A DNA stretch of 64,000 bases, taken from the IMG/VR virus record IMGVR_UViG_3300048589_001057, positions 1 through 64,000 of that record; one strand, given 5' to 3'. Of the stretch, positions 1-64,000 are shown one piece after another. Under the pieces are notes generated by a model, which saw only the letters and a program-made list of their open reading frames with translations, did no database searches and was not told the origin of the DNA. The position numbers were made by a program, and so were the translations under genes. Position 1 is the stretch's first letter. The number at the start of each line of letters is the position of its first letter. This stretch comes from a virus.

Positions 1-40
1 ATTAGCACAAATTTTGTTTAATTTTTAACTTTTTTTAATT

Positions 41-208
41 ATGAACAAAAGGATTAAAATTTCCGAAAATTTATTCATTGAACGTAAAAACAACGATATA
101 CGTTCCGATGAGCAAATAAAAAAAGATTGGCTGAAAAATTGCCATAACTCAAAACTAAGTCTTAAAAGTAAGTTACAGAATTTAAAATTCGTAACTGAAA
201 TAATTTAA
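41..208 (+). CDS. Small hypothetical protein (55 aa)
   Basis: A 55-codon open frame starts at ATG 41 and ends at TAA 206-208. The product is lysine- and asparagine-rich (it begins MNKRIKISENLFIERK) with no motif I recognise. Nine bases before its start is the 14-mer TAATTTTTAACTTT (19-32). The same 14-mer recurs at 206-219, before the next gene, which supports both being real genes of one A/T-rich operon. Base composition is far more A/T-rich than the rest of the window. Function unknown. Confidence 0.45.
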   Translation: MNKRIKISENLFIERKNNDIRSDEQIKKDWLKNCHNSKLSLKSKLQNLKFVTEII

Positions 209-233
209 TTTTTAACTTTAAAAACTCAAAACC

Positions 234-608
234 ATGAAAGATTCAACGAATGACAAGGAAATTAAAAAAACTTTGATTATCCTAACAAAAGAGCAAATTG
301 CCGATTTAAAAAATGAAAGCGCAGCAGTTTTTAAATCTTCAGATAATTCGGAATATAATTATTCCAAAATTGCTGAAAATTTGCGTACTGTTTGTGATAT
401 TTTGCAAATTAATTTATCCAATGAGTTTGAAAATCAGATTCAAAAGGATAAAAATAATTTCATTACTTGTAAAACTAAACCCCAGCTTTCTAATTATCCA
501 GAATACTCTCGATTAAAAGGGAAGATTCGCAAACAGGTGAGGTTATTCCTTTTCAACAAAAAGATAAGCGATAACAGCAAAAGCTTATTAAAAAAACTTA
601 TCTTCTAA
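234..608 (+). CDS. Hypothetical protein (124 aa) in the A/T-rich island
   Basis: The product is a charged, probably soluble and mostly helical protein of 124 residues. It has no signal peptide, membrane segment or recognisable motif. Its C-terminal third is basic (KGKIRKQVRLFLFNKK), compatible with nucleic-acid binding, but this is only an impression. The start at 234 is supported by the shared 14-mer at 206-219, fifteen bases upstream, which also precedes the 41-208 gene. Codons are extremely A/T-rich compared with the phage genes after 1300, so this island may have a separate origin or belong to an early region. Function unknown. Confidence 0.5.
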   Translation: MKDSTNDKEIKKTLIILTKEQIADLKNESAAVFKSSDNSEYNYSKIAENLRTVCDILQINLSNEFENQIQKDKNNFITCKTKPQLSNYPEYSRLKGKIRKQVRLFLFNKKISDNSKSLLKKLIF

Positions 609-701
609 ATAAGTTGTAAAACAGTTTTTTTTTATATCTTTTTTTAACTGAAAATAAAAAAAGATATTTTTTATTTACTCACTTTTCAAACACTCAAAAA
701 C

Positions 702-1016
702 ATGGAAACAAATATCGACTTTAACAACAATTTATTATTTGATGTTGTAATTTCTATAAACAATTTAAAATTGTTTGTAAAAAAAGAAAATATGAATAAA
801 GGAATGAAAATTGCTTTATTGAAAGCAATAAATAAAATAAATAAAAGATACGATGCATATTTAGATTGTAACTCAATTCAAACAACAATAGATTTAAAAA
901 GTGAATTATATATTTTAAATTTATTATTGGAAGCGATAAAAAAATATCAAAGTTTCAATATGCCTGAAATATCAAAATTTTCAAATTTACAAAAAGGATT
1001 AAATAATATTTTATAA
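702..1016 (+). CDS. Hypothetical protein (104 aa) in the A/T-rich island
   Basis: The product is a 104-residue, probably all-helical protein, with leucine/isoleucine-rich stretches alternating with lysines, as in short coiled-coil or helical-bundle proteins. No catalytic motif, signal peptide or transmembrane segment is visible. A 93-base gap separates it from the preceding gene and ends in an A-rich leader with no Shine-Dalgarno sequence. A perfect 13-bp hairpin at 1021-1055 follows its stop after four bases and probably terminates the operon. Function unknown. Confidence 0.5.
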   Translation: METNIDFNNNLLFDVVISINNLKLFVKKENMNKGMKIALLKAINKINKRYDAYLDCNSIQTTIDLKSELYILNLLLEAIKKYQSFNMPEISKFSNLQKGLNNIL

Positions 1017-1020
1017 AATT

Positions 1021-1055
1021 AAAAAATGTACATATGTCCCCCATGTACATTTTTT
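1021..1055. terminator. Perfect 13-bp hairpin, bidirectional terminator
   Basis: AAAAAATGTACAT (1021-1033) and ATGTACATTTTTT (1043-1055) are exact inverted repeats around a 9-base loop. The A-run and T-run make it look like a rho-independent terminator in both directions. It sits between the plus-strand A/T-rich operon and the minus-strand cluster that ends at 1346. Confidence 0.75.
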
Positions 1056-1114
1056 AATTTTGCATATTTAGGATACCGACCAAGCATGTCCCAGCCACCA
1101 CTTTTGGGCCCAAA

Positions 1115-1190
1115 CCTGTCCCCTTGAGGCCTGAAACCTGTCCCCTTGAGGCCTGAAACCTAAACCAAGAAGACGTAGTGAAGACGTAGT
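1115..1190. repeat. Two short tandem repeats in a non-coding stretch
   Basis: A 22-bp unit starting CCTGTCCCCTTGAGGCC is repeated exactly at 1115-1136 and 1137-1158. Just downstream the 11-bp unit GAAGACGTAGT is repeated at 1169-1179 and 1180-1190. The surrounding 1060-1300 has no convincing gene: an antisense frame across it lacks support. The C/T-rich composition contrasts sharply with the A/T-rich island to the left. Confidence 0.7.
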
Positions 1191-1301
1191 TAAGCCTCAG
1201 ACTAGAAGTTCCCAACCCCTCTAAACATAAAAAATTTTGGGGAATTTTACCCATATACTTACCAATTCAAGACCCATATTAGCTTGGATCCCACACCAAA
1301 A

Positions 1302-1324
1302 GGCCCCAGTAAAGGGGCCAATTA
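1302..1324 (-). terminator. Terminator of the minus-strand lysis cluster
   Basis: GGCCCC (1302-1307) and GGGGCC (1314-1319) form a six-bp G/C stem with a 6-base loop. Read on the minus strand it lies just after the stop at 1346 and is followed by TTTTGG, as expected of an intrinsic terminator. Confidence 0.6.
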
Positions 1325-1345
1325 GCAACCAACATCTTCTATGGT

Positions 1346-1684
1346 TTAAATCATCCTTCTACCTGAAGGTTTAGGTCCGGGCCCTGAAGGATCCCAAAAT
1401 GGCCCATCTAAGGGTATGGGTGCTGACCCATGATTAACCTTGGCTTCAGCTGACTTTACCAGATTATCCCAGACCCCCTGAAAGCCCCCATTCAAGATTT
1501 CCTCAGAGTCCCTACGAGAGATTTCAAAAGCTTCAAGGTTAGCCCTAACCTCATCAATCCGTTCACTTCTAGCCATCATTAGCCTATCCAAAAAACCTGC
1601 TAATACCTGGTTTTGATCATCAAAGCTCATATCCCAAACCATACTTAGCATACTCTCAATCACCTCTAGTTTTCTTTTTTCCAT
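1346..1684 (-). CDS. Hypothetical protein (112 aa), last gene of the minus cluster
   Basis: The product is a 112-residue acidic protein. Its N-terminal 75 residues look helical (MEKRKLEVIESMLSMVW), and the tail from about residue 85 is rich in proline and glycine, probably disordered. No motif is recognised. It starts four bases after the stop of the papain-like gene and is followed by a G/C hairpin terminator, so it is the promoter-distal gene of the cluster. Function unknown. Confidence 0.6.
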   Translation of the reverse strand: MEKRKLEVIESMLSMVWDMSFDDQNQVLAGFLDRLMMARSERIDEVRANLEAFEISRRDSEEILNGGFQGVWDNLVKSAEAKVNHGSAPIPLDGPFWDPSGPGPKPSGRRMI

Positions 1685-1687
1685 GGT

Positions 1688-2191
1688 TCAATCCTTTATT
1701 ATGTGGTTGTAAAAATACTTAGTTAACTTAACCTGGGTTTCATATGGATTGTCAAATTTGTTAAACCCCCGGTAGCCAGACATCTGTATGCATCTATTGG
1801 CCAATTCAATACATGAGAACCTTTTGTCATTGTAAATACCCAGCCACCTGAAACCGGCTACCTTAAGGATATGGAATAGGAAGTTGCTGAATTCATAGCC
1901 TTTACCCACTGAGGATTCCAAATAGTTTACCACCTCTTCATAGGCTATGTCATTTAGCAACAGTACCCATTCCCGTACGTATTCATGGCTCTCAACTGAG
2001 TAGGGTCTCCTTACTACCCCTTTACCAATAGCCTCATATTCCATGAGGCTATCCGGTAGCACCACAGACCAGTGGTTGCAACACTTAATAGGGGGTAAGT
2101 GGTTAGCCTTTGCGTAGAGCCACATGAATAATTGAATGGCTCTGGGAAGGAAAGCCTTAGACCTGATCCCCTGAATTACTAACTTTTTCAT
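1688..2191 (-). CDS. Permuted papain-like (NlpC/P60, YiiX-type) protein, putative
   Basis: The 167-residue product has a His in the early segment CCNHWSVVL (about residue 40) and a Cys in RFSCIELANRC (about residue 126). A histidine before the cysteine is the order found in circularly permuted NlpC/P60 and LRAT/YiiX-like hydrolases, whereas standard NlpC/P60 has Cys first. The context after the His (hydrophobic strand, then MEYEAIGKGV) and the helix beginning at the Cys also fit. Family members cleave amide or ester bonds, often in cell wall or lipid substrates. It sits in the cluster with the endolysin, so a lysis or envelope role is plausible. No signal peptide. The assignment is by motif order only. 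Confidence 0.45.
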   Translation of the reverse strand: MKKLVIQGIRSKAFLPRAIQLFMWLYAKANHLPPIKCCNHWSVVLPDSLMEYEAIGKGVVRRPYSVESHEYVREWVLLLNDIAYEEVVNYLESSVGKGYEFSNFLFHILKVAGFRWLGIYNDKRFSCIELANRCIQMSGYRGFNKFDNPYETQVKLTKYFYNHIIKD

Positions 2192-2208
2192 AATATTGGA
2201 TTTGTTGG

Positions 2209-2421
2209 TTAATTGTCCCTATCTAAAGTAGATCTTTGGTAGCTACTAGGCATACTCAGCTCTTTTTCTAGTAAAGCTTTGTTCTGCTCTATATATAATC
2301 TTAGCTTTCCCATCGGATTTCCTTTTTCTAGAAGCCAAAGTAAGTAATATGCGGGTACTTCCCCTATGGGTTTACCCTTAAATACCCCAAATGGCACTAT
2401 GTAATTATCATCTACTTTCAT
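2209..2421 (-). CDS. DUF3820-like small protein (70 aa)
   Basis: The segment VPFGVFKGKPIGEVPAYYLL followed by WLLEKG matches the core pattern of DUF3820-type proteins (PFGKYKG-x-x-x-x-x-P-x-x-YL-x-WL). Such small proteins are common in phages; some are annotated as quorum-sensing-regulated virulence factors, but a molecular function is not established. The 70-residue length is usual for the family. It lies between the papain-like gene and the tRNA-like element, in the same direction. Confidence 0.6.
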   Translation of the reverse strand: MKVDDNYIVPFGVFKGKPIGEVPAYYLLWLLEKGNPMGKLRLYIEQNKALLEKELSMPSSYQRSTLDRDN

Positions 2422-2435
2422 GGTATTAAGATTTG

Positions 2436-2571
2436 TGATTGGGCTGGGACTCGAACCCAGACTACTTCAACGGATTGTAATATGCTATACACCAGGGGCC
2501 CCTGGCAGCTAGGTTATGTCATCCTCGGTAATCCCAAAAAGGGACGTGTCTACCAATTCCACCACCCAATC
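2436..2571 (-). tRNA. tRNA-like element, leucine type, abnormally expanded (136 nt)
   Basis: Read on the minus strand, GATTGGG (2571-2565) pairs with CCCAATC (2443-2437) as a perfect 7-bp acceptor stem followed by A. Next comes a Leu-type D arm (GTGGAATTGGTAGACAC). Near the 3' end is a perfect T arm (CTGGG TTCGAGT CCCAG). The central part is about 50 nt longer than a class II tRNA needs. It holds GGATT...AATCC arms around a perfect 14-bp palindrome CCAGGGGCCCCTGG (2492-2505). I cannot place an anticodon. It may be a tRNA-Leu with a small intron-like insertion, a degenerate tRNA, or a tRNA-mimic RNA. Confidence 0.5.
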
Positions 2572-2575
2572 TGGT

Positions 2576-3100
2576 TTATTCTTTAAGGTATTTCCTTACT
2601 CTACCTAAAATATAGGTATTTTTTACTGGGGCACTATCAAAGGGAATCTGGGTTTGAAATGAGTCCCCATGATCTAGGAATAAATTGGTTGGGTCCCCAT
2701 GAACCTCCATAACCTCATCTTTCCATTTATTCAAGGCTATGCTCCATTCGTACATTGCCAAGCCCCATTCATAAAGTTCATTAAGAAGTGATACAGCTTC
2801 CCTTGGATCCTTAGCTTCGGGAGTTTCAACCATGAAAATACCTGATTCCCGGATGAGGTCATATTCTACCCCTTCCACTTCGATCTTAACGCAATCATCC
2901 CCCCTGTAGTGTACGATATCACCAGGGACTACGCGGTCATCAAAATCTTCCCCAACAGCCATTACATAGCCTCTAGTTTGAGGAATATCCTCAGATCCAA
3001 ATGGTAAAAGAATCCCACCTTGGGACATCCTTTCTTGGATGGGCATTAATAAAACCCTATCTTGAAGCAGGGTTATTTTCGGGTATTTGAGTTTTTCCAT
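2576..3100 (-). CDS. GroES-like co-chaperonin with C-terminal extension
   Basis: Residues 8-95 carry the Cpn10 pattern: LLQDRVLLMPI at the start, GGILLPFGSED in the mobile-loop region, TRGYVMAVGE, VVPGDIVHYRG and a closing hydrophobic strand (GIFMVE). Phage GroES homologues such as T4 gp31 replace host GroES to fold the major capsid protein inside host GroEL, and that is the likely role here. At 174 residues it is much longer than bacterial GroES (about 95). The last 75 residues (helical, tryptophan-rich, then a loop) are an added domain of unknown role. No GroEL is present in the window. Its start overlaps the end of the small membrane gene by 28 bases. Confidence 0.8.
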   Translation of the reverse strand: MEKLKYPKITLLQDRVLLMPIQERMSQGGILLPFGSEDIPQTRGYVMAVGEDFDDRVVPGDIVHYRGDDCVKIEVEGVEYDLIRESGIFMVETPEAKDPREAVSLLNELYEWGLAMYEWSIALNKWKDEVMEVHGDPTNLFLDHGDSFQTQIPFDSAPVKNTYILGRVRKYLKE

Positions 3101-3294
3101 TTTTTAAAAATATTTGGTATTGCCAATAAAATTAAAAAGACAGCGGCTAATGGCCATGCTATAATTGAGAACTTCAGAAACATCCTATCTCGGATTCTCT
3201 CTGCTTCAAAATATCCTACCCCTTTGGCTAAAAACCAAAGATAGGTAGTAAACAATATATAGCCTATGGCTAAAATGATTAGTATTTTGGCCAT
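3073..3294 (-). CDS. Small two-TM membrane protein, candidate holin
   Basis: The 73-residue product has two hydrophobic segments: about residues 3-23 (ILIILAIGYILFTTYLWFL) and about 43-63 (IIAWPLAAVFLILLAIPNIF). A charged loop (EAERIRDR) lies between them, and the tail is basic (KKWKNSNTRK). Size, two-helix topology and a position directly beside the amidase gene, with a 16-base overlap, fit a class II holin that permeabilises the inner membrane at lysis. This is inferred from topology and neighbours only. Confidence 0.5.
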   Translation of the reverse strand: MAKILIILAIGYILFTTYLWFLAKGVGYFEAERIRDRMFLKFSIIAWPLAAVFLILLAIPNIFKKWKNSNTRK

Positions 3295-3902
3295 GGGTTT
3301 ATTGATTTATAACAAGTAACAATTTCTCTTGACATCATTTCAATTAATAAATCGAAGTTATCTTGGTATGCCGCTACATCTTGGGGATTAGTTACAAACC
3401 CAATTTCTACAAGGATTGAAGTTCCAACTCCCAATCCACCTAAAAGAGCTAGAATTGGGTGCTGGGATTCATCCTCAGTTTTTACTCCAGGGAAAGCCAA
3501 TTTACCCTTTCTCTTTGGAGTTCCCAATACTTCGCTTACTGTATTAACCATGGCAATACCAAAATTAAGATTAGTATCTGAGTATTTCTTTGGTATAAAT
3601 ACCTCAGTCCCCCGAGCAGATTCCTTATGAAAGGCATTGAAATGGATATCCACTAAAATATCATTTGAGGATAAAATTGTCCGAATATTCTTAGCTACTG
3701 TCCTTAAACTCCAAGTTGGCATATCTCGGAATACTTCATAGGGACTGTATTTTTTTAGCCAATTATATATACCCTGGGCTATCTTTTCTGCCTCAATGGC
3801 CTCATCAATAATGCCAATGGCACCAGTACCTTTGTTGTGGATTATGGAATGCCCAGCTGTTATGATAATCTGAGGGTCATTTTTTAAAAGAGGCTGTCTC
3901 AT
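3279..3902 (-). CDS. N-acetylmuramoyl-L-alanine amidase (Amidase_3), endolysin
   Basis: The protein has the zinc-amidase pattern of the Amidase_3 (AmiC/CwlC) family: IIITAGHS with His18, an acidic residue at about Glu34, DIHFNAF with His87, and ILVEIGFVTN with the catalytic Glu at about residue 166. These enzymes cut the bond between N-acetylmuramic acid and L-alanine in peptidoglycan. At 207 residues it is a bare catalytic domain with no signal peptide or wall-binding repeats. It would therefore need the neighbouring holin-like protein for access to the wall. It is the likely lysis enzyme of the phage. Confidence 0.85.
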   Translation of the reverse strand: MRQPLLKNDPQIIITAGHSIIHNKGTGAIGIIDEAIEAEKIAQGIYNWLKKYSPYEVFRDMPTWSLRTVAKNIRTILSSNDILVDIHFNAFHKESARGTEVFIPKKYSDTNLNFGIAMVNTVSEVLGTPKRKGKLAFPGVKTEDESQHPILALLGGLGVGTSILVEIGFVTNPQDVAAYQDNFDLLIEMMSREIVTCYKSINPWPKY

Positions 3903-4098
3903 TTCTTTCTGGTTTAGCCCCGGAATAATTTTCCAGGATATTAATAGCTTGGTCGTATTCCTTAATGGATAAAACCAAGTGGTCTATTACTTTACGGTTA
4001 TCCATCTTGGATTTTTCTAGGGTATCTAAGCTAATTTTAAGCTTAGCCCTATTCAATGCTAGGCAATTTAAAACTTCTTGCATAATTAAACGGGCCAA
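3877..4098 (-). CDS. Hypothetical helical protein (73 aa)
   Basis: A short protein with a heptad-like helical pattern over residues 10-58 (LNRAKLKISLDTLEKSK and on), probably a coiled coil. The frame overlaps the stop of the upstream glycosylase-like gene by 13 bases and the start of the amidase by 26 bases. A start at the internal Met6 (4083) would remove the upstream overlap and is equally possible. Position next to the amidase suggests a lysis or spanin-associated role, but nothing in the sequence shows it. Function unknown. Confidence 0.5.
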   Translation of the reverse strand: MARLIMQEVLNCLALNRAKLKISLDTLEKSKMDNRKVIDHLVLSIKEYDQAINILENYSGAKPERNETASFKK

Positions 4099-4622
4099 AT
4101 ATATGGTAAATTAAAATTGTTTGTCCAATTGTTAATCCGGGAGATTTTATCATAGTGCCTGAATATATCTCTTTGTACTCGAGCACTTCCAACCCTTTCA
4201 TTTATTAATAGTTCATGGGATTTTTTTAAAGCTAGATTGGCTTTTCGCATGAGATTAGATTGATGTGCTCTATGAAAATCTTCATTCCCAAACCATGGGG
4301 GATATATCCCATGTTCTAATTGGTAAGCTAATTCACCTGGTGTATAAAATAGGGGCATAGTATTATTGTAACCCCTATCTATCCATTCCAATATAGCCAC
4401 ATCGTGGTAGGCTTTAAGCATAGAAGAATAATCCCTCCACATTTGAGTAGCAGGGTGATTGGCCCAGGGTATTGTAAAAGAGTAGCCATATCTATCCTGA
4501 TAATCCAGTTTTTCAAGGGCATTCAGGATTTGTTTGGCTTCCACTCGTTGTTTACCGAGTCTCATGAAGTCTAGGCATTTCATACTTAAAATAAAATCTG
4601 GGTGAGGTAAGAATGTTTGCAT
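4086..4622 (-). CDS. MSMEG_6728 / pyrimidine-dimer glycosylase-like protein
   Basis: The N-terminus MQTFLPHPDFILSMKCLDF, then RLGKQRVEAKQIL, and further on NHPATQMWR, a YH-x-x-x-x-EW segment and GNEDFHRAHQSNLMRK follow the pattern of the MSMEG_6728-type family. That family is related to T4 endonuclease V (DenV, Pyr_excise). T4 DenV removes UV pyrimidine dimers by glycosylase/AP-lyase action through its N-terminal Thr after Met removal; here residue 2 is Gln, so activity is uncertain. It is the first gene of the minus cluster. The motif ACTATTAATAATAAA lies on the same strand just upstream (4643-4629). Confidence 0.65.
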   Translation of the reverse strand: MQTFLPHPDFILSMKCLDFMRLGKQRVEAKQILNALEKLDYQDRYGYSFTIPWANHPATQMWRDYSSMLKAYHDVAILEWIDRGYNNTMPLFYTPGELAYQLEHGIYPPWFGNEDFHRAHQSNLMRKANLALKKSHELLINERVGSARVQRDIFRHYDKISRINNWTNNFNLPYIWPV

Positions 4623-4628
4623 ATGGGT

Positions 4629-4643
4629 ATTTATTATTAATAG
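4629..4643 (-). promoter_or_regulatory. Leader motif ACTATTAATAATAAA (minus strand)
   Basis: The minus strand reads ACTATTAATAATAAATACCC directly before the ATG at 4622, with six bases between motif and start. The identical 15-mer precedes other transcription-unit starts in the window. It may be a phage promoter element or a translation-enhancing leader. Confidence 0.5.
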
Positions 4644-4650
4644 TATCTAG

Positions 4651-4700
4651 TGTAGAAAAAATCTACAGGGACTATTATATATTATACAAAGTATAATATA
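4651..4700. promoter_or_regulatory. Two perfect inverted repeats in the divergent spacer
   Basis: TGTAGA (4651-4656) and TCTACA (4662-4667) form a 6-bp hairpin with an A5 loop. TATATTATAC (4678-4687) and GTATAATATA (4691-4700) form a perfect 10-bp inverted repeat with an AAA centre. They occupy the 90-bp spacer between the divergent genes at 4622 and 4712. Operator for a dimeric repressor, promoter region or terminator are all possible. Confidence 0.45.
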
Positions 4701-4711
4701 AAAAACCCAAG

Positions 4712-5710
4712 ATGAAGAACAAAAACTTGAAAGTAATAGCCATTTGTGGGGGAAATGGGGTAATTTGCCACCCATTTAAGAAAAACCTAGTCGCAAATAT
4801 AGAGCCAAGACCTATATTTAAGACTCCCATGAATATCCAATGGACATTGAACTTTGGGGAAATACCCCTATTTAACAAGCTAGAGGCATTTATCAAAGAA
4901 TTCTCTACTAAACCCGAAGTGGACTTAGTAGTTGGCGCTCCTGATTGTGGCCATAGTTCTATCCTATCATACTCAAGGTCAAAGAGTTTACATAATCCAA
5001 GGGATAATTCCAGCCTTACCCTATTTCTACAGGCCACTAAGATGTTTGGGCCAAAGGTATTCATTATGGAAAACCTACCTGCAATGCTTAAGTCAATCTC
5101 TCGCAGTGAGTTACGAGAATACTTTGGGGATTACCGATTGAAATTTATAGAACAGCCGGTGACATTCTGGGGGAATTCTCAAAAAACCAGGATCCGTTTA
5201 CTTATTATAGGGGTAAAGAGAGGATCCGGGTATAGTCTGAAAGATCTGATTGGGGGTATTGAGGATTTCACGCCTAAAACAGCTGGGGAGCTATTGGAAG
5301 GGTTAGTATATGGGGAAAATGGACATTTCCGGGAGGACATAAAAACCAGAATTACCCTGTATGCTGGTAAGAAAATGAGTTTAGAGGATATCCGGGATGA
5401 ATGGCTTAGGAGGGGGGTTTCACGTTGGGAAGTTACTGACCGGAGGTTCTTTACAGCCCCTGGGGTATATCTAAATTTAAAAGACCGTCACCCGGCAACA
5501 GCCCGTAAGGCTAACCGCCAATTCAACCATGAGGGATTGACTATGAGCCCCAGGGAATTAGCCAGAATTCAGGGAGTTCCTGATACTTTTCATATATGGA
5601 TGGATGAGTCCCGGATAGGGTATTGCATAAATAAAGGTAGGACTACAGTGACAAAGACTCCCCCGTATGAAATTGGGCAATGGATTGCTAAGAAATTGGA
5701 CATGGATTAA
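4712..5710 (+). CDS. Divergent C5-cytosine DNA methyltransferase homologue
   Basis: The 332-residue protein keeps the order of C5-methyltransferase motifs. A motif I-like start (VIAICGGNGV) comes first. The motif IV Cys loop is GAPDCGHSS (Cys79), where the classical form is GPPCQGFS. Motif VI is MENLPAM (Glu120-Asn121) and motif VIII is QKTRIRLLIIG (Arg160, Arg162). A C-terminal block LARIQGVPDTFHIW ends in a degenerate motif X (IGQWIAKKL). The family transfers a methyl group from SAM to cytosine C5. Motifs I and IV are unusual, so methylation is likely but not certain; a modified-base-related transferase is an alternative. No cognate restriction enzyme is adjacent, so a protective or epigenetic role is more likely than restriction-modification. 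Confidence 0.75.
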   Translation: MKNKNLKVIAICGGNGVICHPFKKNLVANIEPRPIFKTPMNIQWTLNFGEIPLFNKLEAFIKEFSTKPEVDLVVGAPDCGHSSILSYSRSKSLHNPRDNSSLTLFLQATKMFGPKVFIMENLPAMLKSISRSELREYFGDYRLKFIEQPVTFWGNSQKTRIRLLIIGVKRGSGYSLKDLIGGIEDFTPKTAGELLEGLVYGENGHFREDIKTRITLYAGKKMSLEDIRDEWLRRGVSRWEVTDRRFFTAPGVYLNLKDRHPATARKANRQFNHEGLTMSPRELARIQGVPDTFHIWMDESRIGYCINKGRTTVTKTPPYEIGQWIAKKLDMD

Positions 5711-5751
5711 GCTTCCCTCGCGTATGCGTATGCGCGTATAAGAAAACCCAT

Positions 5752-5800
5752 ATAGGGGTATATTTTATATACTTAAGTATATATAAAATATCCCCTCTAT
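5752..5800. terminator. Long imperfect hairpin downstream of the methyltransferase
   Basis: ATAGGGGTATATTTTATATAC (5752-5772) is followed by an almost matching inverted arm that ends at 5800 (ATATCCCCTCTAT), centred on CTTAAG. The arms differ by small bulges. It follows the methyltransferase and precedes the membrane-protein gene. It probably ends the upstream transcript or shapes the mRNA leader of the late operon. Confidence 0.45.
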
Positions 5801-5825
5801 TATTGAACCTAACTAAGATAAAACC

Positions 5826-6524
5826 ATGAAAAAACTGACATCTATTTTGCTTTGTTTGGGAGTATTAATTCTAGGCTTAGCTATTGGCTACTGGCTTACT
5901 AGGAATGAGGTAGTACCTCCAGAACCTTTGAATGATTATAAGGTAGACACTATATACCTCACTTATCCAGGTATACCCCCACCATTAAATACAAATATTA
6001 AGCCTAAGACACTTATAATCTATTCAGGCTTAGTAGACAGCCTTAAGTTGATAAGAGTTAATGACTCTCTTCAAGCAGTCATTGATTCCATAAAGAAAGA
6101 TACTGTTTTCATAAAGGATAAATTCTTAACCCTATTTCCTCAGTATCCAAAACTTATCTCTATGGATTTAAAACTAGATTCATTAAGCTTAACCCTATTG
6201 GGGATTGATGCCAAATTAAAAGGCTATATCTTTCCTCTTCAGTTAAACCATTACCAATACCGGTGGGGGATTGAGGGATTGTCTGCTTCACCCATCCCAC
6301 CTAAAGGAATACCAAGTAAGTCAAGGATATCTTCAGAATTAATGGGCTATGCCGGATATCAATTCTTTTCTCATGATCCCATAGTTGGCTTAATCCAAAC
6401 TGTAGAGTTTTCAAGAATTTCCTTTAGTGGGGATTTAAGTATGACTATTAGCAATAAACCAAGCCTAGAATTTCAAATAATCGGGGGTATCCCAATAAAA
6501 ACATGGGGCAAAGGCCAGAAATAA
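5826..6524 (+). CDS. Membrane-anchored hypothetical protein, possible spanin-like
   Basis: The 232-residue protein starts with a lysine pair and a strong hydrophobic helix (about residues 5-26, ILLCLGVLILGLAIGYWL). There is no lipobox after it, so the rest is probably anchored and periplasmic. Residues 60-110 look helical and charged (SLKLIRVNDSLQAVIDSIKK), and the C-terminal half looks like beta strands. Such anchored proteins next to terminase occur in Bacteroidota phages, and an inner-membrane spanin or superinfection role is possible. The last 22 bases overlap the terminase start. I do not recognise a family. Confidence 0.55.
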   Translation: MKKLTSILLCLGVLILGLAIGYWLTRNEVVPPEPLNDYKVDTIYLTYPGIPPPLNTNIKPKTLIIYSGLVDSLKLIRVNDSLQAVIDSIKKDTVFIKDKFLTLFPQYPKLISMDLKLDSLSLTLLGIDAKLKGYIFPLQLNHYQYRWGIEGLSASPIPPKGIPSKSRISSELMGYAGYQFFSHDPIVGLIQTVEFSRISFSGDLSMTISNKPSLEFQIIGGIPIKTWGKGQK

Positions 6525-7996
6525 AGAATTACACTAAAGCGGATTTTGCTATGCTGCAAAAAGCCGCAGTAAACGTGTTCTATTTTGCTTCACTAGCTTT
6601 TATCAGACACCCAGTAAAAGGAAGAGTTAATTTCAAACTCTACCCATACCAGATTAAAGTGTTATGGTATTTCTTAACTCAACGCTTCAACATAGTCCTA
6701 AAATTTAGGCAAGCTGGTTTAACAGAACTTATTGCCTTGTATGTTTTATGGTTCGCTTTATTCCATCCAAACAAGAACATCCAGATTATTTCAATCAAGG
6801 ACCGTGTAGCTAAGAGAGTATTAGGTAGAATCAAATACATATACCGAAATCTTCCACCAATCCTTCAAACTCCAGTGATTAATGGTAGACCCGGGGATTT
6901 AGGTACTAATACTGAAATGGAATTCAGTAATGGTTCTATCATTACTTCCATACCCACCACGGAAGATGCGGGTAGGTCTGAAGCTGTTTCCCTATTGGTA
7001 ATAGATGAAGCTGCCATGGTAAGGTGGGCTACTAAAATCTGGGCAGCTGCCTTCCCAACCCTATCCACAGGGGGTTCTTCAATTATCAACAGTACCCCAT
7101 ATGGAGTTGGTGGATGGTACCATCAAACCTGGGTAGAAGCTCTATCTGGTGGTAATGGATTCAATCCAATTCGTTTAAGGTGGGAGATGCACCCCGAGAG
7201 GGATGACGCATGGTATCAAACCATGCGATCAGTATTAGGGCCAAAAAGAACTGCCCAGGAAATAGATGGTGACTTCTTATCATCTGGAGATTCAGTGTTC
7301 GATCTTCTAGACATCCGAGCTATTGAAGATAGCCTAGATGATTCTACAGTTACAAGAAAACTAAATGGTAATCTTCTTATCTTCAAAGCCGCTCGTAGGA
7401 ATCAAAAATGTTTCATTGGGGCAGACGTTGCCTCAGGAAGATCACGAGATTATTCTAGCTTTAGTATAATGGATAGAACGGGGGATGAATTGGCTTGTTT
7501 TAAGGGTAAAATACCCCCCGATAGGTTTGCCGATCTCCTAATGCATTGGGGGCGGGAGTATAACTACGCTCAAATTGCCCCAGAAGCAAATTCCATTGGT
7601 TTAGCTACTGTTTCTAGAGTGGCTAATGAGGGTTATCCCAATCTATACTACAGTACCTCCATCCTTAAAGAAAAGGGGAAGAGGAAACCCAAAGTAGAAA
7701 AAATCCCCGGTTGGCTTACTACTTCTAAGAATAGGCCTGTAATCATCGATGAATTGGAATCTGATATTCGTAATGATCAAGTAAACATCAAAAACCCATT
7801 TTTCGTATCCGAAGCATATACCTTTATCTATGATGGTGCCAATAGGCCAGTAGCTATGGGAAAAGATAAGAAAAGGGGATCCCAAGATGAAGAACTGGAA
7901 GATGACTCTTTTTCTGATGATGCAATATTTGGAGAATGTATCACTAATTTTACCCGAAAAGGGAAAATCAACACAATAATTATAGCCCCCCAATAA
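6503..7996 (+). CDS. terL: Terminase large subunit (TerL)
   Basis: The ATPase domain shows YPYQIKVL upstream of a deviant P-loop KFRQAGLT (residues 67-74), the T4 gp17-type position, with Leu in place of the usual GK lysine. The Walker B is LLVIDEAAM (about 164-172) and the coupling motif is INSTPYG. The nuclease domain starts around residue 300 (FIGADVASG, an Asp on strand one, RNase H-like fold). TerL packages DNA into the prohead and cuts it. Length (497 aa) is normal. No small terminase subunit is recognisable beside it. It starts inside the preceding gene and is two bases from the portal gene, so it is translated as part of the late head operon. Confidence 0.9.
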   Translation: MGQRPEIKNYTKADFAMLQKAAVNVFYFASLAFIRHPVKGRVNFKLYPYQIKVLWYFLTQRFNIVLKFRQAGLTELIALYVLWFALFHPNKNIQIISIKDRVAKRVLGRIKYIYRNLPPILQTPVINGRPGDLGTNTEMEFSNGSIITSIPTTEDAGRSEAVSLLVIDEAAMVRWATKIWAAAFPTLSTGGSSIINSTPYGVGGWYHQTWVEALSGGNGFNPIRLRWEMHPERDDAWYQTMRSVLGPKRTAQEIDGDFLSSGDSVFDLLDIRAIEDSLDDSTVTRKLNGNLLIFKAARRNQKCFIGADVASGRSRDYSSFSIMDRTGDELACFKGKIPPDRFADLLMHWGREYNYAQIAPEANSIGLATVSRVANEGYPNLYYSTSILKEKGKRKPKVEKIPGWLTTSKNRPVIIDELESDIRNDQVNIKNPFFVSEAYTFIYDGANRPVAMGKDKKRGSQDEELEDDSFSDDAIFGECITNFTRKGKINTIIIAPQ

Positions 7997-7997
7997 C

Positions 7998-9458
7998 ATG
8001 GCAATATCAGATTGGTTCAAAAGTAATCCCATAACCCCACTCAAACAGAGAGTTACTAGGCCCGATGTAAAGGTAGCTCCACCAGGTAGGGTGAGCCAAG
8101 TTGACTTGCCCAATATGATGGCTAGCTTTGAAAAAGAAGCGGCACAACTTGCCCCAGAGAAATACCTAAAACTAATACCCTTAATCCGTAAAAGCTACCC
8201 TTTTATCCAGAACTTGGCTTTGGCCATTCAGGACATGGTTCAGCTTACTAATACTGGCCATAAAGTTTATTTTGATAATTCTACTAAACCAGAATTGGTT
8301 AAAGAGATGAGAGATGAACTTATAGCTTCAGGTAAATCCTGGTTGGTTGGTGGGGCCGGAGTAGAAACTTTGGTTAATAAAATGATTACCCAGATATACA
8401 TTGGAGGGGCTATATCCACAGAATGGGTTCCATCTGAAAATCTCGATGGTATTGAAACAATTGGATTTATCAACCCAGAAACTGTAGTAGTAGAGGTTAA
8501 TAGTAAAGGTAAATTTACTTTTTTCCAACAACCCGCCAATTATTCACTAAACATCCTTAAGTCCCCCAATTTATTAATAGCTCTTAATCCCTTAACCTAT
8601 AAGTATATTGGTATGTCTGGGGATACAGATGATCCAAGGGGTATCCCACCACTGGTATCAGCCCTAGAGGATTTAGGTATCCAAAGGGATATGATGAAAA
8701 ACATTAAATTCATAGTTGAACAACTCGGTATTTTAGGTTTTATTGAGTTGCTAATGGAAAAACCCCCTCAAAACAGAGATGAGAATCCATCTACCTATAA
8801 GAAAAGATTGGAAAACCTATTGATAGAGGCTAAAACTAATCTACTTAAGGGAACTAAAGAAGGTATGTTAGTTGGTTATGATGGGGATCATGAATTTGAA
8901 TTTCATTCTACAACTAACAATATTTCTGGGCTGGATAAAATCTATGCCCTTAACCAAAAGATGGTGGCCAATGGCTTAAAGTATTCCGGTAGCTTCATGG
9001 GTACTACAGAGTCCACCGATACAAATATAAGCATCATCTTCACCAAGATGTTATCTCAATTACATAATGTCCAACTATTCTTACAGGAGGCCTTATCATT
9101 TGGGTATACTTTACATCTTCGGTTAAAGGGGTATGAATTTAAAAACTTAACAGTTGAATTTAATCCATCTACTATTTCTGATGACCTTAAATTACAACAG
9201 GCCACAGAAATAAAGATCCGTAACCAACGGATACTTTATGCCGATGGTATAATCAGTTTACAAACGTATGCCGATAATCTGAACTACGAAAGACCCGACC
9301 AAGCTGAACCCAGAGCTCCAATAGACCCAGATGGGACAATAGCTAAGGAGAAATCCAGGCAAGAAAGGGAAAAGAAAAAGGATGACTCTGACCGTAGAGT
9401 TAGGGATAAAAATAACCCCCAACCCAAGAGAAGAGATAACGAATCAAAAACACCATAA
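7998..9458 (+). CDS. Portal protein
   Basis: The 486-residue protein directly follows terminase, the standard portal position. It has an extended N-terminus, then an alpha/beta wing region (SYPFIQNLALAIQDMV), a long helical stem/clip region around residues 225-290, and a very hydrophilic C-terminal tail (residues 440-486, rich in Asp, Arg, Lys and Pro). These features are typical of portals of the SPP1/T4 gp20 group. The portal dodecamer forms the DNA channel at one capsid vertex and docks TerL. There is no sequence motif that proves the family; position and architecture support the call. Confidence 0.8.
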   Translation: MAISDWFKSNPITPLKQRVTRPDVKVAPPGRVSQVDLPNMMASFEKEAAQLAPEKYLKLIPLIRKSYPFIQNLALAIQDMVQLTNTGHKVYFDNSTKPELVKEMRDELIASGKSWLVGGAGVETLVNKMITQIYIGGAISTEWVPSENLDGIETIGFINPETVVVEVNSKGKFTFFQQPANYSLNILKSPNLLIALNPLTYKYIGMSGDTDDPRGIPPLVSALEDLGIQRDMMKNIKFIVEQLGILGFIELLMEKPPQNRDENPSTYKKRLENLLIEAKTNLLKGTKEGMLVGYDGDHEFEFHSTTNNISGLDKIYALNQKMVANGLKYSGSFMGTTESTDTNISIIFTKMLSQLHNVQLFLQEALSFGYTLHLRLKGYEFKNLTVEFNPSTISDDLKLQQATEIKIRNQRILYADGIISLQTYADNLNYERPDQAEPRAPIDPDGTIAKEKSRQEREKKKDDSDRRVRDKNNPQPKRRDNESKTP

Positions 9459-9460
9459 CC

Positions 9461-10933
9461 ATGCCATTTGAAATACTCGAAATGAGAGGCTCTCATGCAA
9501 TGATCCTCCCCCACTTACCTACTTCAATCCCTATGGAAGGAGTTGATAAAGTAATGCACTCAGCTAAGGAAGATAGTTTAGAGAAGTTGGGCCTATTTGA
9601 TTCCGGCTCTCCCAATTATTATACCTATTATCCCGAGGTTACTCAGGCGGATATGCAGCCGGAGGATGGGGATTTTATTTATCCAGTATTTAGGCTGTTA
9701 TCTAAAATCATAATAGCCCCCAAACAAATGGCTGTAGATTTTACCTCTAAGGATGTTCTTAAGAATTCTATGGATTTACTGGTAGGCCAATCCATATTCT
9801 TGGATCATGAGAGTATAACAGGGAGTGTAATGGGTGTAGTTCAATCCGTTCATTGGCAAGAGTCCTACAAAATTGGTGGTGTTACTATTCCTGCCGGTAT
9901 TAATGGGGTACTCAAAATAGATGCTAAATCAAACCCCAGGGTTGTACGGGCTATTATGATGGATCCCCCAAGTATCCACTCTTGCTCAGTAACTATCAAT
10001 TTCCACTGGGTAAAATCCCATGACTTACCGGATAATGAATTCTATAGTAAGTTAGGGACTTTTGATAATTCAGGAAAAAGAATAAGAAAAGTGGTAGATG
10101 ATATTAACCTCTACTTCGAATTATCCCTGGTTCCTCATGGGGCTGACCCATTTGCCAAAAAACTCACAGGAGGTAAGATAGTAATGGCAAAACAAGCAAG
10201 TAAGCACTACCAGCTATCTCTATCAGCAAACCAGGTGAATAGAGAACCCTATATGTCTGTAACTGGTACTGGTGATTTAGTACCCTACCAGTCAGCCACT
10301 CTCAACTTTCGGCAGATTAACCTTTTCGATACTAATTCTTTTAATATTAACAACCTTAATAACGACGAAATGAAATTTACAGACCTCCTCCTAAGCTTAG
10401 GCCTCACTATTGAGCAAATCCCTGATGAAGAAGCTTTGATAGCTCACTTCCAAAGTAATGCCTCCAGGATAACCGATCTGGAATCAGAGGTATCTACGCT
10501 TACTTCAGAAAATGAAAACCTAACCGGTGAAGTATCTACTCTCACTAATTCTATTGAAGAGTTGAATACCCAAATTGCCACCCTCACCGATAACCAAGCT
10601 ACACCAGAAGTTCTGGCTATGCGAGATGCTGGTTTAGCTCATCTTATGCAAGTAAGGTCACAGGCTTTATCCTTTTATAAACTTCTTAAAGGAGATAAGG
10701 CTTCAGAGGTTATTGTTAATTCCATTAACTCTGCAGACCTCGAAGCGGCCTTAGCATTTGCCCAAAACTTCAAGGAAGAATACGAAGCTGCTGTACCTTT
10801 ATCCTGTGGAAAATGTGGTAGTACCAATGTATCTCGGAAAACTCCCAAAGTACCATTCAATTCCACCGAAGGCCGTAAGGGCTACTTGGATAAGGCCAGC
10901 AAAAAGGAAACTGAAAGCTTCTTAAGCAAGTAA
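9461..10933 (+). CDS. Prohead protease fused to scaffold
   Basis: Residues 80-220 resemble a phage prohead serine protease: FLDHESITGSVMG with a His at about 116, then IHSCSVTINF with candidate Ser174/Ser176. That fits the His-Ser arrangement of S78/U9-type maturation proteases. From about residue 300 the protein becomes scaffold-like: a strong coiled coil at about 340-390 (LESEVSTLTSENENLTGEV) followed by a helical region. The last 45 residues contain SCGKCGS, half of a zinc-ribbon pattern. Protease-scaffold fusions cleave themselves and the capsid N-terminus during head maturation. Position between portal and capsid genes agrees. The catalytic triad is inferred, not proven. Confidence 0.7.
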   Translation: MPFEILEMRGSHAMILPHLPTSIPMEGVDKVMHSAKEDSLEKLGLFDSGSPNYYTYYPEVTQADMQPEDGDFIYPVFRLLSKIIIAPKQMAVDFTSKDVLKNSMDLLVGQSIFLDHESITGSVMGVVQSVHWQESYKIGGVTIPAGINGVLKIDAKSNPRVVRAIMMDPPSIHSCSVTINFHWVKSHDLPDNEFYSKLGTFDNSGKRIRKVVDDINLYFELSLVPHGADPFAKKLTGGKIVMAKQASKHYQLSLSANQVNREPYMSVTGTGDLVPYQSATLNFRQINLFDTNSFNINNLNNDEMKFTDLLLSLGLTIEQIPDEEALIAHFQSNASRITDLESEVSTLTSENENLTGEVSTLTNSIEELNTQIATLTDNQATPEVLAMRDAGLAHLMQVRSQALSFYKLLKGDKASEVIVNSINSADLEAALAFAQNFKEEYEAAVPLSCGKCGSTNVSRKTPKVPFNSTEGRKGYLDKASKKETESFLSK

Positions 10934-10935
10934 TC

Positions 10936-11340
10936 ATGTGGTACTCAGACAAAAACTTAAACTTATTAGTCTGGGTTTTAGTTGCTTTCCTCATGGTATT
11001 TCAGAATGCCTATACAATGAGGTGGGGCATGGCTTACAGGGACATGCCTAAAAGGTGGTATAAAACCTGGAAAACTATATCATTCTGGATTAGGGTTATG
11101 CCATTCCCCATCATCTGGTTTCAGCATAGCTTGGCATGGGCTTTAATCTATGGGATCATAGTCTCAGTATTTTATACTCTAATAGAAAACCTCTTTCTCG
11201 GTAAAGGATTTTTTAAAAGCCCAATCCCACAGGGTAATCCCACGCAATTAGTTAACATATTATTTCATGAGGCTTTAGTAGTAACCTTCAAACTTTGTGT
11301 AGTGGTTCTTCTATTCATAGCCATAATATTTAACTGGTAA
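10936..11340 (+). CDS. Multi-TM membrane protein, paralogue of 17642-18007
   Basis: The 134-residue protein has about three hydrophobic segments (about residues 8-27, 55-85 and 112-133). Its first half aligns with the product of 17642-18007: both have NAY-x-x-x-WG early on, then M-x-K-x-W and F-x-IR at similar spacing. Both genes are followed by a MKLxKF-type gene. The pair therefore looks like a duplicated two-gene module. A membrane protein inside a fibre/host-interaction block suggests a role in superinfection exclusion or envelope modification, which is inference. Confidence 0.6.
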   Translation: MWYSDKNLNLLVWVLVAFLMVFQNAYTMRWGMAYRDMPKRWYKTWKTISFWIRVMPFPIIWFQHSLAWALIYGIIVSVFYTLIENLFLGKGFFKSPIPQGNPTQLVNILFHEALVVTFKLCVVVLLFIAIIFNW

Positions 11341-11994
11341 ATGAAACTCCAGAAATTTTCCCGGCGGTTAGGTAATTCTGAACTTCTTAATACCTCCTTA
11401 ATCCTATCAATCAATCCCCTGGGTAGCGATACAGTAATATCCTATAAATACTTTGAGAAGGTTATAAATATAGTTCTAACTGGCACAGTTAGCGAGATTT
11501 TATCCACCCTATCAACAAATCGTAAGTATTCTATAGATTTACTGGTACTACATGTTATCTCTATTGATGGCCTTGTAAAAAACCAGGATATGCCAATCAA
11601 TTTATCCTCTGTAATTCGGGGGGTAACCCGGGGAAGCCATAGTCTCTTATATTGTGATGCCTCATACTTTAACAGGGACACTAAGAGTGTTTCTATTGAA
11701 GTATCAGAAACTCTGGATCAAATAGTTACCGATCAATTATTTACATTTGAAGCAGGTACTGGGCCCACTAGCTTAGCTCTAAGTGGGGTCGACTTGATAG
11801 ATGGAGATACTTTGATTACCCATGATATGGGTACTAGTCTTATGGGGGTATTCATCCAAATTGATGGCATATGGCAGCCATGGTCATTCCACTATGGGCA
11901 AGATGAAAGTGAATTAACCCCAAGTGAACAACTCATTTCAGTATATATTCCTTTCTCGGAATCCAAAACAGTAAACTTAAACCTAATATTCTAA
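11341..11994 (+). CDS. MKLxKF-type beta-rich protein (217 aa), paralogue of 18070-19164
   Basis: The first 140 residues align with the N-terminal domain of the 18070-19164 product. Both start MKL(Q/L)KF. Both share an F(E/G)K segment around residue 40, a VIRG/VVRG turn, SLLYC/TLLYC, and a VSETLDQI/VTETIDEI block near residue 130. After this shared domain, this protein has a short C-terminal beta domain (VDLIDGDTLITHDMGTSLMG). The domain is probably a virion-associated adaptor or baseplate/fibre attachment element, judged by its neighbours. It begins on the base after the upstream stop. I do not recognise a named family. Confidence 0.6.
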   Translation: MKLQKFSRRLGNSELLNTSLILSINPLGSDTVISYKYFEKVINIVLTGTVSEILSTLSTNRKYSIDLLVLHVISIDGLVKNQDMPINLSSVIRGVTRGSHSLLYCDASYFNRDTKSVSIEVSETLDQIVTDQLFTFEAGTGPTSLALSGVDLIDGDTLITHDMGTSLMGVFIQIDGIWQPWSFHYGQDESELTPSEQLISVYIPFSESKTVNLNLIF

Positions 11995-11996
11995 GT

Positions 11997-14900
11997 ATGC
12001 CTAAAATATTTGCTTTATACATTCTACTCCTAGTTTCCCCCTTACTGGGTTGGTCTCAAGTGGCTTTAACCCGTACACCCGGAGATTATCAAGTAACTCG
12101 GGGGCTAAAGATTGGGAATTCCACTTGGGTTACTCCGGGCCTTATAAAATACACCAGTAATACTTGGTGGGGGTATAATGGCTCATCCTGGGTTGATCTT
12201 GGTAATATCACACCCCAAACTCTAACCCTAAGTAATGACACCATTTATCTTACTAATGGGGGATTTGTTGTATTACCCGAGAGCTCAAATTTTGATGGCC
12301 AATACAGTAGTTTATCGGGGGCTCCAACAAATGTAAGCTATTTTATTAATGACGCCGGATACCTTACCGAGGATACCGCTTTAAGCGAAGCTCAGGTAGA
12401 TTACTATGTATCTAATAATGGTTTTGTAACTGGTACCCCATGGTTATCTGAAGGTTTTATAACTGATGGGAATATCGGTTGGGATAATTCTTATGGTTTT
12501 ATAGTATCAGAAGTTGATGGGAGTGTTACTAATGAGATACAAGAACTCAGTTTAGAGGGGGATACAATTTCCCTAACTAATAGCCCAAGTATTGGAATCC
12601 CTATATCTAATTGGAATGATGCTTACTACCGAAGTAGGTATTTAGATTATGTACTAGATAGTACCATTATTCAAGGTACACCAGGATCATCCGGGCTAGG
12701 GATAGATAGTACTTACTATACTTTACCAACTTATTCTGGTACCACATATTATATTAATCCCACTCCTGGTACTCCCGCTGGGAGTGGTAGTTTTGAAAGC
12801 CCATATAACTCTTGGGCTGGGGTAACTTTTACTGAAGGTTGTACTTATCTACAATTGAGAGGTACAACCTATAACTCTGCTGGCTCTATAACCCCCGGGG
12901 CTTCAGGAGTTACTGTTGGTATAAAGATAGGGGCTTATGGGGATAGCACATTAGCTAAGCCTAAAATCATAGTCTCCAATACAGACCCAGTAATTAGGTT
13001 ATCCGGAGATAATATTTTTCTGGTTAAAGATTTAGAAATACAAGCTTCTAGGTATGGCTTAGGCATACGTCATGATGGCCCTGGAGAAGTTTGGGTTTAT
13101 AACTGTGATATACATGGTGGAACTCATAATTACTGGAAATATGGCCCAACCACATCCCAAGGTACTGTAAAATTACTATACTCCTCATTTCATGATTCCT
13201 GGACTGATAATATATATGGGGATGATATTGAAGAAATAGAAATAGGCCATTGTAACTTCTATGATTGTAACATGGCTTATTTTACTTATCCCGGTGATGA
13301 CGGTTCTTCAGCAGCTCCTGGGGATAACATACAATTAGCTACTGCCTATGGACCATTAACTTTTCATATTCATCATTCTGTAATAGATCACAGTTCTACT
13401 GGGCATAAATTTTGTTTCATAGCTTGGAATGGGTACACTTATGTTGATACCGCTTGGAATGCTATGAATGGTTTAGTAACAGATAATTTAATCATAGGTT
13501 CACGTAGCCAAGGCTTTCTAGGATCCAATGGCCTTGTATATCTAGGGGATATGCAGGCTAAAGATACAGTGATATTCGAAAGGAATATATTTACTGATGG
13601 TAGTGCCGCAGTATATGCAGAATCTTCTAACATACGCCTATCCTATAACCTCATCCACAATGTTAGTACAGGGGTGGTTTTATCCCAAGCCAGAGCTGCT
13701 CTAGTATTACATAATAATACTTTAGCTAATTACTCAAGCGCAGGGGTGGGAGCAATCTCTAGCACATCTGTAATTAGCCGTAATAACGCCTTTTCTTCTG
13801 GGGGAGCATATGCATATAATCCCAATGCTACTTATGACAGTGACTATAATTACTTTCAGGGTTACGTGTCAAGTGGGAGCACAACATTGGCATCATGGCA
13901 GGGGTCTAGTACCAATGATGATAACTCAGATACAGGGGACCCATTATTCAAAGGCGTAGACAGTGCGGATTATAGACCTAATACTGGTTCCCCCCTACTT
14001 GATAATGGGGTTCCTCTTGGGTATAGCTATGACTTAAGTAGAGATGCTATTACAAATCCCCCAAGTATTGGGGCTTACCAAAATACAGTAGCCCCACCTT
14101 CCGGGGAGTATATTCCTGGTACGCCAGATGAAATCTCAGTTGATTCAGCTTTATTAGTGGGTAATATTAAAGTTATCTTAGGGGATTACACCGGTGGGAA
14201 TTATGCTGAATTTAGTGATGGTAATTTACTATTCCATGGTGATGCTGATTTACAATTAGATTGGCGTAATACCCCCTTAGCTAGGGGAGAAACAGGGGAA
14301 ATCCAATTTAATGAAGTGGGGTTATTATCTACCGACAGCTTATTTCACTATGAACGGTCATCAAAGGTATTATCTGTACCATCATTACAGACCACCTCTA
14401 TCAAATTTGGGGATAACTCTATTATGACATCAGCTTCTACTGGTAGTGGCTCTGGTAATTTTCTAGTATCTACCATTCAACCTGGAGATACTCTACCCAT
14501 GCCCCCTCCAGATATTATTTATATGCCAGTAGACACTATCACGGATGATACTCAAGTAGATGTAACTATTCCAATGGGCTATGCCTTAACTTATGTTTAT
14601 TGGGATAATCTAACCACAGTATCAGAGATTAATGTCATAATAGGTGGTGGAGCAGATAACATACATGGGGGAATACTTACCCCAGCTAAGACCATACAAC
14701 CCATAACTGCTCCAAGTATAATGGCCACAGAAGTGAGCTTGGGTATTACAGGTAATGAGTCTCCTGGGATTATCCCAACTTTACGATTAGAAAAAACCCC
14801 ATTCTATACCTATGTTCCACCGGTACCCACTATACCTCCTTACCTAGATGGTAATACTAGTATGTGGATAGCCACTGATAGTACTGAATTTTATGACCTA

Positions 14901-15656
14901 ACCGATGACAATTACGTTAAGATACTTTTTGATAAGGCCAAAAGGAAGAACACCTCGGGGTCTGAAGTTTTACCCTTACCTTTAGATCTAACAGAGTCAC
15001 AATGGACTAAAACTGGTACTGTAACAGCCCATACGGCCAATACCTTTACCACGAGTAATCCTGGTGGGGCTTATAGGTTATTAACTATGCCCATGAGAGC
15101 TGTAATGAAAGCTAATATTACAGGTACTTCAACCAATACTCCTTTATCCATTTATAACAATAACAATGGGGTATCTGCCAATCTAATTGCAGAAGCCGGG
15201 GATGGTGATGCCTATTTCAGTTCTATTGGAAATTATTTCTACTTTAGGGTTAATTCCGCTGCTGATATTACCATTAGTAGTGCCACAGTAAAAAGGGTGG
15301 ATGGTAATCACTTATCCCATAGTACAACATCTATCAGACCAACTTTTGCGGATAATGCAGTAGAATTTAATGGTACTTCCCAATACCTTAAAACTGCCAC
15401 TGGTACTACTGTAACCTACCAACATGCTTTTATTATAGGTAGGAAGGGTTCTGGGGATTACCACCTATACACCTCCCTCACTGGCTTTGGGGAATTATCC
15501 TCTGGGGTATTAACATTGGGGGCTGATGGCGCTGCTACAACCTTCTATGATGTGGATGTAAAAGAATTGGTATTAAGAACAGATGATGACACCAGTATCA
15601 ACAATCAAATTAAGGCTTACTTAAAAGCAAAATATTCAGTAACAGAAGCACCATAA
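11997..15656 (+). CDS. Large beta-helix fibre / depolymerase-like protein with signal peptide
   Basis: The 1219-residue protein begins with a textbook signal peptide (MPKIFALYILLLVSPLLGWSQ). Around residues 255-700 it reads as a right-handed parallel beta helix. It opens with YYINPTPGT and GSFESPYNSWAG as in pectate-lyase-type proteins. Short strand repeats with Asn/His-rich turns follow (IEIGHCNFYDC, FHIHHSVIDHSS, ALVLHNNTLANYSS). It ends with DPLFKG and IGAYQ, the usual end of such domains. The N-terminal 250 residues and the C-terminal part (jelly-roll-like, residues 950-1219) are extra modules. Such proteins bind or cut polysaccharides. It is probably a fibre or capsule depolymerase; catalytic residues cannot be assigned. 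Confidence 0.7.
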   Translation: MPKIFALYILLLVSPLLGWSQVALTRTPGDYQVTRGLKIGNSTWVTPGLIKYTSNTWWGYNGSSWVDLGNITPQTLTLSNDTIYLTNGGFVVLPESSNFDGQYSSLSGAPTNVSYFINDAGYLTEDTALSEAQVDYYVSNNGFVTGTPWLSEGFITDGNIGWDNSYGFIVSEVDGSVTNEIQELSLEGDTISLTNSPSIGIPISNWNDAYYRSRYLDYVLDSTIIQGTPGSSGLGIDSTYYTLPTYSGTTYYINPTPGTPAGSGSFESPYNSWAGVTFTEGCTYLQLRGTTYNSAGSITPGASGVTVGIKIGAYGDSTLAKPKIIVSNTDPVIRLSGDNIFLVKDLEIQASRYGLGIRHDGPGEVWVYNCDIHGGTHNYWKYGPTTSQGTVKLLYSSFHDSWTDNIYGDDIEEIEIGHCNFYDCNMAYFTYPGDDGSSAAPGDNIQLATAYGPLTFHIHHSVIDHSSTGHKFCFIAWNGYTYVDTAWNAMNGLVTDNLIIGSRSQGFLGSNGLVYLGDMQAKDTVIFERNIFTDGSAAVYAESSNIRLSYNLIHNVSTGVVLSQARAALVLHNNTLANYSSAGVGAISSTSVISRNNAFSSGGAYAYNPNATYDSDYNYFQGYVSSGSTTLASWQGSSTNDDNSDTGDPLFKGVDSADYRPNTGSPLLDNGVPLGYSYDLSRDAITNPPSIGAYQNTVAPPSGEYIPGTPDEISVDSALLVGNIKVILGDYTGGNYAEFSDGNLLFHGDADLQLDWRNTPLARGETGEIQFNEVGLLSTDSLFHYERSSKVLSVPSLQTTSIKFGDNSIMTSASTGSGSGNFLVSTIQPGDTLPMPPPDIIYMPVDTITDDTQVDVTIPMGYALTYVYWDNLTTVSEINVIIGGGADNIHGGILTPAKTIQPITAPSIMATEVSLGITGNESPGIIPTLRLEKTPFYTYVPPVPTIPPYLDGNTSMWIATDSTEFYDLTDDNYVKILFDKAKRKNTSGSEVLPLPLDLTESQWTKTGTVTAHTANTFTTSNPGGAYRLLTMPMRAVMKANITGTSTNTPLSIYNNNNGVSANLIAEAGDGDAYFSSIGNYFYFRVNSAADITISSATVKRVDGNHLSHSTTSIRPTFADNAVEFNGTSQYLKTATGTTVTYQHAFIIGRKGSGDYHLYTSLTGFGELSSGVLTLGADGAATTFYDVDVKELVLRTDDDTSINNQIKAYLKAKYSVTEAP

Positions 15657-15659
15657 ACC

Positions 15660-15941
15660 ATGGATAAAATCAAAACAAAATCTGGAGAATTAGCCATCAT
15701 ACAAGTTACACAAGGTGGCTTAGTAGTGGCAGAAGAAGATGGTACCTTTAATATAGGGGTCCCTTTTTCCTTAAAAAATGATGGGGAAGATGATGCCGAA
15801 TTGGTGGTGAGGTTGGCAGCTCAAGAGGTGGGGGAAACTTATCCCCTACTTCTTAGGGCTAACTCCTATTTCTCGGAAGAGCTCATTGGGGATATCATTA
15901 GTGGTATTCCCGCTACTCACTCTATAAAATGGGGTTGCTAA
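15660..15941 (+). CDS. Small beta-rich hypothetical protein (93 aa)
   Basis: The 93-residue acidic protein looks like a single compact beta domain: IIQVTQGGLVVAEEDG, then LKNDGEDDAELVVRLAAQEVG. No signal peptide or membrane segment. It lies between the beta-helix fibre gene and the DGR target gene, one base before the latter. It is probably a fibre accessory, such as an adaptor or chaperone, but nothing in the sequence proves this. Codon use is like the phage genes upstream, whereas the next gene differs, so the compositional change falls at or just after 15943. Confidence 0.5.
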   Translation: MDKIKTKSGELAIIQVTQGGLVVAEEDGTFNIGVPFSLKNDGEDDAELVVRLAAQEVGETYPLLLRANSYFSEELIGDIISGIPATHSIKWGC

Positions 15942-15942
15942 A

Positions 15943-17259
15943 ATGGGAACTATAGGATTAGGTATAAGAGTTGGAAAGGTTCACATTGGCTCAAATGTGA
16001 ACCAATGGTGGTATGGCATTGAATTTGACGAAACAGCAGCAGCAAGCACCATGACACGCATCGCAAGCAGTGAAGATGCAATGTCTTTACATGCAAGTTT
16101 ACCTATACAATCAAGGCAAAGAAGATGTATACTAAGCAATGCAGGAATAGTACAATATTACTTAGATAATAATGATAGCACTAAGAAAGCAGATGGTAGT
16201 GCAGCAGCATTAGATGGTTCGGCAGGTCATGTCATGGTTGAGATACCTCAATTTTATTATAAAATCGAGCGATCAGGAAATATAGCAAGAATGAAAATCA
16301 GTGATTATAACTTACCTGATTTTACATTTAGTCCTAAAATGTACCTGGGCGCTTTCGAGGGGGCAGTTAAGCGCTCAACATCTCAGCTCATGAGCGTAAT
16401 TAACGCAACTGCTGACTTTCGGGGCGGCAATAACAACGCCTCTTGGGATGCTCAGCCCAACAGCCTGCTTGGCAAACCAGCCACTGCAATCAGCCTTACA
16501 AACTTTCGCGCATTTGCCCACAATAACGGGTCAAAATGGTCTGCAAGGTCATACATGTCTCGCGCAAAGATGAACATGCTCTATATGGTTGAGTATGCAA
16601 ACAGGCACGTTCAGGCGGCTTACAATGAGGCTTTGACAGCACAGGGGTATAAGCAAGGCGGGCTTGGAGACGGCGTTTCAAACGTTAACGGTACAAACTG
16701 GGGTACCTTTTCAGGCTACTATCCGTTTGTTCCATGCGGCAGAACCACTGCGCTAGGCAATAAGTCAGGCTTTGTTAACTACGTAGTTGCAGGATTCACC
16801 GGTGGTGATATTACCGTCCCGGTGCCAACATACCGCGGAGTTGAGCACCCTTATGGGCACATTTGGGAATGGGAGGACGGAATACTATATAACATTCAGG
16901 CTAATGATGCAGGCGGGCAATCTCAGGTATTTATATGTGATAACCCCGCAAATTATGCCGATGTACTCACAAACTACAGGCAGGTTGGCTTGCTCCCACG
17001 AAATGAAGGTTACATAACCAGGTGTCTGCTTGATGAGGGGCTTACAATTCCAACTGAGGCGACCGGAGGCAGCTCAACAACGCGCTACTCGGATTATTTC
17101 TATACATCAATACCCGGCTCTGGTAGTGCTATTAGAGGGTCTCTGGTGTCTGCGAATGCGAGTGCTGGCGCGGATGCGGGCCTCTTTTGCCTGAATACGC
17201 TTCACGTTCCGGCGAAGACGAATGCGACCTTCGGGTCTCGGCCTTGCTTCATTCCGTAG
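15943..17259 (+). CDS. DGR target protein (C-type-lectin-like variable receptor-binding protein)
   Basis: The 438-residue protein resembles the diversified proteins of gut Bacteroidales DGRs that I recall. Conserved blocks include WWYGIEFD, LPIQS, a VEIPQFYYK segment, FRGGNNNASWD, a GGLG-x-GV motif, GYYPFVPCG and GHIWEWEDG. The C-terminal lectin fold has GGSSTTRYSDYF before the variable segment. Residues 398-435 are encoded by the VR. Relative to the TR, 12 residues differ: 400, 407, 408, 411, 416, 420, 421, 425, 429, 430, 433 and 435. The role is probably ligand binding at a fibre tip. Base and codon use after about 16000 are richer in GCG/CGC than the neighbours, suggesting recent acquisition. 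It follows the 93-residue gene by one base. Confidence 0.9.
   Translation: MGTIGLGIRVGKVHIGSNVNQWWYGIEFDETAAASTMTRIASSEDAMSLHASLPIQSRQRRCILSNAGIVQYYLDNNDSTKKADGSAAALDGSAGHVMVEIPQFYYKIERSGNIARMKISDYNLPDFTFSPKMYLGAFEGAVKRSTSQLMSVINATADFRGGNNNASWDAQPNSLLGKPATAISLTNFRAFAHNNGSKWSARSYMSRAKMNMLYMVEYANRHVQAAYNEALTAQGYKQGGLGDGVSNVNGTNWGTFSGYYPFVPCGRTTALGNKSGFVNYVVAGFTGGDITVPVPTYRGVEHPYGHIWEWEDGILYNIQANDAGGQSQVFICDNPANYADVLTNYRQVGLLPRNEGYITRCLLDEGLTIPTEATGGSSTTRYSDYFYTSIPGSGSAIRGSLVSANASAGADAGLFCLNTLHVPAKTNATFGSRPCFIP
17135..17249 (+). repeat. DGR variable repeat (VR)
   Basis: This is the 115-bp 3' end of the target gene. It aligns without gaps to 17336-17450, with 100 of 115 bases identical. Fourteen of the 15 differences fall where the template has A (template positions 17342, 17363, 17365, 17366, 17374, 17390, 17401, 17402, 17404, 17429, 17431, 17441, 17445, 17446). 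The only other difference is T to G at template 17418. Identity ends abruptly at both edges. Confidence 0.95.
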
Positions 17260-17335
17260 AACGAGGCGCGATCGCCGAAGGCCGAAAAACGGAGCACGGG
17301 GCGATTTTAGTTCTTTGATTAAGGTTGTAGTTGGT

Positions 17336-17450
17336 GAGGGTATCTGGTGTCTGCGAATGCGAATAATGGCGCGAATGCGGGCCTCTTTTACCTGAATACG
17401 AATAACGTTCCGGCGAATACGAATGCGAACATCGGGTCTCAGCCAAGCTT
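17336..17450 (+). repeat. DGR template repeat (TR)
   Basis: This is the non-coding template copy, 86 bp after the VR ends. Read in the VR frame it is rich in AAT/AAC and TAT/TAC codons (Asn, Tyr), the usual design that lets adenine mutagenesis sample many residues without stops. It has 29 adenines; 14 are substituted in the present VR. The reverse transcriptase start follows at 17564. Confidence 0.95.
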
Positions 17451-17563
17451 TTTAATTAATTGATTTCACCGACTAAACCCTGCCACTTGGCAAAAAATGA
17501 CAATTTTAAACCGCTTTATGGTAGTCACATGGCGAAGTATAGCGGCTTAACAGAAGCAAAACT

Positions 17564-17638
17564 ATGAAACGAATTTCACATCTGTACGAAAAATTATGCA
17601 GCATGGATAACCTCATCCTGGCTGATGCTAATGCTTAA
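17564..17638 (+). pseudogene. N-terminal remnant of DGR reverse transcriptase (24 codons)
   Basis: ATG 17564 to TAA 17636-17638 encodes 24 residues starting MKRISHLYEKLCSMDNL and ending ILADANA. This resembles the conserved N-terminus I recall for Bacteroidales DGR reverse transcriptases (M-K-R-x-x-x-L-Y-E-K-x-C-S-x-x-N-L-x-L-A-D). It sits exactly where the enzyme gene should be, after the TR. The reading stops after LADANA, and a membrane-protein gene starts at 17642. The catalytic palm, with its YMDD-type box, is absent here and from the rest of the window. Probable deletion remnant. Confidence 0.8.
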
Positions 17639-17641
17639 AAC

Positions 17642-18007
17642 ATGGAAACAACAAACTTATTAATATTACTTTTTATAGGGTTGTTTTTAGCCTTATGGAA
17701 CGCTTACGTAATTGAATGGGGACTATCTACTAATTTAGTTTATCGTAGCAATATGAGTAAACTTTGGCATAGGATAGGTTTCCTTATTCGGGCTGCACTT
17801 GCTTGTTATGTTACGGCTTCATACGGATTGTTCTATGGATGGTTATCAGTAATAGTCCTTTGGCAGCTTTACGATGTGATAATCAATTTAGCACGTAAAA
17901 TGCCAGCCTTCTATGTTGACGAAAAGACCCGTAAAAGCAAGATGTCCACAGTAACGTGGATAGCCAAAGCAGGCTGGTTTTTAGGTGGATTAGCTTTCTT
18001 ATTTTAG
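17642..18007 (+). CDS. Multi-TM membrane protein, paralogue of 10936-11340
   Basis: The 121-residue protein has hydrophobic segments at about residues 5-25, 45-85 and 103-121. It shares NAYVIEWG, an M-x-K-x-W element and F-x-IR with the 10936-11340 product at matching spacing, so the two are paralogues. It begins three bases after the reverse-transcriptase remnant stops, which marks the right edge of the DGR. Function unknown; a phage-encoded membrane protein in a receptor-binding block could act in exclusion. Confidence 0.6.
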   Translation: METTNLLILLFIGLFLALWNAYVIEWGLSTNLVYRSNMSKLWHRIGFLIRAALACYVTASYGLFYGWLSVIVLWQLYDVIINLARKMPAFYVDEKTRKSKMSTVTWIAKAGWFLGGLAFLF

Positions 18008-18069
18008 TTCACCTTTGAAACAATTGGAACAAAAAACCCATTAATTAACCCTTAATTCCGGAGATCACC

Positions 18070-19164
18070 ATGAAGCTATTAAAATTTACTCCCATAGGGA
18101 AAAGCCCTGAACTATTTAATATTGATAATATTAAGTTTTCTTATCCCGATGGCTCTGGTACAAAGTTTACTTACGACTACTTTGGTAAACTTAAGCCCAC
18201 CAGGGTATCAGAAAGTTATGAAACTTTCTTAGCTTCTATCCAGGAGAACCGGCCATTCAATATCGAAAATCTTGTGTTATCCATTTTGAACGTGGATTAC
18301 CGGGCATTTAATATACAGGCTAACTTACCCCTAAAATGGGTAGTAAGGGGAGAGCAAACTAGTAATGGTACTCTTCTGTATTGCCATGGCCAAGCCATCT
18401 CATTATCAGATGAACCTATAGTAGTAAGAGTAACTGAAACCATTGATGAGATTATATCCCTTCAAGCTTCACTAATTCCCTTATCCATATCATCCATAGG
18501 GGGGACTGAATATGAGTTAGTCATAAGTGATGCTGGCAAGTATTTACGATTTTTTAGCCCTAATCCAGTAAGTGTTTTTGTTCCTCCGCATGAAAACGTT
18601 CCGTTACCTATTGGTATACCCATTACTCTAGAACAAGCTGGTGAGGGAGTTATTACGGTAATGGCTAGTGAACTGCCAATCGCTACTATCAATGGGCTCC
18701 CTTGTTCTGGTGGGCAATATAAAACTCTTCAATTAATACAAGTCGAGGAAGATACTTGGACTTGCATAGGCGGGGTAACTCCAGAAATACAATGGGATTA
18801 TGAGGGGGTATTAGTAGCTGGCATGGTTGTTGAGGAAGAGGCTATAGTTACGGGTTATGCGGATACGCCTAATTTTGATACCTTAGGTACAATCAACCCC
18901 AGTCCAATTACTTTATCCAATAACCGGCAGGTTAATCTTCTAGTCCATGATAATGGGGGGGGAATGCTCGGGGTAGCAGGTTTACTAGCCCTTGAGGCTA
19001 CCGAATCCACTCCTGAAGCAGTAGGTTTTATACAGGTTTCCATTGACAATACTGTTTATGAAATTGGGGAATCCGGTATAGTAGAAATGGTGGAATCTCC
19101 ATTTACTGACGGCGTTGAATATAACATAAAAATTAGAGTTATGGAACAACCTTCAAATACCTAA
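18070..19164 (+). CDS. MKLxKF-type beta-rich protein (364 aa), paralogue of 11341-11994
   Basis: Residues 1-140 are homologous to the 11341-11994 product (MKLLKF start, WVVRGEQ, TLLYCHG, VTETIDEI). The protein then has an unrelated, all-beta C-terminal part of about 220 residues with hydrophobic strands and many acidic turns. That layout (shared N-terminal anchor, variable C-terminus) is typical of phage adhesin or adaptor proteins that are built by module exchange. It follows the second membrane-protein paralogue and precedes two further small membrane proteins. Confidence 0.6.
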   Translation: MKLLKFTPIGKSPELFNIDNIKFSYPDGSGTKFTYDYFGKLKPTRVSESYETFLASIQENRPFNIENLVLSILNVDYRAFNIQANLPLKWVVRGEQTSNGTLLYCHGQAISLSDEPIVVRVTETIDEIISLQASLIPLSISSIGGTEYELVISDAGKYLRFFSPNPVSVFVPPHENVPLPIGIPITLEQAGEGVITVMASELPIATINGLPCSGGQYKTLQLIQVEEDTWTCIGGVTPEIQWDYEGVLVAGMVVEEEAIVTGYADTPNFDTLGTINPSPITLSNNRQVNLLVHDNGGGMLGVAGLLALEATESTPEAVGFIQVSIDNTVYEIGESGIVEMVESPFTDGVEYNIKIRVMEQPSNT

Positions 19165-19167
19165 ACC

Positions 19168-19380
19168 ATGTACACCGACCTCTTCTTCATTCTCTTCCTA
19201 TCAGTCACCGGATATTATCTGGCTGAATATATTAGGACTCTTATCACTAAGGACATAAGAAACCTTACTAAGTATTTAAGGTATTCACCAATCATTATGA
19301 TGGTCCTAGCTGTTCTTCTATTTCTAGCCCTCCTTGCTGATGGCACTTTGTTTAATACTCCAGTAACTAATTATTTCTAA
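19168..19380 (+). CDS. Small two-TM membrane protein (70 aa)
   Basis: Two hydrophobic helices lie at about residues 3-22 (LFFILFLSVTGYYLAEY) and about 43-63 (PIIMMVLAVLLFLALLA), joined by a basic loop (RTLITKDIRNLTKYLRY). The size and topology also fit a holin, giving a second candidate besides 3073-3294, but this gene is far from the endolysin. It is tightly spaced with neighbours (3 and 2 bases). Function unknown. Confidence 0.5.
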   Translation: MYTDLFFILFLSVTGYYLAEYIRTLITKDIRNLTKYLRYSPIIMMVLAVLLFLALLADGTLFNTPVTNYF

Positions 19381-19382
19381 CC

Positions 19383-19721
19383 ATGAAACCATTTATCAAA
19401 GAATCCCTGACTGATACCAGAGGGTACCCTTCATCAACCCGGGTAATTGCCTACAGGCTGGCTCTGTGGTTTTTCCCCTTGTTTAATCTCCTATACATAG
19501 GGTTGCTTACCCTTATTATATATATGGTACTACGCCAAGGGAAAAGCATTGATGATGTGGTAGTTAGCTTTACCCTAACCACTTCAGGCTTTATACTTAG
19601 CCTTGATACCTTACTGTTGGGGTATGTGTTTGCCTCAAAGAGGACTGGCAAGTTAGCTGAAACTTCTGAGATAATTGAAATTGCCAAGGCCACTAATGCC
19701 GATCCATTGGTAGAAAAATAA
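19383..19721 (+). CDS. Small two-TM membrane protein (112 aa)
   Basis: Two hydrophobic segments lie at about residues 28-52 (LWFFPLFNLLYIGLLTLIIYMVL) and about 62-88 (VVSFTLTTSGFILSLDTLLLGYVFA), with a soluble C-terminus. The fold resembles small holin-like or superinfection-exclusion proteins, but no family is recognised. It is the last gene of the inserted host-interaction block before the decoration and capsid genes. The following 64 bases contain no gene. Confidence 0.5.
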   Translation: MKPFIKESLTDTRGYPSSTRVIAYRLALWFFPLFNLLYIGLLTLIIYMVLRQGKSIDDVVVSFTLTTSGFILSLDTLLLGYVFASKRTGKLAETSEIIEIAKATNADPLVEK

Positions 19722-19785
19722 TTACAAGATTGGTATGTATTTATTATAACATAATGAACAAACAACAAACTTAAAAAAGACGGCC

Positions 19786-20511
19786 ATGCCTACATACTTA
19801 GGAAACAAAACAAAGGCTATATTTCTAAACACAGAAAGCCATAAGTTAGCTTTGGAATTTGAAGCTATCGGAAAAATTGGAGTGATCACAGTATCTGCTG
19901 ATTTAGTAGCTGCCGATGTGGTTGCCACCACTATCAACGGCCAAACTGCCACTGTTACCTGGGGCACAAGTCACCTTGCCACTATGACAGCTTTGGCTGT
20001 AGCCATTAAAGCTTTATCCGGAGTATCTTATGCTAAAGTACATGGGGCCACTAGCAGGATAATTTCTTTCCTCATGGCTGATGATTCTGTTATACCCGTT
20101 ATCACCAATACCTCAGTTACCAATGGGGGAGCAGGTACCGCAACTGTAATTACCAGTGTAATGGATGCTACTATTAATATAGGTACTCCAGTAATCCTAA
20201 TTGGGGTTGGTGAAAAAGTAGCCCCTGCGGCTTTGTATGACCATTTCGGCTTAACTTCGGCTATTGTCAACTTGATAGGTATTAGTATGCATTCTCCTGG
20301 ACCTGGAGAACTCCTAACCGTAATTATGAAGGGTTATGCCGTTATTTTCGCACAGGCTTCCTCAGGCGTAGCAGTTGGTCCAGTGGATTACAGCGGCCAT
20401 GATTCTACCACCGGGTATGATACCTATATAACCGGGACTTCATCGGCTTTGGGCTTTGCCCTTGATGCCGGGTCTGATGGGGATGTCATTAGGGTATTAC
20501 TCTGTAAATAA
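19786..20511 (+). CDS. Capsid decoration / head-stabilising protein, putative
   Basis: The 241-residue protein is rich in Ala, Val, Thr and Gly and appears wholly beta. The C-terminal block ASSGVAVGPVDYSGH, with TTGYDTYITGTSSALG and FALDAGSDGDVIRVLL after it, follows the pattern of DUF2190-like capsid decoration proteins (G-x-A-x-D-x-A-x-x-G-D-x-I-x-V-x-L). Position 46 bases before the major capsid gene agrees. It would bind the capsid surface and stabilise it after expansion. A head-fibre base is an alternative. Confidence 0.55.
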   Translation: MPTYLGNKTKAIFLNTESHKLALEFEAIGKIGVITVSADLVAADVVATTINGQTATVTWGTSHLATMTALAVAIKALSGVSYAKVHGATSRIISFLMADDSVIPVITNTSVTNGGAGTATVITSVMDATINIGTPVILIGVGEKVAPAALYDHFGLTSAIVNLIGISMHSPGPGELLTVIMKGYAVIFAQASSGVAVGPVDYSGHDSTTGYDTYITGTSSALGFALDAGSDGDVIRVLLCK

Positions 20512-20557
20512 GCTCAAGCTCAGTTCATTTTAAATAAAGCAATTAACAAACTCTACC

Positions 20558-21661
20558 ATGGATATCACAAAATACGAACAATCCGAGTTCAGAGGTAAAA
20601 TCGAGGAAGCCGTAAGGTTCGGCTTAAACATCCGAAGTGATGCAAACCATCCCAAGGATATTTCATTACCTGAAATTATCAAGGAAAAATTCAATCTGGG
20701 CCTCTCAGATTTCCTGTTTGAACTGGGGATTAATCCTTCCGAGGACACTCTCCATAATATCTACACTGCCGTTGACAATGACATAAGGTGGTTAGTACCT
20801 GAATTTTTCCGCGAAGCTCTTTTGCTGGGTTACCGGGCAGCTCCAATATGGCCTTCAATTATTGCTTCCGAGGAGAATACCACTGGGTTGAGTCAAATCA
20901 TGCCATGGTATAATATGTCCGATGTAGCTCCAAGGAAAGTTGGAGAGGGCGAAACTATCCCGGTTGGTACGGTTTCTTATGGGAGTAAGAAATTCAGTAT
21001 TTACAAAATTGGTAGGGGTATTAAAATTACCGATGAAGTATCTCAGTATTCCAGCTTAAAACTGGTTTCCATTTTCCTCCGGGATTTTGGGGTAAAGTTT
21101 GGGCATGCTGCTGATACCCTTGCTATCGACACCCTTATTAATGGGGAACAAACTGACGGCTCAGAATCAGCTCCAGTAATCGGGGTTACCGACACTGTTG
21201 CTGGTAAACAATACAAGGATCTTCTCCGCTTATGGATTCGCTTGGCACGTATTGGTCGTACACCAACAACCATTATCGGGGGTGAGGCCGCTGCCTTAAG
21301 CACCCTGGATATGGATGAATTTAAGAAAAGGGAATCCGGTACAACGGAGAAGACCTTAGTACTAAAGACTCCTGTCCCCTCCTCTACTAATTACTTTATC
21401 CATGGTAATGTACCGCCAAACCAGGAGATCATGGTTGACCCAATGTCTGCCCTTATCAAGTTTAATGCCCAACCATTGAAGGTAGAATCCGAAAGGATCG
21501 TATCAAATCAAACTGAGGCCTTCTACGCTACCCTCACTACTGGGTTTGCTAAACTATTCCGCGATGCTGCGATCATTATGGATAGCAGTGTACTATTCTC
21601 CAGTTATGGATTCCCATCTTACTTGGATGTTGACCCATACCAAAACGTAACCATCGAGTAA
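20558..21661 (+). CDS. Major capsid protein (HK97 fold)
   Basis: The 367-residue protein follows the protease-scaffold and decoration genes. Its N-terminal 60 residues are charged and helical (a possible scaffold-like delta region removed by the protease). The rest has the HK97-fold look: an E-loop-like segment (VGEGETIPVGTVSYG then KIGRGIKIT), a spine-helix region (LKLVSIFLRDFGVKFGHAADTL), and a P-domain with TTIIGGEAA. A terminator follows nine bases after the stop, as is usual for this highly expressed gene. Assignment by position, size and fold pattern. Confidence 0.8.
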   Translation: MDITKYEQSEFRGKIEEAVRFGLNIRSDANHPKDISLPEIIKEKFNLGLSDFLFELGINPSEDTLHNIYTAVDNDIRWLVPEFFREALLLGYRAAPIWPSIIASEENTTGLSQIMPWYNMSDVAPRKVGEGETIPVGTVSYGSKKFSIYKIGRGIKITDEVSQYSSLKLVSIFLRDFGVKFGHAADTLAIDTLINGEQTDGSESAPVIGVTDTVAGKQYKDLLRLWIRLARIGRTPTTIIGGEAAALSTLDMDEFKKRESGTTEKTLVLKTPVPSSTNYFIHGNVPPNQEIMVDPMSALIKFNAQPLKVESERIVSNQTEAFYATLTTGFAKLFRDAAIIMDSSVLFSSYGFPSYLDVDPYQNVTIE

Positions 21662-21669
21662 TGACTAGC

Positions 21670-21691
21670 GGGGGTTAACACCCCCACTTTT
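21670..21691 (+). terminator. Terminator after the capsid gene
   Basis: GGGGGT (21670-21675) and ACCCCC (21680-21685) form a six-bp stem with TAAC loop, followed by CTTTTC. It directly follows the major capsid gene. Confidence 0.65.
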
Positions 21692-21696
21692 CAAGT

Positions 21697-21711
21697 ACTA
21701 TTATTAATAAA
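21697..21711 (+). promoter_or_regulatory. Leader motif variant ACTATTATTAATAAA
   Basis: A one-base variant of ACTATTAATAATAAA, eight bases before the ATG at 21720 and immediately after the capsid terminator. Placement after a terminator supports a role in starting a new transcript. Confidence 0.45.
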
Positions 21712-21719
21712 CCTACCAT

Positions 21720-22142
21720 ATGGAATATTTTAAATTAGGAGAAAAAGCCTCTATCTTTTATGACCCAAGTACCCAGGTACTTATTCGCCAGGGAGAAGTT
21801 CAGGCTTTTAAATCTTTACCGAAAAGCAAAAAGGTTGGGCTTGCTCGTCGTAATGGCCATATTACCTCAGCCTCTGAGGAAGAGTATAACAACTATTTGG
21901 CTACTCTGGATAATCCTGAAGATGCCCCGATAGTTGTTCCCTCTAAGCCAAAAACCAAGGATAAGGACAAGGATCTTTATGAGTACAATCCGGAACTTCT
22001 TACCCTAACCCCAGACCAGTTCCGTAAAAAACTGGCTGAGGAATCGGGATTCCTAGATGAGGACTTGGACCAGTTCGAGAAACTCAAAGACATCAAGAAA
22101 ATGATCAAACTCTTTGATGAGATCAACAAAGAATACCAGTAA
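21720..22142 (+). CDS. Hypothetical protein (140 aa) after the capsid gene
   Basis: The 140-residue hydrophilic protein has a short N-terminal beta segment (ASIFYDPSTQVLIRQGEVQ). It then has a charged linker with proline (residues 58-80, VVPSKPKTKDKDKD) and a helical acidic C-terminus. The pattern is similar to small head-completion proteins found after capsid genes, but no family is recognised. It is flanked by terminators on both sides, so it is a monocistronic unit with its own leader motif. Confidence 0.5.
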   Translation: MEYFKLGEKASIFYDPSTQVLIRQGEVQAFKSLPKSKKVGLARRNGHITSASEEEYNNYLATLDNPEDAPIVVPSKPKTKDKDKDLYEYNPELLTLTPDQFRKKLAEESGFLDEDLDQFEKLKDIKKMIKLFDEINKEYQ

Positions 22143-22168
22143 CTTCAGTTTCCCATTACCAGCAAGGA

Positions 22169-22199
22169 AAGCCCTACCCTAAATGGGTGGGCTTTTTTT
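22169..22199 (+). terminator. Intrinsic terminator
   Basis: AAGCCCTACCC and GGGTGGGCTT pair with one bulged T around a TAAAT loop and run into a series of Ts (22194-22199). Strong rho-independent terminator for 21720-22142. The 46 bases after it hold no gene. Confidence 0.8.
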
Positions 22200-22245
22200 A
22201 TGTTAAAGCCATGGCATACACTCCTCATTAGAACCCTCCACAAGT

Positions 22246-22755
22246 ATGGACATACTAGCCACTATTGCCTCACGGATTCCCAGTGACCTTTTACCAGATT
22301 CATCGGTATTATCCGACTACCTTACTAAGTGGAAACTATTCATAGCTCCATTGCTAGACCCAGAAATTCCAATCGACCTCATATTTGATGACAGTAGCTG
22401 GCCATTACTAGCCGCTGAGTTATTGGTTAGTTTGGTTATATATGAGGTATTGGATATTTCAATAAAGGCTTACCTTCTATCAGCTGTGGGTTCTACTACC
22501 TCATCTACAGGAAGTACAGGAATTGTTAAGAAGGTAGTTACTGGGCCAACCGAAGCTGAATTCTTTTCCCCAAAAGAAACCATGTCAGAAGTTATTAAGC
22601 CTGGGGGATTATTCTACATTACTAAAGATACAGTCTGTATGCTGGCAAGTAGGTTGAATATAACCCTATATATTTGCCCAGATTTAAATCGCCCAGTAAT
22701 TGCTCCTGATGTTCATAAGAAGCCTCATAAAAGACACCTACATTTCCCTAACTAA
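22246..22755 (+). CDS. Neck / head-completion protein, putative
   Basis: The 169-residue protein has an N-terminal helical part, including the hydrophobic helix WPLLAAELLVSLVIYEVLDI (about 60-79). A Ser/Thr/Gly-rich linker (residues 89-101) and a C-terminal domain with a basic histidine-rich end (HKKPHKRHLHF) follow. It is the first gene of the run capsid, neck, sheath, so it is probably a head-tail connector (gp6/gp13-like). This is inferred by position; no sequence signature is decisive. Confidence 0.5.
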   Translation: MDILATIASRIPSDLLPDSSVLSDYLTKWKLFIAPLLDPEIPIDLIFDDSSWPLLAAELLVSLVIYEVLDISIKAYLLSAVGSTTSSTGSTGIVKKVVTGPTEAEFFSPKETMSEVIKPGGLFYITKDTVCMLASRLNITLYICPDLNRPVIAPDVHKKPHKRHLHFPN

Positions 22756-22761
22756 TATACT

Positions 22762-23250
22762 ATGCTAACTAATGCTCAATGGGCTGCGTACAGGCAGGTA
22801 ATCAATGCAGCTAGTTTATCTTTTAATCAAGAAGTTATTATTTGGAATAGAGCTAGTATAAAACTAGACAGGGATGGGGATGACACTATTAAACCCACAT
22901 TTTTCCAACAGCCCCTAAATGCTTTAATCCAATATAACGTAGCCCGGACATGGCCCATCGATAAGTCTACTGATACAGGTTTAATCGACAACCAGTCTGT
23001 GGCTATCATCCTGAATAAGGATTATCTTGCAGGATTAGGATTTATTAACCCATCCAACAATTTTGACTTCGACCCTGGATTTGACTACTTCACAGTACAG
23101 GGGGTAAACTATAAAAAAATGGGGGATACCCCAGCTGCACAAGCCGGTGATGACCCCTTATTAGTATACCTCATATGCGAAAGGATGAGAGTTGAATCCG
23201 CTCAACCCCACTATGGGCCAGCTAGTGGTATTACCCCTGAAGTAGATTAA
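22762..23250 (+). CDS. Head closure / neck protein, putative
   Basis: The 162-residue protein reads as a small beta barrel with hydrophobic strands (NALIQYNVARTWPIDKS, QSVAIILNKDYLAGLGF, FTVQGVNYKKMGDTP). The size and position, second gene after the capsid unit and six bases after the previous stop, fit a head-closure protein that seals the portal channel and joins the tail. No family motif recognised. Confidence 0.5.
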   Translation: MLTNAQWAAYRQVINAASLSFNQEVIIWNRASIKLDRDGDDTIKPTFFQQPLNALIQYNVARTWPIDKSTDTGLIDNQSVAIILNKDYLAGLGFINPSNNFDFDPGFDYFTVQGVNYKKMGDTPAAQAGDDPLLVYLICERMRVESAQPHYGPASGITPEVD

Positions 23251-23252
23251 CC

Positions 23253-23843
23253 ATGGCAGTACAAGTTGGCCAGAGTAAATACAAGGAAGGCGTAATAGGG
23301 GATTTCTATACCCGTAATATTACTGCTAACACCAAAATTGAATGGCTGGGTAATTGGGATAGGGTAGCTAGGATATTTAATGGGTTACCACAAGATATTA
23401 AGATTGTAACCCACCAAGCAATCCTAGAATACGCCAATAAGTACTACCATTCAGTAATCGGGGCTATTAATAACAATGGTGGTAGTGCTGTTAAATGGAA
23501 ACCTTATTCAAGGGGGTATGCTGCGGCAAAGAGAAAAAAAGGGTTACATGGGTTCCCATCCTTCTATAGACTAAAGGGAATGTTAGTGAAAGCTATAAAG
23601 GTTGAAACCCACGTACGGGGCCAGGTTAGAGTCACCATAAATAAAAACGCCCAGATGAGCAATTCTGATACTTCCCTTAATGCCTCTCAACTAATGAATA
23701 TCCTGGAACATGGTTCAGTATCTCGGGGTATTAGTAAGCGGCCTTTATTCGGGCCAGTATGGTCTAGTATGGGTGGGAATAAGGCCTTATCCAAGTTTGT
23801 ATCAGAACGTATAGGACGTAAAATCATAACTTACAGAAGCTAA
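23253..23843 (+). CDS. Tail completion / HK97-gp10-like protein, putative
   Basis: The 196-residue basic protein has an N-terminal helix region, the central segment YHSVIGAINNNGGSAVKWKP, and a C-terminal LEHGSVSRGISKRPLFGPVW then a helix. The ILEHG...RPLFGPVW pattern resembles the 'G-x-x-x-x-x-x-R-P-F-x-x-P' end of HK97 gp10 and Mu gpG-type virion morphogenesis proteins. These sit at the head-tail joint and help tail attachment. Spacing of two bases on both sides indicates tight translational coupling. Confidence 0.6.
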   Translation: MAVQVGQSKYKEGVIGDFYTRNITANTKIEWLGNWDRVARIFNGLPQDIKIVTHQAILEYANKYYHSVIGAINNNGGSAVKWKPYSRGYAAAKRKKGLHGFPSFYRLKGMLVKAIKVETHVRGQVRVTINKNAQMSNSDTSLNASQLMNILEHGSVSRGISKRPLFGPVWSSMGGNKALSKFVSERIGRKIITYRS

Positions 23844-23844
23844 G

Positions 23845-24540
23845 ATGTCAGACTTACCCCTTATTGATTTACAAGAGGTTATAGAAGTAACCATATTTAA
23901 AACTATCTTAGCTGAATTAGTGGATAAGGGTTATACTCCAGATATAACAGATATATCCACTTATCCAGATTCAGTTGCTGGACAAGCCGCATATAATGCT
24001 AGTAAAGCCAGTATCATAAGTACCAAGGGTTTTTGTGTGGATTTATTCAATATGAGTAACCCAGATTATAAAGGCTTAAAGGACTTACCCAGGATAGTTT
24101 TAATATTCGATGATCCTGTTCCAGGAGATATTGGGTTGGACCAAAAAATAGACTCAGCCCCATCAGGATTAAGCTTTTCTGTTAAACGCCCTCCAGAAAT
24201 TTTTGATCTCCCATTCTCAGTTTACCTAATCTCTAATAACTCAAAACAGAGAAGGGTTTTAATTGGTATACTAGCTAATTCCCTACCAACTAAGGGGTAC
24301 ATACCCATATATCCCAGGTACTCTTATAGGGGGTTTAATATATTCATTGACCAGCTTAATACTAGTACCATACCCTCAGCTATAGATGGATTAATGGAAA
24401 GAGCTTATGCCTATATAGTGAAGGACCTTTTACTGATAGAATATGAGAAAGCTTTTGATGATTTCGGTATTCTATCACAAATTACAGTTGACATGGAAAT
24501 CCAACAAAGGCTGACTTCCTTTCAAGTTAGAGATGCTTAG
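23845..24540 (+). CDS. Tail terminator / neck protein, putative
   Basis: The 231-residue protein starts one base after the HK97-gp10-like gene and ends 62 bases before the tail sheath gene. That is where myoviruses usually carry the tail terminator or sheath-completion protein. The sequence is alpha/beta with a central beta-strand repeat (LPFSVYLISNNSKQRRVLIG) and helix segments. No catalytic motif. Function is by position only; no gene is seen in the 62-base gap after it. Confidence 0.45.
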   Translation: MSDLPLIDLQEVIEVTIFKTILAELVDKGYTPDITDISTYPDSVAGQAAYNASKASIISTKGFCVDLFNMSNPDYKGLKDLPRIVLIFDDPVPGDIGLDQKIDSAPSGLSFSVKRPPEIFDLPFSVYLISNNSKQRRVLIGILANSLPTKGYIPIYPRYSYRGFNIFIDQLNTSTIPSAIDGLMERAYAYIVKDLLLIEYEKAFDDFGILSQITVDMEIQQRLTSFQVRDA

Positions 24541-24602
24541 AGTCCAATACTATCAGGCATATCACCACAAGATTAATTCTTATACAATAAAGATTAATAG
24601 AG

Positions 24603-26126
24603 ATGAACGTAACTAGCCAGATTAAATTCAACCTCCTAAATGAGGCTGTTGGTGTTTCTTCCCCTTCTCAAGGTATTATCTTCGTTGAAGGTCTTACTTT
24701 AAGGGGCCCAATAAATGATCCCTCAGAAATCATCACATCCCCCAAAAGATTCAGGGCTTTATTTGGGGATACAAATATAGCTTCTTTATTTCCAGTTATC
24801 TGTATGGGTATGCTGGAGAGAGGGGCTTATCTTAGGGTTAATCGCATAGCCACTGGTACTCCGGTTACCGCTACTGCCACTGCTTTTACAGACGGGGCAA
24901 TACCGGTATTTCAGATTTTGGCTAAATACCCTGGGGTTGACTACAATAATATAAAGGTTACTGTAGGTGATGCCACTAATGGGGATGCCAATTCCTTTAA
25001 CTTAACAGTTGAGCACTTGGTAGATACTACCATGGTAGAGAAATATGAGAATTTAAAAATTCCAGGAGTACCTACTGTGGCTGGTTCTGAGTACCTTAAG
25101 AAAGTAACCGCTAATTCATCTTTGGTTACTGTTGTATATTCAGACCTCTCCGCTCAAACTGCCCCTATCAGACCGGACAATGCTAATAAGACTTTAAGTA
25201 CTGGAAGTGATGGTAGTACCCCAGCAGTAGCAGATTATATTGGTACTAAAGCTTTACAAACTGGCTTTTATGCTTTTGATCCTTATGATGACTCATATGC
25301 TCTGGTATGCCCAGCAGTAAGTGAAGGGGATTTAGAGGGGTTAACCGCGGGGGGCGATAGCTATGCCGATAATCGCCAAGATCTAGTTTACTATGCTCAC
25401 TTAGGCTTGGATAATATCAGTACTACTGCTTTACTTGCAGAGAAGCCGGCTATCAACAATATGTATACAATGATTACTTCCGGGGGTTTATATCAAACTC
25501 ACCCAACTAGTGGTGAAGTTATTGAAATACCCGAGATTGGTTATGCCTTAGCAAGAATGGCTAAAGTTCATCGGGAATATGGTGAATGGTATTCATTCTT
25601 CGGCCCATCTCTTGGGGATATTTCCGGTACCTTGGGAGCCGTCAATAACTTCGGTAGTTCCGCCCTGCTTGCAGACTTAAACCTACTGGCTCAACGCCAA
25701 ATCAATATGATGGTTACCCGGAATGGGTTAACCTATCTAGCTGATGCTTATACATCTGAAGTGGATGAAAGCCCAGTTAACCATGTTTCAATAGTTAACC
25801 TGATCCTGTTTATTAAGAAATCCCTAAAGCCAACATTGGAAAGGTTCATTGGTTTACCTTTAGATTTTACTCTAATCCAGTCAATATTCTATACTGTAAA
25901 ACCCCTATTTGATTCTTTGGTAGCCGGTAGAGCATTATTCGACTATGCCTGGGAGGGTGACCAATATGCTAGTTCCTTAAGTGATTTACAGGTAAACGAT
26001 CCCATAGATTTTGGTATGGGTAGGTACAAGGTTAACCTAAGGATTATCCCAATTTCTCCTTTGAAAGAAATCACCATCAATATTATCCTCACATCTGCTG
26101 GGGTAGAGTTAACTACTAATAATTAA
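24603..26126 (+). CDS. Tail sheath protein
   Basis: The 507-residue protein begins with the sheath pattern SPSQGIIFVEGLTLRGP then PSEIITSPKRFRALFGD, typical of FI-like sheath proteins (a tail-handshake N-terminus with G-x-x-x-x-G-P-x-N-x-P). The C-terminal third (VNHVSIVNLILFIKKSLK, then a beta end with IPISPLKEITINIIL) matches the conserved core and the C-terminal strand that links neighbouring subunits. It forms the contractile sheath around the tube, which establishes the myovirus morphology. It is followed four bases later by the tube gene. Confidence 0.9.
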   Translation: MNVTSQIKFNLLNEAVGVSSPSQGIIFVEGLTLRGPINDPSEIITSPKRFRALFGDTNIASLFPVICMGMLERGAYLRVNRIATGTPVTATATAFTDGAIPVFQILAKYPGVDYNNIKVTVGDATNGDANSFNLTVEHLVDTTMVEKYENLKIPGVPTVAGSEYLKKVTANSSLVTVVYSDLSAQTAPIRPDNANKTLSTGSDGSTPAVADYIGTKALQTGFYAFDPYDDSYALVCPAVSEGDLEGLTAGGDSYADNRQDLVYYAHLGLDNISTTALLAEKPAINNMYTMITSGGLYQTHPTSGEVIEIPEIGYALARMAKVHREYGEWYSFFGPSLGDISGTLGAVNNFGSSALLADLNLLAQRQINMMVTRNGLTYLADAYTSEVDESPVNHVSIVNLILFIKKSLKPTLERFIGLPLDFTLIQSIFYTVKPLFDSLVAGRALFDYAWEGDQYASSLSDLQVNDPIDFGMGRYKVNLRIIPISPLKEITINIILTSAGVELTTNN

Positions 26127-26130
26127 AAAA

Positions 26131-26601
26131 ATGGCAAAGATATCAAATCCCCGGAAGGGCTTTAATTTCAGCATTTCTTTTCCCCAACTATATATCAATC
26201 CTTTCCTGTTTCAACAGGTAGACTTACCGGATTCTGAAGTTGAGGTAGTAGAACATGCCGATAGCAATTTCGATGTAAAAACTGGTGGCCGTAGGAAAAT
26301 TGGCAATATCACTTTGGAAAAGCTCCTAACAACTAATCGTGGGAGCGAGGGTAATTATTTTTGGGATTGGCATGATTCCATTGCTAATGCCCATCTAGGA
26401 GGTGGTCTACCACCAATAGAATATTGGAGAACCATGATAGTCGAGGAATTGGCTGAAGATGGAGTAACCCCAATCGCCAGGTGGGTATGCGAGAATGTAT
26501 GGCCACACAAGATAGATGGCCAAAGCCATGCCCGTAAGAGTTCAGATAATACAATTGAAAAAATCGAGATGTCAGTGGAGAAAGTAAGTAAAATATATTA
26601 A
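26131..26601 (+). CDS. Tail tube protein
   Basis: The 156-residue protein contains NFSISFPQLYINPFLFQQVD, then VEVVEHADSNFDVKTGGRRK, IGNITLEKLL and a C-terminal KIDGQSHARKSSDNTIEKIE followed by a hydrophobic strand. This is the usual layout of gp19-like tube proteins (N-terminal strand, loop with H/G, ITL-x-R strand, C-terminal strand pair). It polymerises as the inner rigid tube of the contractile tail. It is placed correctly between sheath and chaperone genes and is followed by a hairpin terminator. Confidence 0.85.
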   Translation: MAKISNPRKGFNFSISFPQLYINPFLFQQVDLPDSEVEVVEHADSNFDVKTGGRRKIGNITLEKLLTTNRGSEGNYFWDWHDSIANAHLGGGLPPIEYWRTMIVEELAEDGVTPIARWVCENVWPHKIDGQSHARKSSDNTIEKIEMSVEKVSKIY

Positions 26602-26623
26602 TCCACACTACTTCTTAAATGCC

Positions 26624-26661
26624 GGGGAACTATTAATAATAAAAGTAGTTCCCCTTATTTA
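26624..26661 (+). terminator. Hairpin terminator with the leader motif inside
   Basis: GGGGAACTA (26624-26632) and TAGTTCCCC (26646-26654) are exact 9-bp arms followed by TTATTT. The loop region carries the motif ACTATTAATAATAAA (26629-26643), so terminator and motif overlap between the tube and chaperone genes. Confidence 0.7.
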
Positions 26662-26681
26662 TTTACCCTAACCCCAAAACA

Positions 26682-27476
26682 ATGGAACAGTCAATTTTAG
26701 TAGAATTGGTTAAGCAGTATGGCCAAGTAAAAGACATGATACTACCTTCAGGTATTGAGGTAGTTATCCGTGAACAAAATGGTGAGGATGAATCCTTACT
26801 ATCTAACGTGGCTTTAAGTAAAAGCAGTGACTCCCTGAATTCATTCATCAGAGCCATGATAGTTTACCTTCCTACAGCAGTTAATCCTAATAGCCCTACC
26901 CTAGATGAGATAATGGTACGGCCATTGAATGATAAGTATTTCATCTTAATAGCCTCCAGGATTTTCTCTCTCGGGTCAACCCTCGAGTTCAATTACTCTT
27001 GGGGAAAAGACACTGAGCCAGTAGCTTATAAAGAAGACCTTGAACAATACATCTGGGATTATTCTAAGCCATTACCCAAACTGGGTGAGCCTGATTATTT
27101 TGAACAACGTATACCAAAATACGAATCCATTGACTCACATCACATGTTAACCCTGTCTAGTGGTAAGGTAGTTAGGTACAAACCCCTTGATTCTTATGGG
27201 GAGAAATACCTTCTAAAACTACCTGATACAGAAAAACACATAAATCAAAAAGTCCTTGCCAGGGGATTGGAAATAAAGGTAAATGGTGAATTCACTCCAG
27301 TGGAATCCTTCGCTAATTTCAAATCCCGGGAGATGGCGGAAATCAGGGATCATATTGATAAGCATGACCCAGAATTTGCTGGTTTAACTGAATTAGAAAA
27401 CCCCTATAATGCTGGGGAAATCGAGGTAATATCCATTATCCAGATACAGGATTTTTTCTTTCCACGGGGGATGTAG
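26682..27476 (+). CDS. Tail assembly chaperone, short (0-frame) product
   Basis: The 264-residue protein lies between tube and tape-measure genes, the invariable position of tail assembly chaperones in long-tailed phages. It begins SILVELVKQYGQVKDMILPS and has an alpha/beta first domain and a helical second domain. The end of the frame (IQIQDFFFPRGM) is encoded over a slippery run of T (27452-27458). The downstream -1 frame is open for 51 codons up to 27613, two bases before the tape-measure start. The two products (short, and frameshifted long) coat the tape measure during tail assembly. Confidence 0.8.
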   Translation: MEQSILVELVKQYGQVKDMILPSGIEVVIREQNGEDESLLSNVALSKSSDSLNSFIRAMIVYLPTAVNPNSPTLDEIMVRPLNDKYFILIASRIFSLGSTLEFNYSWGKDTEPVAYKEDLEQYIWDYSKPLPKLGEPDYFEQRIPKYESIDSHHMLTLSSGKVVRYKPLDSYGEKYLLKLPDTEKHINQKVLARGLEIKVNGEFTPVESFANFKSREMAEIRDHIDKHDPEFAGLTELENPYNAGEIEVISIIQIQDFFFPRGM

Positions 27477-27613
27477 AATGGGAGTTTTTCTTTTTATCCC
27501 AATTCAATATGCACATTCCTCTAAAAGAGTTAAGGTTACTCCCTCTCTCTACCAGAAAAAAACTTCTAGGCTGGGCTAAAATAGAGAATGAGAAGTACAA
27601 AAAACTCCTTTAA
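27452..27613 (+). other. Programmed -1 frameshift extension of the tail chaperone
   Basis: The heptamer T TTT TTC (27452-27458) is in the correct phase for -1 slippage. After the slip, the frame reads LSTGDVEWEFFFLSQFNM and continues without a stop to TAA at 27611-27613, ending ENEKYKKLL. This explains the otherwise empty 139-base gap before the tape measure gene. The longer product would be about 310 residues. Frameshifting at this locus is conserved in lambda (G-GT), P2 and many others. Confidence 0.8.
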
Positions 27614-27615
27614 CT

Positions 27616-29643
27616 ATGCTCCTATATAACAGTTCCAACTTAAATCTTGGCCTCCGGATTTCCCTGATAGATAACTTCTCAGGTCCGGCTGCCAGGATTA
27701 GTGGAGCCTTCAAAAATCTCAAGAATGAGAAAAGCCTGTTCGAAGCTAATGCTAGAGCAGGCAGAGATATGTATAGGAGTTTGGCTATGGCTGGTACTGC
27801 CGCTACATTAGGTATGGGTGCTGCCTATAATAGAGGAGCTAAATTTGAATACATCATCCGTGGAGTTTCCGCTGCTGCTGAGGCTACTTCAGAGGAATTT
27901 GAGCAATTAAAAAAGACAGCTAATGCCTTGGGTGGTACTACAATGTTTACCCCCACAGAGGTTGGTACTGCTATGGAAATGCTGGCTAAAGCTGGCTATA
28001 CTGCTAACCAAGTATTAAGTGCAACCTCCCCCATAGTTAACTTGGCTGGGGCCGCTATGGAAGATATCGGGCTATCAGCTGATATCGCGGTAAGCACCAT
28101 GTACCAGTTTGGTATGGAAGCTTCCAACATGACCTACATTACTGACTTGCTAACCCAAGCTGCCTTGAAATCTAATGTGGGTCTTAAGGACTTGGGGGAA
28201 TCCTTAAAGTACGCTTCAGCCACAGCTGTTGACCTTGGTCAAGATTTACCAACCGTATTGTCACTGATCATGACTTTGGGTAATGCCGGTATGAAAGGTT
28301 CTATGGCTGGGGTGGGGATTGAAAATATGTATAGGTATATGGCTTTAGGTTTGGGCCAGTTCCGTAAACTGGGTAGATCAGAAGCCTGGGAGAAAGCTGG
28401 CCTAGATCCCACCAAGTTAGTAGATGCCAAGGGGAACTTAGTACCCATAATCAATATCCTAGAACAATTATCCAATGCTCTTTCAAAGTTTGGGGACGTT
28501 GACCAGCAAAATTTATTATTCCAGATATTTGGAGTAAGGGGAAAAAGACCCCCATCAAAGTTCATCCAAGACCTTAGCCAAATACGCGGCCATATGAACT
28601 CTTTAGAGATGGCTGGAGGTAAAGCTGCTAATATGATGAAATTCATGATGGAGGGACCCCGGGGAGAATGGCTAAAACTACTTGCTGCCATGGAGTCTAT
28701 GGCTAATGCCTTCGCTGAAGCCCTCGCTCCAGTTGTAATACCCATAATGTGGGGGCTTAACAAGATATTTACTGGTATATCTTGGTTTATGAACTCCATA
28801 GTAGGTTCAGGTATAACCCGCATATTGGCAGTTGGTATAGTACTTAAAACCGTAGTATGGGGAGTTAAATCCGCTATCTTTGGAGTTAGTCTAGCCTTAT
28901 CTAGTTTGGGGGGTACTCTCCTGGGGATTAAAACCGCATGGGTAACTTCCATGGCTCAGATGAAGGCGGCTACTGCCCAGCTTGCTGGAGCCACAGCTAT
29001 AACCGGTGCAGGGGGGGCAATAATGGGATATGGTAGAAGAGTAACTAATCCTAATATACGCCAAACTTCCAATGGTAGATTCTATCAGGTATTCCCAGGT
29101 ACTGGTAGGGGTGCTAGATTCATTAGTACCGCTGAAGCTACTCGCCTAAAAACCGGTAAGAATGCCCTTTTAAGAACCATGTTCTCAGGAGCTGGCTTGG
29201 CTAGTATGGGCCGTGGTGTTATGGCTTTCCTCGGTGGCCCCGTTGGAATGGGCATTATGGGGATAAGCTTAGTATTGCCTTTAATCTTACGTGGCTTAAA
29301 TAAAAATACCGAGGCTACAGAAGAATCCAACCAAGTTATCCAGGATGGTGCTAGGGAAAGTAGAAAATTAATTAGTATGATGGCTAATGAATTTTCTGGC
29401 TTAAAAAATACATATATAAGACAACTATATAATTCTTCAGGGTATGGCTCAGACAACACTGACTTCATATTAGCTAGAAGGTTAAATGAATATAAACAAT
29501 CCCCCAATTTATTTGGTAAGAGGGAATTCTATGATTACAGTAACCCAGATAGGATTGATATATACCTTGATGGTAATCTGACAAAAACCATAGAGAGGAA
29601 AATTAATCGGAACATTAATACCCAACTAAACATAGGTCTATAA
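27616..29643 (+). CDS. Tail tape measure protein
   Basis: The 675-residue, alanine- and glycine-rich protein has the PhageMin_Tail/TP901-type core at about residues 75-260 (FEYIIRGVSAAAEATSEEFE, LGGTTMFTPTEVGTAMEMLA, ILSTM-like VSTMYQFGM, VGLKDLGESLKYASATAVDL). Hydrophobic segments around 365-440 and 540-560 could insert into the host membrane at injection. Tape measure length sets tail length; at about 0.15 nm per residue this predicts a tail near 100 nm. It directly follows the frameshifted chaperone, as expected. The start at 27616 is fixed by the end of the frameshift product. Confidence 0.9.
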   Translation: MLLYNSSNLNLGLRISLIDNFSGPAARISGAFKNLKNEKSLFEANARAGRDMYRSLAMAGTAATLGMGAAYNRGAKFEYIIRGVSAAAEATSEEFEQLKKTANALGGTTMFTPTEVGTAMEMLAKAGYTANQVLSATSPIVNLAGAAMEDIGLSADIAVSTMYQFGMEASNMTYITDLLTQAALKSNVGLKDLGESLKYASATAVDLGQDLPTVLSLIMTLGNAGMKGSMAGVGIENMYRYMALGLGQFRKLGRSEAWEKAGLDPTKLVDAKGNLVPIINILEQLSNALSKFGDVDQQNLLFQIFGVRGKRPPSKFIQDLSQIRGHMNSLEMAGGKAANMMKFMMEGPRGEWLKLLAAMESMANAFAEALAPVVIPIMWGLNKIFTGISWFMNSIVGSGITRILAVGIVLKTVVWGVKSAIFGVSLALSSLGGTLLGIKTAWVTSMAQMKAATAQLAGATAITGAGGAIMGYGRRVTNPNIRQTSNGRFYQVFPGTGRGARFISTAEATRLKTGKNALLRTMFSGAGLASMGRGVMAFLGGPVGMGIMGISLVLPLILRGLNKNTEATEESNQVIQDGARESRKLISMMANEFSGLKNTYIRQLYNSSGYGSDNTDFILARRLNEYKQSPNLFGKREFYDYSNPDRIDIYLDGNLTKTIERKINRNINTQLNIGL

Positions 29644-30344
29644 TGGCTACCTACAATCTCCAAGACTTACTTCCAAAAGGTTTGTTATTAACTAACCGGA
29701 TAATAGCTGAAGCCAGACCTGGTACGTTAACTCATGATACAAACTCATCTGAGTTTACTAAAAAAATTAAAGCCAACCGCGAAGCTGGGTCAGTTTTAGC
29801 CTGGGAAAAAGAAACCCCAAAATCAGCCGTAGACTCCATTATTTTAGTGGACATGGATTTTGTAAAGGATGATAATAGGCATGGTAGATATTATGACACT
29901 TTAACCATCCCTACTATCCCCCGGGAAATCTCCTATGACCCTATGCCGAGCTGGTCTACAATAGCCTCTATAGGTAGGAATGCCCCTTTTTACAATTACT
30001 CTGGGTCAGAAGATACCCTCACCTTCGAGATCGATTGGTTCTCAAAAGCTGATGATCGTTCATACGTACTCTATGCCTGTAGATGGGTAGAAGCTCTTAC
30101 TAAAGCCAATGGCTACAATGGAGACCCACATAGGCTAAAACTCATATGGGGTAAAGATGCCCTACTATTTAAAGATGTGGTATGGGTAGTTCATAAAGCC
30201 AGCTACAGACTATCCCAGTTCCATAAGGGCAAGTCCATGCTACCCCAGCAGGCTTACCAAGAAATAATTTTAAAGAAGGTATTGGATAAAAACTCAACAG
30301 ATGAGGATATATTCGGAACTTCCTTTAACTACCGCAACTTATGA
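29643..30344 (+). CDS. Baseplate / CIS-tube-like protein upstream of LysM
   Basis: The 233-residue protein contains IPREISYDPMPSWSTIASIG, then RNAPFYNYSGSEDTLTFEID. This is similar to the core of proteins that precede a LysM tail gene in contractile systems (CIS tube/Afp7-like proteins, T4 gp53 neighbourhood). It probably links the tube to the baseplate hub. Its first base is shared with the tape-measure stop, and its end overlaps the LysM gene by four bases, so the three are translationally coupled. Confidence 0.6.
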   Translation: MATYNLQDLLPKGLLLTNRIIAEARPGTLTHDTNSSEFTKKIKANREAGSVLAWEKETPKSAVDSIILVDMDFVKDDNRHGRYYDTLTIPTIPREISYDPMPSWSTIASIGRNAPFYNYSGSEDTLTFEIDWFSKADDRSYVLYACRWVEALTKANGYNGDPHRLKLIWGKDALLFKDVVWVVHKASYRLSQFHKGKSMLPQQAYQEIILKKVLDKNSTDEDIFGTSFNYRNL

Positions 30345-30592
30345 CAGAACTTTATAAAGACCTATATATCTGGGAATTCTCAGACGGTTCAAAGATGGCC
30401 CTTGAGGCTAACTCTATTGTTGTGGGTAGCCCATTAACCCATGTTGCTAGTAAGTGGGATACTCTATGGGGTATATCCTTTAGATACTACGGAACTCATA
30501 AGTTATGGTTTGTTATAGCAGAGGCTAATGACCTGATTGACCCTTTTCAGGACCTCAGTAATATGAACCTAATCATACCTAACAATGGCTAA
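30341..30592 (+). CDS. LysM-type baseplate protein (gpX-like, 83 aa)
   Basis: Residues 35-82 form a single LysM-like module: THVASKWDTLWGISFRYYG then THKLWFVIAEANDL and NLIIPN. This is the usual T-x-x-x-x-D-T-L-x-x-I-A-x-x-x-Y...W-x-x-I-x-x-A-N...L-x-I-P pattern. LysM/gpX proteins sit at the tube-baseplate junction of contractile tails and bind the hub. The gene overlaps both neighbours (4 and 8 bases). Confidence 0.8.
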   Translation: MTELYKDLYIWEFSDGSKMALEANSIVVGSPLTHVASKWDTLWGISFRYYGTHKLWFVIAEANDLIDPFQDLSNMNLIIPNNG

Positions 30593-32570
30593 TATAGTAT
30601 CTCCTGAAAAACCCTTATTCCCTGGGTATGGGACTCCATTTTTAAGTATCTACGACCGAGATAAAAAGCTCATCTTGGATAAGATCACCCTAGATGATGG
30701 AACTGATAGGCCTTTGGCTTTATCAGATTTTTCATATACCTTTAATGAGACTGAAGATGATATGGGGAGTATTACCCTTCATAGTGATTCCCCAGCCTTC
30801 ATGGATAACTTCAGATTTAGGCATAAAGGTGTTCTGTATATCCAATGGGGTTGGTTGAATGGTGATAAAAGGCCTTTACTTAGGGTACTGATACGTAATT
30901 TCAAGGAGACCTATAATAGTAGTGGGTATTCTTTAAACCTGTCTATATCGGATAATTATGCCCCAGCCAAAAACTCAAAATCCCCAACTCGGGCAAAACT
31001 TGAACAAACCCTGTCTGCATTAACTGGTATATTGAAAGATCCTAGCAAAGAGATCGAAATTGAGAGGTTCCTAAACCCTCTAACAGGGGCTAACATGGAT
31101 TCAATAAGCTTGCCATTAAATACAGATATCCTAGAAATTGACAAGCCGGATTCAACAGCTTGGAAAATAGACTTTAGTATCCCACCCCCTAAAGAAAAAA
31201 CCGGGCTTTTGGATGATGCTACTCTTCGTTTCTTTGAAAGCTTGGGGTATGCTCCGGGGACAGTACCCGAAGGTTATGATGTTGAGAATAAGCAATGGAA
31301 AGAAGGTGAGGAGCCTAAAAGTAAAGATCAGGGTACTGTATACACTGGTACTAATATGAACAACCTAACCCAGGACTTCATTGATAAGACCTCGGAAGAA
31401 CCCACAGTAGTTAGTGGTAGTGATGGGGAAGTTAAGATATTCAAACGTAGGAGAGTTTCATTGTTCCCTCCAATAACAGAATATACCTTTAGGGGGGGTG
31501 ATGGTAGGTTACTGGAATTCAACTATGATTCAGATGCCACTTATGATGATGATGATAGTGTTCTACGTACTCTTAGTGTTAATCCTGAAACAGGGGCAGT
31601 ACAAGTAACAGACTATGCCAATTCGGTTAGACGTATAGCTGATGCCTATGACCCATTTCAATATGAGGGATTAAAATTCGATGCCAAAGCTTATGAGGCT
31701 GCCATGGAACTAGCTTTAAATGGAAGACCCATAAATGAACTAGGTATTGATAGACAGGCTCCTGTAACCGACGCCATATCAAAACCCATGTTAATCCAGT
31801 GGGGTACCACAGAGAATGCCTCTGGGGGGATAAACGTTGCCCGGGATAATACCGCTGTGGTAACTCAATTCCGTTCAGTACCCCTTAGTCAAACAGCAGA
31901 GGCAATTGATATAATAGAAAATGAACTAAAGAACCTCAAAGCTGAGGACGCCTTTAGGACCAGAGCTACAGCTAAGACCTTGGGTGATCCCTCTATATCC
32001 AATGGTGTTAATATCCTCATCAAGGGTTTATCCAAAGCCAGGCAAGGCACTTACCATATCACCTCTTGTACCCATACAATTGGGAGTTCAGGTTATACTA
32101 ATTCCTATGAGATGTATAAAGTAAGTGATATCCCTAGTTCAGTGGATGTCATCAAATCTGGTAAAACCTCTACAGAGATAAACAAGGAAATATCTGATAA
32201 AGATAACACCCTGAAGAGCCAAGCTAGGTATCAATCCCTAATGGAAAGCCAGGGTTATATTCCAATATACGAGATAGTTAATACTGACTACTACGAGGAA
32301 ATGAATAAGTTAGATAAGGATTGGGTTACCAAAGTAGGCTATACTGATTATGAGATTATCTATGATATCCCCAATTTCAAAGGTACAGGGGAAAAACTCG
32401 TGGGGGCAAGAATGGTTATAAGAGTGCCTAATAATCCCACTTCTCTTACCCATGGTAAAACCCTGGATAGCATATTGGGTTTTGATGATCTCTATAGGGT
32501 TATAGGTGCCCGAGCTTTAAATGCCACAGTAATCAAAACTAAAACCATAAAAGGTAACAACGTATTATAA
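30585..32570 (+). CDS. Baseplate hub protein (gpD/gp27-like)
   Basis: The 661-residue protein begins with beta-rich hub domains: LSDFSYTFNETEDDMGSITL, then FRHKGVLYIQWGWLNGDKRP. A central acidic linker (residues 205-250) and a region around 280-320 with RRRVSLFPPITEYTF follow. Near residues 460-505 KTLGDPSISNGVNILIKGL and RQGTYHITSCTHTIGSSGYT match the 'G-x-P-x-l-x-x-G-x-x-i-x-i-x-G...G-x-y-x-V-x-x-v-x-H-x-i' pattern of phage late-control D/hub proteins. It would form the central hub on which the spike sits. The extra 130 residues at the C-terminus are unassigned. Confidence 0.75.
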   Translation: MANIVSPEKPLFPGYGTPFLSIYDRDKKLILDKITLDDGTDRPLALSDFSYTFNETEDDMGSITLHSDSPAFMDNFRFRHKGVLYIQWGWLNGDKRPLLRVLIRNFKETYNSSGYSLNLSISDNYAPAKNSKSPTRAKLEQTLSALTGILKDPSKEIEIERFLNPLTGANMDSISLPLNTDILEIDKPDSTAWKIDFSIPPPKEKTGLLDDATLRFFESLGYAPGTVPEGYDVENKQWKEGEEPKSKDQGTVYTGTNMNNLTQDFIDKTSEEPTVVSGSDGEVKIFKRRRVSLFPPITEYTFRGGDGRLLEFNYDSDATYDDDDSVLRTLSVNPETGAVQVTDYANSVRRIADAYDPFQYEGLKFDAKAYEAAMELALNGRPINELGIDRQAPVTDAISKPMLIQWGTTENASGGINVARDNTAVVTQFRSVPLSQTAEAIDIIENELKNLKAEDAFRTRATAKTLGDPSISNGVNILIKGLSKARQGTYHITSCTHTIGSSGYTNSYEMYKVSDIPSSVDVIKSGKTSTEINKEISDKDNTLKSQARYQSLMESQGYIPIYEIVNTDYYEEMNKLDKDWVTKVGYTDYEIIYDIPNFKGTGEKLVGARMVIRVPNNPTSLTHGKTLDSILGFDDLYRVIGARALNATVIKTKTIKGNNVL

Positions 32571-33310
32571 TGGAAGGCCTACAAAGCATACTTAAGAAAG
32601 TCCGTAAGTTTGGGTTAGAGTTTATAGGTTTATACTATTCCTCTTACCCTGCTTATGTTGTAAGTAGCCTAGACCCTCTTGGGCAAAACCGTTTACAAGT
32701 TATAATCCCAACTATCTTCGGGTATCCATCTTTACCCATGTGGGTTAGTTCAAAAGGGCTATCCCCAAGAGTACACAACTTACCCGGTATTGGGGAGTTA
32801 GTTTGGGTGGAATTCCTCCATGGCCGTTTAGAGAGTGGTATATGGTCATACTCTGGTCCCCTCAAAGGGGCTAAGCCAGAAGAATTTAAATCCGAAAAAG
32901 TATACGGCTTTAAATCACCAGGGGGTTATATGGTACTCATTGATGAAATAGATGAGACTATGTCCATGACCCACCCTTCAGGCCAATCGGTCATAATAAC
33001 TAAGGAATTTACTAAGATCACTTCTGAGGATATCCGCCTTACCCAGGAGGAAGTTGAAGAGAAAAGCCCTTTGGGGAATAGCCTAGACAATGATATCAAA
33101 TCCGCCCTTAGCAAATTGGAATCCCTACTGGGTGATTTAAGTACTTTTTCAACCACTCAAGCTGCCGTATCGGCAGGGCCACTAGAACCTTACAAGGTTG
33201 GCTATACTACTCTAAACACCAAAGCTCAATCCCTAAAATCCCAACTATCAAAAATCATCACCAAGTTCGAAGATGGCAGCCACCTATCTGATAAGGTAAA
33301 ACTGTCTTGA
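32570..33310 (+). CDS. Baseplate spike / OB-fold protein (gp5/VgrG-like)
   Basis: The N-terminal 100 residues carry an OB-fold pattern found in gp5, gpV and VgrG spikes: YPAYVVSSLDPLGQNRLQVI, then PMWVSSKGL, LPGIGELVWVEFLHGRLES and GIWSYSG. A short beta-prism-like stretch follows (YMVLIDEIDETMSMTHPSGQ, then VIITKEFTKITSED). The C-terminal 90 residues are helical. It forms the membrane-puncturing tip at the centre of the baseplate. No lysozyme domain is present, so peptidoglycan cutting must come from elsewhere. It starts at the last base of the hub gene. Confidence 0.75.
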   Translation: MEGLQSILKKVRKFGLEFIGLYYSSYPAYVVSSLDPLGQNRLQVIIPTIFGYPSLPMWVSSKGLSPRVHNLPGIGELVWVEFLHGRLESGIWSYSGPLKGAKPEEFKSEKVYGFKSPGGYMVLIDEIDETMSMTHPSGQSVIITKEFTKITSEDIRLTQEEVEEKSPLGNSLDNDIKSALSKLESLLGDLSTFSTTQAAVSAGPLEPYKVGYTTLNTKAQSLKSQLSKIITKFEDGSHLSDKVKLS

Positions 33311-33332
33311 ACAAGATTACCTCCTTAATAAT

Positions 33333-33725
33333 ATGCAAGCAACTAGTTTCTTAGGTAAAGGTTTAAGTTTCCCAGTGGTATTGGAAAATGGCAGTGCAAA
33401 GCTATCAGACCATTACATATTAATTGAGAGTTCCATAAAGACTATCCTATCTTGGCCTTTATACCAAAGATTCTTTAATCCTTACTTTGGGTCAAGGTTA
33501 TGGCAGTTACTTGGAGAGCCAAATGACTTAGTCCTGCATTCTCTAGTAAATACGTTTATAATAGAAGCACTTTCTTATTGGGAGAAACGTATTACTATAC
33601 TAGAATCTTCAATAGCTAGCCTAGAGGCAGATAAACTTATAGTTAATATAAGTTATAAAATAAAGAAATCTTCCGAGCTAAGGGAATTGGCATACACCTT
33701 TTACTTAAACACCTATGAATATTAA
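33333..33725 (+). CDS. Baseplate wedge protein gp25/W-like
   Basis: The 130-residue protein has the gp25/gpW layout: GLSFPVVLENGSAKLSDHYI, then an ESSIKTILSWPLYQRFFNPYFGS block (compare I-x-x-I-L-x-T-x-x-G-E-R-x-x-x-P-x-F-G-S-x-L), then a short helix with LLGEPND and a C-terminal beta strand pair. In contractile tails this protein starts sheath polymerisation from the baseplate. It overlaps the following gpJ-like gene by 11 bases, the same pairing seen in P2 (W-J). Confidence 0.8.
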   Translation: MQATSFLGKGLSFPVVLENGSAKLSDHYILIESSIKTILSWPLYQRFFNPYFGSRLWQLLGEPNDLVLHSLVNTFIIEALSYWEKRITILESSIASLEADKLIVNISYKIKKSSELRELAYTFYLNTYEY

Positions 33726-35415
33726 CAACCCTTGGGTAGGCTACCTCGATAGGTCCTTTTCAAATATCAAAGCCTCCGTACTTAAGCGACTCCGGGTATT
33801 AGCCCCAGAGATTACTGACTACTCAGAAAGTAACCCCCTGGTTATCCTAGTAAGTATTTTTTCTGGCATTACCGAAATGCTAAATTACTACATTGATAGC
33901 CAAGCCAGGGAAGTATTCTTGGCAACTGCCAGAAAGTTTGATTCCCTTATTAAACTGTCCAGGCTGGTAAATTACAGGATAAAAGCCAGTATATCGGCTT
34001 CAGTAGATTTAACCTTCACCACTTATGATAGTGATGGAGAAACTATAGTAGTTAATTCTACTCCCATAGTAATACCCATGAACACAGCCATAGCCACTTC
34101 CTCTGGGATTCAATACCTTACAACTAGAGAAGCTAAGATACTTCCTGGATTCTTTAATGTATCGGTCCCAGCAAGGCAAAGAGTAATTCATGGTATAACC
34201 AGTTTAGGGGTATCTACCGGTGCTGCAGATCAACAAATAGCCTTACCATTAGACTTTGAAGATGGGACTCTATATGTACAGGTTGGAGGCGTAACCTGGG
34301 ACTACAAAGAACATTTCGGGTTTTCATTACCAACCTCCCAACACTTCACGGTTATCATAGGGTTATCATATTCCCCATACTTATTGTTTGGGGATAATAT
34401 TCATGGGGCTATCCCAACAGCTGGAGCCACTATAGAAATCGCCTACCGGTCCACATCTGGTATTCGGGGTAGAGTACCGGCTCAGACATTAACTGAGATA
34501 GTTAGTACCTTAACCATCCCCTCGGGGGAGACCCAGATAGCTGAGATAGGGGTAACGAATATAAATGCCTCTGCTAGTGGCCTAGATGTTGAGTCTACTG
34601 AGTTACTCCGGAAGTCAATACCATTATCTATACGTACCTTGGACAGGGCAGTAACAGAACAAGATTATAATGATATTGCCAAGCTAGCACCTTCAGTGGA
34701 TAAAGCTAAAGTCTTTTTCAACTGTGGTAAGAAAGTAAAAATATATGTTGCCCCAATTGGTGGTGGTATAGCTTCGCTCCCTATGATGGCAGATATACTA
34801 GCTTTTATGAATGTAAGGAAGATGATCACTACTTTCATTGATATCCAAGCTGCCGGGGAAACTTATATTGGCATGGATATAGTGGCTACTTCTAGGTTTA
34901 GGATTAACACTCAGCTGACTGTATTGGATATGCAAAAAGCCTTGGTGGATGCCTACTCATCAGTTAATTCGGATATAAATAAGGCTATAAGAATATCCGA
35001 TATATATGCCTTACTCGATAATTTAGAGAGGGTAGATTACCTACAATTGGTAAACATATATTGGGTACCTTATGCTAGGCCTTATGATAGTGATCTTCAA
35101 CTAGATTGGGATAGAAAAACTTTACTTGGTTCTACCACTAAAATACTATGGCAATTGGTATACAATGGGTCAACCTTCCAATTATTCAGGGCTGGAGTAT
35201 TCATCACAGCTATAGCCATTGGAGTTCAGTACACCCACGAGAATTTACTGGAGATAACAATTAATTCATTACCTGCAGGAATAGCCTCAGGTAATAGATG
35301 GACTTTTTATACTTACCCTGTAAATCAGGATTTACAATTGGATGACTACACTGTCCCCAGGGTTTCTCCAGATTTACAATACATTGACATTTTAGTTAAC
35401 GAAGGAAATGGTTAA
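33715..35415 (+). CDS. Baseplate wedge protein gpJ/gp6-like
   Basis: The 566-residue protein shows the Baseplate_J organisation: an N-terminal helical region (LVILVSIFSGITEMLNYYID, then EVFLATARKFDSLIKLSRLV), a beta domain with IPMNTAIATSSGIQYLT, and the diagnostic stretch TIEIAYRSTSGIRGRVPAQT followed by GLDVESTELLRKSIPLSIRT and TEQDYNDIAKLAPSV. It makes the ring of wedges around the hub. Its last eight bases overlap the gpI-like receptor protein gene. Confidence 0.85.
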   Translation: MNINNPWVGYLDRSFSNIKASVLKRLRVLAPEITDYSESNPLVILVSIFSGITEMLNYYIDSQAREVFLATARKFDSLIKLSRLVNYRIKASISASVDLTFTTYDSDGETIVVNSTPIVIPMNTAIATSSGIQYLTTREAKILPGFFNVSVPARQRVIHGITSLGVSTGAADQQIALPLDFEDGTLYVQVGGVTWDYKEHFGFSLPTSQHFTVIIGLSYSPYLLFGDNIHGAIPTAGATIEIAYRSTSGIRGRVPAQTLTEIVSTLTIPSGETQIAEIGVTNINASASGLDVESTELLRKSIPLSIRTLDRAVTEQDYNDIAKLAPSVDKAKVFFNCGKKVKIYVAPIGGGIASLPMMADILAFMNVRKMITTFIDIQAAGETYIGMDIVATSRFRINTQLTVLDMQKALVDAYSSVNSDINKAIRISDIYALLDNLERVDYLQLVNIYWVPYARPYDSDLQLDWDRKTLLGSTTKILWQLVYNGSTFQLFRAGVFITAIAIGVQYTHENLLEITINSLPAGIASGNRWTFYTYPVNQDLQLDDYTVPRVSPDLQYIDILVNEGNG

Positions 35416-38188
35416 TTTTCAGGATTGGATATTTGAACAATTACCAGCTAGGTTTAAAGCCGAAGATACTTATGTGATTGGAGGTAAAGGTCTATTTCAG
35501 AGGTTCATAGAAGCTCATGGCTATTACCTTGATACCTATGTAACTCCAAAGATTGATAGCTTACTAGATTTGAATGATGTTATCACTACAGATTCAGCCT
35601 ACCTTGCATATATAGCTTGGTTTCTGGGTAATCCTCCAGATACCATTTACAATGAGGAACATTACCGCAGGTTACTAAGGTATATCATGGATATCAATAA
35701 GGTAAAGGGCACAGCTTTAGGCTATGAACTTTTCTTCCGTATCATGGGTATAGAGGTTACAGTTAATGAATTATCAGCTGATGGTTCTACATATGACTCG
35801 GGCCTTATTTATGATGATGGCCATTATTATGATAATAATTGCCCTCCATGTTCTGGCTATACCCTGGATATAGTTGACCCCAATGGTATTCTTGCTGACT
35901 TAGATACTGACCCTTTAATAACAGCTATGTTCTGGGCCATCATAAAATATCTTGAACCCATTAACGCCAGGCTAATCTCCTGGACTTACGGTAGTGGAAA
36001 TGAGCCTTTTTTAGCTACCTTAAGGATTGGGGAATACTATACTACTTCTCCCATAACAATAGGGAATAGCTCATATACCTACTACGATGAGGAATATAAT
36101 GAATTAACTTTACCTATGGAGGGAACCATAGATTGGGGTGACGGTTCTCCCGAGGAAGAATTAACTCCTTATATCTCCCACCAATACACTGAAGAGGGGG
36201 ATTTCCAGATAGCCATAAGGGGCCTTTGTCCACAGCTGGGAAGTACTCCCCAGATGCGTGATTGCCTGATAAGTGTTGATGATTTTGGGGATGTGGGTTT
36301 TAGGCAACTAGACTTTTCTGGATGCTATCTATTAGCTACTATCCCTAATCAAGCTGGGAAGTTGAAAGAAGCAGAATACCTAGCGGGTTTATTCGCTTGG
36401 TGCGAAGCTTTAGTAGGCCCAATTCCCGTGGGATTATTCCAGGGTTCTACTAAAGTACAAAACGGCCATGCTATTTTTTGGGGTTGCTCTAGTCTAACCG
36501 GAACTATCCCAGCTGACTTATTTAAAGATATGCCCTTATTGAATGATGCCCTTAATATGTTCTCTTTTTGTTCTAGTTTAACTGGTAGTATACCTGAAGA
36601 TTTGTTTAGGTATAATCCCTTAATCGTGTCATTTCCTGAAGCTTTCTCTGGTTGTTCTGGTTTAACTGGTTCTATACCTGCTGATTTGTTTAGATATAAT
36701 ACCTTAGTGGGAGATTCTGCATTTACTGGTACCTTCTATGGTTGTTCAGGTCTAACTGGCTCTATACCTGCTGATCTGTTTAGATATAATACATTAGCTA
36801 GGAGTATGAATGCCACTTTCTACGGCTGTTCAGGTTTAACCGGGAGTATACCTGAAGACCTCTTTAGGTATACTACTCAAATACAGGATTACCCTTTTTA
36901 TATCTTAGATGGGGATTATCACTATGCCGCCGGTTTCGCCGCCACTTTCCACGGCTGTTCAGGTTTAACGGGGAGTATACCAGTGGGGTTATTTAGATAT
37001 AATACTCTAGTAAATGTTCTAGCATTTTATGGTACATTCAATGGCTGTTCTGGTTTAACTGGTTCTATTCCAGTTGACTTATTCAGATATAATACCGGGG
37101 CTTCCCTTTGGGCGTTCAGGGAAACTTTTTCTGGGTGCTCAAGTTTAACTGGGGCTATACCTGAAGACTTATTCCTATATAATACTCTGGCTAGTGAATA
37201 TGGCTTTGCCAATACCTTCTATGGGTGCTCAAGTTTAACTGGGGCTATACCTGAGGGCTTATTTACGGCTAATACCCTAGTAAGTAATTGGGGTTTTTAT
37301 AGTACCTTCTATGGGTGCTCAAGTTTAACTGGGGGTATACCTGAAGGTCTGTTTAGGTATAATACCTTAGTAAGTGCTAATGGTTTTAGCCAAACTTTCA
37401 TGAACTGTAGTGGTTTAACTGGCTCTATACCTACTGACCTCTTTAGATATAATGTAAAAGCTGCGGCTAATGCTTTTCAGAGTACATTCCGGACTTGCTC
37501 AGGGTTAACAGGCTCAATCCCAGAAACTTTATTTAAAGACTGCACCTTAGCTAGTTCTGCGGCATTTCACACTACATTCCATGGCTGTTCTGGTTTAACT
37601 GGTAGTATCCCTGAAGACCTATTTAGGTATAACCCTCTTGGTACTGTTAGGGCATTCCATAGTACATTTTCCAGTTGTACTGGTTTAACAGGTTCTATAC
37701 CAGAAGGCCTCTTTAGGTATAATACTGGGGTATCTGCCGATGGGTTTAGAGAAACCTTCTATGGTTGTACTGGTTTAACAGGAACTATACCAGCTGACTT
37801 ATTTAGGTATAATACTCAGGTTAGTACTGGTGGCTTCTACCGAACTTTCTATGGTTGTACAGGTTTAACAGAGGCAGCTAATGGGTTATTTTATTATAAC
37901 TATTTGGTCACTTCTTTCTTTGGGGTCTTCAATGGATGTACTTCTCTCAAATTAAATTCAAACGTCTTTTTCCCACCAGGCCAAGAAAGTGTTTTCTTCT
38001 TGGGACGGGCGATGAACTTCTCTAATATGGTAAACCGGAGCACTTACTCTGGTGCCCCAGGGGTAGCCCCAGCATTATGGAATTGTTCCTTTAACCAAAC
38101 TATCATCACTACCGGCTGCTATGGTGGGGATGGTAACAACTCAACTTCCTTATCCAATTACGGTGACATCCCAGTGGGGTGGAAATAA
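35408..38188 (+). CDS. Tail protein I-like anchor fused to a BspA-like leucine-rich repeat domain
   Basis: The 926-residue protein has four parts. Residues 1-130 resemble P2 gpI/tail protein I (IFEQLPARFKAEDTYVIGG...FLGNPPDTIY...KGTALGYELFFRIMGIE), which anchors fibres to the wedge. At 200-275 there is a PKD-like beta domain (IDWGDGSPEEELTPYISHQYTE). Residues 320-870 hold about 16 repeats of the form F-x-x-C-S-G-L-T-G-S-I-P-x-D-L-F-R-Y-N, a degenerate BspA-like LRR (DUF285-type) with roughly 30 residues each. A short cap ends the chain. The repeat domain is probably the host-binding surface. The repeats are very similar at DNA level and therefore recombination-prone. Confidence 0.8.
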   Translation: MVNFQDWIFEQLPARFKAEDTYVIGGKGLFQRFIEAHGYYLDTYVTPKIDSLLDLNDVITTDSAYLAYIAWFLGNPPDTIYNEEHYRRLLRYIMDINKVKGTALGYELFFRIMGIEVTVNELSADGSTYDSGLIYDDGHYYDNNCPPCSGYTLDIVDPNGILADLDTDPLITAMFWAIIKYLEPINARLISWTYGSGNEPFLATLRIGEYYTTSPITIGNSSYTYYDEEYNELTLPMEGTIDWGDGSPEEELTPYISHQYTEEGDFQIAIRGLCPQLGSTPQMRDCLISVDDFGDVGFRQLDFSGCYLLATIPNQAGKLKEAEYLAGLFAWCEALVGPIPVGLFQGSTKVQNGHAIFWGCSSLTGTIPADLFKDMPLLNDALNMFSFCSSLTGSIPEDLFRYNPLIVSFPEAFSGCSGLTGSIPADLFRYNTLVGDSAFTGTFYGCSGLTGSIPADLFRYNTLARSMNATFYGCSGLTGSIPEDLFRYTTQIQDYPFYILDGDYHYAAGFAATFHGCSGLTGSIPVGLFRYNTLVNVLAFYGTFNGCSGLTGSIPVDLFRYNTGASLWAFRETFSGCSSLTGAIPEDLFLYNTLASEYGFANTFYGCSSLTGAIPEGLFTANTLVSNWGFYSTFYGCSSLTGGIPEGLFRYNTLVSANGFSQTFMNCSGLTGSIPTDLFRYNVKAAANAFQSTFRTCSGLTGSIPETLFKDCTLASSAAFHTTFHGCSGLTGSIPEDLFRYNPLGTVRAFHSTFSSCTGLTGSIPEGLFRYNTGVSADGFRETFYGCTGLTGTIPADLFRYNTQVSTGGFYRTFYGCTGLTEAANGLFYYNYLVTSFFGVFNGCTSLKLNSNVFFPPGQESVFFLGRAMNFSNMVNRSTYSGAPGVAPALWNCSFNQTIITTGCYGGDGNNSTSLSNYGDIPVGWK

Positions 38189-38433
38189 TAGCCTACGCCT
38201 ACATGCCTTCTTCGACTACGGAATTTCTAGTTTACTTTTCTATTAAGGAACTCTATGCTATAGTACTGGCCATCATAGGGTATACCTTTTTACTACTACA
38301 GTCCTATTTTAAGATTACGGCTACCATAAGAGCTTTGGCTAAAGCCCTTGAAATCCAGGCTGAGGATATTAGGGTTCTAGAACTTAAAGTAAGGGATTTA
38401 GAGCTAGCTTCGGCTAAAAATCACACAAAATAA
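38179..38433 (+). CDS. Small membrane and coiled-coil protein (84 aa)
   Basis: One hydrophobic helix at about residues 25-42 (LYAIVLAIIGYTFLLLQSYF) is followed by a charged coiled-coil-like helix (residues 50-78, LAKALEIQAEDIRVLELKVR). It starts inside the end of the receptor gene (10-base overlap); an internal Met at residue 9 (38203) would avoid the overlap. The pattern resembles small anchored proteins such as i-spanin or holin-type proteins located beside fibre genes, but function is unknown. Confidence 0.5.
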   Translation: MEIIAYAYMPSSTTEFLVYFSIKELYAIVLAIIGYTFLLLQSYFKITATIRALAKALEIQAEDIRVLELKVRDLELASAKNHTK

Positions 38434-38437
38434 CATT

Positions 38438-39802
38438 ATGAAACAGTTCACTTCTTTTCAAGCAGGCATTAATTCATTCCCTTTAAGCGAGGCTAGAATA
38501 GGCTTATTTAAAGCCGGTAGATATACGGGTTTTGACAGTATAATAGCTGGCCCAGCTGGGGCGGGTATCCCAATAACTTTGGGCCATTCAAGTGGGACTT
38601 TACCTTTCGTAGATTCCGATAACCTTATTGGTACTAGTCATGGGGTAGTATTAACCCCACAGGGGATAGTACTTAAAACTCCAGACACCTTTAATTTCAA
38701 TCTATCCTCCAACACTAACCTACCTATTAGGTATGATATACTGTATCTACAATATGACTGGTCAGAGGATGTAATGGGTGGGGCTTCTTTGCTGGGGGTA
38801 GTAGAGGGCACGGTATCAGGGGTAATACCGGCCCTCACTTCTCCAGCTACTCAGGTTATATTGGGGATAGTAACGGTACCAGAAGATGCCACCTTTGCTA
38901 ACCTAACCTATACCCCAGCCAGAGTCCCTCTCCCAGGTGGTGTAAACATAATAAATAATTTCCCCGAACTCGATGGAAGATACGCAAGATTAGCAGGGGG
39001 TAATCATTTCACAGGGGCTCAATCAGTTCAGGTACAAAACATTGGCTTAAACATAAGTAGCGGTAACCTTATCCTTACTGATTACTATCAAGGTAATACC
39101 TGGGTGGTTACTGGTGATAGTGTATCCACGTACCAGATATACGGGATTCTTGCCCATATATCTGGTACTAAGTTTGCTGTGGGAACCCGGTTAACTATCG
39201 TATTCAAGGCTATAGGCAACTCCCTGCTTTACCACGATACCTCTACACCAGCTGGACCTAAGTTTGACCTATCATTACTTCACCCAACAATATCTCCAGG
39301 CCAGGCTCTTAACATCAGGGCTGAACAGGTATATGAGTTTGAGCAAATGTCAACTGATAGGTGGGTATTAACTAATGCCGCCTCATTCATTACATCTAGT
39401 ATACAAACTCTAACCAATTCTGTATATCTATTACAACAATCTACTTATAAAAGTGGGGGTATAATAGACAGAGAGTTTGGAGTAACTTTATCAAACTTAG
39501 ACTATGAGCCATATGTCTTAAAAATTAATGGTATAGTCTATGTCCAGGTTTCCGTGGTATATGATGTTACGGTAGCACCTCCTAATGCTACTCCAATAGG
39601 GGTTGTCCCCGTAGGTTTTAGGCCATTATGGGAAGTACAGGGATTCGCTAAAGGTGAGACTTCCATGAATGAGTATATATTAATTGAGTATACCATTAAT
39701 CATACTGATGGCATACTCAAGGTTATCAATCGTACCTCAATAAATGACACTGGCCCAATAACCATACAATTCAATACCTCTTACCCATCAGTGGGATACT
39801 AA
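38438..39802 (+). CDS. Tail fibre / appendage protein
   Basis: The 454-residue protein is all beta with alternating short strands. It opens with a virion-attachment-like N-terminus (ARIGLFKAGRYTGFDSI). A middle section (VSGVIPALTSPATQVILGIV, then FPELDGRYARLAGGNHFTGA) contains the 'LDGRYARLAGG-x-HFTG' phrase common in phage fibre shafts. The C-terminus is a beta domain, QGFAKGETSMNEYILIEYTI. It is probably a short fibre that recognises the host. A bidirectional terminator follows. Confidence 0.7.
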   Translation: MKQFTSFQAGINSFPLSEARIGLFKAGRYTGFDSIIAGPAGAGIPITLGHSSGTLPFVDSDNLIGTSHGVVLTPQGIVLKTPDTFNFNLSSNTNLPIRYDILYLQYDWSEDVMGGASLLGVVEGTVSGVIPALTSPATQVILGIVTVPEDATFANLTYTPARVPLPGGVNIINNFPELDGRYARLAGGNHFTGAQSVQVQNIGLNISSGNLILTDYYQGNTWVVTGDSVSTYQIYGILAHISGTKFAVGTRLTIVFKAIGNSLLYHDTSTPAGPKFDLSLLHPTISPGQALNIRAEQVYEFEQMSTDRWVLTNAASFITSSIQTLTNSVYLLQQSTYKSGGIIDREFGVTLSNLDYEPYVLKINGIVYVQVSVVYDVTVAPPNATPIGVVPVGFRPLWEVQGFAKGETSMNEYILIEYTINHTDGILKVINRTSINDTGPITIQFNTSYPSVGY

Positions 39803-39815
39803 CTTAAAACACAAA

Positions 39816-39839
39816 AATGCCCGGGAAAACCCGGGCATT
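39816..39839. terminator. Bidirectional terminator between converging genes
   Basis: AATGCCCGGG (39816-39825) and CCCGGGCATT (39830-39839) form a perfect 10-bp stem with an AAAA loop. It lies between the plus-strand fibre gene (ends 39802) and the minus-strand gene (ends 39846) and separates the structural and replication halves. Confidence 0.85.
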
Positions 39840-39845
39840 AATGTG

Positions 39846-40481
39846 TTAGGATAAAGCTAACTCCTTAAAATTTTCTCTGGCCATATCAATGGCTTGCTTA
39901 ATCTCATTTCTGATATCCCTGATAAGATTACGGTTACTCGGGGTTACCTCTTCACCCAGGAATTGCAATATCAAATCCCCAGGTATCCTAGAATCTCGAT
40001 TCTTAAGTTTGGATAAAATAAAGAGGGGTGGATTTAATTGGATTTGAAGCAATTCCCAAGCTTCCCGGGAAAGAGTTTTTTGTAGGAATTCCATTGCTAG
40101 ATTAAAAAGTAATTCCTGGTTATCATCCCGATAATCCTCAGTGATATTAAACATAGATAGGTCTTCCAAATTAATGGTGTTAAGAGCAATAGCATTGTTA
40201 GCTTGATAGGATCTCCTTAATACCTTAAGCTTAAAGGTTTTTAAAGAGTTAATAATATAACCAAGTAATACCTGGTTATCCAGTTTACCAAAGTACTTGT
40301 TGAAAACAAAAATAAATTTGTCATCAAACCAACTTCGAAGTTCATCTTTGGTAACTCCAAAGCGGGACTCATCTATTTGGTAGATTAGTGATTCCCTTAG
40401 GTTGTGGGTTTTTTTGTAGAGTTCATTGAAGAGGGCTTGGTCATAGCCTTCTTGCATGGGGGTTAATCGATGAAGTTCCAT
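39846..40481 (-). CDS. Hypothetical helical protein (211 aa), possible sigma-like regulator
   Basis: The protein is nearly all helical. Residues 50-95 (WFDDKFIFVFNKYFGKLDNQ, LLGYIINSLKTFKLKVLRR) recall the core helices of sigma-factor region 2, and the C-terminal third (SKLKNRDSRIPGDLILQFLG then RNLIRDIRNEIKQ) could be a helix-turn-helix. This resembles phage sigma-like proteins such as T4 gp55 only loosely. It is the only minus-strand gene between the structural and replication modules and has a host-type -7 box on its strand (40529-40522), so it may be made early. Regulator status is a suggestion, not a proven call. Confidence 0.5.
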   Translation of the reverse strand: MELHRLTPMQEGYDQALFNELYKKTHNLRESLIYQIDESRFGVTKDELRSWFDDKFIFVFNKYFGKLDNQVLLGYIINSLKTFKLKVLRRSYQANNAIALNTINLEDLSMFNITEDYRDDNQELLFNLAMEFLQKTLSREAWELLQIQLNPPLFILSKLKNRDSRIPGDLILQFLGEEVTPSNRNLIRDIRNEIKQAIDMARENFKELALS

Positions 40482-40503
40482 GTTTTGGGAGGATTTAGGT
40501 TGT

Positions 40504-40529
40504 AACTATTAATTAATAATGCAAATATA
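40504..40529 (-). promoter_or_regulatory. Host-type promoter -7 box and leader, minus strand
   Basis: On the minus strand TATATTTG (40529-40522) matches the Bacteroidota -7 consensus TAnnTTTG and continues as CATTATTAATTAA. The same sequence occurs at 63937 onward, with one change at 60748 onward. It lies about 40 bases before the start at 40481. I see no clear TTTG -33 box. Confidence 0.6.
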
Positions 40530-40612
40530 AATAAATAAATGCATAAAATATACCCCATAGTAAAAAAGTTATTAACAAAGGCCTTAGTTAATATACTTAA
40601 AGCACTTGGTAA

Positions 40613-40627
40613 ACTATTAATAATTAA
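40613..40627 (+). promoter_or_regulatory. Leader motif variant ACTATTAATAATTAA
   Basis: A one-base variant of ACTATTAATAATAAA, eleven bases before the helicase start codon at 40639, at the head of the replication operon. The 157-base divergent spacer 40482-40638 carries this motif and the minus-strand -7 box and no gene. Confidence 0.5.
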
Positions 40628-40638
40628 TACTTTGGACT

Positions 40639-42030
40639 ATGGTTAAAGAAAAATTTACCTTTACCCCTGAATGGCAACTAGACTTGATCAACTATATTAC
40701 CTTAGACAGGGATGGGGCTAAAGCTTTAGAATTGATTATACCCGATTACTTTACTTTATTAGACCATGCCATCATAGTTCAAGCTTTGAAGGATTTCTAT
40801 AAAGTAGAGAAGAGGGTTCCCGGAAAAACCTTTTTAAAAGAGGAAGTACTTAAACTCCTAAGAACCCAGGACTACGTAAATACTTTTAATACCCAAGAGA
40901 AAAAGGATATCATAGATATCATCAATCACCTATACCAACCCATCAGGGATGGGGATATCATTCTGAGGGATACTGCCAAGTGGGCTTCTTATGTGGAATT
41001 AAAATCCGAGATTGAATCGGTTAACCTAATGAACTTCGAGGAGCATCAAGCTTTTTCTTCTCGGGTAATGAAAGCCATAAGTATAGGCAATCTACAGAAC
41101 CAATCCGCTACCGGGACTTTTCTTATCAAAGATATTGAGGAGAGACAACTTGCTAGGGCTAGTAATGAGATAGTCATCCCAACTCCTTTCCGACAAATTA
41201 ATAGGTTAACTAATGCTGGTGGGTACGAAAAGGGCAGTATCATAGTAATTCTGGATAGGCCTAAGAAAGCTAAGACAACTGTACTGGTGAATGTTGCTAA
41301 GGGCTACCTGAAGAGGAAAAAGAAAATATTTGTAGTTGACTTGGAGAATGGCCAAGACAGCTTAGCAATGAGGTTTGAGCAGTCTGTAGCTGGCATCTCT
41401 AAGTCAGAACTACTCTCCTCTAAGTATGATAAGTATGTAAAGAAGGTATTACGAAAATACCGTAGGCTAGGGGGAGAAATCTACATCCGAAGATTTCCAG
41501 CTTTCACCACAACTACCGCCCACCTGCAAGCTGAGATGGACTTAATGTACCAACTTCATGGTATAGTATTCACCGACCTGATTATTGATTATCCTGGTCT
41601 AATGGGGTCAATGTCGAAGAAGTCAGATGATACAGAGAGGATATCTGATGTATACGTGGACCTCACTAACCTCATCCTGGCTAATGGTATTGACCATACC
41701 TGGGTTGCCCACCATGTAGTAAGGGCTGCTGAGAAACGCATGGCCACAGTATACCAAGAAAATGATATCGCCAAATGTATTGATATAGTCAGGCACGTAC
41801 ATGCCCTTTATGGCTTAAACCGTAATGAAAGGGAAGAGGAAGAGGGGATATTGAGGATGGAGTTAATAGCTCAAAGGGATGGTCTCCCTCATGGAAGAGC
41901 CCTATTTAATTCCGACCTTACTACCCAAAGGGTGGATGAAATGACCAATGAGGAAGTAAGGAATTACCACCAGGTGAATGAGGAGTTAATTAAGAATATT
42001 GAAGAAGGCCAATATAAGGGGGATATGTAA
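40639..42030 (+). CDS. DnaB-like replicative helicase with altered P-loop
   Basis: The 463-residue protein has an N-terminal helical domain (1-170) and a RecA-like C-terminal domain. Core motifs are in order. GSIIVILDRPKKAKTTVL (about 199-216) stands at the P-loop, where DnaB has RPSMGKT, so GK is replaced by AK (Ala211, Lys212). IFVVDLENGQDSLAMRF corresponds to motif H1a. LIIDYPGLM is the Walker B strand, and WVAHHVVRAAEKR replaces the Q/R motif. It unwinds DNA ahead of the replisome with the primase encoded next to it. The genes abut directly. Confidence 0.8.
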   Translation: MVKEKFTFTPEWQLDLINYITLDRDGAKALELIIPDYFTLLDHAIIVQALKDFYKVEKRVPGKTFLKEEVLKLLRTQDYVNTFNTQEKKDIIDIINHLYQPIRDGDIILRDTAKWASYVELKSEIESVNLMNFEEHQAFSSRVMKAISIGNLQNQSATGTFLIKDIEERQLARASNEIVIPTPFRQINRLTNAGGYEKGSIIVILDRPKKAKTTVLVNVAKGYLKRKKKIFVVDLENGQDSLAMRFEQSVAGISKSELLSSKYDKYVKKVLRKYRRLGGEIYIRRFPAFTTTTAHLQAEMDLMYQLHGIVFTDLIIDYPGLMGSMSKKSDDTERISDVYVDLTNLILANGIDHTWVAHHVVRAAEKRMATVYQENDIAKCIDIVRHVHALYGLNRNEREEEEGILRMELIAQRDGLPHGRALFNSDLTTQRVDEMTNEEVRNYHQVNEELIKNIEEGQYKGDM

Positions 42031-42987
42031 ATGACTATAAAAGACAACCTACTAAACTACTTCATCAATCGCTGGGGTATGTATGAATATACTCGGGGTT
42101 GGCTAAAAGGCGACTGTCCCTATTGTGGTAGAGAGGATAAATTTGGGGTACATATTGGACAAAATCGGTCACATTGTTTTGTATGTGATGGTGGGGAAAG
42201 GCCCCTAAAGGTTGTGGCTAGGATTGAGAAAGTCAATATCAAGGAGGCTTTAAAGTTAATCGGTACTTTCGAGGGGCTTAAGTTTAAGGAAAGCGAAGTA
42301 GTTGAGTACGAGAAGAAGCCTGTTATCCTACCCGAGGGTTTTGTACCCTTAAATTTAGGTCAAGGGCAATTGGGTAAATCCGCTAGAGCCTACATAGTTA
42401 ATAAAAGGAAGCTAGACCCCCAAGTATTAGCCAGTAAGGGTTTTGGTTATTGCGAATCAGGGCCTCTATTTGGGTATATTATTATGCCCTACTATATCCG
42501 GGGAGTTTTAGTATATTATCAAACTCGTAACTTCATGGGTACTGGCCCTAAATTTAATAATCCTAAGATAGAGGATTTTGGGATAGGCAAAAGCTCCCTG
42601 ATATATAACCAGGATAGCTTATGGGTGTATAAAAGTACTCATATAGTGGAGTCCATATTCAATGCCGAAACTATCGGAGATAATGCCATAGCTATAGCTG
42701 GGAAATCCCTATCTAATATCCAGTGGTCTACCATAGTTTCCTCACCAGTGGAACGTATCACCATTGCACTAGATCCAGATGCCTTTTATACTAAGGCTTT
42801 ACCCCTGGCTTTCAGTTTAATCCCCCATAAACAAGTAAAATTACTTAGACTACCAAATAATCAAGATGTTAATTCAATAGGAAGAACTAGCACTATGCAA
42901 TTGAAACGCAGGGCAGCCTATTTAAGCTATGCAGAACTATTAAAAATCAAACATAATTATGAAAGAGAAGCCTACTATGAAACGTGA
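42031..42987 (+). CDS. DnaG/T7-gp4-type DNA primase
   Basis: The 318-residue protein starts with a zinc-binding domain: DCPYCGREDKFGVHI then SHCFVCDGG (Cys-x2-Cys ... His/Cys-x2-Cys). This fits the CHC2 zinc finger of primases that reads template trinucleotides. A Toprim-like core follows around residues 195-265: THIVESIFNAETIGDNAIAI (the Glu strand) and VERITIALDPDAF (D-x-D type). It makes RNA primers for the helicase-driven fork. The start abuts the helicase stop, and the end overlaps the next gene by 29 bases. Confidence 0.85.
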   Translation: MTIKDNLLNYFINRWGMYEYTRGWLKGDCPYCGREDKFGVHIGQNRSHCFVCDGGERPLKVVARIEKVNIKEALKLIGTFEGLKFKESEVVEYEKKPVILPEGFVPLNLGQGQLGKSARAYIVNKRKLDPQVLASKGFGYCESGPLFGYIIMPYYIRGVLVYYQTRNFMGTGPKFNNPKIEDFGIGKSSLIYNQDSLWVYKSTHIVESIFNAETIGDNAIAIAGKSLSNIQWSTIVSSPVERITIALDPDAFYTKALPLAFSLIPHKQVKLLRLPNNQDVNSIGRTSTMQLKRRAAYLSYAELLKIKHNYEREAYYET

Positions 42988-43759
42988 TCCAAGCATACAC
43001 ATAAAGCTGTCGGATTTCGAAGATATCCTTCTTAAGGTTTTACCATTCACTTTGCCTAAAGATATTCCAGGTATTGCTCGAGCAATCCTTAAATTGTCCA
43101 GGCCTCATGCTGTCAATACCCGTATGATTTCAGTAACCACTGAACGCCTGGAAAAGAAAGTAAATAAAATCCTTACTTCAACAACTAAGGATGCCGATCT
43201 TATGGCTAGAATGATTTATGCTGCAAGGATTAGGGCTAAGCATAGGGGGGTACAACAAATTAAACCCTCCACCCGTGATTGGGGGATGGTTAAAGAGATT
43301 GCCAATTTAGCCAATGCCTTTTGTATGGATTTCAACATGGGGAAAAAAGAGGGGTACTTACGGTACATAGAGTTAGCCGCCCAGAAAATGAAAAGCTTTA
43401 ACATATCCCGTATATCAAGTATGCACGAATCTATATGTAGGACTCATGAGGCTCTATTCGAGATTGCCAAGGACCCCTACCCGGAGTTTACTGAACAGGT
43501 ACATCAATACTACAGAGTGAAGGTTGCCAAGAAAACTGGTATCATTAATAACTTTAGGGGAGAGCCAGATAAATATGTGTTCTTCGTAAGGGCCTCAGCC
43601 CTAATCAAACAACTAACCGTACCAATCATACATTTCATTGATGCCCAATTCGAGGCAATGGAATACCGAAATTCAATGCCAGAACCAGCTCAGCTAATTG
43701 GGCAGAAGGCCAAAGAGAGATTAAACAAATATCTCTATGAGAGGAGTATCAGAATATGA
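42959..43759 (+). CDS. Hypothetical replication-cluster protein (266 aa)
   Basis: The mostly helical, basic protein has no catalytic motif I recognise. It has a KLSRPHAVNTRMISVTTERL segment near residues 46-65 and repeated helical segments rich in Met and Arg. It lies between primase and the UvsW-like helicase and overlaps both (29 and 4 bases), so it belongs to the replication operon; a helicase loader or primosome factor is possible. A start at the internal Met7 (42977) would shorten the overlap with primase. Confidence 0.55.
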   Translation: MKEKPTMKRDPSIHIKLSDFEDILLKVLPFTLPKDIPGIARAILKLSRPHAVNTRMISVTTERLEKKVNKILTSTTKDADLMARMIYAARIRAKHRGVQQIKPSTRDWGMVKEIANLANAFCMDFNMGKKEGYLRYIELAAQKMKSFNISRISSMHESICRTHEALFEIAKDPYPEFTEQVHQYYRVKVAKKTGIINNFRGEPDKYVFFVRASALIKQLTVPIIHFIDAQFEAMEYRNSMPEPAQLIGQKAKERLNKYLYERSIRI

Positions 43760-45195
43760 TAACAATAGAATTAACTAATATTTCAATGTTCCTTTCAGGC
43801 CCTCTAAGGGTAATGAATCCCCTATATGAGGCTTTCAAATACAGGCATCCACAGGCTTTTTACCTTAAGAAAGCTATGAAAGGTAGGTATTGGGATGGGT
43901 ATGTGGAACAAATTAAACCCTCTGGTAATGCCCAGGCTGGATTACTACCTAAAGTAATTGAATATCTGGTGGATAAGAGTATACCTTATCAAATAGAGGA
44001 TAACCGAAAACCCGTAGAGCTTCAAGCTATACCAAGGCATATTCAAAAAAATTTATTAAGGCCATATCAACTGGAGGCCATAAAAGCTGTAGTTAATAAT
44101 TATGTAGGGGGAGTTTACTATCCCCGAGGCATAATCAGTGCAGCTACTAATGCTGGTAAAACTCTGATGATGGCTGGAATATTTTTGGCCTATGAAAAAG
44201 CTAAAGGCCTGATACTTCTAAGTGATAGCCATCTTTACAACCAGTTTTTGGTGGATATGCCCAAGATATTTGGGAATAAGTGGGGATATTGCCGGGGTAA
44301 AGAAATTAAATTTGGTAACATCACTGTAGCTATGGCTCAAACCCTAGTAAGACATTTACCCCAATATAAAAAAGAGCTATTTGGATTGGATGTTTTACTA
44401 GTGGATGAATGTGATTTATCTACCAGTAAGACCTATACCAAGATAATCAAGTACATTCCTAATGCCCAAGTAAGGGTGGGGTTATCCGGTACAGTGTTTA
44501 TCCGAAACCTTGCTAAGGATCGCGTAAAGAATAATACAATCATAGGCCTTTATGGCCAAGAGCTTTTCAGAATTAAAAACATAGAACTTATGGAACAGGG
44601 TTATTCAACTCCAATTGTTATTAAAATCAACCAGGGTAATTCCAGGATGGTAAGGACTAATGACTATGATGAGGAATACAAAAAGGGTATTTCTACAAAC
44701 ATAGATAGAGCAAGGGTGGCTGTAGATAGGACTAAGTTTTACTTATCCCGGGGAGTCTACCCTATACTCATAGTTTGTAAACTACATGAACATGTAGAAT
44801 TGGTTGCTGACTTATTTCAGAGGCATTTTGGGACAAAGTACAAAGTGGCTTATGTACATAATGATGTCAAAAACAAAACCCAAGTTATCGAGGAATTTAG
44901 GGTGGGAGAAATAGATATCCTAGTGTCCTCCTTATTAATAAAAAGGGGGCAGAACTTACCCCTTATCCAAGCTATCATTAATTTAGCTGGGGGGGAAGGC
45001 CCAGAGGGTCCTCTCCAGGTAATAGGTAGGGGAACTCGTACTGATGAAAGTAAGTCCAAGTTTTATTATGAGGATTTCTATGATGCTGGTCAATATCTTG
45101 AACGTCACAGTAAACGCAGGATTTCTTATTATAAAAATGAGGGCTTTAAAGTTCTCCTACTGGGTACGCTTAAAAAGCGGCCTAGAAAAAAGTAA
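43756..45195 (+). CDS. UvsW-like SF2 helicase
   Basis: The 479-residue protein has the superfamily 2 motifs. The Q-like LRPYQLEAIKAVV comes first, then the P-loop ISAATNAGKTLMM (about residues 131-143), the motif Ia region LLSDSHLYNQF, DEAD-box equivalent VDECDLS, motif III LSGTVF, and C-terminal motifs ILVSSLLIKRGQNLP and QVIGRGTRTD. T4 UvsW, of the same layout, branch-migrates and reverses stalled forks and clears R-loops, allowing origin-to-recombination switching. A small N-terminal domain (1-80) precedes the core. Confidence 0.85.
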   Translation: MITIELTNISMFLSGPLRVMNPLYEAFKYRHPQAFYLKKAMKGRYWDGYVEQIKPSGNAQAGLLPKVIEYLVDKSIPYQIEDNRKPVELQAIPRHIQKNLLRPYQLEAIKAVVNNYVGGVYYPRGIISAATNAGKTLMMAGIFLAYEKAKGLILLSDSHLYNQFLVDMPKIFGNKWGYCRGKEIKFGNITVAMAQTLVRHLPQYKKELFGLDVLLVDECDLSTSKTYTKIIKYIPNAQVRVGLSGTVFIRNLAKDRVKNNTIIGLYGQELFRIKNIELMEQGYSTPIVIKINQGNSRMVRTNDYDEEYKKGISTNIDRARVAVDRTKFYLSRGVYPILIVCKLHEHVELVADLFQRHFGTKYKVAYVHNDVKNKTQVIEEFRVGEIDILVSSLLIKRGQNLPLIQAIINLAGGEGPEGPLQVIGRGTRTDESKSKFYYEDFYDAGQYLERHSKRRISYYKNEGFKVLLLGTLKKRPRKK

Positions 45196-45206
45196 TTACT
45201 TCAAAA

Positions 45207-45221
45207 ACTATTAATAATAAA
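45207..45221 (+). promoter_or_regulatory. Leader motif ACTATTAATAATAAA
   Basis: Exact copy of the 15-mer, six bases before the ATG at 45228 in the 32-base gap after the helicase gene. Confidence 0.55.
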
Positions 45222-45227
45222 TCCACT

Positions 45228-45608
45228 ATGGAAAATATCAAACGAGAATCCCGTGATTCTAAAATATCTCCAGAGGCTTACTTAAAACCCTTTGATGTTA
45301 CTAAATTTGGGGGAGAAGAGGATCCCTGTTTTGGGAAAGAATATGATTTAACTGCGCCAGAATGTGGGATATGTGGGGATATTGAGGCTTGCTCAATAGC
45401 ATTTATGCATAATACAACCCGGGTACGTACTCAACTTGAAGCTGAGAATAAGTACAAAGACTTAGAAGAGGCTGATATGATAAGGAAAAAACGTATAAGG
45501 GATTTCGTTAAATCCAAGAGAATGAAAGGGTGGGGTGATACCAGAATCATCACTGTCCTAAAAAGAAGATATTCACTAACCCGGGCAGCTGCCCATAATT
45601 TTTTGTAA
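45228..45608 (+). CDS. Cysteine-rich hypothetical protein (126 aa)
   Basis: The 126-residue protein has a cysteine-rich centre (CFGKEYDLTAPECGICGDIE, then ACSIAF), suggesting a metal site formed by four cysteines at about residues 39-63. The C-terminal part (residues 95-126, MKGWGDTRIITVLKRRYSLT) looks like a helix-turn-helix. Zinc-stabilised DNA-binding protein is a fair reading. It opens a gene group with its own leader motif and lies two bases before the all-alpha NTPase gene. Specific function unknown. Confidence 0.5.
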   Translation: MENIKRESRDSKISPEAYLKPFDVTKFGGEEDPCFGKEYDLTAPECGICGDIEACSIAFMHNTTRVRTQLEAENKYKDLEEADMIRKKRIRDFVKSKRMKGWGDTRIITVLKRRYSLTRAAAHNFL

Positions 45609-45610
45609 AC

Positions 45611-46399
45611 ATGGATATACGAGATGTACTTCCAGTGGAAGAAGCCCCAAAGGATTCAACCATTGAAACCATTTTTAATAAGCAAGAGGAGTTGTTATCG
45701 GCCTATCTGAATATTGAAAAGCTGGAGCCTTGGCCATATGACTTAAACTCACCTAGCCACCAGATAATTCTTAAAGATTTTATAGCTAGAGTGGTGGAGG
45801 AATTGGGGGAAGGCTATGAATCATACGAGGCTTTGGTGAATCTACATATCAATGGGCAATCAGAAAATTCCAATATGATTCCCCTGTTATTTAACTTCAG
45901 TGAGGAGTTAGCAGATGCCTTGCATTTTTTGATTGAAACTTTTATCGTTTGTGGTATAACTATAAACGATATAAGGGAATACATAATCAACCAGGCTTTC
46001 CCCAACCTAGTTAACTCCCATAATACCTATAAGCTACTGGCTGGATCGAGTTATCTCATAAAGGTTAGTCATCCTGGAATAATGCATAATCTAGGAGATC
46101 CTATTGTTGATTCCATTCTAGGGGGGAAATGGGTTGATAAATCTCAACTAAGGGAATTAGCTATACTTTCATGGGAAGTAACTTATAAGTTGCAGTTAGC
46201 CAGGAACTCTCTCAAAAATAAACCCTGGAAACAATCCCACATGGGAAGCGATAAACCCAGATTTACTAGGTACCTAATTGAATCCCTGAAGGCTTTTATT
46301 GTACTAACTAGAGCCATGGGGATTACCGAGGATGGGCTATTCCAACTTTACTCGGCCAAAAACCAAATAAACCAATTCCGCATAAGGAGTAAGTATTAA
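45611..46399 (+). CDS. MazG/dUTPase-type all-alpha NTP pyrophosphatase
   Basis: The 262-residue helical protein has paired acidic motifs typical of the all-alpha NTP-PPase superfamily: ARVVEELGEGYESYE (E-E-x-x-E) near residue 60 and FSEELADALHFLIE (E-x-x-D) near residue 97. Members include MazG, dimeric dUTPase and T4 gp56 dCTPase-dUTPase. They hydrolyse NTPs to NMPs and pyrophosphate. With TS-like, dCMP deaminase and kinase-like genes nearby, it probably removes dCTP or dUTP from the pool. The large insert before the C-terminus is typical of phage versions. Confidence 0.7.
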   Translation: MDIRDVLPVEEAPKDSTIETIFNKQEELLSAYLNIEKLEPWPYDLNSPSHQIILKDFIARVVEELGEGYESYEALVNLHINGQSENSNMIPLLFNFSEELADALHFLIETFIVCGITINDIREYIINQAFPNLVNSHNTYKLLAGSSYLIKVSHPGIMHNLGDPIVDSILGGKWVDKSQLRELAILSWEVTYKLQLARNSLKNKPWKQSHMGSDKPRFTRYLIESLKAFIVLTRAMGITEDGLFQLYSAKNQINQFRIRSKY

Positions 46400-46400
46400 T

Positions 46401-47177
46401 ATGGAAACCTTCAAGATTCTAGAATTCGCTACTTCCCAGGAAGCCTGGGAAGGTATTAATGAGTACTTCTTATTGTCCCCAGAGGATATAATCAAACGCA
46501 ATGGTACAAGCAGTAGTAGCCTACTTATTGCATATGATACCATAGTGAAGATTCGAAAACTCCGGGTGGACCCAGAATTTGACTTCAGTAGAACCTTCAA
46601 CTACAGGAAGCAAAAATGGAATACCTTAGTGAGTAATTACGTGGACTTAAATCTACTGGATTTGGTAAAGACTGAGGTACAGAAGAGGGAAGCAAAGCGG
46701 GATTCCAATTACAATATCTCCTTCCTATTTGATAACACCCATATATCCGGTAAGGGTTGTCTACTAAGTATAACTTTTTCAAGAAGGAACTATGCTGACC
46801 AGCCTACCATGATAGTTTCCATGAGGTCATCAGAAATAGTTAAGAGGCTTAATTTTGATTTTCTCTTAGTACAAAGGATAGCTGAATACGTATATGGTAC
46901 AAGAACCCATGTAGGAGCTAACTTCTACATACCAAATATGTATACAATACCTGAGGTGTCCGCTATGTATCACAAACACCGGGATTTAAAAATTCTATTC
47001 GAAGGGGTAGGAAAATTAACCCCCTTCCAATCAAGGACTTTAGCTACCATTGATAAGTTCAGGGATATTGATATTGAAAAGATATCCTATAAGATACATC
47101 AAAGAGCGGCAAAAGTATTACAAGGCCATGGGGAAGGTAAACCTTTATTGGCCAGGGATTTACAATTAACCAAGTAG
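46401..47177 (+). CDS. Thymidylate-synthase-fold protein, first copy, with Asp at the Asn177 position
   Basis: The central region aligns with the catalytic core of thymidylate synthase. DNTHISGKGCLLSITF supplies Cys120 at the nucleophile position. MRSSEIVKRLNFDF aligns with the phosphate-binding and base-recognition segment QRS-x-D-x-x-L-G-x-P-F-N, with Arg142 matching Arg166 and Asp153 matching Asn177 of the E. coli enzyme. The dUMP-selecting Asn is therefore Asp, as in dCMP hydroxymethylases. The TS Pro before the Cys is missing, and the rest is divergent. It may be catalytic or a partner subunit of the second copy, which begins 25 bases downstream. Confidence 0.55.
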   Translation: METFKILEFATSQEAWEGINEYFLLSPEDIIKRNGTSSSSLLIAYDTIVKIRKLRVDPEFDFSRTFNYRKQKWNTLVSNYVDLNLLDLVKTEVQKREAKRDSNYNISFLFDNTHISGKGCLLSITFSRRNYADQPTMIVSMRSSEIVKRLNFDFLLVQRIAEYVYGTRTHVGANFYIPNMYTIPEVSAMYHKHRDLKILFEGVGKLTPFQSRTLATIDKFRDIDIEKISYKIHQRAAKVLQGHGEGKPLLARDLQLTK

Positions 47178-47192
47178 ACTATTAATAATAAA
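47178..47192 (+). promoter_or_regulatory. Leader motif ACTATTAATAATAAA
   Basis: Exact copy of the 15-mer. It starts on the base after the upstream stop and lies ten bases before the ATG at 47203. Confidence 0.55.
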
Positions 47193-47202
47193 CACCCATA
47201 AA

Positions 47203-47916
47203 ATGAGAACATACCAAAATTGCTACGAACTGATCTCTGAAATTGCCAGGGAGGTTCTAGAGATGGGAATAAGGGTTCATCCAAACTCCATGCAAAATAA
47301 AGTGGTTAAGGGAGATGACAACTATTCTACTCTAGAAATCACCAATTACTCCTATTGCCTATTGAGTTTAGATAAAGTAGAATCCCTATTTACTAGTGAC
47401 CCAAGATCAAAAGATTGGGTACTGGCTGAGTTCTTAGAAAGGATCAATTCCAGGGAGGTAAACCCAGGAGATGCCTATAAAATCCGAGAAGATGTCTGGT
47501 CACAATTCTTGGTGGATGGTAAGTTTGATTACTCCTATTCAGAAAGGATGAACTTCAACAATAACCTAAATAGGTTGTTAGTGGAGGCATCCAACAACAT
47601 AGACTCCAGGCAATTAATACTGCCTATATTCCATGCTACGGATGTGGAAAACATTGGGGGATATAAGCGAGTACCATGTTCCATTTACTACCAATTCTTA
47701 ATTCGAAATGGCCAAGTGGATATAGTATATGCCCAGCGTAGTGCAGATGTATTTACTCACTTTGGCAACGATGTGTTCCTAGCTTGGAGGTTAATGGTCT
47801 ACTTTGCTACTCAATTAAAGCTAAAGCCTGGCTACCTATATCATAATATTGGCTCCCTGCACGTTTACAACAAAGACACCGAAAACTTAAGGAAATGCCT
47901 GAAAGAAAGGTTATAA
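47203..47916 (+). CDS. Putative dCMP hydroxymethylase (thymidylate-synthase family)
   Basis: From residue 155 the protein aligns without gaps to E. coli thymidylate synthase from its catalytic cysteine onward. RVPCS places Cys159 as nucleophile. YAQRSADVFTHFGND gives Arg179 and Asp182, and SLHVYNKD gives His220 and Tyr222, the ribose-binding pair. Asn177 of the E. coli enzyme, which selects uracil, corresponds to Asp190 here. Asp at this site is the known feature of T4 gp42 dCMP hydroxymethylase. The product would be 5-hydroxymethyl-dCMP. At 237 residues it is a little short. It overlaps the next gene by 22 bases. Confidence 0.7.
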   Translation: MRTYQNCYELISEIAREVLEMGIRVHPNSMQNKVVKGDDNYSTLEITNYSYCLLSLDKVESLFTSDPRSKDWVLAEFLERINSREVNPGDAYKIREDVWSQFLVDGKFDYSYSERMNFNNNLNRLLVEASNNIDSRQLILPIFHATDVENIGGYKRVPCSIYYQFLIRNGQVDIVYAQRSADVFTHFGNDVFLAWRLMVYFATQLKLKPGYLYHNIGSLHVYNKDTENLRKCLKERL

Positions 47917-48230
47917 AAAATGAGGTGGCTATCCAAGAGGCTTATATTGAGGCTTTTGGTAAAAACCATATATTGCTGAAGCTAGCTGAGGAGGCAAGTG
48001 AGCTTACCCAAATTTGCCTAAAGCTAGTTGATAAAGATAACTTGAACTTACCTATATCCCCAGATTTAATTGGACATTTCTGGGAGGAGATGGCTCATTT
48101 AAAGCTATTCTGGGATATGGGTAAGAAAGTTATAAACCATGAGTATTTACTTCAGGATCACAGTACAGAGAGATTAAACAGGTTACAGGTAAAGTTAACA
48201 GAAAGGAAAAACCAACATGAAACATTCTAG
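47895..48230 (+). CDS. MazG-like NTP pyrophosphohydrolase (111 aa)
   Basis: The short helical protein contains LKLAEEASELTQICLKL (E-E-x-x-E) at about residues 28-44 and FWEEMAHLKLFWDMG (E-E-x-x-x) at about 66-80, the two metal-binding motifs of MazG-type enzymes. Length is close to the single-domain family norm. It is the second such enzyme in the cluster and overlaps both the TS-like gene and the deaminase gene. It may be dCTPase/dUTPase or a housecleaning enzyme. Confidence 0.7.
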   Translation: MPERKVIKNEVAIQEAYIEAFGKNHILLKLAEEASELTQICLKLVDKDNLNLPISPDLIGHFWEEMAHLKLFWDMGKKVINHEYLLQDHSTERLNRLQVKLTERKNQHETF

Positions 48231-48681
48231 CTTAAATAGGATAAATCGAATTACCCTTTATCTCGAAACAGCCCGTCTCAATTCCAGACGGGCTACTTGT
48301 TTACGGGGTCAAGTAGGGGCTGTATTAGTAAGGGACAAACGGATTATAGCTTCTGGTTACAATGGGCCAGCTAAAGGGCAGGACCATTGTAATAGTACCA
48401 CTTGTGACTTATCTAAGCCATGTACTCACGCTATTCATGCAGAGGCTAATCTTATTGCCTATTGTGCAAAGCAGGGGATCGCTACAGATAAAGCTATCTT
48501 GATAGTCACAACTTGCCCATGCCAAAAATGCTCGGAAATCATTATCCAATCTGGTATAAACCGGATAGTTTATGATGGGGAATATAGAAATGAAGATGGG
48601 CTATCACTATTACTTCAGGCTAAAATTACAATAGTTAAGTACGAACCCAATATACATTTCCCAGATGATTTCTTCATATAA
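48217..48681 (+). CDS. dCMP deaminase
   Basis: The 154-residue protein has the zinc-dependent deaminase signatures AIHAEANLIAYCA (His-Ala-Glu) and TTCPCQKCSEIII (P-C-x-x-C), plus RATCLRGQVGAVLVRDKRII and SGYNGPAKG typical of dCMP deaminases. An extra Cys/His cluster (DHCNSTTCDLSKPCTH) gives the second zinc site of the phage/T4 Cd group. It converts dCMP to dUMP for thymidylate synthesis. The start overlaps the MazG gene by 14 bases, and the end overlaps the polymerase by 17. Confidence 0.9.
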   Translation: MKHSSLNRINRITLYLETARLNSRRATCLRGQVGAVLVRDKRIIASGYNGPAKGQDHCNSTTCDLSKPCTHAIHAEANLIAYCAKQGIATDKAILIVTTCPCQKCSEIIIQSGINRIVYDGEYRNEDGLSLLLQAKITIVKYEPNIHFPDDFFI

Positions 48682-50776
48682 AATATGCTTAATTCTAGAG
48701 GATATCTATGAGTTAATTGGGTATATCTACCAAACTGGCTATGCCTGTATAGATTTTGAAACATCCTCATTGGAATATTATGAAGAATCTGAATACCCAA
48801 CTATACTTGGTATATCATTTCAACCGGGTTCTGGGTGGATAATTCCTCTGGGTCATTATGAATCTCCATGGAGGGATACTTACCCTGAAATCATAAGGCT
48901 TTTAAAGCCAGTACTGGAAGACCCTAATATAGTCAAGATAGCATGGAATGCTAAATATGAATACAAATGGCTATTGCGATATGGGATTGAGCCTATGGGT
49001 AGGTTCTTCGATGCTATGCTATTAAAATACCTTCTTAAAGAGGATAGGCCCCATGACCTTAAGAGTATGGTAGATACCTACTTACCGGACTTCGGGGGTT
49101 ATGCTCTGAAGGGTAGTAACCGGGGTAACTTTGATTGGCGGAAAGTTCCCCTAAAGGAATTAAGTAAGTACTGTGCTTTAGATACAGATAACACATTGAG
49201 GTTATTCTTATTCTTAGAACCTAAAGTAATTGACCTGGGATTTTACTCCTTATTTAGGAACCTATTTTCCATGTTGGTTAGGGTTTTGGGTAAATGTGAG
49301 CACTTTGGTATGAAGGTAGATAAGAAATACCTATCAACTTTGGTCGCCAAGTATTCCAACCTCATCCAAGATAATGAATTGGCCTTACGTAACTCTAAAA
49401 AGGTAAAAAGGTATGAAAGGAAGAGATTAAAGAGCATAAAAGAAAAACTCATTGAGGAATTGGAAGAAGAGATTGAGGAATTGGAATCTAGGGGAGCTAG
49501 CCAACTTCAAATATCCAACAGGGTATCCAAGATCACCGCTATTAGAAGTGGGGGTAAAACCACCAAAAATATAGAAAAGCTTTTAGCCCCCATTAATTTT
49601 GGCAGCCCTAAACAAATGGCCGAGTTCTTATATGAAAGCCCATATGGGTTGGAATTACCCATATTAGATTACACTGACTCTGGGGCACCCTCTTCTGCTG
49701 AAGAAACTTTATTAAAACTTAAAGAACAGGATTCCTCCGGATTCATAGATAGATTATTAAAATCCCGGGAATTGGAAAAACTTAATTCCACCTACATCAC
49801 AGGTATATGGGAAAAACTATCATCTTCAGACCGGATTCATAGTTCTTATAAAATCAATGGTACTGTTACAGGTAGGTTAAGTTCAACCTCCCCTAACATG
49901 CAAAATGTTCCCCGGGTAACTACTAATCCAGATATTAAACCCATGTTTACAGCTCCCTCTGGGTATGCTTTGGTGGAATTAGATTATTCTCAAGCAGAGT
50001 TAAGAATCGTAGCAGAGCTGGCTAAAGAAAAACAAATGATTGAATGGTTCCAACAGGGCCATAATATTCACGTAGCTGTAGCAGCTAAAGTAGCTGGTGT
50101 TCCCTATGAAACAGCTTACCCCATAACCAAGGATGAAAATCACCCGGAACATAAAGAGTGGACTAAACGTAAAAAGAGAGCAAAGACGATTAACTTTGGA
50201 ATCCTATATGAGCAAGGCCCATCTAAGTTGGCTGTTACTCTTAAGTGTACTAAAGAAGAGGCAGCTAAGTTTAAGCAAGAGTGGCTAGAAACTTTCCCAG
50301 CTATAAGTAAATGGATTAACCGCCAACATAAACTAGCCCGTAAACATGGGTTCGTATATAATATGTGGGGTTTTAAAAGACGTCTACCAGAAATCTATTC
50401 CAGCAATAAGGGTAAACAAATGGAAGCTGAACGCCAATCAGTTAATGCCCCTATTCAGGGTGCCGCTTCATTCTTCACCCTATTCAGCGCCATCGTAATT
50501 GAAGAGATGAGACTTACGGGACAAATACCATTGGACTTCCCAATGGTATACACTGTACATGACTCTCTGGGTTTTTATGTTAGGCTGGATAAAATCCATG
50601 AATTTGCCAAGATAGCTGTACCAGTTATGGCAAACCCCCAAACTCAGGAGTTCTTTGGGTTCCAGATGAAATACGTTCCTATGAAAGCTTCCATGGAACT
50701 GGGTTTAAACTGGGGATCCTATCACGATTATTCACCAACTGAAGATTACACAAAATGGGCTTTAATAAACACTTAA
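48665..50776 (+). CDS. Family A DNA polymerase with 3'-5' exonuclease
   Basis: The 703-residue protein has an N-terminal proofreading domain: Exo I ACIDFETSSLE, Exo II AWNAKYEYKWL, Exo III YCALDTDNTL. The polymerase domain has motif A VELDYSQAELR, motif B RKKRAKTINFGILYEQG (O helix with Arg, Lys and the FG pair) and motif C TVHDSLGF (His-Asp). It lacks the 5'-3' nuclease domain, which is instead encoded by the gene at 54848. This is the replicative polymerase of the phage. A charged coiled insert lies around 215-295. Confidence 0.95.
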   Translation: MISSYKICLILEDIYELIGYIYQTGYACIDFETSSLEYYEESEYPTILGISFQPGSGWIIPLGHYESPWRDTYPEIIRLLKPVLEDPNIVKIAWNAKYEYKWLLRYGIEPMGRFFDAMLLKYLLKEDRPHDLKSMVDTYLPDFGGYALKGSNRGNFDWRKVPLKELSKYCALDTDNTLRLFLFLEPKVIDLGFYSLFRNLFSMLVRVLGKCEHFGMKVDKKYLSTLVAKYSNLIQDNELALRNSKKVKRYERKRLKSIKEKLIEELEEEIEELESRGASQLQISNRVSKITAIRSGGKTTKNIEKLLAPINFGSPKQMAEFLYESPYGLELPILDYTDSGAPSSAEETLLKLKEQDSSGFIDRLLKSRELEKLNSTYITGIWEKLSSSDRIHSSYKINGTVTGRLSSTSPNMQNVPRVTTNPDIKPMFTAPSGYALVELDYSQAELRIVAELAKEKQMIEWFQQGHNIHVAVAAKVAGVPYETAYPITKDENHPEHKEWTKRKKRAKTINFGILYEQGPSKLAVTLKCTKEEAAKFKQEWLETFPAISKWINRQHKLARKHGFVYNMWGFKRRLPEIYSSNKGKQMEAERQSVNAPIQGAASFFTLFSAIVIEEMRLTGQIPLDFPMVYTVHDSLGFYVRLDKIHEFAKIAVPVMANPQTQEFFGFQMKYVPMKASMELGLNWGSYHDYSPTEDYTKWALINT

Positions 50777-50796
50777 TCCTTAAATCATCTGAACCT

Positions 50797-51405
50797 ATGA
50801 CAAATTACAGAATCGCCTTATGTGGCCCCAGTGGTAGTGGGAAATCTACTTTAGCAAATGCCATAGCAACTCATTTGCAAATACCCTACAAAGAAAACAG
50901 CGCAGGACTCCTCCTCCCTAAGGAAGACCAGGATTTTCTGATCTCCAATTTTGGCTGGAAAAAATCTGGCCATTCTGATGTAATAGCTTTATCTCATACC
51001 AACCCGGCTTTTGGGTGGGAGTTCCAAACTCGCTTACTAGCTGCCAGGTCCAAGTTCATGCAGTCAAATGCCAATTACATCATTGACAGGAGTCCAGTGG
51101 ATAACCTGGTTTATTTTTTAATGCAAACGGCTTTACACTATCCACAGGAATCAGCAAAGTATTTCATTGAAGCTGCCCAATTGGCCGCCAGGAATTTAAC
51201 CCACCTTATTTTTATCCCCACCATGTTAACCGGGGAAATAGAGAATAATGGTTCTAGGGTAGCTAACTATTACTACCAACAGATGGTAACATCCATATTC
51301 GCCCACGTAATCCATACTTACTTCCAAGGAGTTAAATTCTTGGAGCTACCCACAAGTAATTTTGAGTTAAGGCGTAGTGCCACTCTTAAATTCTTGCACA
51401 CTTAA
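50797..51405 (+). CDS. P-loop kinase, putative dNMP kinase
   Basis: ATG 50797 is chosen because the protein then begins MTNYRIALCGPSGSGKSTLA, with the P-loop (GPSGSGKS) close to the start as in nucleotide kinases. An in-frame ATG 42 bases earlier would overlap the polymerase gene. A later motif YIIDRSPVDNLVYF matches the D-R-S-P/Walker-B-like region of deoxynucleotide kinase or NadR-type folds. In T4, gp1 dNMP kinase phosphorylates hydroxymethyl-dCMP; a similar role would suit the neighbouring TS-like genes. An unrelated small-molecule kinase is possible. Confidence 0.65.
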   Translation: MTNYRIALCGPSGSGKSTLANAIATHLQIPYKENSAGLLLPKEDQDFLISNFGWKKSGHSDVIALSHTNPAFGWEFQTRLLAARSKFMQSNANYIIDRSPVDNLVYFLMQTALHYPQESAKYFIEAAQLAARNLTHLIFIPTMLTGEIENNGSRVANYYYQQMVTSIFAHVIHTYFQGVKFLELPTSNFELRRSATLKFLHT

Positions 51406-51406
51406 A

Positions 51407-51422
51407 ACTATTAATTAGTAAA
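51407..51422 (+). promoter_or_regulatory. Leader motif variant ACTATTAATTAGTAAA
   Basis: A variant of ACTATTAATAATAAA with small changes, eight bases before the ATG at 51431. It precedes the mediator/SSB/RecA gene group. Confidence 0.4.
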
Positions 51423-51430
51423 TACCACAT

Positions 51431-51889
51431 ATGAAGAAACTACAAAAATATGCCAAAGCTTCCAGCTTAATGGATATAACTATTGTCCTGGATAATGGGG
51501 AGAAATTCAAGTTTAACCTATACCGAGAATTAGAAATTTCTGAAGAGAGGTTAAACTTTGAAGCCATGGAACAGCCATCATCATATGCTTTTCTAAGCAC
51601 CCTTTATCAGAAACTCATCAAAGTGGTAGATGATCGTAAGTTAGAAGCTTCTAAAGCTTGGGCTAAATACTATATCGCAGTAAAAGCAGATATTAATCCC
51701 AACACAGGGAGGAATTATGCAGATGACTTGGCTAAAGCCATGGCTGATGACAGTGATGAGTATGCTGAGGCAATGGAAGCTTATAGTACAGCAAAATACA
51801 AAGCTGGCTTACTACAAACATGTGTTTCTTCCTTTGAATCAAGAGCTAATTTAATCCAAACAATTTCAGCAAACAATCGTAAACATTAA
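51431..51889 (+). CDS. Hypothetical helical protein, possible UvsY-like recombination mediator
   Basis: The 152-residue protein is helical. It has a middle KAWAKYYIAVKAD segment, an acidic Ser/Asp-rich stretch, and a C-terminal pair of helices (YKAGLLQTCVSSFESRANLI). Gene order here is this gene, SSB, RecA, which parallels the T4 set uvsY, gene 32 and uvsX. The size is also close to UvsY (137 residues). Similarity in sequence is weak, so this is mainly a positional suggestion. It follows its own leader-motif variant. Confidence 0.5.
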   Translation: MKKLQKYAKASSLMDITIVLDNGEKFKFNLYRELEISEERLNFEAMEQPSSYAFLSTLYQKLIKVVDDRKLEASKAWAKYYIAVKADINPNTGRNYADDLAKAMADDSDEYAEAMEAYSTAKYKAGLLQTCVSSFESRANLIQTISANNRKH

Positions 51890-51892
51890 AAC

Positions 51893-52642
51893 ATGGGAAC
51901 AAAAAAGAAAGAGTCAGTAAAAGAAAGACTGGCCAAGAAAAGAAAAGAAATCGCCTCCAGGGGAAAGGGGCTAGATTTTATAATCCTTAAGGAAGGTACT
52001 TTAAGGGTTAGGCCCCTACCAGTAGGGGAGGACGAAGAATTCGGATTTGAAATAACCCAATTCTATTTGGGTGGTACTATCAAGGGGGTTATAAGCCCCT
52101 CCTCAGTTGGTCTGCCTTGTGCTCTTATGGAAAAGTACCTTGAATTAAAAGATTCAAAGGATGCTGGGGATAAGTCTTTAGCCAAAGCCCTTTCTCCAAA
52201 GAAAAAAACAGTTGTCCCAGTAATTGTATATGCAGATACTAAAGGGAAAACAGTAGACACTGAGAAGTCTACCGAAAATGGTAAACTGTTCTTAATTACC
52301 TCCGGAGTATATGCTAGTATGATTGATAGCTACCTGGATGAGGATGACTGGGGAGATTTTACCGATCCAATTAATGGCTACGACTTTAAAGTTACCCGTA
52401 CTGGCTCTGGTAGGTTCGATACTGAATACTCCTGCGTACCATGCCCAAAATCTCCTTTACCAAAACCCTACAAGAATAAGGTTATAAACCTCAAGGAGAT
52501 GGTCATGAATATTTTACCCACCTACGAGGAGACTCTGGAGAAACTTAATGAATTCCTTAATGAAGCCCCTCAGGATCAAGAGGAAGAGGAAGAAAGACCA
52601 GCCAGATTAAAAAAGAAAAAATCCCGTAAAAGCGATATCTAA
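51893..52642 (+). CDS. Single-stranded DNA-binding protein, gp32-like
   Basis: The 249-residue protein has a basic start (KKKESVKERLAKKRKEIASR) and a core with GTLRVRPLPVGEDEEFGFEI, like the R-x-L-P region of phage SSBs. It then has two Cys-containing segments (GLPCALMEKYLEL and YSCVPCPKSP) and an acidic-then-basic tail (EEEEERPARLKKKK). gp32-like proteins coat single-stranded DNA and coordinate polymerase, recombinase and helicase. Neighbours agree: it lies between a mediator-like gene and RecA. The C-terminal basic end after the acidic run is unusual for an SSB. Confidence 0.65.
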   Translation: MGTKKKESVKERLAKKRKEIASRGKGLDFIILKEGTLRVRPLPVGEDEEFGFEITQFYLGGTIKGVISPSSVGLPCALMEKYLELKDSKDAGDKSLAKALSPKKKTVVPVIVYADTKGKTVDTEKSTENGKLFLITSGVYASMIDSYLDEDDWGDFTDPINGYDFKVTRTGSGRFDTEYSCVPCPKSPLPKPYKNKVINLKEMVMNILPTYEETLEKLNEFLNEAPQDQEEEEERPARLKKKKSRKSDI

Positions 52643-52644
52643 AT

Positions 52645-54855
52645 ATGGCTAAGAAGTCAAAAAAGGGGGGTATTTTATCCCCCTTACAAATCCAGAAAAA
52701 ATACCCTGGTTCTGGTATAGCTACATCTATAGCCATACCATCCCTGGACACTCTTTGGATCCCCTCTCGGTGCTTACCCCTTAATTATGCCACTGGTGGG
52801 GGTATCCCCTACGGTAAAATCCTAGAAATCTATGGCCAGGAAAGCTCGGGTAAAACTCTAGCCGCTTTAGACTTTGGGTCGGTAGTTCAGGCTTTGGGTG
52901 GGGAGATTATGTACAATGATGCAGAGATGGCATTCACTATTGACTGGGCTATAAAAAATGGCCTAGACCCCAATAAAATACACCTTTACCCAGAAACTTC
53001 GGTGGAACTAATATCCGACTGGATAATGGATACAGCCATATCCATTAGGGCTAGGTTAGTAAAAAATGAGCCAATACTATTCATCCAAGATTCCATTGCC
53101 GCTTTAGATTGTATGGCCAATATCAATTCTTCCCAGACTGATTCCAAAGCTGAGATGGGTAATAGGGCTAAAGCTATCTATAAAATGGTAAGGATTAGGA
53201 ATCAAATGCTGGCTGAGATGGGAGTAACCTCAATTTTTATAAACCAGATAAGAAGTAATATCAAAGCCTCTACAAGCCGGTTCTCTGGGGTCGACCCCGA
53301 CTGCCTCCACTACAATACCCTAGTCCATCTTGTGGACGGTAGAACTTTACCCATTGGGGAAATCGTAAGGGGGAAAATTGCCGGTGAGGTTTGGAGTTAT
53401 AATGAAACTACTTTATCCGTAGAACCCAAGCCTATCATCGGCTGGGTGGAAAAAGAGAAGCTTGAACCCGGAGAAAAATGGCTATCCATCGTAACCAATG
53501 GGCCTGGAAGTAAAGGGGGGAAATTTGGTATTGTCTGTACGGAAAAACACGGTATATTCACTGCTTTTAAGGGTTGGGTTAATGCCCGAGATTTAAAGGT
53601 TGGGGATATGGTATTAACCTATGCCCCCTATAAAATCAATGGTACCCTCAGGGACTTCTTAGAGGGCTCGGCGATAGGGGATTCTTCCATTAGAGTAAGG
53701 GATACCAGTACGGCTAGGTATAGGCTACAAGATTCAGAACAGCCAGAATACCTACAGTGGAAGTTGAATTTACTATCCGAACATTACTCTTTTAAAGCCG
53801 AATACGATAGTCAATTGAATATCCGGTTTACCACTGATTACTCTACGGAGTGGGCTATCTTCGGGGCAAAATTCCCTAATCGTAATCCCTCAGCTTTATT
53901 CTGTAATACCCCTAATGCCTTAACCATGGCAGTTTGGTATATGGATGATGGACATCTATCCGACTCAGGGATTATAAGCATAGCCATATCCCCAAAGAGA
54001 GTTGACTTGCAGGAATTGGCGGAATGGTTGTCGGGGTATGGGTATATATGTAAACCCTATAAAAAGGGGATAAGGTTTAGTAATGACGGGGGTAAAAGAT
54101 TACACCGGCTTATTGCTAAATACGTCCCTGAATGCATGGCCCATAAACTTAAACCCGAATATCAGGGAATGCATGAGCCATTTGGGTTAACCTGCCACCC
54201 AGAAATTACCCCCCTACCCACTAAAGTGGTAAGTATCAATGGGGCTGGGGAAAGGCATTACCGGAAACTCCATAAGTACGACCTTACTATCCAAGATAAC
54301 CATAGCTTCTTCGCTGGCAGTGTTGGCCCAGGTTTCCTGGTACATAACACTACCCCTGGGGGTCAAGCCATGAAGTTTTTTGCCAGTATTAGGTTGGGTA
54401 TATATGCTGGTAGACAAATTAAGGAGAAGGTAGGGGGTTATGAAGACCGAGTGGGATCTGAAACTTCAGTAAGGGTTAAGAAGAATAAGGTAGCTCCCCC
54501 AAAGCCAACTTTTAAAGCCAAGATGTATTTTAATCCTGACTATGAGGCTAAGCCTCTTGGATTTGACAGGTATTTTGGATTAGGGGAATTACTTATTCGA
54601 ACTAATGTACTAAGCCGTAAGCCAAATAGCAGTATGATATACCTGGATGGTACTTTGATTGCCAGAGGTGAAAAGAGCTTAGATTTAAAACTGGCTAAAG
54701 ATGCTAAATTACGTAGAGCTTTGATAAAGGCTTCATCGATTAATACCGTATCCAAAACACGGAATAAACTCAATGGGTTATCCCATAATTTATACCCAGT
54801 AAAAACCAAGAAGTTCATCTCCCAATTAAATGATGAGGAAAATGAAGATGAGTAA
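52645..54855 (+). CDS. recA: RecA-family recombinase interrupted by an intein
   Basis: The 736-residue precursor contains a RecA of 387 residues when the intein is removed. The N-extein (1-219) has IYGQESSGKTLAALD (Walker A), LFIQDSIAALD (Walker B) and SIFINQIRS (L1). The C-extein (569-736) starts TTPGGQAMKFFASIRLGI, the RecA L2-adjacent motif. The insertion is at residue 220, directly before this Thr, a site in the DNA-binding region where inteins commonly occur. RecA pairs homologous strands for repair and recombination-dependent replication. The basic, acidic-ended C-terminus (QLNDEENEDE) is typical. Confidence 0.9.
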   Translation: MAKKSKKGGILSPLQIQKKYPGSGIATSIAIPSLDTLWIPSRCLPLNYATGGGIPYGKILEIYGQESSGKTLAALDFGSVVQALGGEIMYNDAEMAFTIDWAIKNGLDPNKIHLYPETSVELISDWIMDTAISIRARLVKNEPILFIQDSIAALDCMANINSSQTDSKAEMGNRAKAIYKMVRIRNQMLAEMGVTSIFINQIRSNIKASTSRFSGVDPDCLHYNTLVHLVDGRTLPIGEIVRGKIAGEVWSYNETTLSVEPKPIIGWVEKEKLEPGEKWLSIVTNGPGSKGGKFGIVCTEKHGIFTAFKGWVNARDLKVGDMVLTYAPYKINGTLRDFLEGSAIGDSSIRVRDTSTARYRLQDSEQPEYLQWKLNLLSEHYSFKAEYDSQLNIRFTTDYSTEWAIFGAKFPNRNPSALFCNTPNALTMAVWYMDDGHLSDSGIISIAISPKRVDLQELAEWLSGYGYICKPYKKGIRFSNDGGKRLHRLIAKYVPECMAHKLKPEYQGMHEPFGLTCHPEITPLPTKVVSINGAGERHYRKLHKYDLTIQDNHSFFAGSVGPGFLVHNTTPGGQAMKFFASIRLGIYAGRQIKEKVGGYEDRVGSETSVRVKKNKVAPPKPTFKAKMYFNPDYEAKPLGFDRYFGLGELLIRTNVLSRKPNSSMIYLDGTLIARGEKSLDLKLAKDAKLRRALIKASSINTVSKTRNKLNGLSHNLYPVKTKKFISQLNDEENEDE
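53302..54348 (+). mobile_element. Intein with LAGLIDADG-type homing endonuclease (in RecA)
   Basis: Residues 220-568 of the recombinase precursor form the intein. It starts with Cys220 and block A (CLHYNTLVHLVDGRTLPIGE). Block B has the T-x-x-H element (CTEKHGIFTA). Endonuclease motifs are degenerate LAGLIDADG helices LEGSAIGDSSIR and VWYMDDGHLSDSG. The C-terminal blocks are YDLTIQDNHSFFAGS and FLVHN. The last residues His-Asn and the following extein Thr complete a standard splicing site. All splicing residues look present, so it is probably active. The element moves by homing into intein-free recA alleles. Confidence 0.9.
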
Positions 54856-55732
54856 AATATTAATCATTGATGGAGATAATGCTCTTCACCGGGCTTATCA
54901 TAAATACGGGGGGTTTACCAATATATCAGGTAAACCCTCTTCCATTATATTTGGTTTCCCCTACATAGTTAGGTCAGCTATCGTTAGAATTAAACCCACT
55001 AAAGTATATGTAGTATTCGATGGTGGCCGTTCTGAGCATAGGTTAGCTTTACTACCTACTTACAAAGAAAGGGAACAAAAACTGGGGTTTGATTATGAAA
55101 ACTTCCAATCCCAAAAAGCCATAGCTATGAAGATAACGATGGACCTTGGGATAAGGGTAGTACATGGTAAAAGCTATGAAGCCGATGACCTTATTTATGG
55201 CTTATGCCGTAAGCATAATAAAAGCCATATTTGTATTCTCTCAGGAGACAAGGATTTTCACCAGCTAATATCCTCCACTATCAGTGTATATTCACCTCAC
55301 AAGGAAATAGAACTTACCCATAAGAATCTCCATAGGTATTTCCCTTACCATGCTGAAGAGGTAGTAGATTACCTTTGCTTAATAGGGGATAAGTCTGATA
55401 AGATTCCTGGCTATGGGGGCATTGGTGAAAAAAGGGCTAGGCAATTCCTGGATAAGTTTGGGTCTATCAAAAATTTTTTAAAATCATATAACCCAAGTAT
55501 GGGTAAAGCTCCAGACCCTATTAAGATGGCTTCCCTTTATAAGCTAAACCGGCAGTTAATTGACCTGCGTTTATTCTACCGTAAATTCCTGTTGGGTAAA
55601 ATGAAGTTGCCAATAAAAAACCCATACCCATTATTCCAACTACCAGCTGTTGCTCAAGTAGCTCGGGAATATGAAGTAAAAACTCTCCTGAAATCCGAGT
55701 TTATTCAAACTTTCAAAGACCTAGCCAAGTGA
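54848..55732 (+). CDS. 5'-3' exonuclease / RNase H (FEN-like)
   Basis: I choose ATG 54848 so that the protein starts MSKILIIDGDNALHRAYHKY, the first metal motif of the 5' nuclease family; an upstream in-frame ATG (54830) would lie inside recA. Other conserved blocks are VYVVFDGG, KSYEADDLIYGL and ICILSGDKDFHQLI (Asp pairs). The helix-hairpin-helix segment is GDKSDKIPGYGGIGEKRARQ. It removes primers and flaps, completing the role missing from the polymerase. It overlaps recA by eight bases and the SbcD gene by four. Confidence 0.85.
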   Translation: MSKILIIDGDNALHRAYHKYGGFTNISGKPSSIIFGFPYIVRSAIVRIKPTKVYVVFDGGRSEHRLALLPTYKEREQKLGFDYENFQSQKAIAMKITMDLGIRVVHGKSYEADDLIYGLCRKHNKSHICILSGDKDFHQLISSTISVYSPHKEIELTHKNLHRYFPYHAEEVVDYLCLIGDKSDKIPGYGGIGEKRARQFLDKFGSIKNFLKSYNPSMGKAPDPIKMASLYKLNRQLIDLRLFYRKFLLGKMKLPIKNPYPLFQLPAVAQVAREYEVKTLLKSEFIQTFKDLAK

Positions 55733-56709
55733 AGAACAAGAAAATAATAGCCTTATCAATCTCAGATATCCATATACACAAATGGAAATCCCATAATGAG
55801 GGAATGAAACGGACTAAGGATACCATGAAGATACTACAATACGTTTCGAATAAGGCCGAGGAATTATCGGTCCCCGTATTATGCCCGGGAGATTTATTCC
55901 ATGGGGAGGTAGGTCCAATACTATTATCCTTTGTTGAAGATCACTGGCCTTCCTACTTCAGGGAAAACTTCTTTGCCATTAGTGGTAATCATGATCAGGA
56001 AGAAAAATCATTTGTGGATAGTCAGCAACCCTCTATGGTTACCTACTTCCATAAAAAAGGTCTTCTTCAATGCCTAGACTTTGAGTATAGGGTATTACCT
56101 GATTTCTTTACTTATGGGATACCATATCTAACCTACAACAAGGGCCTACTACAAGCTATTGAAAACCTGGCAGTATCCACTTCAGATAACTACTACAAAA
56201 TATTAATGATACACACCGATTTATATGGGGCTAAAGAAAGTGATGGGCGTGAAGTGGGTACTGTTGAGGGTTTACCAAGGGATATGGGAAAACTTTTTGA
56301 ACCCTTCGATTTGGTGTTATGTGGCCATATTCATAAACCCCAGGAAATAATTCCCGGTAAGGTTATAATGGTTGGGGCTCCTCAACAACAAAGGAAGTCA
56401 GATGCGGATGGGGAGTTTGGTTACTGGGAAATATACTCAGACTTCTCCTATAAGTTTGTACCCCTAGACTGGCCCAGTAAATTCATGTTTTATAATGAAG
56501 GGGATATACCGGGAGATGATTATAACTATTGGATTATGAACCGAGCTGAGGGTGTTGGGGTGGTTGATGAAGACACCCTTGAATTTTCAAGTAAATCCAG
56601 TACTACCCACTTAGCAAAGGCCTTTCTAACGGCTACCGGAGAGAAAAGGTATTCCTATAAGAAGGCATTGATTAACACATTAAAGGAAGCTGATGATGAT
56701 ACATTTTAA
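55729..56709 (+). CDS. SbcD/Mre11-like nuclease (T4 gp47-like)
   Basis: The calcineurin-like phosphoesterase motifs are in order: ALSISDIHIH (D-x-H), VPVLCPGDLFHGE (GD), FFAISGNHDQ (GNHD), LMIHTDLYG (a His) and VLCGHIHKPQ (G-H-x-H). These metal ligands belong to Mre11/SbcD/gp47, which with SbcC/gp46 resects double-strand ends for recombination. Length of 326 is close to T4 gp47. The start codon overlaps the exonuclease gene by four bases, and the stop overlaps the SbcC gene by 17. Confidence 0.9.
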   Translation: MKNKKIIALSISDIHIHKWKSHNEGMKRTKDTMKILQYVSNKAEELSVPVLCPGDLFHGEVGPILLSFVEDHWPSYFRENFFAISGNHDQEEKSFVDSQQPSMVTYFHKKGLLQCLDFEYRVLPDFFTYGIPYLTYNKGLLQAIENLAVSTSDNYYKILMIHTDLYGAKESDGREVGTVEGLPRDMGKLFEPFDLVLCGHIHKPQEIIPGKVIMVGAPQQQRKSDADGEFGYWEIYSDFSYKFVPLDWPSKFMFYNEGDIPGDDYNYWIMNRAEGVGVVDEDTLEFSSKSSTTHLAKAFLTATGEKRYSYKKALINTLKEADDDTF

Positions 56710-58543
56710 TACTCTAGAGATTACAGGCTTTGGTTCGATGATAGAGCCATACACCTTGGATTTCACTAATCATGGTTTAGTATTAATTAAGGGGGAAAAC
56801 GGTGCGGGTAAAACTACTGGGTTCTCAGCCTTATTTTGGGTACTCTATGGGGAAACTCTTAAAAATAAATCCACAGTTAATACTTGGGAACACCTAAGGC
56901 CTAAAAATTACTTAGGTACAAAGGTAAGCCTAACTTTTAATCGCAAGGGTAAAAACCTACAGGTCATAAGGTGCCAGGAATACAAGGGGGATATAGTACC
57001 GGGAATCAAGGGGGCTAATCGTCTAATGGTATTGGATGAACATGGGAAAGAATTATTTCAGAACAAATCAAAGCCGGAATTGCAAAAGAAATTAACCCAG
57101 TTAATTGGCCTATCCCCGGACTTATTCAAATCATCCATTATCTTCGGCCAAAAGATGAAGAGGTTGGTTGACGAGGATGGGCCTACTAAAAAGAAAATAT
57201 TCGAAGAGGCCTTCGGTGTGGATTATATTAATCTGGCCAAGGATATAGCCTATAAGAAATTTAAGGCTTTAGAATCTGAACTTATACCCATGGATAGAGC
57301 TTTATTCGGTAAGCAATCTGCCAGGGAAACTCAGGTAGAGAATATAGAAAAGATTAAAGAGAGGATGGCTAACCATGAAACCACCAAGGCTACCCAGCTG
57401 GATAATTTAAAAAGCCAACTTAAGGCTATAAAAAAATCCCTGGAAGATTGTACTATGGGTAAGGAAGAATTCCTTATTCAGGATAAGAGTTTATCGGAAT
57501 TAAAAAATAAACTAGTAAAATCCAAACTGGCTTTTGATAAGTCCAAGTATACCCAATTATCTACCCAAGTAACTAAGGATGAGTATAAGATTAAAGAATA
57601 CGAAAAAGCCATACTTGAATACCAAAAGAACTTGGCCGGCCTATCAGAAACCGGACTTTGCCCATTCTGTGGAGCTAAAGTAAAGCCAAAGGAATTGGCT
57701 AATCACCAAGAAGAGATTACCTCTAAAATAACCCAATATGATATTGCATTACAAGAAGTCAAAAAGGCATCAAATGGGCATAAAAAGGAGTTAGCTAGTT
57801 TAATCAAACGGTTAAATAACATAGAATTAACTGAAAATAAAATTGATAGACTAGCATCGGATATATCCAAGCTATACAACTACCATCCGGAAAAAGAAAA
57901 GGCTTTACAAACTCAGATAAAAAATAAGAGGGGGGAAATAGCCTCTCTAAGGAAGTCAGTTATAAATTTTGGGCTGGAAGATGCTATAGGCGAACTCTCT
58001 AGATTAGAAAGTGAAACCAAAGTATTAGATAAGCAAGTAAAAGGGTTAAGAAGGAAATACCAAGTACAGGAATGGCTATATTCCAAGGCCCTATCCAACT
58101 CTGGGCTAAAAGCCTTCATTTTTAATCAAATGCTAAATAGCCTAAATATCATCTTGGAGAATTACGCCAAACAATTTGGTATTCGCCCATATTTCATGGT
58201 AGATATGGCTTCTGCCCGTAAGGACATAGTTTCATTTGCCTACATCAATGGTGCACCAGTATCATTTGCTGACCTTTCCGGTGGACAAGCACAATTAGCC
58301 AATATCATTACCGCTTTTGCAGCCCATGATTTAATTGCAAAAGGTAGATTTAATATCATGGTATTGGATGAGGTATTTGAATCTCTTAGCGCAACCAACG
58401 TTGAAATAGTCACGGAACTAATATCCAGTAAGGCCTTAAATCAACAAGTATTCCTAATCACCCATAATAAAGACTTCAAACCAACAGGTGCCCGTACACT
58501 AGAATTTACATTACAAGATGGGGTAACCAGGCCACTATTATAA
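56693..58543 (+). CDS. SbcC/Rad50-like ATPase (T4 gp46-like)
   Basis: The 616-residue protein has the N-terminal Walker A LIKGENGAGKTTGFSALFW. Long coiled coils (about 180-310 and 330-460) flank a zinc-hook GLCPFCGAK (Cys323-x-x-Cys326). At the C-terminus are the signature FADLSGGQAQLANI and Walker B IMVLDEVFESLS. It dimerises through the hook and partners with the adjacent SbcD-like nuclease in DNA-end processing. Length is near T4 gp46 (560), with somewhat longer coiled coils. Confidence 0.9.
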   Translation: MMIHFNTLEITGFGSMIEPYTLDFTNHGLVLIKGENGAGKTTGFSALFWVLYGETLKNKSTVNTWEHLRPKNYLGTKVSLTFNRKGKNLQVIRCQEYKGDIVPGIKGANRLMVLDEHGKELFQNKSKPELQKKLTQLIGLSPDLFKSSIIFGQKMKRLVDEDGPTKKKIFEEAFGVDYINLAKDIAYKKFKALESELIPMDRALFGKQSARETQVENIEKIKERMANHETTKATQLDNLKSQLKAIKKSLEDCTMGKEEFLIQDKSLSELKNKLVKSKLAFDKSKYTQLSTQVTKDEYKIKEYEKAILEYQKNLAGLSETGLCPFCGAKVKPKELANHQEEITSKITQYDIALQEVKKASNGHKKELASLIKRLNNIELTENKIDRLASDISKLYNYHPEKEKALQTQIKNKRGEIASLRKSVINFGLEDAIGELSRLESETKVLDKQVKGLRRKYQVQEWLYSKALSNSGLKAFIFNQMLNSLNIILENYAKQFGIRPYFMVDMASARKDIVSFAYINGAPVSFADLSGGQAQLANIITAFAAHDLIAKGRFNIMVLDEVFESLSATNVEIVTELISSKALNQQVFLITHNKDFKPTGARTLEFTLQDGVTRPLL

Positions 58544-58550
58544 AATAAAA

Positions 58551-59087
58551 ATGATTAACTCAAGACGGAAGGGTTCTAAGTCAGAGAGAATGGTTTCAAA
58601 GCTTTTTCAGGAATGGACTGGGTATGAATTTGCTAGAACCCCTGGATCAGGGGGAATGCAATGGCATAATAGGTCTCAGGTATCTGGAGATATAGTTTGC
58701 ACCGATGCCCTACATGCAACCAGGTTTGGATTTTCAGTTGAGACTAAATTCCACAAGGAAATAAATTTTGAACACCTTATTATGGGTTTGAAGGGGTCTT
58801 CTATACACAGCTTTTGGAATCAGGCTAACCGGGATGCACAAAGGGCTAAAAAAATTCCCATGCTTCTAATGAGGTACAATAGGATGCCAAAAAACTTACA
58901 TTTTATTTGTCTTCCTCAACCCTTTTTCTTGATGATTAAGGAACACCTAACTCTAGAGAATGAATACCTGATCTATTCAGGCCTAGATAGGATAGTAATA
59001 TTAAACTCCTGGGATTTTTTTAAATCTGATTACAAGATAATCCACAAACTTGCTAAAACCTTTTTAAAAAATGGGAAACTATCATAA
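58551..59087 (+). CDS. PD-(D/E)xK nuclease, possible Holliday-junction resolvase
   Basis: Residues 7-75 hold a PD-(D/E)xK-like core: GSKSERMVSKLFQEWTGYEF (the Glu helix), ARTPGSGGM, SGDIVCTD (the Asp) and FSVETKFHKE (E-x-K). This order is typical of Holliday-junction resolvase/VRR-Nuc type proteins and recombination nucleases. It follows SbcCD, consistent with recombination intermediate processing. A basic central stretch around residues 80-110 could contact DNA. Exact substrate cannot be told. The end overlaps the NusG-like gene by 17 bases. Confidence 0.7.
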   Translation: MINSRRKGSKSERMVSKLFQEWTGYEFARTPGSGGMQWHNRSQVSGDIVCTDALHATRFGFSVETKFHKEINFEHLIMGLKGSSIHSFWNQANRDAQRAKKIPMLLMRYNRMPKNLHFICLPQPFFLMIKEHLTLENEYLIYSGLDRIVILNSWDFFKSDYKIIHKLAKTFLKNGKLS

Positions 59088-59784
59088 ATATGTTTGGTGC
59101 GTAGCCTACATCAATAGGCCCTTTTTATCCACCATTACTCGGGATTTAGAAAAATTCGGGTATACCCAAGTAAAATCCTATATTCCAACTGTAAGGGTAC
59201 TTAGAAAACAATTTAAAAACCAGAAACATTTCGAAGAGGTACCCCTACTATTTAATTATGGGTTCTTCAGGCTAACATTTGAAGATGCCTGTAACAAGGA
59301 TTTTCTTATGCGTATGAAAGTCTCAATCCAAGGTATATATGGGTGGCTATATACCAATGAAAGTCCGGAAGTGGATGAAGATACTGGAATGTACTTTAAT
59401 AAGTTGGAAGTGGCAACTGTTAGGATAAAAGAAATAATAATGTTAAAACGGGCTTGCTTACTAAACTCTATATACTCATCTGATGATCTAAGTGGGATAT
59501 GTAAGGATGACTTTATTATTCTAAAGGGTTACCCATTTGAGAATATCCCCGCTCAGATAGTATCTATTAATGCAAAGAAGGAGCAGGTAAGAGTAAGGTT
59601 GGAATTAGGCAATGGCTCTATTTTTAATGAGGTTACGGTTGACTTTTCAAACGTATTCTATTCCATATACTCTAACTTTGATGACCCAACCTTGACTGAT
59701 ACTACATTAGAAGGCTTAAAAGATAGGTCACCAAGAGAATTCTACAAGGCTATACATAACACCCCTACTGACCATGAAAATTAA
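59071..59784 (+). CDS. NusG-like transcription factor (NGN + KOW)
   Basis: The 237-residue protein starts with an NGN-like domain: YVWCVAYINRPFLSTITRDL, then KSYIPTVRVLRKQFKNQKHF and VPLLFNYGFFRL. The last matches the 'P-L-F-P-G-Y-V/F-F' segment of NusG/RfaH. A middle variable part follows, then the KOW-like ILKGYPFENIPAQIVSINAK and VRVRLEL. NusG/RfaH-type proteins bind RNA polymerase and modify pausing and termination. A phage-encoded version is likely an antiterminator for its own operons, which in this window are long and separated by hairpin terminators. Overlaps both neighbours. Confidence 0.7.
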   Translation: MGNYHKYVWCVAYINRPFLSTITRDLEKFGYTQVKSYIPTVRVLRKQFKNQKHFEEVPLLFNYGFFRLTFEDACNKDFLMRMKVSIQGIYGWLYTNESPEVDEDTGMYFNKLEVATVRIKEIIMLKRACLLNSIYSSDDLSGICKDDFIILKGYPFENIPAQIVSINAKKEQVRVRLELGNGSIFNEVTVDFSNVFYSIYSNFDDPTLTDTTLEGLKDRSPREFYKAIHNTPTDHEN

Positions 59785-60739
59785 TCCAGATGCCTGGGCG
59801 ATACTCAATCAGGATGAAAAACTAAGTATAAGCCTTTCTTTAGGCCATAATAAGTCTAGTTGGGAATCCGGGGAAATCATGAGTAAGTCCCATTATAAAT
59901 ACCTGGAGATAAAAGCCAGGGCCGAAAGATTTTTGAGAATGTTCACAGAGTACTTCCAAAAATACGGTGGGCTTTTCCCAGAAAAGAATAAGTCGGACCA
60001 ATTCTTCAGGGATTACTTTGAAATGTTGATTATCCAAAGGATGTCATTAAAGGCCACCATAGGAAGTATTCAGCATAGTGGGTATAAGATAAGCGGAAAA
60101 AGGGAAGTAATCCTAGAAAGCGAGATGGTTAAACTTAAATCTTCCAAGTACGCTGGGGATAGGGAACTATTTGATGTTCTACTGGAATTTGATAGGTGGA
60201 ATAATTTCAGGGTGTTACCCAAGGTACTACAACAACCCTCCGCTTTTAAAAGGAGAAACAAAACTAGGGAATTAAAACACTTAAAGAGCATAACTAATAT
60301 CCATAGCTATTCCATCAAGAAAATTCATGAAAGGTTCGCCACTAACAAATCTAATGGGGTATGTTTCTTTACCCTACTAGGAGATAACCTACCTGGTAAC
60401 TTCAAGGTGATTAAAATGGTTAACCGTTCTAAAGAGATAAAACAGATATCCAGCTTAGGATTCTTTATTTTTGAAGAAGAGGTGCAAGCTATTACTTTAG
60501 GTAAACTGGTATCAGCTTACCTATTTCCTAAGATGTCTATGGGGTTTAGCCCAGTTATTAAGGGTTTACAATTTTGGTCCAACTATAGGGAGCTAATCAG
60601 CAAGGCTATAAATTACTTAGCTGTATATAACATAATCCCAAATAGGAAATACGTTGAGGATGCCCTAATAGAACAGCAATTAAAGAAAAAGAGGATTCAA
60701 AGGGTAAAATCAGAAATTAAGGAGTTGCTAAATGATTAA
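59774..60739 (+). CDS. Hypothetical protein (321 aa) after the NusG-like gene
   Basis: The basic, largely helical protein of 321 residues has no motif I recognise. Features include many Lys/Arg clusters (RRNKTRELKHLKS, KKKRIQRVKSEIKE at the end), a central AFKRRNKTRE region near residue 160, and a C-terminal half with a beta segment (GVCFFTLLGDNLPGNFKVIK). DNA or RNA binding is plausible. It overlaps the NusG-like gene by 11 bases, so the two may work together. A host-type promoter follows at 60724-60755, beginning inside its end. Confidence 0.5.
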   Translation: MKINPDAWAILNQDEKLSISLSLGHNKSSWESGEIMSKSHYKYLEIKARAERFLRMFTEYFQKYGGLFPEKNKSDQFFRDYFEMLIIQRMSLKATIGSIQHSGYKISGKREVILESEMVKLKSSKYAGDRELFDVLLEFDRWNNFRVLPKVLQQPSAFKRRNKTRELKHLKSITNIHSYSIKKIHERFATNKSNGVCFFTLLGDNLPGNFKVIKMVNRSKEIKQISSLGFFIFEEEVQAITLGKLVSAYLFPKMSMGFSPVIKGLQFWSNYRELISKAINYLAVYNIIPNRKYVEDALIEQQLKKKRIQRVKSEIKELLND

Positions 60740-60755
60740 AACGCTATTATATTTG
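60725..60755 (+). promoter_or_regulatory. Host-type (Bacteroidota) promoter
   Basis: TTG at 60725-60727 is followed after a 20-base spacer by TATATTTG (60748-60755), the TAnnTTTG -7 box. The leader TAATTAATTAAATGCATAA leads to ATG 60783. Sixty-two bases (60734-60795) are almost identical (59 of 62) to 63923-63984, and the core also recurs on the minus strand at 40529. Confidence 0.75.
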
Positions 60756-60782
60756 CATAATTAATTAAATGCATAAATAATT

Positions 60783-60980
60783 ATGGCAAACACCAAACCC
60801 ATACAATTGCCCAAGGGCCACTACAATTGCCCAACTTGTGGGTATCTTCCCTTACCCTCGGATTCTATCCGAAAAGAGGGGATGTACTACGATCCTGATA
60901 AAAATTCTTATCATTGGAAGGAAGTAGTGGATTGTAAAAAATGCCACACGTTATTTTCTTTTAAAAATTCAGACCAATGA
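60783..60980 (+). CDS. Small zinc-ribbon protein (65 aa)
   Basis: The 65-residue protein has two Cys-x-x-Cys pairs: YNCPTCGY near residues 15-19 and VDCKKCHT near residues 51-55, consistent with one zinc ribbon. It begins MANTKP, and the gene at the end of the window begins MANTTK with an almost identical leader, so the two starts are related by duplication. Such proteins are often DNA-binding or regulatory. It overlaps the ligase gene by four bases. Function unknown. Confidence 0.6.
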   Translation: MANTKPIQLPKGHYNCPTCGYLPLPSDSIRKEGMYYDPDKNSYHWKEVVDCKKCHTLFSFKNSDQ

Positions 60981-62158
60981 GACAGTTCACTAACCAAAAG
61001 GAAGTCTATAAGCTATCCAAAAATGGTAAAATCCAGGTACATAGGTTAGCCACCTTAGAATTGCCCAATGGGGAAGCCCAACTATATACCCAATATGGTT
61101 ACATCGATGGGGCTATGCAGGAGGATATCAAGCATTTCTCAAGGGGTAAAAATATTGGTAGAGCTAATGAAACCTCCGCTTTAGAACAGGCATTATCTGA
61201 ATTAAATTCCAAGCTAAACAAGCTATTAGATAAGGGTTATAAAAGGGATAACACTAATGGGGCTGATTTATTGGGCTTCTTAAAATCCCAGGAGGGTACA
61301 GATGCCACTGGAAGCCTAAAGCCTATGCTTGCCCAAAAAGATAAGGATAAAATCAAACTCCCAGGATACGTCCAGAGAAAGTACGATGGGGTACGGTGTT
61401 TCACATTTATAGAAAATGCCCAAATAAGGAAGGTATCACGTAATGGGAAACCTTTCCAACATTTAGGGCACTTGGATAAGGAACTTAAGGAATTAATGGA
61501 CTTAAGCCCCGGGGACTTACCCTACAAATCTTGGATAATCGATGGTGAACTATATTCCCATGAGTTATCATTCCAGCAAATAATCTCTGCCATAAAACGT
61601 GAACAGCCATCAAATGAACTCATCCAATACCGTATATATGACATGATTCCCATAGCTGATATGCGTATGGGGCAAGGTTATAGGATGAAGATAATACGCT
61701 CATGCCGGTCGGAATTTACAACCTCTGGGATATTTAAGTATCTTGAATTTAGCCCAACTCTCTGGGTTAGAACCTGGGCTAAATTTCAGGAAACATTTTC
61801 TAGGTACATACGAGAAGGTTTTGAGGGGATCATGTTTAGATCAGAGGACGGTATTTATGAATTTGGGCGTAGATCTTACTCCCTCATTAAATATAAAGAA
61901 TTCGATGAGGGGGAATTTGAAATCATGGGTGCCGAAGAGGCCACTGGTAGGGATGCAGGTACTGCTGTATTTTTATTAAAAACCGAATCCGGCCAATGGT
62001 TCAGTGCTAGGCCATTAGGTACCAGGGAAGAACGTAGAGACTATTATAATAAAAGGGCGGAATATATTGGGAAGATGGGTACTGTTAAATACCAAGGCTT
62101 ATCCGATACTGGTATTCCCAGGTTCCCAGTATTTAAAGCCATAAGAGATTACGAATAA
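60977..62158 (+). CDS. ATP-dependent DNA ligase
   Basis: The 393-residue protein has the nucleotidyltransferase motifs: I YVQRKYDGVR (Lys135), III IIDGELYSHEL, IV EGFEGIMFRSED, and V SLIKYKEF with the FDEGEFEIMGAEEATGR linker to the OB fold. The first 85 residues (YKLSKNGKIQVHRLA, then YTQYGYIDG and FSRGKNIGRANETSALEQAL) resemble a WGR-like domain, as found in some ligase and PARP proteins; this is an extra module relative to T7 ligase. It seals Okazaki fragments and repair nicks. A short 17-base gap precedes the next gene. Confidence 0.9.
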   Translation: MRQFTNQKEVYKLSKNGKIQVHRLATLELPNGEAQLYTQYGYIDGAMQEDIKHFSRGKNIGRANETSALEQALSELNSKLNKLLDKGYKRDNTNGADLLGFLKSQEGTDATGSLKPMLAQKDKDKIKLPGYVQRKYDGVRCFTFIENAQIRKVSRNGKPFQHLGHLDKELKELMDLSPGDLPYKSWIIDGELYSHELSFQQIISAIKREQPSNELIQYRIYDMIPIADMRMGQGYRMKIIRSCRSEFTTSGIFKYLEFSPTLWVRTWAKFQETFSRYIREGFEGIMFRSEDGIYEFGRRSYSLIKYKEFDEGEFEIMGAEEATGRDAGTAVFLLKTESGQWFSARPLGTREERRDYYNKRAEYIGKMGTVKYQGLSDTGIPRFPVFKAIRDYE

Positions 62159-62175
62159 AACCAAAACCCCATAAT

Positions 62176-62694
62176 ATGGCAAGAGTACCTGAATCAGCAA
62201 TAAAAATGGTAGAGAACCTTAATTTACAGGACCTTAAAAGATCTTGCATTATCCGAGGAATCCCATTTGAAGATGTTTGTGATAAATCTGTTCTAGGATT
62301 ACAAAGCTGGTATTTGAGTCATTATGACTATCCGGTTAATCACAGTTTGCTAGAAGCCTACGACATCTGGAGTGAAGCTCTTTTACGGGAAAGGGGGGTT
62401 GACCCAACTATGATATCCCCTTACTTTAGGCTATCGGCTATTGGCATTAGAAATGCCAATGGGGAGGTAGTAAAAAGAAAGCGAGTAAAATCCTTAACCC
62501 CAAAATTCAAGCGTAAAAAGGCTAGGACTCAAGAGGGGTTATTTCAAGGAACTAAAAAGGCTTTAACTTATGCCCTTTGTAAAGAGGGCTTAGCTAAAGA
62601 AGAAGTTATAGCCAAGGTCATAGAACAATTCCCAGATGCCAAGCCAAAGAGTATTGGCATATGGTATAACCGGTCTAAAAAATCAAAGAAATAA
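62176..62694 (+). CDS. Hypothetical protein (172 aa), basic C-terminal helix-turn-helix-like region
   Basis: The N-terminal half is helical (MARVPESAIKMVENLNLQDL) and the middle holds a basic cluster (KRKRVKSLTPKFKRKKARTQ, about residues 100-119). The C-terminus reads as a possible helix-turn-helix (LAKEEVIAKVIEQFPDAKPK, SIGIWYNRSKKSKK). This suggests DNA binding, but no family is recognised. It is in the ligase operon; the last base overlaps the following start. Confidence 0.5.
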   Translation: MARVPESAIKMVENLNLQDLKRSCIIRGIPFEDVCDKSVLGLQSWYLSHYDYPVNHSLLEAYDIWSEALLRERGVDPTMISPYFRLSAIGIRNANGEVVKRKRVKSLTPKFKRKKARTQEGLFQGTKKALTYALCKEGLAKEEVIAKVIEQFPDAKPKSIGIWYNRSKKSKK

Positions 62695-63170
62695 TGGCTA
62701 AAGCTACTATAAAGATCAACCTAAAACAATGGTACTTAGTGTACCTAAAACACCCAAAGGATCCCCAAGCTTTTAGAAAATCCTTTTTATTCTATGAATT
62801 AGCTGAGGAGGCAGTACGAAGACACTTTCCTCATTTGGCATTCGTAGAAATAGTGTCTGGGAAAACCCTCTTGGATGAGGGCATAAGGGTATTACCTTCA
62901 GCCTCTAATATCTGGGGAATCAGTATTACTAAATATGATTTTGGGGAAAACCTAACCCGTCGCCAAAAGGGCAGTTTAAGGCTTAAGTACCGTAGGCAAA
63001 GACGTAGGAATAAGATAAGAGAGGTATTTGATGGCCCTTTAATATTAAGTTGGAGGGAAGTGGTAAGTAGAGAGCTTGGAAAACCCATATCAGATATCCC
63101 AAAGAAGGAACTGGAAAGAATATTAAAAAGAAAAACTAAGATTTTTTACCGGGAGTTTGATGACCTCTAG
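62694..63170 (+). CDS. Hypothetical basic protein (158 aa)
   Basis: The basic 158-residue protein has an N-terminal alpha/beta segment (KQWYLVYLKHPKDPQAFRKS) and a strongly arginine/lysine-rich middle (LTRRQKGSLRLKYRRQRRRN, about residues 83-102), which is a likely nucleic-acid-binding patch. The C-terminal helix (ELERILKRKTKIFYREFDDL) is charged. No family recognised. It is the last gene before the leader motif and the acidic protein. Confidence 0.5.
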   Translation: MAKATIKINLKQWYLVYLKHPKDPQAFRKSFLFYELAEEAVRRHFPHLAFVEIVSGKTLLDEGIRVLPSASNIWGISITKYDFGENLTRRQKGSLRLKYRRQRRRNKIREVFDGPLILSWREVVSRELGKPISDIPKKELERILKRKTKIFYREFDDL

Positions 63171-63182
63171 AACACCCCTCAA

Positions 63183-63197
63183 ACTATTAATAATAAA
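63183..63197 (+). promoter_or_regulatory. Leader motif ACTATTAATAATAAA
   Basis: Exact copy of the 15-mer, 22 bases before the ATG at 63220 and 13 bases after the upstream stop. Confidence 0.55.
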
Positions 63198-63219
63198 TAA
63201 ACAACCTAAATTTAACACC

Positions 63220-63831
63220 ATGAACTTAACAAAAAAAACCATTGCCGAACAAGAAGACCTTAAAACAGGTTTTTTTAAATTAACTTTCACAGATGGCTCT
63301 TCCATCATTTGCCTCATAGCCTTGGCTGAAGAGGAGGAGGAAGAAGAGGAAGAAGTTCCGGCCAAAGCCAAAGCCAAAGCTCCTAAGGATGAGGATGAAG
63401 TCCCAGCCAAATCCAAAGCCAAAGCCAAAGCTCCTAAGGATGAGGATGAGGAAGAAGAGGAAGAAGAAGAGGATGAGGATGAGGATGAGGAAGAAGAGGA
63501 AGAAGAAGAGGATGAGGAAGAAGAGGAAGAAGAAGAGGAAGAAGAAGAGGATGAGGAGGATGAAGAAGAGGAAGAGGATGAAGAAGAAGAGGAGGAAGAA
63601 GAAGAGGAGGAAGAAGAAGAAGAGGAAGAAGAAGAAGAAGAGGATGAGGATATAACTTGGGATGATCTCAAAGGTATGGACTCTGATGAGCTCGAGGATA
63701 TCATTGATGAAGAAGATCTCTCAGTTGATCCCGAAGATTACGAGGATGATGAGGATGGCTTAAGGAAAGCTGTAGCTAAGGCTATGAAAATTGAGATTCC
63801 TGCCAAAAAGGCAAAAAAATCTAAAAAATAA
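63220..63831 (+). CDS. Glu/Asp-rich acidic protein with basic end (203 aa)
   Basis: The start is placed at ATG 63220, because the in-frame upstream ATG (63157) lies inside the previous gene and before the leader motif. The first 35 residues look like a small beta domain (IAEQEDLKTGFFKLTFTDGS). An Ala/Lys-Pro-like spacer repeat (KAKAKAPKDEDE) follows, and then a nearly uninterrupted Glu/Asp tract at about residues 70-145. The last 50 residues are acidic but structured (WDDLKGMDSDELEDIIDEED), and the end is basic (KKAKKSKK). Polyacidic proteins can mimic DNA or act as histone-like or chaperone proteins. The codon-level repeat of GAG/GAA/GAT is prone to slippage. Function unknown. Confidence 0.65.
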   Translation: MNLTKKTIAEQEDLKTGFFKLTFTDGSSIICLIALAEEEEEEEEEVPAKAKAKAPKDEDEVPAKSKAKAKAPKDEDEEEEEEEEDEDEDEEEEEEEEDEEEEEEEEEEEEDEEDEEEEEDEEEEEEEEEEEEEEEEEEEEEDEDITWDDLKGMDSDELEDIIDEEDLSVDPEDYEDDEDGLRKAVAKAMKIEIPAKKAKKSKK

Positions 63832-63848
63832 TCCCATCTACTCCCTCT

Positions 63849-63884
63849 ATAAGGGGGCCTTCCAAGGTCCCCTTATTTCTTTTT
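63849..63884 (+). terminator. Strong intrinsic terminator
   Basis: ATAAGGGG (63849-63856) and CCCCTTAT (63869-63876), with inner pairing GCCTT/AAGGT, form a long stem followed by TTCTTTTT. It ends the acidic-protein transcript. Confidence 0.85.
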
Positions 63885-63913
63885 AGGGTTCGGAAATTAA
63901 AGAAATTAAAAGG

Positions 63914-63944
63914 TTGCATGGGGATTAAAACGCCCTTATATTTG
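63914..63944 (+). promoter_or_regulatory. Host-type (Bacteroidota) promoter, second copy
   Basis: TTG (63914-63916), a 20-base spacer and TATATTTG (63937-63944) match the same arrangement as at 60725. The 62-base block 63923-63984 differs from 60734-60795 at only three bases. It leads to the partial gene at 63972. Confidence 0.75.
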
Positions 63945-63971
63945 CATTATTAATTAAATGCATAAATAATT

Positions 63972-64000
63972 ATGGCAAACACCACCAAAAACTCCATTAA
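63972..64000 (+). CDS. Partial gene, starts MANTTKNSI (cut by window end)
   Basis: Only nine complete codons are visible before the window ends. The start and the 62 bases around it copy the leader and first residues of the 60783 gene (MANTKP), so it is probably a related small early gene. The product cannot be told from nine residues. Confidence 0.5.

Follow-up and report, generated by a model that had tools for sequence, protein, structure and literature searches.

The locus described here raises the question of how a phage came to carry the target gene and the template of a diversity-generating retroelement (DGR) without the reverse transcriptase (RT), and whether its target can still be diversified. 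The window, the whole stretch of DNA analyzed, covers 64,000 nucleotides (positions 1 to 64,000 of the 80,518-bp IMG/VR record IMGVR_UViG_3300048589_001057) of a contractile-tailed, myovirus-like phage with genes for a terminase, portal, head protease, major head protein, tail sheath, tape measure, and baseplate wedge. Replication genes included those for a family A DNA polymerase, DnaB-like helicase, primase, and DNA ligase. The homologues found for the DGR target and the RT suggest Bacteroidota as the host group. Other parts of the window contained a C5-cytosine DNA methyltransferase-like gene (4712-5710), two 90-bp repeat arrays (37132-37871) within a 926-aa gene of the tail/baseplate region (35408-38188), a RecA/UvsX-like recombinase split by an intein with a LAGLIDADG endonuclease domain (52645-54855), and a long GAA/GAGGAA repeat encoding an acidic Glu-rich stretch (63437-63650). 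Features of the DGR locus are collected in Table 1.

Table 1. Features at the DGR locus (window coordinates)
Feature	Position	Strand	Remarks
Fibre-like gene upstream of target, 1219 aa	11997..15656	+	Right-handed beta-helix, Pfam PF13229, E = 9.5e-7
DGR target, tail protein, 438 aa	15943..17259	+	phrog_5302, PHROG E = 2.6e-108
Imported tract, 1.3 kb	16331..17634	+	Target's last 308 residues, VR, spacer, TR, RT-17 RNA, and first 71 nt of RT
Variable repeat (VR)	17135..17249	+	3' end of target gene
IMH-like VR 3' end, CGGGTCTCGGCCTTGCTT	17232..17249	+	Constant in homologous VRs; TR (IMH*) differs
Inverted repeat TCGGCCTT (17238-17245) / AAGGCCGA (17278-17285)	17238..17285	+	Flanks VR end and stop codon
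Template repeat (TR)	17336..17450	+	Core, 17343-17434, same as in L033 and L003
RT-associated structured RNA, Rfam RT-17 (RF03020)	17476..17563	+	Full model length; abuts RT start codon at 17564
Truncated RT, 24 codons MKRISHLYEKLCSMDNLILADANA, then TAA	17564..17638	+	First 71 nt as in L033 RT; homology ends at 17634
Next gene, 121 aa	17642..18007	+	Starts 3 nt past stop codon of RT remnant

Pairwise alignment of the two repeats was ungapped over 115 bp and contained 15 differences, 14 of which lay at the 29 adenines of the TR (Fisher test, P = 2.8e-9); the sole exception was TR T17418, which corresponded to VR G17217. These counts, and the 12 target residues changed by the differences (residues 400-435), agreed on recount with those in a preliminary description of this DNA, and the pair is the VR/TR of a DGR. 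No further VR copy was found in the 80.5-kb record, in which the next best match reached 44% at non-A sites. Three adenine differences at the 3' end (17240, 17244, and 17245) fell within the IMH/IMH* zone, and because the VRs of all compared relatives read CGGCCTTGC at this end and the TRs CAGCCA(A/T)GC, these differences look fixed between IMH and IMH* rather than produced by mutagenesis. At VR 17141/TR 17342, the window TR had an A, with C in every other TR and every VR; since this A is unique to the window phage, the simplest account is a mutation of its own TR. After this refinement, the core held 10 adenine-mutated positions and the one T-to-G change (P = 2.5e-6). When six homologous VR/TR pairs were compared, TR adenines accounted for 85 of the 86 differences in the core (A to T, 38; A to C, 27; A to G, 20), which strongly supports the earlier proposal that the VR arose by adenine-mutagenic retrohoming. 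The three non-A polymorphisms among the TRs were matched by the VR in every genome, showing concerted VR/TR evolution in homologous cassettes.

A DGR requires a reverse transcriptase, the absence of which here had gone unmentioned in the preliminary description. The PF00078 profile matched no RT in the whole 80,518-bp record, with control genomes positive, and the full-length RT of a related contig (L001), used as a query against the whole record, matched through its residues 1-26 at 17564-17641 and nowhere else. No second RT was present in the record; the remnant sits directly after an intact RT-17 RNA. Exact direct repeats of 127 bp, a length like that of an assembler k-mer overlap, stand at the two ends of the record. 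They fit a complete circular genome, which the record probably is, and make it improbable that an RT lies just past a contig end. The adenine-focused VR/TR of a complete autonomous DGR was present and its encoded RT was not; a target with VR and a TR were kept and the RT was deleted, as in partial, RT-less phage DGRs.

The closest relative of the cassette was L033, a prophage-like region with an intact RT on the Bacteroidota MAG contig WSXX01000009.1, which lies in an unrelated phage and adjoins a chromosomal gene reading as UvrC. Window positions 16336 to 17634 were 90.3% identical to this locus, with 0/92 differences in the TR core, 0/114 in the post-TR RNA, 1/85 in the spacer, and 105/799 in the target body; the 5' end of the RT was identical at 71/71 positions. 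The two loci were alike in the C-terminal domain of the target, IMH, TR, RT-17 RNA, and RT 5' end, whereas L033 differed in having a full 331-aa RT and a target fused to a beta-helix (1069 aa). No Pfam matches were found for two donor genes downstream of the RT. The C-terminus of the target was also shared with four IMG/VR contigs, L001 to L004 (79-81% at the amino acid level), which were 82-84% identical in nucleotides to the window across the shared tract. An intact 331-aa RT occupied the same place in L001, L002, and L004 as in L033, and the cassette order in these three contigs was target-VR-TR-RNA-RT. L003, like the window phage, was without a full RT: a separate internal deletion with a TGCA junction (11547-11600 in L003 versus 11547-12542 in L001) left the C-terminal 27 aa of the RT and kept the TR and VR, of which 18/18 core differences were at adenines. 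This deletion is independent of the RT loss in the window phage.

GC content was 37% at 15943-16330, 51% at 16331-17256, and 37% again after 17641, and a 1300-bp stretch starting near 16350 had the highest GC content in the whole 64 kb. Nucleotide similarity to L033 turned high at about 16331, and homology ended at 17634. The GC jump at 16331 and the loss of homology at 17635 mark the ends of an imported 1.3-kb tract, most simply brought in by a recombination that replaced the last 308 residues of the tail protein and ended 71 nt into the RT. For the phage backbone around the DGR locus, the search yielded no close relative. In IMG/VR, there were no relatives of the 121-aa, 364-aa, and beta-helix genes, no homologue of the 121-aa gene was detected, and in the flanks examined for relatives of the MCP (47-61%), neither the target nor the RT had a match. 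The imported tract means that a hypervariable domain can be transferred, along with its template, from one phage to an unrelated one.

In DGRs the VR lies at the 3' end of a ligand-binding gene, usually one for a C-type lectin; here it lay at the 3' end of a tail gene. The target had no Pfam or PDB sequence match, and two AlphaFold models of it were poor (pLDDT, 48 and 44) and were not used for a fold search. Its family, phrog_5302, is common to crAss-like phages, and crAss-like homologues of the target were found; because this is a phage tail family, a receptor-binding role is likely. The upstream 1219-aa beta-helix gene was 31-33% identical to the N-terminal part of the targets in L013, L015, and L033, and the donor phages have a related beta-helix joined to their DGR target.

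Contigs L001 and L002, from different metagenomes, differed at 9 positions in 14,307 bp, all of them in the VR and all at TR adenines; their TRs were identical, so that a constant TR and a variable VR were seen between near-identical contigs. Together with the adenine focus of the six pairs and their mirrored polymorphisms, these VR changes indicate that this DGR type is active where the RT is intact. Among the six pairs, non-A core VR/TR discordance occurred in the window phage alone, in which private changes at TR 17342 (C to A) and VR 17217 (T to G) break concordance. These two sites hint at a VR that may not have been rewritten recently, as would be expected once retrohoming had stopped, and from them we infer that diversification is arrested in this phage. 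Against arrest, the T-to-G change in the VR could be a retrohoming error, and the site at TR 17342 could reflect an A-to-C mutation after the change in the TR. L003, in which the RT is also deleted, had no non-A VR/TR discordance, which counts against the arrest signature. Just one private change was found in 17250-17634, so either the RT was lost very recently or function is still kept. The preliminary description had named tropism switching as the likely role of the locus; self-driven switching is supported only in part, and that this phage switches tropism in this way now is not supported, given the missing RT and the two discordances.

The sequences that an RT would act upon were retained. 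In five aligned genomes, the VR 3' end was constant, with TR-specific differences, as for IMH and IMH*. The arms of the inverted repeat at the VR end were the same in L033 and L004 and shorter in L001. The repeat may be an analogue of the hairpin/cruciform that efficient homing needs after the IMH in BPP-1 (PMC3240598). The RT-17 match in the window scored 36.4 bits (E = 9.2e-5), just below the gathering threshold of 40.4, and the element was found at the same place in L033, L001, L003, and L004 (33.9-36.4 bits). Consensus RNA folding of the cassette sequences gave no covariation because the sequences were too alike.

Taken together, these observations are best explained by a captured and arrested RT-less DGR, which a related RT might reactivate in trans (probability of about 0.66). 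Recombination with a Bacteroidota (pro)phage having an intact DGR would have replaced the part of the tail gene that encodes its C-terminal, presumably receptor-binding, region; the same event would have brought in the VR, IMH, TR, and RT-associated RNA, ending 71 nt into the RT. Adenine-mutagenic retrohoming from a TR of this type had produced the present VR beforehand, and diversification would have stopped after truncation of the RT, barring an RT supplied in trans. Diversification might resume if an L033-type RT were present in the cell and recognized the RNA, TR, and IMH that the phage has kept; because the TR core of L033 is identical and supply in trans works in BPP-1, reactivation in a suitable lysogen is plausible. 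The phage alone is probably frozen and could be diversified only if a co-resident virus supplied the RT.

A second explanation, unlikely though a serious candidate, is that the cassette is diversified in trans, with the RT of a co-resident L033-like prophage recognizing the TR RNA and IMH of the phage. The TR core and post-TR RNA are the same as in the RT-bearing L033 prophage, the RT-17 element is retained with the same score, and the donor type resides as a prophage next to the UvrC-like gene on a bacterial contig. In BPP-1 with the cassette deleted, avd, TR, and brt supplied in trans restore tropism switching (PMC3240598). However, recent rewriting of the VR seems unlikely in view of the two private discordances, and a comparison of the L033 MAG with one segment of the phage (20000-39900) gave no match. 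The wider proposal that non-autonomous DGRs are retroelement satellites, spreading with swaps of receptor-binding domains and diversified in trans by the RTs of co-resident prophages, is doubtful. It is improbable that the RT-minus form is a minor form or a consensus artifact, with RT-positive siblings in the sample and an assembly that took the deleted path. In its favor, the record is a metagenomic assembly and RT deletions do arise in this DGR family, as seen in L003. Against it, the junction with the next gene is clean, no RT fragment lies elsewhere in the record, and GC content and homology end at one border; the L003 junction shares TGCA only, probably too little sequence for an assembly error of the usual de Bruijn kind. 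Ordinary gene duplication and drift, with an adenine bias arising by chance, is untenable in view of the Fisher test and the 85 of 86 differences at adenines in the six pairs.

LoVEphage was considered as a case of a trans-acting RT and rejected, since programmed frameshifting has been published for Quimbyvirus (PMC8008677). The RT match of LoVEphage was split in both of the records that were checked, and the same 816-bp RT coding sequence was annotated in all six. In the BI-TP1, PV4-TP1, and LoVEphage records (L010 and L058-L062), VRs were hypervariable at TR adenines and TRs were identical; two frameshifts were seen in the DGR RT of BI-TP1.

A probably complete genome with an intact template RNA, a target, and a homing site, and no enzyme, raises a question that can be tested: whether phages discard the mutator to lock in a good receptor-binding variant or borrow it from prophages. 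If the satellite proposal were true, the mutagenesis machinery of one prophage would diversify the tail of another phage. No report of natural use of a DGR RT in trans was found in the open-access literature searched. Because the DGR surveys consulted take the RT gene as their entry point, they miss half cassettes of this kind.

RT-less DGRs are already known, including in phages. Some epsilon crAss-like phages have a deleted or fragmented DGR RT (PMC11054128), Nanoarchaeota contain partial DGRs that have no RT (PMC4372165), and a cyanobacterium has been described with a VR remnant but no RT (PMC7517822). What is new here is a half cassette carried from one phage lineage to another, its template RNA intact and its RT cut at the border, together with a second, independent RT deletion in L003. 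The window phage resembles BPP-1 in the adenine-specific VR/TR divergence in a tail gene and in the IMH/IMH* differences, whereas BPP-1 has brt and avd and the window phage is without an RT. It resembles the Epsilonunovirus crAss-like phages (PMC11054128) in having a tail protein DGR from which the RT has been lost; in Epsilonunovirus, however, the loss has been reported within a phage genus, whereas the window phage imported half a cassette across lineages, cut at the border of the tract.

Follow-up and report, generated by a model that had tools for sequence, protein, structure and literature searches.

A tailed-phage DGR with a 24-codon reverse transcriptase stub and a near-identical, enzyme-bearing counterpart in an apparent Bacteroidetes prophage

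The analysed stretch of viral DNA (64,000 nucleotides, positions 1 to 64,000 of IMG/VR record IMGVR_UViG_3300048589_001057; hereafter, the window) carries a diversity-generating retroelement (DGR) that has kept its template RNA, its recognition RNA and its target site, the enzyme alone being missing. A near-identical cassette with an intact reverse transcriptase (RT) is found in a bacterial chromosome, and the virus may therefore borrow the enzyme of a host element. We give an even chance to the reading that the locus is a non-autonomous DGR of a tailed phage, diversified in trans by the RT of a host prophage.

The virus record is 80,518 bp long. Its two ends are perfect direct repeats of 127 bp, pointing to a closed circular assembly of 80,391 bp; thus, the record is very likely complete. 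It encodes terminase, portal, sheath, tape measure and baseplate proteins, as well as DnaB, DNA polymerase, a UvsX-like protein and ligase, while no tyrosine integrase was found in it. A LAGLIDADG homing-endonuclease domain (PHROG 11023), probably an intein, is located within the UvsX-like recombinase gene at 52645–54855, and the ORF at 63157–63831 contains a very long run of acidic (E/D) repeats. The relatives of the phage backbone that were found are one IMG/VR fragment and MT121964; the latter is without an RT, and the template and variable repeats (TR and VR) are absent from the 35 kb of it that were examined.

The target of the DGR is a 438-aa tail protein (PHROG 5302; E-value, 2.6 × 10−108) encoded on the plus strand at 15943–17259, and it shares 79–81% protein identity with the targets of RT-bearing DGRs. 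The 115-bp VR (17135–17249, plus strand) is 3'-terminal in this gene, and the segment comprising its 3' end, an IMH-like region, and the stop codon of the target gene (17229–17259, plus strand) is the same as in the closest relative, L018. The 115-bp TR, located on the same strand at 17336–17450, has one mismatch to the TR of L018. The TR and VR cores differ at 15 positions, 14 of which are adenines in the TR, where this base accounts for 29 of 115 positions (hypergeometric P = 2.8 × 10−9); with a single exception, the differences are thus confined to TR adenines, as in a DGR. The exception is a T-to-G change in the VR at 17217, opposite TR position 17418, which is T in every close relative. 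Apart from this change, the VR of the window differs from that of L018 only at TR-adenine positions. Genes with a 3' VR in DGRs typically code for receptor-binding or CLec-fold proteins; as for the fold of the present target, there was no PDB match at E ≤ 0.001, and the predicted model is too weak in the VR region, with pLDDT <50. Upstream of the target gene, a 1219-aa beta-helix tail protein is encoded at 11997–15656. In two IMG/VR loci, L001 and L004, the target proteins are fusions, and their upstream portion shares ~32% identity with residues 232–677 of the beta-helix protein; on this basis, the separate genes of the window correspond to one fused protein there.

The structured RNA of the TR–RT spacer is present as well. 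The spacer (17451–17563) is identical to that of the RT-bearing L018 at 113 of 113 positions, and 17476–17563 (plus strand) matches the RT-17 model (RF03020) over its full length (E-value, 3.8 × 10−5), with a score (36.4 bits) slightly below the Rfam gathering score of 40.4 bits. The match terminates one base before the ATG of the RT. RT-17 is found above threshold at the same place in the RT-intact locus L019, and also in L081. In Bordetella phage BPP-1, the TR–RT spacer folds, recruits the RT–Avd complex and primes cDNA synthesis (PMC12875486).

What remains of the enzyme is a 75-nt ORF at 17564–17638 (plus strand; 24 codons followed by TAA), the translation of which is MKRISHLYEKLCSMDNLILADANA*. 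The earlier note took this ORF for the 5' end of a DGR RT, and the comparison with L018 confirmed it: nucleotides 1–71 are the same as in the intact 331-aa RT (71/71), a protein that matches Pfam RVT_1 with 61.5 bits, and the two sequences diverge abruptly from 17635. The claim that no RT or palm domain is found elsewhere in the window holds for the entire 80.5-kb record, which gave no match to the RVT_1 HMM and, in a search with a close RT protein, only the stub (17564–17641). Hence, the error-prone RT of a DGR is reduced here to 24 codons and is not encoded anywhere else in the record. The gene immediately downstream (17642–18007, plus strand; 121 aa) had been described as coding for a membrane protein; its product does have a hydrophobic N-terminus, but no family match. 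With regard to an Avd/HRDC accessory protein, neither of the two ORFs that follow the RT in L018 had a Pfam match; the PF05635 search for Avd is uninformative, as its controls gave no match. For RNA constraint reaching into the 5' end of the RT gene, the numbers of fourfold sites are too small.

L018 is a DGR adjoining uvrC in the Bacteroidetes MAG X3_MetaBAT.13 (WSXX01000009.1) and belongs to an apparent prophage. The IMG/VR loci L001, L002 and L004 have this cassette too, likewise with the 331-aa RT intact. All four share with the window the target-gene family, the VR, the TR, the RT-17-type spacer and the start of the RT, and differ from it in having the complete enzyme instead of 24 codons. 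A donor-type prophage with an intact RT therefore exists, as had been supposed when a host or prophage DGR was suggested as the holder of the enzyme.

The similarity to these elements has abrupt ends. At its 5' end, the target gene is resident sequence (15943–16334, plus strand; 37.5% GC) with 51% DNA identity to L018, while the tract at 16335–17634 (plus strand) is of the Bacteroidetes-prophage type, is 83–90% identical to L001–L004 and L018, and has a G–C content of 49% versus 40% for the genome. Along this tract, the identity to L018 is 83% at 16335–16884, 94% at 16885–17091, 100% at 17092–17134 and 114/115 in the TR, and 404 of 406 bases (99.5%) are identical over 17229–17634, with the mismatches at 17335 and 17342. 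The stepwise increase suggests several exchanges or a mosaic donor. The target protein is ~60% identical to that of L018 over residues 21–140 and ~93% beyond, and its frame is unbroken across the 5' junction. The comparison thus shows recombination with a DGR of the Bacteroidetes-prophage type: a resident tail gene received, with its frame preserved, the last two-thirds of the target gene, the VR, the TR, the spacer and nucleotides 1–71 of the RT, but not the catalytic RT. Since both homology and frame continue upstream of 16335, recombination into a resident homologous gene is indicated rather than an assembly join. This continuity of frame and of protein homology at the 5' junction disfavours an assembly chimera, and a misassembly at the stub, which the earlier note had considered, is unlikely on the same grounds.

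The loss of the RT is not restricted to the window. Searching with a profile of the target gene gave 80 viral loci, and, together with the loci found earlier, 71 hold a TR/VR pair. The RT is intact in 60 of these, deleted in three (L003, L073 and L081), present as fragmented frames in six and cut by contig ends in two. When loci found by RT queries or by TR similarity are left out, RT deletions, all independent, account for 3 of 57 related viral loci (~5%), and the description of a TR–VR cassette that borrows its RT as unusual therefore needs qualifying. In L003, which is close to L001, 883 bp of the RT are gone between 4-bp TGCA repeats, and no full RT was found elsewhere in the 35.6-kb contig. 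This deletion joins the RT start in frame to a downstream 180-aa gene (L003:9547–9583). In L073 (7545–7859) and L081 (7565–8036), the catalytic core of the RT is deleted. The TR, the VR and the spacer, of the RT-17 type in L073 and L081, are retained in all three loci, as in the window; however, these are internal or truncating deletions in fragmentary contigs, whereas the DGR of the window arose by recombination and lies in a record that is apparently complete. RT frames in pieces beside an intact TR/VR, representing frameshifts, stops or sequencing errors, are seen in L060/L061, L112, L116 and L012.

Non-adenine TR/VR changes average 0.95 in the 60 RT-intact pairs, compared with none in the RT-deleted pairs and one in the window. 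Thus, no decay is visible in the four RT-less cases, and the T-to-G change of the window is ordinary; its interpretation as drift following the loss of the RT is rejected. The retention of the TR is circular, as the loci were picked by the presence of TR/VR. All four breakpoints fall 3' of the spacer, but this is no significant excess, as chance alone would, by a rough estimate, produce it in about one case out of two; for these reasons, selection for the RNA is not claimed. L001 and L002 have identical RT proteins and VRs (about 9117–9228) that differ at TR-adenine positions, as would be seen if the RT-bearing members were actively diversifying.

If the phage locus is diversified in trans, its TR RNA would be made by read-through transcription on the strand of the tail gene. 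Where the host contains an L018-like prophage as well, the latter would supply the RT, which would recognise the identical spacer RNA; alternatively, the prophage RT might copy the prophage's own near-identical TR. The adenine-mutagenised cDNA would then rewrite the phage VR in trans, and in hosts without such a prophage the VR would be inherited unchanged. RNA recognition and target should be compatible, given that only two of 406 bases differ from L018 and none in the spacer and RT start; judging from the identical spacer, the RT of an L018-like element would be expected to accept the TR RNA of the phage, and whichever of the two TRs is copied, the cDNA would be expected to match the phage VR. 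A BPP-1 phage with avd, TR and brt deleted was complemented in trans from a plasmid (PMC3240598), and trans action within one genome has been inferred in Thiohalocapsa PB-PSB1 (PMC10907252). Comparison of two 20-kb pieces of the phage with 19 genomes of the L018 family gave no convincing match; the two weak ones (24 and 39 bp; E-values, 0.003–0.004) have flanks without CRISPR repeats. A broader proposal, that a phage without its own RT hypermutates its tail gene by means of a host prophage RT as a non-autonomous DGR parasite, and that RT-less cassettes (~5% of related viral TR/VR loci) represent a recurring strategy, is put forward tentatively.

The strongest alternative is plausible, at somewhat less than an even chance: the VR was diversified in an RT-bearing donor before the capture, one fixed receptor-binding variant has been kept, and the TR, the spacer and the stub are passengers that have not decayed so far. 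The VR differences can predate the capture, and the near-identity to L018 implies a recent transfer, so the absence of decay is expected under this explanation too. The TR has A at 17342, whereas the VR keeps the ancestral C; this TR-only change and the VR-only T-to-G change at 17217, both unshared, fit a frozen VR and are compatible with no complete rewriting of the VR since both arose. The RT deletions of L003, L073 and L081 likewise resemble ordinary decay. Nothing decisive speaks against the alternative; it is faced with a compatible RT in a Bacteroidetes genome and intact cis elements, to which the trans reading appeals.

It is improbable that RT-bearing versions of the phage exist in a mixed population and that the consensus represents either a variant with a deletion or a faulty assembly near 17635. 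In PB-PSB1, structural variants with intact RTs were present at two broken DGR loci (PMC10907252); here, however, what follows 17635 is not RT sequence but a phage ORF of low GC content in the same orientation, frame and protein homology both continue across the 5' junction, the two ends of the record join through the 127-bp repeat, and no RT-bearing relative was found among the few relatives of the backbone. A role of the stub itself, for example as a leader peptide or a translational coupler for the gene at 17642, is very improbable, since, although its stop codon lies 3 nt upstream of the next start codon, the stub equals the donor RT start nucleotide for nucleotide and is accounted for by descent.

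RT-truncated DGRs are already known, and the DiGReF survey (PMC3521204) describes DGRs that, like the window, have an inactivated RT and remaining TR/VR; the events given there are transposon insertions, nonsense mutations or frameshifts, and the passages on them identify no recombination donor. Thiohalocapsa PB-PSB1 (PMC10907252) and the partial DGRs of Nanoarchaeota, which were read as fossils or as remotely diversified (PMC4372165), resemble the window in that the locus has a target and its cis sites but lacks an RT; there, however, an RT is in the same genome, whereas the virus genome has none. The BPP-1 DGR shares with the window the VR–TR–spacer–RT order, adenine mutagenesis and a phage receptor-binding target, and it works with avd-TR-brt in trans (PMC3240598); unlike the window, it encodes both Avd and RT, and the RT and spacer families are different. 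A search of openly available journal literature found no published description of a complete phage with an RT-less TR–VR cassette for which a donor prophage had been identified.

As the donor, the junction and the matched RNA element can all be named, trans action between phage and prophage is directly testable. If the RT acts across genomes, a single host element could diversify receptor binding in several superinfecting phages, and such targets would escape DGR surveys that rely on the RT gene.
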